Part shown: in pieces, positions 1-21,655 of the stretch
Layout of the letters: every line of letters starts with the position of its first letter
Position numbering within the stretch: the stretch's first letter is position 1
Source: a virus
DNA length: 21,655 nucleotides
Reading direction: 5' to 3' (one strand)
IMG/VR virus record: IMGVR_UViG_3300009154_002002
Coordinates: 1-21,655 of that record
The notes under the pieces: generated by a model
The model's database searches: none
The model's input: only the letters and a program-made list of their open reading frames with translations
Told to the model about the DNA's origin: nothing
Translations under genes and position numbers: made by a program

Positions 1-1
1 T

Positions 2-331
2 AGTCTTACCATCACGCTTAATATCTTACGTTTCCCTAGTTTTCAAAGCCCGTTGGTAATGCCTAGCGAAGTTAAACAACGTTGTAAAGAACAACTACAA
101 CAGTTTCTTGATCGTTGGAGTGATAGCCATTGGTTGCATCAGATGGAGATAGAACATATTCGTCGTCTGATTGAATACTTAAATAGTGTGGAATCGCCAC
201 ATGCTGGTGCTAGTTCAATGGATATATTGCAGCAAGATTTTAAGACATTTTATACTCAGTATGACCAACGCCGTGATAAAAATTTTACAAAAACATTTCC
301 AGAATTGAGTGATTGGTATGACAGTTTATAA
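2..331 (+). CDS. Radical SAM twitch-type protein, C-terminal fragment (cut by window edge)
   Basis: The reading frame is open from the left edge, so this is the last 109 codons of a gene that begins outside the window; the TTG at 53 and ATG at 59 are internal and should not be taken as starts. The fragment aligns by eye with the C-terminal third of the next gene: TLNILRFPSFQSPLVMP matches that protein's NVNILQDPPFF...DILP, and both end in an aromatic-rich segment followed by a FPEL or VPEL motif. The catalytic cysteines would be upstream and cannot be seen. The stop overlaps the next start by 14 bp, so it is translationally linked to the radical SAM array. Family assignment is inference from this similarity. 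Confidence 0.72.
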   Translation, partial: SLTITLNILRFPSFQSPLVMPSEVKQRCKEQLQQFLDRWSDSHWLHQMEIEHIRRLIEYLNSVESPHAGASSMDILQQDFKTFYTQYDQRRDKNFTKTFPELSDWYDSL

Positions 332-1625
332 TTATAATGAAAGAACTCCAGAGTTTATTGAACTAGAAAAACTAGACGAACGACAAAAATTTTTGCTTAT
401 GGAAAGTAAAACTTTTTGTATGTTGCCTTGGACGCATTTGCATGCATTCCCAACAGGACCAGCATATATTTGTTGCGCTGCTGAAATGGATCATCCAGTT
501 GGCAATTTGCGAGAATCTACAATTAAAGAAGTTTGGAATAGTGATGCTATGCGGCAAACTAGAACAAACATGCTTACCGAAAAATCATGTGGGGCTTGTA
601 AAAAATGTTATGAACAAGAAGATGCTGGATTTTTTAGTATGCGTAATAGTAGCAATAAAAGATTTGGTCACCATATCGGCAGAGTTGACAGTACTACCGG
701 CGAAGGACATCTTGAAGAATTAACATTGTCTTATTGGGATATTCGTTTTAGTAATCTATGTAATTTTCGTTGCCGTAGTTGTGGTCATATTTTTAGTTCA
801 AATTGGTATGATGACCAGGTTAAATTGCTCGAAGTTGAAGGAAATGATTCAGAATATTTTAAGAAACATAATAAAAGAATTGAATATGCTGGACGTACAC
901 AATTAGATGTTTGGGAGCAACTAGAGCCGCATCTTGATTATGTTGAACATATCTATTTTGCTGGTGGTGAACCGCTTATTATGGAAGAACACTATCGTAT
1001 TCTTAATGCGTTGCTAAAGAAAGGCAAAAATGATGTAAGACTTATCTATAATACTAACTTTAGTGAATTGCGTTATAAAAAACAAAACGTGTTAGAACTT
1101 TGGAATGAGTTTAGTAATGTATGTGTTGGTGCTAGCCTAGATGCCATGGGACCACTTGCAGAATTAGTACGCAAAGGAACTGACTGGTCACAAACTGAGC
1201 GCAATCGTGAAGAAATGTTGCGTGTATGTCCACAGGTTGACTTTTATATTAGTCCAACATTAAGTGTTATGAACATATGGCAGTTACCTAAATTTCATAA
1301 AGATTGGGTACAAAAAGGTTTTTTAAAACCACAAGATTTAAATGTTAATATTCTACAAGACCCGCCATTTTTTAGAATCGATATACTACCACAAAAGTGT
1401 AAATCTGATATTAAATCAATGTATCTAGAGCATATTGAATGGTTAACGCCTTTAGATAGTTTAAGACGTGCCACGACAGGGTTTGAAAGTGCTATTAATT
1501 TTATGATGGCAGATGATAAAACTAATTTAATACCAAAGTTTTGGGATCGTACAAATAAGATGGATGCAATACGCACTGAAAAATTACTTGACATTGTTCC
1601 AGAGTTAGGAATGTTAAATGGATAA
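318..1625 (+). CDS. Radical SAM protein with N-terminal twitch/SPASM-like domain (copy 1 of 3 complete)
   Basis: This 435-residue protein has an N-terminal cysteine domain (C34, C52, C53, then C91, C94 and C97 in CGACKKC) that resembles a twitch/SPASM auxiliary iron-sulfur cluster site, including the family phrases CxLPW, GNLRES and EVWNS. The radical SAM core follows, with CNFRCRSC (C148, C152, C155; CX3CX2C) to bind the 4Fe-4S cluster and GGEP at 216-219 to bind S-adenosylmethionine. Family knowledge says such enzymes cleave SAM to a 5'-deoxyadenosyl radical; the substrate is unknown. I chose ATG 318 over the upstream GTG 309 because it keeps the overlap with the previous gene short. It overlaps the next gene by 8 bp. 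Confidence 0.9.
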   Translation: MTVYNYNERTPEFIELEKLDERQKFLLMESKTFCMLPWTHLHAFPTGPAYICCAAEMDHPVGNLRESTIKEVWNSDAMRQTRTNMLTEKSCGACKKCYEQEDAGFFSMRNSSNKRFGHHIGRVDSTTGEGHLEELTLSYWDIRFSNLCNFRCRSCGHIFSSNWYDDQVKLLEVEGNDSEYFKKHNKRIEYAGRTQLDVWEQLEPHLDYVEHIYFAGGEPLIMEEHYRILNALLKKGKNDVRLIYNTNFSELRYKKQNVLELWNEFSNVCVGASLDAMGPLAELVRKGTDWSQTERNREEMLRVCPQVDFYISPTLSVMNIWQLPKFHKDWVQKGFLKPQDLNVNILQDPPFFRIDILPQKCKSDIKSMYLEHIEWLTPLDSLRRATTGFESAINFMMADDKTNLIPKFWDRTNKMDAIRTEKLLDIVPELGMLNG

Positions 1626-2781
1626 CTTTTGTGTATTACCTTTTGTAAGTATTGAAGCAGACCCAATGGGTAAATGCAAAGTATGTTGTTTAAGTTATGA
1701 AACTATTCCAGATATTGATTTAAAAACAAATACGCTAACCGAAGCATTTAATAGTTCTTATATGGTTGCGCTTCGTCAAAGTTTCTTAGATGGTGAAAAA
1801 CCTGCTAACTGTAATCGATGTTGGGCAGAAGAAGATAGCGGACGCACAAGCAAACGTATGCATAGCATTTCTAGATTACGGCAAATTATAGGTGACAAAA
1901 AATTTACTAGTAGTAGCGATGGCAGTCTTGCATTTCTTGATTTAAAACTTGGTAACATTTGTAATTTAAAATGTCGTATATGTGGCAGTTTCAGCAGTTC
2001 AAAATGGGCGCAAGAAGAAATTGATATTCATCCTGGCAATACAACTGCTCGTGAAAACCTTGAAAAAGGTCGTTGGCCTCGTGAGGCTCAGCGTTTTTGG
2101 TCAGATTTAACTGAACTTCTAGCAAATTCAAAATATTTTGAGTTTACAGGCGGTGAACCATTTCTTATTGATGAGCACTTTACTCTATTGGAAATAGCAG
2201 TTGAAATGGGATATGCCAAAGACATTGAAATACATTATAATACCAATTTAACTACATTTCCAAAACGTGGATTAGAAATTTGGCCTCATTTTAAATTAGT
2301 TGAAATAGCAGTTAGTGTAGATGATATTGGTCCACGCTTTGAATATCAACGTTATGGTTCTAATTGGGATAAGGCGATGGATAATCTCCAACGTCTTTAT
2401 GATCTCCGTGATACTAATACAAATATTAAATTACAATTATGTATGACTTCAAATGTACAAAACTTCTATTATATTGATGAAATGTGTGAATGGATTGCCC
2501 AACAACGTTTTGATTATGTATATTTTAATGTGCTACATGATGCTTGGCATTTCAGTATTTCACGATTAAATGCTGCTGCAAAAGAACTTATTAATAATAA
2601 ACTTAAAAATTATAGCGGTCCATATAATGACGAAGTTGTTAATTTATTGCAGTTTATGATGCAAGGTGAAGGCAGTGATTGTACTAAACTTGTAGAAGCA
2701 TTAAAGAATAGTGACATTCAACGCAATCAAAAATTTAGTGATCATCATCCAGAAGTAGCAGCGGCGATAGGTTATGAATGA
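1618..2781 (+). CDS. Radical SAM protein with N-terminal twitch/SPASM-like domain (copy 2 of 3 complete)
   Basis: This 387-residue protein has the same plan as its upstream neighbour: FCVLPF at 4-9, the CC pair at 23-24 and CNRC at 65-68 for an N-terminal auxiliary cluster, then CNLKCRIC (C115, C119, C122) and GGEP at 178-181 for the radical SAM core. It is shorter at the N terminus and lacks the third cysteine of the CxxCxxC in copy 1. The ATG overlaps the previous stop by 8 bp. It ends 1 bp from the stop of an antisense homing endonuclease gene, so the operon is physically interrupted here. The sequence is clearly diverged from copies 1 and 3, which argues for different substrates or sub-steps rather than recent duplication. 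Confidence 0.9.
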   Translation: MDNFCVLPFVSIEADPMGKCKVCCLSYETIPDIDLKTNTLTEAFNSSYMVALRQSFLDGEKPANCNRCWAEEDSGRTSKRMHSISRLRQIIGDKKFTSSSDGSLAFLDLKLGNICNLKCRICGSFSSSKWAQEEIDIHPGNTTARENLEKGRWPREAQRFWSDLTELLANSKYFEFTGGEPFLIDEHFTLLEIAVEMGYAKDIEIHYNTNLTTFPKRGLEIWPHFKLVEIAVSVDDIGPRFEYQRYGSNWDKAMDNLQRLYDLRDTNTNIKLQLCMTSNVQNFYYIDEMCEWIAQQRFDYVYFNVLHDAWHFSISRLNAAAKELINNKLKNYSGPYNDEVVNLLQFMMQGEGSDCTKLVEALKNSDIQRNQKFSDHHPEVAAAIGYE

Positions 2782-2782
2782 T

Positions 2783-3391
2783 TTATTTTTTATTCCACGG
2801 TATTTTTCCAAAGTTTGGATTTTTATCTCCTCGTTTGCTTTCACTTAACTTTCTTTTGTGTTCTTCTGATAATTTTCTACCCTTTCTGGAAATTGACATT
2901 TTATTTTTTGCCTCATCGGTGTGTGGAACTCCAACATTCCATGCTTTATGCCCCTTCAATTTATTTCCAATCTCTGCTAATTTTTGATTAGTTTCTTTTG
3001 TCTGTCCTCTATTCCATGCAGTTTTTCCAAACATTGGATTATTTTTTCCTTTGCTCGCATTGCTGAGTTTTTCTCTTGTTTCTTCCTTGACAATAATTTT
3101 ACTTCTACCATCGCCCCCACTTGTCATGTTTAATAAACGACCAGTCCCAAGGTCTTCTCGTCCATAAAAATCAATCAACAATATTTCTATATTATATGCT
3201 TGATTTTCTGTAAGATTTTGATATAATATTATTATTCTATTTTTGTCTTTGGGGGCAGAAACTCTTCTGCCGTGTGTTGCAAATGCTCTTTTACCAATGC
3301 CTTTGCCAATATAATATGGAGTTAAATCAGTTTCTCGTAAAAACGCATAGACATAATAATTTTGTGGGAATTGTTGGGTATTAAATACCAT
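2783..3391 (-). CDS. GIY-YIG homing endonuclease with NUMOD3 motifs
   Basis: The 202-residue product starts with a GIY-YIG nuclease domain: YVYAF at 13-17, YYIGKG at 26-31, R35 and a candidate catalytic E69 in NIEILLIDFYG, followed by NMTSGGDG. The C-terminal half has repeated basic motifs of the NUMOD3 type (KGKNNPMFGK near 114-123 and GDKNPNFGK near 188-196) with WN-containing linkers that bind DNA in homing enzymes. ATG 3391 is preferred to ATG 3412 because AAGGA lies 8 bases before it. It is a free-standing gene, antisense between two radical SAM genes, with no sign of a split exon, so it looks like a SegA-type selfish element rather than an intron or intein passenger. Confidence 0.9.
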   Translation of the reverse strand: MVFNTQQFPQNYYVYAFLRETDLTPYYIGKGIGKRAFATHGRRVSAPKDKNRIIILYQNLTENQAYNIEILLIDFYGREDLGTGRLLNMTSGGDGRSKIIVKEETREKLSNASKGKNNPMFGKTAWNRGQTKETNQKLAEIGNKLKGHKAWNVGVPHTDEAKNKMSISRKGRKLSEEHKRKLSESKRGDKNPNFGKIPWNKK

Positions 3392-3411
3392 TGCTGTGTT
3401 CCTTTTCAACA

Positions 3412-3447
3412 TAGAGTAGGCGGGATTGCAGTCCGTGGCCTACACTA
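3412..3447. repeat. Imperfect inverted repeat at the right edge of the homing endonuclease insertion
   Basis: TAGAGTAGGC (3412-3421) pairs with GCCTACACTA (3438-3447) with one mismatch and a 16 base loop. It lies in the leader of the endonuclease gene on the minus strand and just before the next radical SAM gene on the plus strand. No T run follows on either strand, so it does not look like an intrinsic terminator. It may be an RNA hairpin affecting either gene, or mark the insertion boundary. Confidence 0.5.
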
Positions 3448-3455
3448 TTATTTAG
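3445..3455 (-). promoter_or_regulatory. Possible T4-like late promoter (CTAAATAATAG)
   Basis: On the minus strand this site reads CTAAATAATAG and lies about 50 bases before the endonuclease start. It resembles the TATAAATA-type single-box late promoters of T4-like phages, and a similar CTAAATAAT occurs at 18844-18857. In AT-rich DNA the match is weak evidence. Confidence 0.25.
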
Positions 3456-3462
3456 GCAAATA

Positions 3463-4785
3463 ATGACAGAAAATAATAAAGAACAATTTATGGACTTCTG
3501 CCTAGCCCCATTTACGCACACATTTATTTCTCCTGTCGGTGAAAGACGCCTATGCTGTGCTTCTCGTGAACCTGCACAAAATTTTCAACAGTATATCGAT
3601 ACTGCTGGTGGCGATGGTAAGTTTACGCCACTTACATTAAAAGATTGGTGGAATGGCGAACATATTAGAGAAATTAGAAAACAGTGGTTGGCTGGTGTGG
3701 TTCCTTCTGCTTGCGAAGTATGTGATAAAAAGTTGCTTAACACTTCTGTATATCGTGATTATTTTGGGAACCTCTTTGGGCATTTACGAGGGGACATTGT
3801 TTCTTCTACAGATAGCAATGGCTACACAACCTTAGAACCTATCTCTTGGGACTATCGCTATAGCAATGTATGTAACTTCAAGTGCCGTATGTGTGGCGAT
3901 ATGTTGAGTAGTGCATGGGAAGTTGAAGTTCGTAAAAACAATATGGTTGATTTGTCTAACCCAAAAAATCACTGGATGCAACCTAAAAACCGTCATGCTA
4001 TTCGTGACTTTACTCGTGATGTAGTAATACCAGAGTTTCGTGAAGCTATTGAAAATAAAAGTGTGCGTGAAATCTATTGGGTAGGTGGCGAACCATTACT
4101 CTACGATGAGCATTGGACATTCATGCGGCGAATAATAGAACTTGACTATGCTGACCAAGTTCGTGTAAGATATAATACAAACTTGAGTTATTGTCAGGAT
4201 AAAGAAGGAACCCTATGGGAACTTCTTGAAAATTTCCCACATTGGGAAATATGCGCAAGTTTAGATGGAACAGGAGCAATTGGCGAATATGTTAGGACTG
4301 GCCTTAATTATAGCGAGTGGTATAATAGCTTTCGACGGGGGATTGAATCTTCAAAAACCCCTAGACAAATGCGTATTGATTTTACTCTTACTTTACCTGG
4401 TCTTTACGACCTTGAGAGCATTATCAATTTATCCGATGAACTGAATGTAGAACTGTTGAGCAAGGTTGTATTTGCTTTCTCTCCTGATATACTACTCAGC
4501 CCTCTTGCGCTGCCTAGAACGGTCCTAGAACCACTCCTAGAGGGCATACAGGAGCGTATTAAACCGCTCATCACTCGTCGTACACAAAGTCTTTGGGATG
4601 TGTTAGAACATCTTAAAACTCGCCCTACGTTTGCTGAGCAGTTTCCTAACAATTATAAACAAGAGGCAATAAAAGGCAAAGCACATCTTTTAAAATTGGA
4701 ATCTCTAAGAAAAGATGTTAAAATAAAAATGGAAGACATCTTAACTGGAGATGTTTTGAATTGGTGGAAAAATATTGATGAGTGA
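3463..4785 (+). CDS. Radical SAM protein with N-terminal twitch/SPASM-like domain (copy 3 of 3 complete)
   Basis: The 440-residue protein carries FCLAPF at 12-17, a CC pair at 31-32 and CEVC at 84-87 in the N-terminal auxiliary-cluster region, then CNFKCRMC (C137, C141, C144) and GGEP at 208-211 in the radical SAM core, followed by the conserved YNTNLS stretch also present in the other copies. The start has only a weak AGGC ribosome site, possibly because the homing endonuclease gene displaced the original upstream sequence. Its last 8 bases overlap the next gene (ATGAGTGA), so translational coupling continues to the two unknown proteins downstream. The substrate cannot be deduced from sequence. 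Confidence 0.9.
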   Translation: MTENNKEQFMDFCLAPFTHTFISPVGERRLCCASREPAQNFQQYIDTAGGDGKFTPLTLKDWWNGEHIREIRKQWLAGVVPSACEVCDKKLLNTSVYRDYFGNLFGHLRGDIVSSTDSNGYTTLEPISWDYRYSNVCNFKCRMCGDMLSSAWEVEVRKNNMVDLSNPKNHWMQPKNRHAIRDFTRDVVIPEFREAIENKSVREIYWVGGEPLLYDEHWTFMRRIIELDYADQVRVRYNTNLSYCQDKEGTLWELLENFPHWEICASLDGTGAIGEYVRTGLNYSEWYNSFRRGIESSKTPRQMRIDFTLTLPGLYDLESIINLSDELNVELLSKVVFAFSPDILLSPLALPRTVLEPLLEGIQERIKPLITRRTQSLWDVLEHLKTRPTFAEQFPNNYKQEAIKGKAHLLKLESLRKDVKIKMEDILTGDVLNWWKNIDE

Positions 4786-5887
4786 AATTGCTGTAACGCT
4801 GCGCAATCCCATGCGCAAAGAAGAAAAATTAACATATTATATTAAACCAAATGATACTGGATTAGCACGTGATTGGGTTACTGCTCTTAAATTAGAATTA
4901 CAAAAAAATAGTGAACTTGAAAAAAATTATTGTTGGCATGGTTGGCCAAACGGTGCACGTGACCTTAATTATCTATGCAAAGAATTGCGCAAGCATACAC
5001 TTAGAATTTACACCTTTAACGAAATTGGTGTATGGCAATCGGCTGGATTAGATAGTATAAACATTAAAACTTTCTACACACCCGCAACTGTAATGCTACC
5101 ATTAACAGATGATCCTAGTAGCGGTGGACCAAATCACGAAGTAATGAATGAAGTCCATAATTATTTTGAACACTTACAAGGCACGGTTGAAAATTTAAGT
5201 TTGTACTATAAACTTGCGCCTCCAAATGTAAAATATAGTATTAGGCAAGTTAACAATCTGTGTCATGAAATTGAAACACTTTGTTTAAGTTTACGCAAGC
5301 AAAGATTTAAACCTGAATGGATTCGTCCATCTCAAATTACTACTTTTTTAAATGCTACTCGTTATAATCTAACTGCAGAGCATCGTGAAGGATTTACTGT
5401 AAATGGACATGATCGCAGGTTTGCACATGTTTATATGCATTGGACACAGATTGGCAAAACACTTATGGAAGTATTTCGTGATGAAGGCGCTCCCGTATTA
5501 GACCAAGCAACCTGTGATGCTATCACACATTTACAATATTATAGCGGTGAGTTTGATATTGAGTGGGGTCGTGATGTTACGATGAATTTAAGTCCTTGGC
5601 TACGAGAAGAAGTGGTTAAATTTAATGAATGGTTAGTTCGTGAAGGTTATGATCCACAAGATACTAATCTAAGTCTAGGTTATCTTGAACTTGGACATAT
5701 TGATTTAGAACGCAGTTTTGGAACACATGATATTTTCAAAATTTGGGATGTTATGGGTGATAAACTTGATATCTATTCTATAGAAGTGGATGGCATCAAG
5801 GCAATATATGATTATAGTTGGGCTGATGCAGACCATGAACAACGTCAAATTGATTATTTGATGCCTGGTTATAATAGCCATGTTTGA
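4778..5887 (+). CDS. Conserved phage protein of unknown function, radical SAM operon
   Basis: This 369-residue soluble-looking protein is not one I can assign to a named family. It is rich in tryptophan, histidine and tyrosine (WHGWPNGARDL near 37, HEVMNEVHNYFEHLQ in the first third, NGHDRRFAHVYMHW and SGEFDIEWGRD in the second half) with no signal peptide, membrane segment or cysteine cluster. The many paired His, Glu and Asp residues would suit a metal site, but no standard motif is complete. ATG 4778 is chosen over the TTG three bases upstream; it overlaps the preceding radical SAM gene by 8 bp and the following gene by 8 bp, so all are made together. A role as substrate or partner of the radical SAM enzymes is inference only. 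Confidence 0.8.
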   Translation: MSEIAVTLRNPMRKEEKLTYYIKPNDTGLARDWVTALKLELQKNSELEKNYCWHGWPNGARDLNYLCKELRKHTLRIYTFNEIGVWQSAGLDSINIKTFYTPATVMLPLTDDPSSGGPNHEVMNEVHNYFEHLQGTVENLSLYYKLAPPNVKYSIRQVNNLCHEIETLCLSLRKQRFKPEWIRPSQITTFLNATRYNLTAEHREGFTVNGHDRRFAHVYMHWTQIGKTLMEVFRDEGAPVLDQATCDAITHLQYYSGEFDIEWGRDVTMNLSPWLREEVVKFNEWLVREGYDPQDTNLSLGYLELGHIDLERSFGTHDIFKIWDVMGDKLDIYSIEVDGIKAIYDYSWADADHEQRQIDYLMPGYNSHV

Positions 5888-7433
5888 TATAGTTTGGTAT
5901 GATTATAGTGATGGTGATATTGAAATTTTAATTGCGAAAGCAAAACAATGTAGCAAAACAGAATATGTATGGCTTGCTAATCGTGATGTAGATTATAGCA
6001 AGTTTAATTTTCGTTGGATGCCTAACCGCCATCAGTTACAATATAAACATGCTTGGCCAAGCCATAACAATGCGCAACATTATTCAACATGGTTGATACC
6101 AGTAGATAATGATAACGGAACCGTACATCACGATGAAATATTGTCTGCAAGTGATAACAAATATTATGATACATGTTTGTTAAACACTAATAGTTTTGAT
6201 AATACACATTCGGTAGATTTTCAAGTTCGTTTAATAACCACCATGCAAGCAGCGATTGATTCTGCTGTTAATAAATGCACAAAACCTTGGTTATGGATTA
6301 TAGCAGATTGCTGTGATTATGATGGATTTGATTTTAGTTGGTTGCCTAGCAATCATGATATGAACTATATCCATTGTTGGCCAAGTGGAACCTGTGAGAA
6401 GGGCGATACCTTTTTAATAAATGCAGATGCTTATAAGAGAGGCGAACAAAATTATAATTTTGATCATGTGCCAATAAAACGCAAACGTTGGCCAAATATT
6501 AAAATTACACAAGATAGTTTGGCAAGAGAACTTAATCTAACTAACAGATTAAATGCCATATACACTGTTTACTCGCATACTGGATTTGTTGATTATCCAG
6601 ATGTTTGCTTATGGGATAAAAGACCAGTAATTAGCATCAATAAAAACAATAGCACCACGCTTGTGCCACGAGATTGCATTGTAAAAGATGAACTATATGA
6701 ATACCCACATCTGCTACGTTATCCGCAATATGGGTTTGATGCACTCAATGATATTATTTTTATATCCTATGATGAACCAGAAGCAGATGCCAACTGGTAT
6801 AAACTAGTAGAAAAATTTCCACGTGCTAAACGAGTTCATGGTGTTAGCGGAATGGAAAATGCTCTTAAAGCAGCAGCAGGCAAATCTGATACGCCGTACT
6901 TCTATGCTGTATTTGCCAAGACTGAAATTCATCCAACATTTAATTTTGACATTGGTGCTGACTATTGGCAAAAACCCAAACACTATATATTTTATAGTGA
7001 GAACACTGTTAATGGTTTGCGTTATGGTCACATGGGAATCGTATTATATAATCGGGATATGGTGCTAAATGCTCCACCATTTGGCGAGTTTGGCACTGAT
7101 TATACCTTGAGTTTTGATCACGAAGTTGTGCCTATTGTTTCTTGCTATGGTTCTTTCAATGCTTCTCCTTATCATACTTGGAGAACAGCGTTTCGTGAAG
7201 CACACAAACTTCGTGAATTTACAGATACAATGCCAAACGTTGAAACACAATATAGATTACATATTTGGCACACGATTGCTAATGGTAATTATGCTGAATG
7301 GGCATTACGTGGTGCTAATGATGGTGTACGTTTCTATGAAGATAACATGGATACGCCAGAGATTCGTCGCAACACATTTCGTTGGGAATGGTTGCGCAAT
7401 CACTTTACTCAATTATATGGTGATGTCCAATAA
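5880..7433 (+). CDS. Multi-module phage protein resembling glycosyltransferase-like proteins
   Basis: The 517-residue product contains two clear copies of a module: TEYVWLANRDVDYSKFNF..W.P ending in HAWPS (27-61) and KPWLWIIADCCDYDGFDF..W.P ending in HCWPSG (135-170). A third, more diverged copy runs from 338 to 375 (TPYFYAVFAKTEI, TFNF, YIFYSEN). From 291 the segment FISYDEPEADANW, FPRAKRVHGV and SPYHTWRTAFRE resembles, from memory, a group of marine T4-like phage proteins annotated as glycosyltransferase-like with a GT-A-like core; the DxD position appears replaced by FAKTE in copy three, while copies one and two keep NRDVD and ADCCDYD. Last gene of the plus-strand operon; its stop overlaps the convergent oxidoreductase gene by 21 bp. 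Confidence 0.75.
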   Translation: MFDIVWYDYSDGDIEILIAKAKQCSKTEYVWLANRDVDYSKFNFRWMPNRHQLQYKHAWPSHNNAQHYSTWLIPVDNDNGTVHHDEILSASDNKYYDTCLLNTNSFDNTHSVDFQVRLITTMQAAIDSAVNKCTKPWLWIIADCCDYDGFDFSWLPSNHDMNYIHCWPSGTCEKGDTFLINADAYKRGEQNYNFDHVPIKRKRWPNIKITQDSLARELNLTNRLNAIYTVYSHTGFVDYPDVCLWDKRPVISINKNNSTTLVPRDCIVKDELYEYPHLLRYPQYGFDALNDIIFISYDEPEADANWYKLVEKFPRAKRVHGVSGMENALKAAAGKSDTPYFYAVFAKTEIHPTFNFDIGADYWQKPKHYIFYSENTVNGLRYGHMGIVLYNRDMVLNAPPFGEFGTDYTLSFDHEVVPIVSCYGSFNASPYHTWRTAFREAHKLREFTDTMPNVETQYRLHIWHTIANGNYAEWALRGANDGVRFYEDNMDTPEIRRNTFRWEWLRNHFTQLYGDVQ

Positions 7434-8288
7434 AAAGTGTGCAATATCAATATAATCTGCAATTTTTCTAGCATATTTTAAATCACTATCTGGCGTAGCA
7501 CGAGTTTCAACACAATTAATAAAATGTGCTAATTCATTTTCTAGTGGGTCTGGTAAATTATTAAAATCCCAATACTCATCTGGATCATTTAAATGGAGTT
7601 TGGCACCTACAATATTGTTCTCATATATACGCAGTGTTCTTGTGTCATCATTCCATATTGCTTGTGCCTTATCACCGATAACAGTGACCTCACGTTTGCG
7701 TTCAGGATGCAGCCAACTAACATCAATATGCCAGTTTGTTCCATTAACTAGCACACGGTCAGGATATGGACTGTTAGGACTGTACTTAAATCCTTGTGCA
7801 CTACGAACATGCAAATCGCCTAACAGATAACTTACAATAGTAAAATCATGTGGTGCTAAACTTAGCAGCGGAGTTGTCTTAGTTTGGTAAATGCCAAGAT
7901 TAGTGCGAACGCTATTAACAAATTGAACCTCGCCAAGTCTACCGCTATCAATAAGGTCTTTGAGTTTATGTAGGATTGGATTATACATATAAATGTGTCC
8001 AACCATTACAATATTATCTTTTGTCAGTTTAACAAGTTCTGCTATTTGGTCATAGTTTTCAGCGGCTGGTTTTTCAATATAAACATCATGTCCACGATCA
8101 ATAAGATACTTTGCTTGTTCATAGTGATCCCATAGCGGTGTTGCCAACATAACAGGATCAAGAGTGTCAATGTCATTTATCGTTTGACCATTTTTAATAT
8201 CAATGATAGAGTAATCTATTTGTAGTTTTTCCAACTTGGTTGCAATCTTACTTCCCCAATAACCCGAACCTACTAACCAAATCTTCAT
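7413..8288 (-). CDS. Gfo/Idh/MocA family NAD(P)-dependent sugar oxidoreductase
   Basis: The 291-residue protein begins with a Rossmann nucleotide-binding motif (GSGYWG, 7-12) and carries the family's EKP motif at 72-74, whose lysine takes part in catalysis, then the substrate-side APHDF segment in a Gfo/Idh C-terminal domain. ATG 8288 gives the correct Rossmann N terminus and overlaps the aminotransferase stop in ATGA; the longer upstream form would add 22 unrelated residues. Gfo/Idh enzymes paired with DegT aminotransferases oxidise a nucleotide sugar, typically at C3, so the ketone can be aminated, as in WbpB/WbpE. That pathway role is inference from the neighbours. Somewhat shorter than bacterial relatives, as usual in phages. 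Confidence 0.88.
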   Translation of the reverse strand: MKIWLVGSGYWGSKIATKLEKLQIDYSIIDIKNGQTINDIDTLDPVMLATPLWDHYEQAKYLIDRGHDVYIEKPAAENYDQIAELVKLTKDNIVMVGHIYMYNPILHKLKDLIDSGRLGEVQFVNSVRTNLGIYQTKTTPLLSLAPHDFTIVSYLLGDLHVRSAQGFKYSPNSPYPDRVLVNGTNWHIDVSWLHPERKREVTVIGDKAQAIWNDDTRTLRIYENNIVGAKLHLNDPDEYWDFNNLPDPLENELAHFINCVETRATPDSDLKYARKIADYIDIAHFLLDITI

Positions 8289-9352
8289 GCTTGCCACTCC
8301 CAAATTTTGTCGATAATATAATCTTGTTGTGCTTCTGTTAGCGTATGATAGCATGGCAAACTTAGGATACGCTTGCTTGCACTTTCACAGTTGGGCAGAG
8401 ATGCGTTATACTTGCTAAATGCTGGTTGCATATGACACGGTATAGGATAATGGATATTGGTTGCTATACCGCATTCTTTTAAGTATGCTGCAAAGTCATC
8501 ACGGTTTTCAACTTCAATGACATATACATAATAAACATGATCACTTAATCCAGATTTCTTTGGTGTCTTCACAACATGGTTTAATTCAACATCATATCTT
8601 GCGGCAACACGTTTGCGACCTTCATTCCATTCTTTCAAGTATGGAAGTTTAGCAAGAAGAATGTTGGCTTGTAAGTTATCAATTCTAGCATTGTATCCAA
8701 TTTCTTCAAACACAAACTTGGTATTGCGTCCGTGATCACGGAACATTCTGGCACGTTCTATTAGTTCAGGTTTGCCCACAACCGCACCAGCATCGCCCAT
8801 TGCTCCAAAGTTCTTGATAGGATTAAACGAGAAGCAGTTAAGATCAGCAATATTCATAATAGCACTACCAAAACTGTGTGCACTATCATTGATAAGTTTT
8901 AATCCATACTCGTCTGCATAATAGCGAAGAGCATGAATATCGCAGCTTTGTCCATACGCATCCATTGCAAGTATGGCTTTTGTTTTTGGAGTAATATGTT
9001 TCTTTAACTCGTAAGGCGATAATTGATAAAATTCATCAATATCGATCATAACAGGTATGGCACCAATATTAACAATAGCCTCTACGGTACTTACAAATGT
9101 ATGGCTGGTGGTTATAACTTCGTCACCGATGCCTATATCACATGCTTTAAGAGCCACTTGTAGGGCGGTTGTGCAACTACCTGTGCTAGCAACGGCTGGC
9201 ACACCAAGATATTCAGCTAGGGTAGTTTCAAACTTGATTACATCAGGACCAGTGATAAAGCTGTTGGTAGCAATCGTGTGCGCAATCGCTGCATCAATGC
9301 TACTCTTGGCTTCCTGATATTGTGATTGTAAATCTGTAAATGGAATATTCAT
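8285..9352 (-). CDS. DegT/DnrJ/EryC1/StrS family PLP-dependent sugar aminotransferase
   Basis: The 355-residue protein has the full family layout: ITGPDVIKFE near 33-42, STGSCTTALQVAL at 56-68, GDEVITTSHTFVSTVEAI, the cofactor region INDSAHSFGS (154-163) and SFNPIKNFGAMGDAGAV, where K180 should form the internal aldimine with pyridoxal phosphate. The C-terminal NIHYPIPCHMQPAF segment is also typical. Such enzymes transfer an amino group to a keto sugar nucleotide. It overlaps its neighbours on both sides by ATGA, which gives a tightly coupled epimerase-aminotransferase-oxidoreductase set. The exact sugar and ring position cannot be read from sequence. Confidence 0.93.
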   Translation of the reverse strand: MNIPFTDLQSQYQEAKSSIDAAIAHTIATNSFITGPDVIKFETTLAEYLGVPAVASTGSCTTALQVALKACDIGIGDEVITTSHTFVSTVEAIVNIGAIPVMIDIDEFYQLSPYELKKHITPKTKAILAMDAYGQSCDIHALRYYADEYGLKLINDSAHSFGSAIMNIADLNCFSFNPIKNFGAMGDAGAVVGKPELIERARMFRDHGRNTKFVFEEIGYNARIDNLQANILLAKLPYLKEWNEGRKRVAARYDVELNHVVKTPKKSGLSDHVYYVYVIEVENRDDFAAYLKECGIATNIHYPIPCHMQPAFSKYNASLPNCESASKRILSLPCYHTLTEAQQDYIIDKIWEWQA

Positions 9353-10224
9353 TTAATAAGTTTCTGTATACCGTCTTCTAGACTAACCTTTGGTGTGTAT
9401 CCAAGATACTGCACAGCACGGCGAATATCCATAGCACCACGCCTTGGCATATTAAATGGTATACCATCACCATACACGATTTCACTCTGTGTGTTGGTCC
9501 AACCTTTGATAATATCAATTGCGTCTTGCAGAGTTCTTGCTTGACCATAACTTACATTGGCAATTAAATTATTGGTATCAAACATTGCAGCATTGGCAAT
9601 TGCCTGTGCAGTGTCTTCTACGTAGGTAAAATCAAGTGTAGCATGTGGATCATCTACATGAATTGGTTCTTGATTTGCTGCAGCTTTAACCCATTTAGAG
9701 ATAACACGATTGCCATCATCACGATTACCATATACAGCAGTTGGACGAATAATTACCCAACGTTTAGCAATAACCCTGACTAATTGCTCACATTCTTGTT
9801 TAGCCTTGCCATAATCATTGATAGGTTTTAGTGGCGCATCTTCACCAATTACACCGCTCCAATCACTATAAACCATGCTGCTAGAAATATACACCATCTT
9901 TGCATTAGGGTAGGCAGTCAGCATATGTAAGGTGCTTTGGATAGCGTTCTTCCATGCTGCTACGCCATCTCTGGCAAAGGATGCTTGATTGGGGTGGCAA
10001 GCAAGGTGAACAATCACGTCTACATCCTGAATAATAGTGCTCGTACAGTCTGCATTGATCCAATCATCATATGCAAAATCCATATATCGCCCACGTGCCA
10101 TATAAAGTTCAGTGTTGATAAAACGCAAATCATCAATGATAGTAACCTGATGACCACCATCCTTTAAACGTTTTACAACATGATGCCCAATAAAACCAAA
10201 GCCGCCTGTAACTAATACGTGCAT
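9349..10224 (-). CDS. NAD-dependent epimerase/dehydratase (extended SDR), nucleotide-sugar enzyme
   Basis: This 291-residue extended short-chain dehydrogenase has TGGFGFIG at 6-13 for NAD binding, D31/D32 at the end of the second strand (favouring NAD over NADP), SSSMVYS at 114-120 and the catalytic YxxxK as Y138 and K142, then IIRPTAVYG, a typical substrate-side segment. It belongs with GalE and RmlB-type nucleotide-sugar epimerases and dehydratases; which reaction it performs is not clear. Its ATG lies 1 base after the thymidylate synthase stop and its own stop overlaps the aminotransferase start by 4 bases, so a sugar cassette has been joined directly to the nucleotide-metabolism genes. 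Confidence 0.92.
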   Translation of the reverse strand: MHVLVTGGFGFIGHHVVKRLKDGGHQVTIIDDLRFINTELYMARGRYMDFAYDDWINADCTSTIIQDVDVIVHLACHPNQASFARDGVAAWKNAIQSTLHMLTAYPNAKMVYISSSMVYSDWSGVIGEDAPLKPINDYGKAKQECEQLVRVIAKRWVIIRPTAVYGNRDDGNRVISKWVKAAANQEPIHVDDPHATLDFTYVEDTAQAIANAAMFDTNNLIANVSYGQARTLQDAIDIIKGWTNTQSEIVYGDGIPFNMPRRGAMDIRRAVQYLGYTPKVSLEDGIQKLIK

Positions 10225-10225
10225 G

Positions 10226-11110
10226 TTAGACCGCCATTTCTGCTACAATTGCTGGATGATGTTGGTAATTCATCAAACGAATATCTTCCATTTGTGCACT
10301 CCAAATATCCTTGACATCACTTAAATCAAGAAATGGAAGAGGATATGGTTCACGACGTAACTGTTCCATAACCTGTTCAACATGGTTATTGTAGATATGA
10401 ACATCACCGAATGTTAAGATAAGTTCACCTACTTGTACACCGATAGTTTTGGCAACTAGGTGCGTGAGTAGCGCATAACTTGCAATGTTAAATGGCACAC
10501 CCAAAAACAAATCTGCACTGCGTTGATACATTTGACAAGACAGTATGTTATTGCGAATATAAAACTGTGCAAACATATGGCAAGGTGGTAGCGCCATTTC
10601 CTTTAGTTCACCGGGATTCCATGCTGTTAAAATATGACGGCGACCAGTAGGTTCTGCAATCAAACCATCAATTAATTCTTTTAACTGATCAACTTCGTCA
10701 TAGTTTCTTTTTAATGCACCTTCTTTAAATGGGGGAGTATTCTCATCTACATAACGCCAATGACGCCATTGTACACCATATACACGACCCAAATCGCCAG
10801 GATAACGAGACTTTGGAAGCCAATAGCTTGCACGAGCATTTGCAGTCCATATGGTTTTCTTTGCTTCATCTCTCGTGCCGTGTAATATCTCTGCCAATCG
10901 TCGTTCATCGCCACTACCTTCTATAAACCACAGCAGTTCGCTAACTACACTTTTCCACGCAAGACGCTTTGTTGTAACTGCTGGAAATCCTTCTTGTAGA
11001 TTAAATCGTAGCTGTTCACCAAATAAACTGACAGTTCCAACGCCGGTTCTGTCAATGCTTTGTGGTCCAGTTAAAATAATTTTCTTACATAATTCATTAT
11101 AATTTTGCAC
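10226..11110 (-). CDS. thyA: Thymidylate synthase
   Basis: The 294-residue enzyme (T4 td type) converts dUMP to dTMP using methylene-tetrahydrofolate, producing dihydrofolate. It shows RTGVGT at 21-26, the active-site loop ALPPCHMF with nucleophile C177, the phosphate-binding RRHI at 157-160 and the strongly conserved RSADLFLGVPFNIA at 197-210, then FGDVHIYNNH. The start is GTG 11110, which overlaps the dihydrofolate reductase stop by 14 bases; no better ATG precedes the conserved N terminus. The gene is uninterrupted, unlike T4 td which has a group I intron. It supplies dTMP for phage DNA synthesis, consistent with an AT-rich genome. Confidence 0.97.
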   Translation of the reverse strand: MQNYNELCKKIILTGPQSIDRTGVGTVSLFGEQLRFNLQEGFPAVTTKRLAWKSVVSELLWFIEGSGDERRLAEILHGTRDEAKKTIWTANARASYWLPKSRYPGDLGRVYGVQWRHWRYVDENTPPFKEGALKRNYDEVDQLKELIDGLIAEPTGRRHILTAWNPGELKEMALPPCHMFAQFYIRNNILSCQMYQRSADLFLGVPFNIASYALLTHLVAKTIGVQVGELILTFGDVHIYNNHVEQVMEQLRREPYPLPFLDLSDVKDIWSAQMEDIRLMNYQHHPAIVAEMAV

Positions 11111-11594
11111 GTTTCCACACCTGAAATACTTTATCTTTGCCGTAGGTTTCCCAATCCATTTGGAAATTCTGTAGTAATTCTACCACATCTATGCTTACAT
11201 CGCAATTATAATCATCATCAAATACTGTAAGATATATTTCTTTGAAAAGGTGTTTGGTGCTGTTTATGAGTTTACCACCACCAATAATCCATATATCTTT
11301 ATCGGAATTTTGTGCTTTGATAACTGCTAAACTTTGTTCAATATAGTTTCCATGAATAATAGTATGCGCATCACGAAAACTATCAACAGGTTGATTGGTC
11401 ACAACACAACAATGACGATCTGGTAGCGGTTTGGGCATCTTTGGGTCTAACCAGGTGTTGCTGCCCATTACAACGATATGATTGCGAGTATTAGAAGAGA
11501 ACCATTGCATATCTTGTTTATCGTGAGGCCATGGCAGTGTTCCGCCATGCCCCAAGCCGCCATTACGATCCACAGCAAAGATAGCTTTAATCAT
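11097..11594 (-). CDS. folA: Dihydrofolate reductase
   Basis: The 165-residue protein (T4 frd type) reduces dihydrofolate, regenerating tetrahydrofolate used by the thymidylate synthase encoded just downstream. It has the Met20-loop region GLGHGGTLPWPH (13-24), the catalytic acid D28 in QDMQWF, VVMGSNTW for NADPH and the cis-Gly-Gly region IWIIGGGKLI. Length fits bacterial and phage enzymes. The ATG shares its A with the upstream TAA stop (TAATG), and the gene's 3' end overlaps thyA by 14 bases, so the two folate-cycle enzymes are translationally coupled. Confidence 0.95.
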   Translation of the reverse strand: MIKAIFAVDRNGGLGHGGTLPWPHDKQDMQWFSSNTRNHIVVMGSNTWLDPKMPKPLPDRHCCVVTNQPVDSFRDAHTIIHGNYIEQSLAVIKAQNSDKDIWIIGGGKLINSTKHLFKEIYLTVFDDDYNCDVSIDVVELLQNFQMDWETYGKDKVFQVWKRAKL

Positions 11595-11902
11595 TAGTCC
11601 AATAATTCGTTAGTTCTACCTTCAACCTCTTCGGCAATTGCAGGTAGGTTAAGATGGAAGTCTACTACATCAATTAAATCATCGTGGGCATCCAGATATT
11701 CTTGAACAATTTCTTCAAGTGTTTCTGGATCATATCCACGATTTAACATTAATCCAATATCAAAACTATGAGTTTCACCTGTATCAAGTTTTACACATAC
11801 TTCTTTTATAAAACGCATGGGAACTTCTGAAATCTCAACTGTTGAAATCAGATGTTCCCATCGCTCATAAAATTCATCACTGAACTTCGTGTTATTAGGC
11901 AC
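11594..11902 (-). CDS. Conserved T4-like phage protein, unknown function
   Basis: I place the start at GTG 11902, which overlaps the upstream gene by 8 bases and gives 102 residues beginning VPNNTKFSDEFYERWEH. A longer frame reaching 11989 runs back into the upstream gene's coding tail and adds an arginine- and leucine-rich artefact, so I reject it. The protein is acidic, with EISEVPMRFIKEV, then GYDPETLEEIVQEYLDAHDD and FHLNLPAIAEEVEGRTNELL, and looks alpha-beta and soluble. From memory it resembles a short protein conserved in marine T4-like phages (WEH...EVP...KVVVKL) with no known role. No strong ribosome site is visible, so translation may rely on coupling. Confidence 0.7.
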   Translation of the reverse strand: MPNNTKFSDEFYERWEHLISTVEISEVPMRFIKEVCVKLDTGETHSFDIGLMLNRGYDPETLEEIVQEYLDAHDDLIDVVDFHLNLPAIAEEVEGRTNELLD

Positions 11903-12584
11903 GTGCTGCGGTCTTAGCAGTCTTTGCCTTAGCAGCCTTCGGTGCTGCCTTAGCAGGTGCTGGTGCCTTGTTACCAGATAGTGAAGCAATCTGTTGTTGC
12001 ATCGCTTGCATAGTTTGCATCATCTGCATCATAAGTGCAGTTTGATCGATTGGTGCTGGTGCAGCAGCAACTGGAGCACTTAACTTAGCATTCTCTGCTG
12101 CTACATCAATGCCCATATCAGCAAGTGAAACACTTTCTGCAACTTGACTATCAGTCAAAGCTGCCTTTGCTGGATCAGCATAGCCTAATTGATTTTCCAT
12201 ACGGTCAAGTTGTTTAACTGCCTCATCTCCTCTACCAACTTGGTTTAACAATTTGGTAAGTTCGTCAAGACGCATGCTGCTCTTGCTGTTTGGTGTAACA
12301 ATAACATTGTTCGCTGGTACACGCTTTAGATAATTTTCGTGACTTAGGGCTTGTAGCATGTTTTGACCATCTGCCATCATGCGACGTTCTAGGATATCAC
12401 GAAACTCATAAGCAGCCTGTCCTTCTGGACTTTCTAGCAATTTCATAACATCATCATGGTACTTGCTTGGCATAATACCACTATAAATTACTACTGCCAT
12501 ATGCGCTTCATCGCCGTTCAACTGGCGTTGAACAATGATTACCTTCTTGTTATTGACAGTTCCTACGTGTTTAAAAAAACTCAT
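11895..12584 (-). CDS. Conserved T4-like phage protein with Ala/Lys-rich C-terminal tail
   Basis: The 229-residue protein starts MSFFKHVGTVNNKKVIIVQRQL and has a folded N-terminal part with VVIYSGIMPSKYHDDVMKLLES, a helical middle including NSKSSMRLDELTKLLNQVG, a Met/Gln-rich probable coiled coil (MMQMMQTMQAMQQQIASL) and a basic tail of repeated APAKAAPKAA and KAKTAKTAARA type. The tail looks disordered and could bind nucleic acid or acidic proteins. From memory similar N-terminal sequences occur in marine T4-like phages without assigned function. A good AGAGGAAT ribosome site precedes the ATG; the gene begins 5 bases after the previous stop. Confidence 0.85.
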   Translation of the reverse strand: MSFFKHVGTVNNKKVIIVQRQLNGDEAHMAVVIYSGIMPSKYHDDVMKLLESPEGQAAYEFRDILERRMMADGQNMLQALSHENYLKRVPANNVIVTPNSKSSMRLDELTKLLNQVGRGDEAVKQLDRMENQLGYADPAKAALTDSQVAESVSLADMGIDVAAENAKLSAPVAAAPAPIDQTALMMQMMQTMQAMQQQIASLSGNKAPAPAKAAPKAAKAKTAKTAARA

Positions 12585-12589
12585 TGATT

Positions 12590-12814
12590 TTATTCCTCTG
12601 TTGATTGAACTGCTGGTGCAGGTTGTGGGGTATTAGCAACAATAAATGCCTTTACCTTGTCGTATACAGCACCAACGCTGGTTAATTCTTCGGCACGGAA
12701 AGCGCCACGCTGTGCAACAATCTCCACAATTTGTACAAGAAAAGCAATGTCATTAATGGCAATGCTTGGTGGTGTTTGCTCAGCAGATACTTCTGTGGTT
12801 GTTGTGTCAGTCAT
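12590..12814 (-). CDS. Small conserved phage protein, unknown function
   Basis: The 74-residue protein has a low-complexity Thr/Glu-rich N terminus, a helical core (SIAINDIAFLVQIVEIVAQRGAFRAEEL, shown in two parts: SIAINDIAFLVQ then RGAFRAEELTSVGAVYDKV) and a Pro/Gln-rich tail. From memory short proteins with INDIA...V.I.....RGAF occur in marine T4-like phages. The ribosome site is CGGAG seven bases before ATG. It is first in the nine-gene minus-strand operon that runs to the sugar enzymes, directly after the terminator of the VWA gene, so the operon's own promoter must lie in the short gap 12815-12850. Confidence 0.78.
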   Translation of the reverse strand: MTDTTTTEVSAEQTPPSIAINDIAFLVQIVEIVAQRGAFRAEELTSVGAVYDKVKAFIVANTPQPAPAVQSTEE

Positions 12815-12826
12815 ATTAATCTCCGT

Positions 12827-12843
12827 ATTATATTAGTATTTAA
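12827..12843 (-). promoter_or_regulatory. Candidate promoter for the folA-thyA-sugar operon
   Basis: On the minus strand a perfect TATAAT lies at 12827-12832 but no TTGACA is found at the right distance, unlike the other promoters of this window. Overlapping it is GTTAAATAC, close to the TATAAATA late box of T4-like phages. The operon could therefore use a different, activator- or late-sigma-dependent promoter. Position between a terminator and a start codon supports a promoter; its class is inference. Confidence 0.45.
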
Positions 12844-12847
12844 CTAT

Positions 12848-12880
12848 AAAGAAAAAGGGCTAGAAATTTTCTAGCCCTTT
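12848..12880 (-). terminator. Intrinsic terminator after the VWA gene
   Basis: AAAGGGCTAGAAA (12854-12866) and TTTCTAGCCCTTT (12868-12880) form a perfect 13 bp inverted repeat around one central base. On the minus strand it is followed by a T run (12852-12856, then CTTTA). It begins 4 bases after the VWA stop codon. Confidence 0.92.
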
Positions 12881-12884
12881 CGTA

Positions 12885-14150
12885 TCAATCTTCGTAGTAG
12901 GCATGGATACCAAATGGTGGTTCGATGTTCTTGTTATACTTGTTATGGATAATCCACACCGTATCACAATAGTTTTCATCACCCCACGAACCATATGGTT
13001 CGCCATCAGTAAACACAATGAAGAGTTTTGGATTTACATCTTCATGCTTCATCCACTTCCAATTTACGTCAAAATCAGTGCCACCAAAACCTGCTGCTTC
13101 ATAGTTGATAAGGTCATCACCATCAGCAGTAGTATAGTCTACTGGATTATGAACTTGCGTATCAAAGCACCAAATTTTGACCTTGTAGTCATCATAGGAT
13201 TGCATGATACCGTTGATTTCACTAAAGAAGTTATTCAACTGATCATTGCCAATAGAACCACTGGTATCAATGGCGATGCAAACATCGATAGCTTGATCCT
13301 TGCGCATGTTAGGCAGAACGAAACCTTGTGAGAACATTTTCTTGTTAGGAATAGTCCATGTGTAATCGTTCTTGATGGTAGATTGGATTTGCTGTGTAAT
13401 GAGTTCACGCCAGTTGATCTTAGGCTGCGTGAGTTCATTGATCATACGCTTGATGTTGCCAGGCGTATTGCCAGCACCTGCAGACTGTGCAGCAGCAAGC
13501 ATAGCTTCTTTGAACTCGTCCTTGATAGCCTGACGTTCTTCTGGTGTCAGCGGGTTAGGACGACCGTTGCCCTTGCCATCCTTCTCATCCTTGCCATCTT
13601 CGCCATTACCCTTGCCTTGCGAACCATCCATGTGTTCGTCAAGCAACTGGTCAAGCAAATCTTCAATGTTGATCTGCTTAGCATTCTTGATAAGGTCATC
13701 ATAGACCTGTTCAAAGTTCCATTCGTCATACTTGCGATCATAAAGAACAGGCACAACCGTAATCTTTTGACCAAGGTTGTACTTGATGCAATCGGCATTG
13801 ACTACATAGTCCATTGCAATGTTAGCAAGGTCACGGTTATAACCACGACCACGGTTCATATGGTCATAAGCGCAGTGAAGCAACTCATGGCAGAATAGGA
13901 ACATCATTTGATTAGTAGGAAGTTTAAGGATAAACTCACTGTTGTAGTAGAAGTGGCGACCATCGGTAGCAGCAGTCGTCAACCAACTGTCAGCGTTCTT
14001 AAGGGTAAGACGCATGGCAAGATTGCCAAAGAAAGGTTGCTTGAGCACAAGGGCAATACGGGCTTTAAGAATAGCCTGACGTGCTGCCTCGTCCTGAACC
14101 GCATCAATCGTCTCGCTGAGTTTGCCAGCACCTTGTTTGATCTTAGCCAT
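12885..14150 (-). CDS. VWA-domain protein with HExxH metallopeptidase-like domain (DUF2201-like)
   Basis: The 421-residue protein joins an N-terminal zincin-like domain, with HELLH at 88-92 and the downstream NIAMDYVVN helix, to a charged Gly/Asp/Lys linker (about 174-198) and a C-terminal von Willebrand A domain. The VWA part keeps the metal site: DTSGS at 295-299, the Thr in GGTDF (356-360) and TDGEP at 381-385. This is the layout of DUF2201/VWA-like proteins that pair with MoxR ATPases, as here. ATG 14150 is chosen because GGAGAA sits just before it; the TTG at 14165 would put the ribosome site inside the gene. It has its own promoter and terminator. Protease activity is plausible but unproven. 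Confidence 0.9.
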   Translation of the reverse strand: MAKIKQGAGKLSETIDAVQDEAARQAILKARIALVLKQPFFGNLAMRLTLKNADSWLTTAATDGRHFYYNSEFILKLPTNQMMFLFCHELLHCAYDHMNRGRGYNRDLANIAMDYVVNADCIKYNLGQKITVVPVLYDRKYDEWNFEQVYDDLIKNAKQINIEDLLDQLLDEHMDGSQGKGNGEDGKDEKDGKGNGRPNPLTPEERQAIKDEFKEAMLAAAQSAGAGNTPGNIKRMINELTQPKINWRELITQQIQSTIKNDYTWTIPNKKMFSQGFVLPNMRKDQAIDVCIAIDTSGSIGNDQLNNFFSEINGIMQSYDDYKVKIWCFDTQVHNPVDYTTADGDDLINYEAAGFGGTDFDVNWKWMKHEDVNPKLFIVFTDGEPYGSWGDENYCDTVWIIHNKYNKNIEPPFGIHAYYED

Positions 14151-14177
14151 AATTGCGTTCTCCAATGTTTATAATTT

Positions 14178-14205
14178 ATAATACCACAATTATATAGGTT
14201 GTCAA
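14178..14205 (-). promoter_or_regulatory. Promoter for the VWA gene, adjoining a terminator
   Basis: Minus strand TTGACA (14200-14205), 16 bp spacer, TATTAT (14178-14183) with TGG before it as an extended -10. The T run of the upstream MoxR terminator lies directly against the -35 box and could double as an UP element. Confidence 0.88.
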
Positions 14206-14206
14206 G

Positions 14207-14238
14207 AAAAAAAATAGGGGGGTAATTTACCCCCCTAT
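14207..14238 (-). terminator. Intrinsic terminator after the MoxR gene
   Basis: ATAGGGGGGTAA (14214-14225) and TTACCCCCCTAT (14227-14238) are perfect 12 bp arms around one base; on the minus strand eight T residues follow (14207-14214). A second inverted repeat, TCTCGCCC (14241-14248) with GGGCGAGA (14268-14275), lies between it and the MoxR stop and may add RNA structure. Confidence 0.94.
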
Positions 14239-14278
14239 AGTCTCGCCCTCACTGATGGAGAACGATGGGGCGAGAGAA

Positions 14279-15409
14279 TTAGTCACGCACAGCGGCGAGG
14301 ATGTAGTCACCGTTCTTTGCATGGTAATCCTTGTAGTTCTTCAAGCGGCTAGTCTTCATAGGCAGCTTGTAGTTACGAAGGATAGTAGCAAGCATCATAA
14401 CTTGCAACTCGGTGTCCATGTTGTCAAGGTAGAAACGGAACACGTTGTCAAGTTCTTCGTGCCATGCAACGATATCGTTTTCCTTCATACGCTCGCCGCC
14501 ACGCTTGTCAAACGAGTCCTTCAACTCATAGCAGCAAGAGACCGTGAGAGAATACTTGGCACCGATTTCCTTAGTACGCAAATCCTTGACCTTGCCAGAC
14601 AAAATGTCACTAGGGTTAGGCATCTGGCTTGCAACCTTACGATGGGCAGCAAACTTGAGTGCAACACCTTCGCCAACCGTACCAGATACAAGGTCATTGA
14701 GTTCGGTATCGTTAAGGTCTTCTTGCAGCAACTCACTGACAAACGACCACGAACGAGGCGTAGCAAACGATGCACCTGACGAGCGAGGATCAAAGTTGAA
14801 CAAGTCGTTCTTGTTGCAGGTGACATAGGCAACCACATCAGGATTGATGGCATGGTTGATAGCCCAATCATTCCACGACTCAAAGTCAACACGCAAGTTC
14901 AAGTGAACAAAACGGTTGGCAAGTGGCGATGGCATACGATAGACTACACCACGGTCAGTGTCACGGTTACCAGCGGCAACGATAACAACGTTCTCAGGCA
15001 ACTCATAGGTGCCAACACGACGATTGAGAACCAACTGGTATGCAGCAGCCTGTGTTGCTGGTGCAGCAGAGTTCATTTCGTCAAGGAACAGGAACACTAC
15101 AGGATACTGAGCAGCCTCTTCCTTAGAAGGAAGATCAGGCGGCGCATTCCACATAGCATTGCCAACAGTAGGATTGTAGTAGAGAACGCCCTTCAAGTCA
15201 GAAGGGTCCATGAGTGCAAGACGCAAGTCATACAACTTGCCACCCATGCTTTCGCAAAGGTCTGCAACGAGTTCGGACTTACCGATACCAGGCGCACCCC
15301 AAAGGAATACAGGACGCTTGCGACGAGCGCAAACCATGACCTCACGCTTTGCAGCAGCGAGGGTAACCGTGCGCACTTCTGAAAGTGCATTGTCAGTGTT
15401 CTTAGCCAT
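14279..15409 (-). CDS. MoxR-type AAA+ ATPase
   Basis: The 376-residue ATPase has Walker A GAPGIGKS (38-45), Walker B VFLFLDE (105-111), sensor 1 AAGN (145-148) and a likely arginine finger in ANRF (164-167). The order and spacing, and the ALMDPSDLKG segment before Walker B, fit the MoxR family of chaperone-like ATPases that act with a VWA-domain partner; that partner is the next gene. Such pairs remodel or insert metals into target proteins. GGAGAAACACA precedes the ATG. The visible base composition is richer in G and C than the radical SAM arm. The target in infection is unknown; assembly or host-protein remodelling are both possible. Confidence 0.93.
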   Translation of the reverse strand: MAKNTDNALSEVRTVTLAAAKREVMVCARRKRPVFLWGAPGIGKSELVADLCESMGGKLYDLRLALMDPSDLKGVLYYNPTVGNAMWNAPPDLPSKEEAAQYPVVFLFLDEMNSAAPATQAAAYQLVLNRRVGTYELPENVVIVAAGNRDTDRGVVYRMPSPLANRFVHLNLRVDFESWNDWAINHAINPDVVAYVTCNKNDLFNFDPRSSGASFATPRSWSFVSELLQEDLNDTELNDLVSGTVGEGVALKFAAHRKVASQMPNPSDILSGKVKDLRTKEIGAKYSLTVSCCYELKDSFDKRGGERMKENDIVAWHEELDNVFRFYLDNMDTELQVMMLATILRNYKLPMKTSRLKNYKDYHAKNGDYILAAVRD

Positions 15410-15438
15410 TGTGTTTCTCCATCAGTTGACTATAATTT

Positions 15439-15466
15439 AATATAGCATATTATTTTGTTCTGTCAA
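15439..15466 (-). promoter_or_regulatory. Promoter for the MoxR gene
   Basis: Minus strand TTGACA (15461-15466), 16 bp spacer, TATATT (15439-15444) with extended TGC. The leader continues TTATAGTCAACTGATGGAGA, the same leader type as at 16493, 17067 and 21590. An A-rich stretch lies upstream of -35. Confidence 0.9.
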
Positions 15467-15475
15467 GAACTTTTT

Positions 15476-15802
15476 TTACAGCGCACCCGTCCAACGAATG
15501 CAATCAAGAGTACCGTCTAGAACATTGCCACGAGCAAAGTTTATAGCAGGCGAACGCCACGAAGCAGGCTTCAAGATATCGCCAGCACGGAACTTGCCAC
15601 CATCCTTCTTAACCACGAAGGAATGCACCGAATTACGCTGAACAATCTTGAAATATTTGCTGCCTTCCTCAATGCGGAGTGAGGCATTATATTCTTCAAT
15701 CATCTTGGCGACGATTGGATCATTAGTACGATTGCCATTCCAAGCAAGATAATCGGCTTTGGACTTTTCAATGATAGCGGCGAGACCAGATTGCATATCC
15801 AT
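15476..15802 (-). CDS. Conserved small phage protein, unknown function
   Basis: The 108-residue protein has a helical N-terminal half (AAIIEKSKADYLAWN, KMIEEYNASL) and a beta-rich C-terminal half with KYFKIVQRNSVHSFVVKKDG, FRAGDILKPASWRSPA and NFARGNVLDG, ending in IRWTGAL. From memory the GDILKPASW...PA.NFARGN pattern recurs in small proteins of large tailed phages, without a known role. GGAG lies 7 bases before ATG 15802; a second ATG at 15796 is less well placed. It is a single-gene unit with its own promoter, as expected of an early accessory gene. Confidence 0.85.
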   Translation of the reverse strand: MDMQSGLAAIIEKSKADYLAWNGNRTNDPIVAKMIEEYNASLRIEEGSKYFKIVQRNSVHSFVVKKDGGKFRAGDILKPASWRSPAINFARGNVLDGTLDCIRWTGAL

Positions 15803-15818
15803 GGGAAATCTCCGTTGC

Positions 15819-15845
15819 TGTTTATATTATAACAATAACACAGAA
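15819..15845. repeat. Promoter-cassette direct repeat, family B, copy 1
   Basis: These 27 bases are identical to 16180-16206. Outside them the copies continue with a shared tctccgttgc that in the second copy is separated by two extra bases. The repeat covers the -10 region and leader of two neighbouring promoters. Confidence 0.9.
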
Positions 15846-15859
15846 ATGAGGTATGTCAA
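15832..15859 (-). promoter_or_regulatory. Promoter for the 108-residue gene
   Basis: Minus strand TTGACA (15854-15859), 16 bp spacer, TATTGT (15832-15837) with extended TGT. A TATAAT lies 6 bases further on, too far from -35 for the normal spacing. Near-identical to the promoter at 16193-16220. Confidence 0.82.
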
Positions 15860-15867
15860 GCAAAAAA

Positions 15868-16161
15868 TTATGCTGCTTTCCGCAGATCACGACCAGAAAA
15901 TGCCTCAAGAATTTCAAAATACCAGTCCTCGTTCTTGTCACGAAGGATATTAAGCGGTGCCTGATGGTTGTGTTCAAGAGCCATGAAGTAGCCTTCAACA
16001 GTATGGTTGGCAATCAGTTCCTTGATGAACTTTGCTTTAGTAAAGGGGCTTTTAGAATGTTTAAAACGTGCAACAAAACGGCGTTCAGCACCATAAAAAA
16101 CATAATCACCCGTGGTGACGAACAGTTTCTTATCAAAGCGATTGGTTGGGATCAACTGCAT
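15868..16161 (-). CDS. Conserved small phage protein, unknown function
   Basis: The 97-residue protein is basic and contains VFYGAERRFVARFKHSK, FTKAKFIKELIANHTVEGYF, PLNILRDKNEDWYFEIL and a C-terminal SGRDLRKAA. A small alpha-beta fold is likely. I cannot name the family, though the FTKA.FIKELI.NHTVE.YF pattern feels familiar from other large phage genomes. GGAGAATTTAA precedes the ATG. It stands alone behind a promoter cassette that is nearly the same as that of the next gene down. Confidence 0.83.
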   Translation of the reverse strand: MQLIPTNRFDKKLFVTTGDYVFYGAERRFVARFKHSKSPFTKAKFIKELIANHTVEGYFMALEHNHQAPLNILRDKNEDWYFEILEAFSGRDLRKAA

Positions 16162-16179
16162 TTAAATTCTCCGTTGCAC

Positions 16180-16206
16180 TGTTTATATTATAACAATAAC
16201 ACAGAA
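16180..16206. repeat. Promoter-cassette direct repeat, family B, copy 2
   Basis: Identical over 27 bases to 15819-15845; it contains the -10 region and leader of the promoter of the 97-residue gene. Confidence 0.9.
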
Positions 16207-16220
16207 TTGCGGTTTGTCAA
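16193..16220 (-). promoter_or_regulatory. Promoter for the 97-residue gene; overlaps the upstream stop codon
   Basis: Minus strand TTGACA (16215-16220), 16 bp spacer, TATTGT (16193-16198) with extended TGT. The TGA stop of the 81-residue gene (16217-16219) lies inside the -35 box. Confidence 0.82.
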
Positions 16221-16462
16221 GCAGTTTTTTGCATCATTTCGCTAAGAATAAACTTAGCGATATTCATCTGCTGACGGATAAATTCATCTACATTTGGGTG
16301 CGGAATTGTTGGATTCCGCCTAGCCATCATTTCCTGACAATCGGAAAGAATACCCATGACGACCATCTCCACGCCAACCAGTTTGGCAGAGATACTGTTA
16401 ATATATTGGTCACGGATATCGGCTTTGGTCATACCAAACATCGTAAGATCGGTGGCAGTCAT
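16217..16462 (-). CDS. Small phage protein, unknown function
   Basis: The 81-residue protein looks wholly helical and methionine-rich: MTKADIRDQYINSISAKLV, VEMVVMGILSDCQEMMARR, VDEFIRQQMNIAKFILSEMM. No signal peptide or convincing membrane segment. I do not recognise the family. GGAGAGCGAGAC precedes ATG 16462. Its stop codon lies within the -35 box of the next promoter, so the gene's end and the promoter are under shared constraint. Confidence 0.8.
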   Translation of the reverse strand: MTATDLTMFGMTKADIRDQYINSISAKLVGVEMVVMGILSDCQEMMARRNPTIPHPNVDEFIRQQMNIAKFILSEMMQKTA

Positions 16463-16469
16463 GTCTCGC

Positions 16470-16523
16470 TCTCCATCAATTGACTATAACTTAATATAAC
16501 ACGGATTTAGGGGTTGTCAAGCA
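16470..16523. repeat. Promoter-cassette direct repeat, family A, copy 1
   Basis: These 54 bases match 17044-17097 at 52 positions. They span the whole promoter (-35 to -10), the leader and the GGAGA ribosome site. Confidence 0.93.
16493..16520 (-). promoter_or_regulatory. Promoter for the 81-residue gene
   Basis: Minus strand TTGACA (16515-16520), 16 bp spacer, TATATT (16493-16498) with extended TGT. The A-rich block AAAAAGTGC precedes -35. Member of the 54-base cassette shared with 17067-17094. Confidence 0.9.
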
Positions 16524-16530
16524 CTTTTTA

Positions 16531-16809
16531 TCAGATAATTGAACCATCATGGTAAAGACGGTTAAACTCACGAATAGCAAAATAGTTAATTCGCTTACCA
16601 GTTTTAGTAGGAACTTTACCGCCTGTGGCAATACCATATTGGCGACCACGCTCGTAACACCACTGTGCGGCACCGTGAGAAGCAGTTTCCCACTTGTCAT
16701 AATCGGGGTCAAATGGGCGACCTGCTACCGCATCCTGTACACCTTTGGTAAAATAACGGTTATGAAGGATAGTGGAAATCTTAGCCTTACGGGTGCTTAC
16801 TTGTGCCAT
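16531..16809 (-). CDS. Small conserved phage protein, unknown function
   Basis: The 92-residue basic protein contains NRYFTKGVQDAVAGRPFDPDYDKW, here noted as NRYFTKGVQDAV then GRPFDPDYDKW, followed by WCYERGRQYGIATG and a lysine-rich TKTGKRINYFAIREF tail. The YF..GV.DA..G.PFD and W.YERGR.YG pattern resembles small early proteins of several large phages that I cannot assign to a function. GGAGCGGCGAA precedes the ATG. Single-gene unit with its own promoter. Confidence 0.83.
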   Translation of the reverse strand: MAQVSTRKAKISTILHNRYFTKGVQDAVAGRPFDPDYDKWETASHGAAQWCYERGRQYGIATGGKVPTKTGKRINYFAIREFNRLYHDGSII

Positions 16810-16835
16810 TTCGCCGCTCCATTGCTTATATTAGT

Positions 16836-16863
16836 AATATAACACAGAATTAGAGGCTGTCAA
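16836..16863 (-). promoter_or_regulatory. Promoter for the 92-residue gene
   Basis: Minus strand TTGACA (16858-16863), 16 bp spacer, TATATT (16836-16841) with extended TGT. TTATATT and AATATAA form an inverted repeat around a 3-base centre over the -10 box, as at 17325 and (with one changed base) 18135. Confidence 0.9.
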
Positions 16864-16866
16864 GGG

Positions 16867-17037
16867 TTATTTTTTAACCCCGTCAGTGAGACCGATTGCC
16901 ACACATTCTTTAGGAAATTTAGCCCACATTTCTGTGATAAGAGAAGCACGGGATTCCTCAATGCCAGGAATTTCAACGATTTCGCTTAGGGTGATGATTT
17001 CTTCAAGATACTGAGAAAATGACCAAGAATTGCGCAT
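16867..17037 (-). CDS. Small phage protein, 56 residues, unknown function
   Basis: This short gene fills the otherwise empty stretch between two promoter cassettes. The product begins MRNSWSFSQYLEEIITLSEI, continues with VEIPGIEESRASLITEMW and ends KECVAIGLTDGVKK. It looks helical and acidic. GGAGAACACGG precedes the ATG, and it has a full promoter of the common type, which together make a real gene likely despite its size. No family recognised. Confidence 0.8.
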   Translation of the reverse strand: MRNSWSFSQYLEEIITLSEIVEIPGIEESRASLITEMWAKFPKECVAIGLTDGVKK

Positions 17038-17043
17038 CCGTGT

Positions 17044-17097
17044 TCTCCATCAATTGACTATAACTTAATATAACATGGATTTAGGAGTTGTCAAGCA
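17044..17097. repeat. Promoter-cassette direct repeat, family A, copy 2
   Basis: Matches 16470-16523 at 52 of 54 bases, covering promoter, leader and ribosome site. Confidence 0.93.
17067..17094 (-). promoter_or_regulatory. Promoter for the 56-residue gene; overlaps the upstream stop codon
   Basis: Minus strand TTGACA (17089-17094), 16 bp spacer, TATATT (17067-17072) with extended TGT. The TGA stop of the 67-residue gene (17091-17093) lies inside the -35 box. Confidence 0.9.
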
Positions 17098-17294
17098 TTA
17101 TTTTCAAAGTAACGGATATCGGCTTCTGTGGTATGGGGGTCTTCTGCACGGATTGCCGCAATTAGCAAGCCCCACTGCATGTCGATGGCTTTTGATACCA
17201 TATTGGCTTCATCATAACATTCGGTATCCATATAAAGTGAATATGAGGCTTCAAGAGCGGTTAAATCCATGCGGATGGCTTCGATGTGGTTCAT
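17091..17294 (-). CDS. Small phage protein, unknown function
   Basis: The 67-residue acidic protein is predicted helical: HIEAIRMDLTALEASYSLYM, ECYDEANMVSKAIDMQWGLL, then AAIRAEDPHTTEADIRYFENN. It may be a short helical hairpin. The family is not recognised. GGAAAGG lies upstream of ATG 17294. Its last codons run into the next promoter, with TGA inside TTGACA. Confidence 0.78.
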   Translation of the reverse strand: MNHIEAIRMDLTALEASYSLYMDTECYDEANMVSKAIDMQWGLLIAAIRAEDPHTTEADIRYFENNA

Positions 17295-17324
17295 GGGGTA
17301 TACCTTTCCATTGCTTATATTATG

Positions 17325-17352
17325 AATATAACACAGATTTAAGGGTTGTCAA
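17325..17352 (-). promoter_or_regulatory. Promoter for the 67-residue gene; overlaps the upstream stop codon
   Basis: Minus strand TTGACA (17347-17352), 16 bp spacer, TATATT (17325-17330) with extended TGT. The TGA stop of the 215-residue gene (17349-17351) lies inside the -35 box, and that gene's lysine codons supply the A-rich upstream block. The leader (17308-17330) is identical over 23 bases to 18118-18140. Confidence 0.9.
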
Positions 17353-17996
17353 GCACTTTTTTTGATCCGCACATAGTGTAAACGGGTCTGATTATTGTCA
17401 TCATGCTTGTGAATTCTAGCCGAAATAGCGATAATATCGCCCCGATTTAACTGTTCTGACAGCGGAAAACAGACCAAATTTTGGTCAGCAGTGAGGGCGG
17501 TATGATACCATTTGTTATAGTTGGCACTATAAACCGCTGATTTGATGGTCAAATCTGCTTCAATATTGTCGCCAACCTTGCCAATATGACGGCTATTTTC
17601 GGCAATAACACGCAGTTCATCCTGCGCTTTTTCACGCCCAATTGCGTTAAAATAGGAGTTAGGAACGCTGGCAACCAAGGCTAAGGTCTTGAAATCCTTG
17701 GCATTAATTGCCTTTTGTTCTGTCAATAGGACAAGATTCTTCCAATAATCATGGAGAGTGCCAGCAATAAGTTCAATCATTTTGCTATCAAGATACTCTA
17801 GAATTTGATCAGCAATTTCAATGTCTTGTGGCAAATGGTCAAAGTTTACCATTTCTGGATTGAGAAATTCACGCATAAGTGCGCCATTGGAAAGTTCACC
17901 TTCCTTGGCATCATAACGCTTGATATACTTGCCATTAACCCGTTGGGCGGCTACGGCGGCAGTCATGGCATCTTTGAGAGAAATGGTATCAGTCAT
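17349..17996 (-). CDS. Conserved phage protein with possible C-terminal OB-like domain
   Basis: The 215-residue protein starts MTDTISLKDAMTAAVAAQRV and has a helical middle part with FDHLPQDIEIADQILEYLDSK, HDYWKNLVLL, DFKTLALVASVPNSYFNA. The C-terminal third is beta-rich (IEADLTIKSAVYSANYNKWY, LVCFPLSEQLNRGDIIAISA, TRLHYVRIKK) and suggests an OB-like fold; this is inference. From memory, similar sequences occur in marine T4-like phages without a stated role. ATG 17996 is chosen because AAAAGGAAACTAGCA precedes it; the 18 extra residues from 18050 belong to the overlapping arfA-like gene. It overlaps that gene by 8 bp, so the two are co-translated. Confidence 0.87.
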   Translation of the reverse strand: MTDTISLKDAMTAAVAAQRVNGKYIKRYDAKEGELSNGALMREFLNPEMVNFDHLPQDIEIADQILEYLDSKMIELIAGTLHDYWKNLVLLTEQKAINAKDFKTLALVASVPNSYFNAIGREKAQDELRVIAENSRHIGKVGDNIEADLTIKSAVYSANYNKWYHTALTADQNLVCFPLSEQLNRGDIIAISARIHKHDDNNQTRLHYVRIKKSA

Positions 17997-18108
17997 TGCT
18001 AGTTTCCTTTTGCTTCTTACGATTATAACTGCCTTTGCCTTTTTTGGCAAGAACTATTCGCTGACGGTACAGCGGTTTCGCTAATTCTCTTGCTTCTGCG
18101 CTGCGCAT
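17989..18108 (-). CDS. arfA: ArfA-like alternative ribosome-rescue miniprotein (39 residues)
   Basis: The product is only 39 residues, with KPLYRQRIVLAKKGKGSYNR as its core. This matches the conserved part of Escherichia coli ArfA (recalled as [20 protein letters not shown]): PL, RQR, KKGKGSY and R are identical and correctly spaced. ArfA enters the empty mRNA channel of ribosomes stalled on truncated messages and recruits release factor 2; the basic KKGKGSY..K part is the channel-binding segment. The phage form ends soon after it and lacks the hydrophobic tail that makes full-length bacterial ArfA unstable, so it resembles the short active form. GGGGAAAGGCA precedes the ATG; it has its own promoter and overlaps the 215-residue gene by 8 bp. 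Confidence 0.82.
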   Translation of the reverse strand: MRSAEARELAKPLYRQRIVLAKKGKGSYNRKKQKETSND

Positions 18109-18134
18109 TGCCTTTCCCCATTGCTTATATTATG

Positions 18135-18162
18135 AATATAGCATGGATTATATATCTGTCAA
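18135..18162 (-). promoter_or_regulatory. Promoter for the arfA-like gene; overlaps the upstream stop codon
   Basis: Minus strand TTGACA (18157-18162), 16 bp spacer, TATATT (18135-18140) with extended TGC. The TGA stop of the 126-residue gene (18159-18161) lies inside the -35 box. Confidence 0.9.
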
Positions 18163-18539
18163 GACATATTTTGAATAGCTTGCCCTAAATTTCCACCACA
18201 AAGTTCTAACATCATAGAGAGTTCGCTATCCATTAGGAATAGTTCACCTTTGCTCATTTGGTAAAACCAAGGGTGGTTATGATAGCGATCCATTAACACT
18301 AGTTCTTTGCCATTGATTTGATACTTCCGTCTGTCAATTTGATGCTCATAGAATTTATAACCAGCATTGCGCATAATCTCAAATGCAGTGTTATTGAGCC
18401 TGAAACCAAAATTTTTATTGTTATTATACCAATAAAGAATATAGATATTTTTTTGATTTATATGTGGAATGAACGCATCTTCACCGTGTGCAAGATGATA
18501 TAATTCATGTGTCCAATCGGTCTTAGACTTTTGTGTCAT
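18159..18539 (-). CDS. Phage protein, unknown function
   Basis: The 126-residue protein is rich in Tyr, Asn and His, with DWTHELYHLAHGEDAFIPH, NIYILYWYNNNKNFGFRLNN, YHNHPWFYQMSKGELFLMDS and a helical end MLELCGGNLGQAIQNMS. HELYH near the N terminus matches HExxH, but a single short motif is not enough to call a metalloprotease. I chose ATG 18539 (overlap of 17 bp with the upstream gene); GTG 18566 would add 9 residues and neither has a good ribosome site, so coupling is likely. Last gene of the RNase H operon. Family not recognised. Confidence 0.7.
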   Translation of the reverse strand: MTQKSKTDWTHELYHLAHGEDAFIPHINQKNIYILYWYNNNKNFGFRLNNTAFEIMRNAGYKFYEHQIDRRKYQINGKELVLMDRYHNHPWFYQMSKGELFLMDSELSMMLELCGGNLGQAIQNMS

Positions 18540-18831
18540 TTTTTGCAGGATAAACCGATGGTCCACTATTAAGTAGAACTACACTGAAACGAGTTGTTTT
18601 GAATTGTGTATTAAGTTTCTTGCAAAGATTGATAGCGTGACCAGGATTTGAAAATGAACTTTTCTTATATTTTGGACCAGCATATTGTGCTAACATACTT
18701 GTAGTTTTAAGATTAACTGGCTTATTATCTAAGAAGATAGCCCATATGCCTTCGCTAGCCAAAACTTGTTCTGACTTATATGTTTGTTTATTAGTAATTT
18801 CAAGTAGTACTTGAGGCTTAGGTCTTGACAT
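18523..18831 (-). CDS. Small phage protein, unknown function
   Basis: The 102-residue basic protein contains PQVLLEITNKQTYKSEQVLA, GIWAIFLDNKPVNLKTTSML, KYKKSSFSNPGHAINLCKKL and RFSVVLLNSGPSVYPAKND. Alternating hydrophobic residues point to a small alpha-beta fold. No family recognised. The ribosome site is weak. A CTAAATAATTTTAG element lies just upstream, so it may start a separate transcript within the operon. Confidence 0.72.
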   Translation of the reverse strand: MSRPKPQVLLEITNKQTYKSEQVLASEGIWAIFLDNKPVNLKTTSMLAQYAGPKYKKSSFSNPGHAINLCKKLNTQFKTTRFSVVLLNSGPSVYPAKNDTKV

Positions 18832-18843
18832 ATTGAGTATTCG

Positions 18844-18857
18844 CTAAAATTATTTAG
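18844..18857 (-). promoter_or_regulatory. Possible late promoter or operator (CTAAATAATTTTAG)
   Basis: A perfect inverted repeat CTAAA/TTTAG around TAAT in the 42-base gap before the 102-residue gene. It shares CTAAATAAT with the site at 3445-3455 and looks somewhat like a T4-type late box. Function uncertain. Confidence 0.3.
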
Positions 18858-18873
18858 CCTATTGAAATTAGGT

Positions 18874-19098
18874 TTAAAAATTATCTCCTACCAATTCAAC
18901 CGTAAGAACGTTGTTATTCTGAACTTTTTCTTCTAGTTCTGCAATTTTACTTTCAAGTTCAAGCACATGTGCAAGAACATCAGCAAGTTCTTTTGTAACA
19001 TTGGCAATGGTTTCCTTATCAAGAACTAAGTTATTGCCAACAATGTTTTGTCCACGATTAATAAATTCTCTAATATGATGTGTTCTAGGCGGTCTCAC
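18874..19098 (-). CDS. Small coiled-coil phage protein, unknown function
   Basis: The 74-residue protein has a basic N terminus (RPPRTHHIREFINRGQNIVG) and a heptad-like helix (NVTKELADVLAHVLELESKI, then AELEEKVQNN) that should form a coiled coil, ending TVELVGDNF. The start is GTG 19098, inside the end of the upstream gene (14 bp overlap), with AAGGA 9 bases further upstream. A small oligomerising or adaptor protein is possible; no family recognised. Confidence 0.7.
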   Translation of the reverse strand: MRPPRTHHIREFINRGQNIVGNNLVLDKETIANVTKELADVLAHVLELESKIAELEEKVQNNNVLTVELVGDNF

Positions 19099-19564
19099 TA
19101 TTCATGATCCTTAAACGTTCTTGCTGTTCCAACTTGGTCTTAAATGGACCTTCATATTCATATCGTTGTAGCGTAATAAGTTTAGGTGCATATTCTGCTA
19201 CGAATGATTTATTATACTTAACAATATAATAACCAGCACAGTAGAATGAACTACTCTTATCATTTTTAGTGTATAGTGGAAGTTTAAGTTTTACATTCCA
19301 TAGCGTATTGTGCGGTGTATGATTGGTGGGAAAACCATATACTTCACCATCAATTGTTTTTGTTTTAAGTTCACGAGTTCTGCGAACAATAGAGATATTT
19401 TTCTTTTCTGACATTTCTGCCATACTTGGAAATACTTCTACTACATCACTAACTGTGCAACGAACGCCGCTATTGGTTTGCGCAATGTTTCCAATGCGTT
19501 CGCCTTTGTCGTTTTCAATAATCCAGAAACGATTTTCTACAATGTTTTTAGCCTTGAGTGTCAT
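19085..19564 (-). CDS. Conserved T4-like phage protein, unknown function
   Basis: The 159-residue protein has a beta-rich N-terminal half (NIVENRFWIIENDKGERIGN, GVRCTVSDVVEVF) and a conserved-looking C-terminal half with YGFPTNHTPHNTLWNVKLKL, PLYTKNDKSSSFYCAGYYIV and PKLITLQRYEYEGPFKT. From memory the YPTS..PYN..WDVK..LPLYTK and PKLITLQRYEY.GPF pattern recurs in marine T4-like phages as a hypothetical protein. ATG 19564 is chosen over TTG 19582 because AAGGAAAG lies before it. It overlaps the upstream membrane-protein gene by 17 bp and the downstream one by 14 bp. Confidence 0.85.
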   Translation of the reverse strand: MTLKAKNIVENRFWIIENDKGERIGNIAQTNSGVRCTVSDVVEVFPSMAEMSEKKNISIVRRTRELKTKTIDGEVYGFPTNHTPHNTLWNVKLKLPLYTKNDKSSSFYCAGYYIVKYNKSFVAEYAPKLITLQRYEYEGPFKTKLEQQERLRIMNSETA

Positions 19565-19757
19565 CTTTAATCTTTCCTTCAATCATGTCAAAAAATGAAT
19601 TATATTCACTACGAACTTCAATAAATGAAGCCCAACCAATAGCAGCAACGATATCCATTAGAACACGGTCTTGGTCAAGGTTCCAATAGTGAAAAATCTC
19701 ATATCCAAAGAAAATGATAATTACCCATGGAAAATACTTTACAAAAAAATTACGCAT
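19548..19757 (-). CDS. Small membrane protein
   Basis: The 69-residue protein has a clear transmembrane segment near the N terminus (FFVKYFPWVIIIFFGYEIF, about 4-22) and a second, weaker hydrophobic stretch (VLMDIVAAIGWASFI, about 32-46), followed by an acidic soluble tail. It is likely in the host inner membrane. Small membrane proteins downstream of replication genes in phages may act in superinfection exclusion, lysis or membrane attachment of replication; which applies here is unknown. AAAGGAAT precedes the ATG, which overlaps the exonuclease stop by 8 bp. Confidence 0.82.
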   Translation of the reverse strand: MRNFFVKYFPWVIIIFFGYEIFHYWNLDQDRVLMDIVAAIGWASFIEVRSEYNSFFDMIEGKIKDDTQG

Positions 19758-20751
19758 ATTGATATTCCTTTACAAGTGGTTTGCTGAGTATTTCAGCAAT
19801 AGGTTGAACATTCTCACTAAGTTTAATAAGTTCATACTTGGAGCAGAACTTAATCAATTGTGTACCAATCTGACGGTTTTCTTTAGGATTAATTCCAATT
19901 AGTGCAGCGTCAATAGCATCACGAATTTCTTCGGGCTGTGCAGTGAGATCAACAAGCACACGGTTTTCTTCATATCGGTCAAGCACACGGTGTTCCGCAC
20001 CATTATGATCAACCCAACGTTGCAGCATCATATTATTCCATGCATAGCCTTTGCGATCACGGTCAGCATAAGCCTCTACCAGACCTACCTTTTTGGTACT
20101 GCCCTTAGTACGAACGCCAGGATTTGCAGTCATAATATTATCTGTGGGGTCACCACGCATACATTTCTCAAAGAGGATAAACTTAGGATCACCGACAGTC
20201 TTTGGTGCTTTAGTAAGTTTATCCATAACAGTCTTGCCGTTATCTTCAAAGAAACCTTGTAGAGTGATATATTGATTGGTCATACCATTATAAATGGTAA
20301 CCTTATCGCTAAGCAACTGATAAAAATCAGTATCGTTGGATAGGATGATGTGTTCATCATTAGGATGAAGCGCAGTCCAACGAGCGATGATATCATCTGC
20401 TTCTGCACGTTCAACACGAATTACGCTGCAGTTTGTGCGTTCATCAATCCATTTGGTAAATTCACTATAAACTTCCCAAAACTCTTTATCTTCTTCTGCT
20501 TCACGAACTGTCATCTTAGACTTAACAACAGCACGATTTGCCTTATAAGTTGTGTTATGATCTTTGCGCCAGCTACGTGCCTCAAGAGCAAAGATAACGT
20601 GGTCTGGCTTATGCAGACGATGCATTTTCTGTATGACATTGAACATAATATGCAATGCCAATCCAATCTTTTGCCAAGTATCTGCGCTACGTGCAGTAGA
20701 GTGACGTGCACGAGCGAACAGGTTTGCTGTATCTACGAGAAGATATTTCAT
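19750..20751 (-). CDS. rnh: T4 RNase H-like 5'-3' exonuclease (FEN family)
   Basis: The 333-residue protein belongs to the flap-endonuclease-like 5' nucleases, such as T4 RNase H, that remove RNA primers and flaps from lagging-strand DNA. The metal-binding acids are all visible: D7 in LLVDTAN, E57 before SWRK (aspartate in T4 RNase H), E117, D119 and D120 in VERAEADDIIAR, D140 and D142 in LSNDTDFYQL, D201 and D204 in MRGDPTDNI. The helix-hairpin-helix area follows. The start must be ATG 20751 because D7 is needed. It lies only 6 bases beyond the -10 box and has no ribosome site, so the mRNA is probably leaderless. First gene of a six-gene operon. Confidence 0.93.
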   Translation of the reverse strand: MKYLLVDTANLFARARHSTARSADTWQKIGLALHIMFNVIQKMHRLHKPDHVIFALEARSWRKDHNTTYKANRAVVKSKMTVREAEEDKEFWEVYSEFTKWIDERTNCSVIRVERAEADDIIARWTALHPNDEHIILSNDTDFYQLLSDKVTIYNGMTNQYITLQGFFEDNGKTVMDKLTKAPKTVGDPKFILFEKCMRGDPTDNIMTANPGVRTKGSTKKVGLVEAYADRDRKGYAWNNMMLQRWVDHNGAEHRVLDRYEENRVLVDLTAQPEEIRDAIDAALIGINPKENRQIGTQLIKFCSKYELIKLSENVQPIAEILSKPLVKEYQYA

Positions 20752-20757
20752 AATACT

Positions 20758-20786
20758 AATATAATACCTAGTTAGGGGTTTGTCAA
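20758..20786 (-). promoter_or_regulatory. Promoter for the rnh operon (leaderless)
   Basis: Minus strand TTGACA (20781-20786), 17 bp spacer, TATATT (20758-20763). The other ten TTGACA promoters here use a 16 bp spacer and are followed by a 25-40 base leader with GGAG; this one places the start codon where transcription should begin. Confidence 0.87.
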
Positions 20787-20789
20787 GTA

Positions 20790-21233
20790 TTAACTGAATT
20801 CACTGAGTCCATCACCTAAATCACGGCGATTGACATAACGGCTTGTGCCGTCAGGATTTTGTTGTGTACTTGGCTGTGAACTATTAATGATATTGCGAGC
20901 AACATCATTTAGCCACGCATCAACGAGTGCCTCTGGATTTACACCACGATAGCCGTTTTGACGTAGCATCTCAATAAACTCTGCATTCCAATCAAGTTCC
21001 ATAGAACCAATTTGTGGATTAGCAGGATCAAAGTCAAACTTTATAACCTTGACTTGCGGTTCAATTTGTGAAGCAGTTGTTTCCTCAACAACCTTCTTCA
21101 CACGTGGTTTACGAGGTTTCTTAGGTTTTGTGCTAGTTTTAGTAGAGGCTAGTGGTGCGCTTTCTGTAACAACAGCAGAAGCGTTAGCGTCATTGTTTGT
21201 TGATTTACCAAGTAGTTTGTCGAGAAATCCCAT
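20790..21233 (-). CDS. Conserved T4-like phage protein with amphipathic N terminus
   Basis: The 147-residue protein starts with a possible amphipathic helix (MGFLDKLLGKS), then a disordered Ser/Thr/Ala and Lys/Pro-rich linker (KPKKPRKPRVKK near 38-48) and a folded C-terminal half with VIKFDFDPANPQIGSMELDW, NAEFIEMLRQNGYRGVNPEA and VDAWLNDVARNI. From memory the ELDWN.EFI..L...GY.G..PE..VD.W pattern is conserved in marine T4-like phages, function unknown. AAGGTGAT precedes the ATG, 8 bases after the stop of the secreted protein gene with which it forms a two-gene operon. Confidence 0.85.
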   Translation of the reverse strand: MGFLDKLLGKSTNNDANASAVVTESAPLASTKTSTKPKKPRKPRVKKVVEETTASQIEPQVKVIKFDFDPANPQIGSMELDWNAEFIEMLRQNGYRGVNPEALVDAWLNDVARNIINSSQPSTQQNPDGTSRYVNRRDLGDGLSEFS

Positions 21234-21241
21234 ATATCACC

Positions 21242-21562
21242 TTATTGTTGCCAGCACTGACGTTGACGACCTACATAATTGCCCCATGCATCATACACAG
21301 GAACCAAGCGACAAAACGTCTGCGGCTGATAGTATTGTGGTTGTGGATAATATTGTGGTTGACCATAATACTGTTGTTGGTTCTGTTGCGCCATACCGCC
21401 TAGAATACCACCAACAATCAACCCACCAACCAGAGGAGCAACCCAATTGCCACCATTGCCACCACCACCGCCATAATGACGATGCCCGTTCCAGTCAGCA
21501 TTTACTGCCGTTGCGGTAAATAATGTTGCGGCTGCGAGTAAGATTGCTAGGGTTTTACGCAT
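21242..21562 (-). CDS. Secreted glycine-zipper and QYY-repeat protein
   Basis: The 106-residue protein has a classic Sec signal peptide (MRKTLAILLAAATLFTATA, cleavage likely after VNA at 22). The mature part has HYGGGGGNGGNW, a glycine-zipper-like hydrophobic stretch (APLVGGLIVGGILGGMAQ), a Gln/Tyr repeat (YYGQPQYYPQPQYYQPQ) and a C-terminal segment with two cysteines (FCRLVPVYDAWGNYVGR, QRQCWQQ) that could form a disulfide. Export to the periplasm or outer membrane is expected. It resembles short host envelope proteins and may alter the infected cell surface or aid lysis; that is inference. ATG 21562 has GGAGAGAACC upstream. Own promoter. Confidence 0.87.
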   Translation of the reverse strand: MRKTLAILLAAATLFTATAVNADWNGHRHYGGGGGNGGNWVAPLVGGLIVGGILGGMAQQNQQQYYGQPQYYPQPQYYQPQTFCRLVPVYDAWGNYVGRQRQCWQQ

Positions 21563-21589
21563 GGTGGTTCTCTCCAATTGACTATAACC

Positions 21590-21617
21590 AATATAACATA
21601 TTTATCGGGTTTGTCAA
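21590..21617 (-). promoter_or_regulatory. Promoter for the secreted protein operon
   Basis: Minus strand TTGACA (21612-21617), 16 bp spacer, TATATT (21590-21595) with extended TGT, followed by the family A leader TTATAGTCAATTGGAGAG. The last 38 bases of the window hold no recognisable gene; two short minus-strand frames end there and could be the tail of an upstream gene. Confidence 0.9.
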
Positions 21618-21655
21618 GGGCTAATTTAATCTATTTTTTGCCTCAAATTGGGCAA

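Follow-up and report, generated by a model that had tools for sequence, protein, structure and literature searches.

What might a phage do with several different radical SAM enzymes encoded side by side? The question is raised by IMGVR_UViG_3300009154_002002, a linear viral record of 21,655 bases, the whole of which was analysed (hereafter, the window). The original prediction described three complete radical SAM genes and the tail of a fourth, followed by a 369-residue protein, and this inventory is borne out. The plus strand encodes RS1 (435 amino acids; positions 318–1625), RS2 (387 amino acids; 1618–2781) and RS3 (440 amino acids; 3463–4785). All three are members of the N-twitch radical SAM family NF033640 (N_Twi_rSAM, NCBIfam), scoring 395, 341 and 264 bits (E-values 4e-118, 1e-101 and 2e-78) against a curated cut-off of 170 bits. 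Note that a GTG at position 309 is also open as the RS1 start, and that an alternative RS3 start, at 3490, is nearer to the one used in relatives. The record begins inside the fourth gene, RS0, of which the C-terminal part is present (2–331, plus strand). This fragment aligns with the last 95 positions of NF033640 (304–398) and is too short for the cut-off (58 bits). Relatives have a full-length orthologue at the RS0 position.

Each complete copy contains the expected motifs. For RS1, RS2 and RS3 respectively, CX3CX2C is found at residue 148, 115 and 137, GGEP is found at residue 216, 178 and 208, and an N-terminal cysteine set is present in every case. Across full-length array homologues, CX3CX2C is kept in all 456 sequences scanned. 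Inside each orthologue group, an N-terminal C..C..CxxC of the auxiliary-cluster type is invariant or nearly so, and GGEP is kept too. By family score and cluster-binding motifs, the array genes are predicted to encode radical SAM enzymes. Searches of PDB sequences with RS1, and with the downstream proteins P370 and P517, gave no match of weight. When phage records were searched by tblastn, RS1 and RS3 matched only Vibrio phages K566/K567, at 22–23% identity; a further enzyme found in relatives (RSx), P370, P517 and a 321-amino-acid upstream protein had no match. Separately, a Bacteriovoracaceae contig (L184, 6612–7967) encodes a radical SAM protein with an RS3-type N-terminus (CIAPWTHTYLSPQAERRLCCASRE), which may be a cellular relative of RS3.

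Is the array a stable unit? Relatives came from a pair of viral-contig searches, with P370 as the seed in the first (26 loci) and RS3 in the second (80 kept out of at least 595 relatives); together, these covered 94 contigs. The unit runs in the order P517-like protein, RSx, RS0, RS1, RS2, variable slot, RS3, P370, P517 and facing sugar genes. On related IMG/VR contigs it is often bounded by thyA and DHFR genes, beyond the sugar genes; more distant contigs have extra genes inserted between P370 and P517. Hence, the sequence upstream of RS0, read through relatives, supplies both a P517-like protein and a fifth radical SAM gene, RSx. The proposal of four radical enzymes in one operon holds as regards a multi-enzyme set, but the set in relatives has five members. 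Pairwise identity among the copies in the window is 29–33% and, in a tree of 20 sampled loci, sequences from each array position group in a separate clade with good support. The copies are consequently old paralogues kept in register, as opposed to a recent expansion, and the five clades keep one order across contigs. Among RS3-seeded loci, P370 follows RS3 directly in 54 of 58, and is at most three genes away in 57; RS0 and RS1 are upstream in 48 of 50. The array genes, with their common neighbours, are thus not scattered singletons in relatives, although the same genomes also hold scattered single copies. These comparisons support an ancient, strongly diverged and co-inherited radical-enzyme set in phage.

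Head-to-tail overlap, in a continuous coupled operon, had been anticipated. In the window, RS0/RS1, RS1/RS2, RS3/P370 and P370/P517 do overlap, and the operon-like unit runs on past 5887 into P517 (5880–7433). RS2 and RS3 do not overlap; they are 681 nt apart, and the gap contains a minus-strand gene for a NUMOD3/GIY-YIG-like homing endonuclease (2783–3412; PF07460, 3e-25; PHROG homing endonuclease). Because of this insertion, the continuous operon is broken in the window genome. In relatives, the RS2 stop overlaps the RS3 start (ATGAATGA). This is the ancestral junction, where the RS3 start lay in the RS2 stop. The endonuclease occurs exactly at this junction in the window and in L014 (7996–8625), and is absent there in L010, L011 and L013. 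Between the window and L014, 854 bp spanning the endonuclease are 98% identical, whereas RS2 and RS3 are ~80% identical; the pattern looks as it would after recent homing with co-conversion. The endonuclease is no part of the pathway.

We turn now to the partner, P370 (369 amino acids; 4778–5887, plus strand), found 3' of RS3 in relatives. Originally called unassignable, it still is, with no Pfam, PHROG, NCBIfam or PADLOC match. In the AF2 model (pLDDT 93), a barrel that is cyclophilin-like in part carries a helical insert at residues 60–177. Note that the likeness to cyclophilins (VIA-align Z ~10) extends over 137 of 369 residues, at 7–12% identity, with a Foldseek E that is not significant; a Foldseek search of the model against the PDB gave no match of weight. 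Two helices of the insert carry the invariant residues H127/E131 and C162/H163/E164/E166, a putative metal site. The matches that reach significance in BFVD are to phage proteins whose function is not known. One fold match in BFVD, a protein of phage Atu_ph07, is without sequence backing, because hhalign of P370 with the 300-amino-acid proteins of Atu_ph07 and Phosso gives a probability of 0.6%. No P370 relative was found in a pattern scan of cellular genomes. Shorter, distant relatives are encoded beside a ClpP-like or helicase-like gene (L211, 11955–12821; L219, 4959–5858; L220, 874–1779), and an N-twitch radical SAM gene is close by in only a part of these cases. The wider P370 family is thus not tied to radical SAM genes, and P370 as their strict partner everywhere is ruled out.

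The next gene encodes P517 (5880–7433, plus strand), a modular protein. In its AF2 model (pLDDT 91), residues 289–426 match GT-A enzymes (Foldseek; VIA-align Z 9–11), and the C-terminal domain is predicted to have a GT-A glycosyltransferase fold. From sequence and secondary structure, we read two further repeats of this kind. Among relatives, P517 ranges from ~430 to >1300 amino acids. The DxD motif is absent from all 38 aligned sequences, and an invariant lysine motif (VFAK-like) is found instead; most P517-like upstream proteins retain DxD. Metal-independent GT-A enzymes exist. Alternatively, P517 may be non-catalytic after DxD loss.

Facing P517, on the minus strand, is a cassette of sugar genes. 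These encode a Gfo/Idh/MocA dehydrogenase (7413–8354, with a likely start near 8288; PF01408, 6e-07), a DegT-family sugar aminotransferase (8285–9352; PF01041, 2e-97) and an NAD-dependent nucleotide-sugar epimerase/dehydratase (9349–10224; PF01370, 2e-32), the last matching UDP-sugar epimerases in the PDB. The dehydrogenase is nearest to the UDP-GlcNAc 3-dehydrogenase model NF040723 (1.5e-26), well below its cut-off. For the DegT protein, the nearest PDB chains are 7b0d, QdtB, WbpE and other sugar aminotransferases, which we take to be largely C3-specific; the window enzyme is probably C3-specific as well. Together, the cassette enzymes probably make a UDP-3-amino sugar, by way of the epimerase, C3 oxidation by the Gfo/Idh protein and C3 amination by the DegT protein. 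In one relative, L009, the cassette has a DesII homologue (328 bits, below the cut-off of 450) and two DegT genes instead.

In 16 loci, similarity of the C-terminal 240 amino acids of P517 tracks the sugar-gene families present (Mantel rho 0.52, p 0.001). RS2 does so weakly (rho 0.37, p 0.02), and there is no such co-variation for P370, RS1, RS3, thyA or the P517 N-terminus. Physical linkage of P517 and the cassette may contribute. Note, however, that thyA flanks the other side of the cassette, so simple linkage does not explain all of the effect.

Accessory genes and bacterial relatives were also considered. Open reading frames of the carbamoyltransferase cluster occur in 59 loci and SGNH-like proteins in 51; some loci add an APS-kinase-like or B12-radical SAM protein. 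Bacterial relatives comprise 78 loci, and 34 genomes were searched for carbamoyltransferase proximity. In 10 of the 34, a carbamoyltransferase gene is at most 15 kb from an NF033640 gene, against ~1 expected from random placement; that model takes no account of the tendency of polysaccharide genes to cluster, and the excess therefore signifies shared neighbourhoods and not a direct pair. Bacterial locus L120 has genes for a UDP-sugar dehydrogenase, an epimerase and a glycosyltransferase around it. Pfam families of bacterial neighbours are too mixed for a call. Carbamoyltransferases, the DesII homologue and the bacterial excess point to glycan tailoring. Of the substrates named in the original prediction of a multi-step modification (peptide, sugar or nucleotide), the neighbourhood favours sugar or glycan, a choice made from gene context. 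As a separate observation, N-twitch radical SAM genes are spread over many contigs of an Elusimicrobia bin (MJ-2014_bin-0981), with as many as six in tandem (L121, L123–L125, L127–L130, L132–L134, L137, L138 and L146).

Which phages carry the array, and where? The gp23 major capsid protein (PF07068) was detected above cut-off in six of six related array-bearing records (~1e-99 in five), and several array-bearing records exceed 330 kb. Typed on these related records, the carriers appear to be T4-like, often jumbo, uncultured water phages. In the two relatives where upstream sequence was read (L190 and L192), tail-fibre genes come just before the array. Encoded there, on its strand, are a giant protein, which in L190 is a structural protein of the virion, and several proteins resembling tail fibres. 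The T4 late-promoter motif TATAAATA is found once, against ~28 copies expected from base composition only (not a shuffle), summed over nine stretches (window, L190, L191, L192, L008, L010, L013, L046 and L064). No copy is beside any array gene in these stretches, and T4-type late control of the array is unsupported. Eight near-identical promoter-like sites, each matching a TTGACA-type pattern exactly, are on the minus strand of the window, all outside the array (15467, 16521, 16864, 17095, 17353, 18163, 20787 and 21618); none was found on the plus strand.

This arrangement bears on where a modified glycan would be placed. Conceivably, the same chemistry acts on the host envelope, remodelling LPS or capsule in the course of infection, against superinfection or to free progeny from debris. 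Such a role has been suggested for glycosyltransferases of the host-recognition cluster of marine pelagimyophages, which also has radical SAM cassettes (PMC7029224), and some loci of the bacterial relatives are surrounded by polysaccharide genes. Against this, the array shares its strand with virion structural genes and comes right after them, and all strong promoters of TTGACA type in the window are on the other strand. We regard the envelope as a rather unlikely target, while accepting that the evidence separates virion and envelope acceptors weakly.

Not all related genes have sugar neighbours. In each of the 20 records examined, NF033640 has between 4 and 15 matches. Most copies outside the array are scattered, among replication-type genes and without sugar genes. 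Several times, a scattered copy is followed by a small protein of ~150 amino acids (L195, 6277–6729; L199, 6289–6753; L205, 6241–6690), possibly a partner or substrate. In the cultured rhizobial jumbo phages Phosso (L193, 22618–29742) and Atu_ph07 (L194, 22086–28247), several radical SAM genes interleaved with proteins of unknown function occupy a site equivalent to that of the array, preceded by genes for a giant virion protein and, directly, for one resembling a tail fibre. These enzymes are without the N-terminal twitch, match array profiles weakly, and have no recognised sugar genes at the locus.

SPASM/twitch radical SAM enzymes often act on peptides. Hence, the array might cross-link, epimerise or otherwise modify tail-fibre residues or a peptide, with the sugar genes as chance neighbours or a separate system. 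In the rhizobial phages, radical SAM genes are kept behind tail-fibre genes and no sugar genes were recognised with them, which fits such a role, as does the ~150-amino-acid protein after some scattered copies. Conversely, overlapping array genes in the window leave no space for a precursor gene (relatives were scanned for open reading frames of at least 80 amino acids), the P370 model is no winged-helix recognition domain, and the sugar context is strong. On balance, peptide modification seems doubtful.

A further possibility is hypermodification of nucleotides or DNA, or synthesis of antiviral nucleotides as by viperin. The thyA and DHFR genes, identified from sequence, are just past the sugar cassette on the minus strand, and the radical SAM cores match viperin models weakly. 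However, these matches reach 19–26 bits, against an NCBIfam cut-off of 180, and weak pVip matches are to the radical SAM core only; viperin itself is excluded. Furthermore, none of the module's genes was recognised as one for DNA modification, and thyA identity does not track the cassette. We consider nucleotide chemistry highly improbable.

Glycan tailoring linked to the host-recognition apparatus is, from gene context, the best-supported reading. Specifically, the five radical SAM enzymes, P370 and P517 may form one module, within a tail-fibre or host-recognition cluster, that makes or tailors an unusual sugar-containing decoration (probability roughly 0.45). In favour are the fixed five-clade order, P370 beside RS3, the tail-fibre position, the GT-A fold of P517 and co-variation of its C-terminus with the cassette, the DegT type, DesII in L009, the carbamoyltransferases and L120. 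Opposing evidence comprises the loss of DxD from P517, scattered N-twitch genes among replication-type genes, the rhizobial loci without recognised sugar genes, and the linkage and weak RS2 signal that complicate the co-variation. In such a module, the reverse-strand cassette would make an amino-sugar nucleotide, and P517 and the P517-like upstream protein would transfer sugars. RSx and RS0–RS3 would each carry out a single radical reaction on the sugar or glycan, whether oxidation, dehydration, epimerisation or bond formation. P370, whose helical insert has possible metal ligands, could hold the substrate or do a linked non-radical step. The acceptor would most likely be a virion tail-fibre protein, and less likely the host envelope. 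The complete scheme, in which a dedicated five-step radical pathway with a phage-specific partner, P370, installs a chemically new glycan or glycoprotein modification on tail fibres, and the terminal sugar is swapped via the P517 C-terminus and cassettes, is tentative, and we think it somewhat unlikely as a whole. If true, radical chemistry that is sensitive to oxygen serves phages in making surface decorations, with a bearing on host recognition, defence evasion and new glycan-modifying enzymes.

How does this compare with known systems? NF033640 has the N-terminal twitch and radical SAM core in common with RS1–RS3, which score above its cut-off; the model is silent on a five-member ordered array, P370 or function. 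DesII (dTDP-4-amino-4,6-dideoxyglucose ammonia-lyase) is a radical SAM enzyme of nucleotide-sugar biosynthesis with a homologue in the L009 cassette, but the array enzymes are not DesII, and the window cassette is without it. The 3-amino pathways of WbpB/WbpE or GnnA/GnnB type combine a Gfo/Idh protein and a DegT C3-aminotransferase, as does the window cassette, which has an extra epimerase; likeness to GnnA and WbpB is by gene type only. Mycobacteriophage glycosyltransferases decorate virion proteins (Freeman et al. 2023, as cited in PMC12619734); those phages are unrelated, and the passage in PMC12619734 mentions no radical SAM enzymes. N-twitch radical SAM proteins, and radical SAM cassettes in T4-like host-recognition clusters, are already known (PMC7029224, PMC5332604). 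T4-like marine phages carry several radical SAM genes, with glycosyltransferases also in the pelagimyophage cluster (PMC7029224), and one T4-like genome has 12 (PMC5332604). Compared by description only, the passages on these cassettes mention no ordered orthologous array, constant partner or sugar co-variation. Similarly, a unit of five enzymes in fixed order, with P370 and sugar modules that can be exchanged, had no match in the limited literature searched, and the ordered unit with P370 looks undescribed. T4-like phages rich in radical SAM genes were noted earlier to carry iron-sulfur genes for which no pathway is known (PMC5332604). An ordered array that has one constant partner, is linked to tail-fibre genes and comes with sugar cassettes that can be exchanged would give such phages a specific one.
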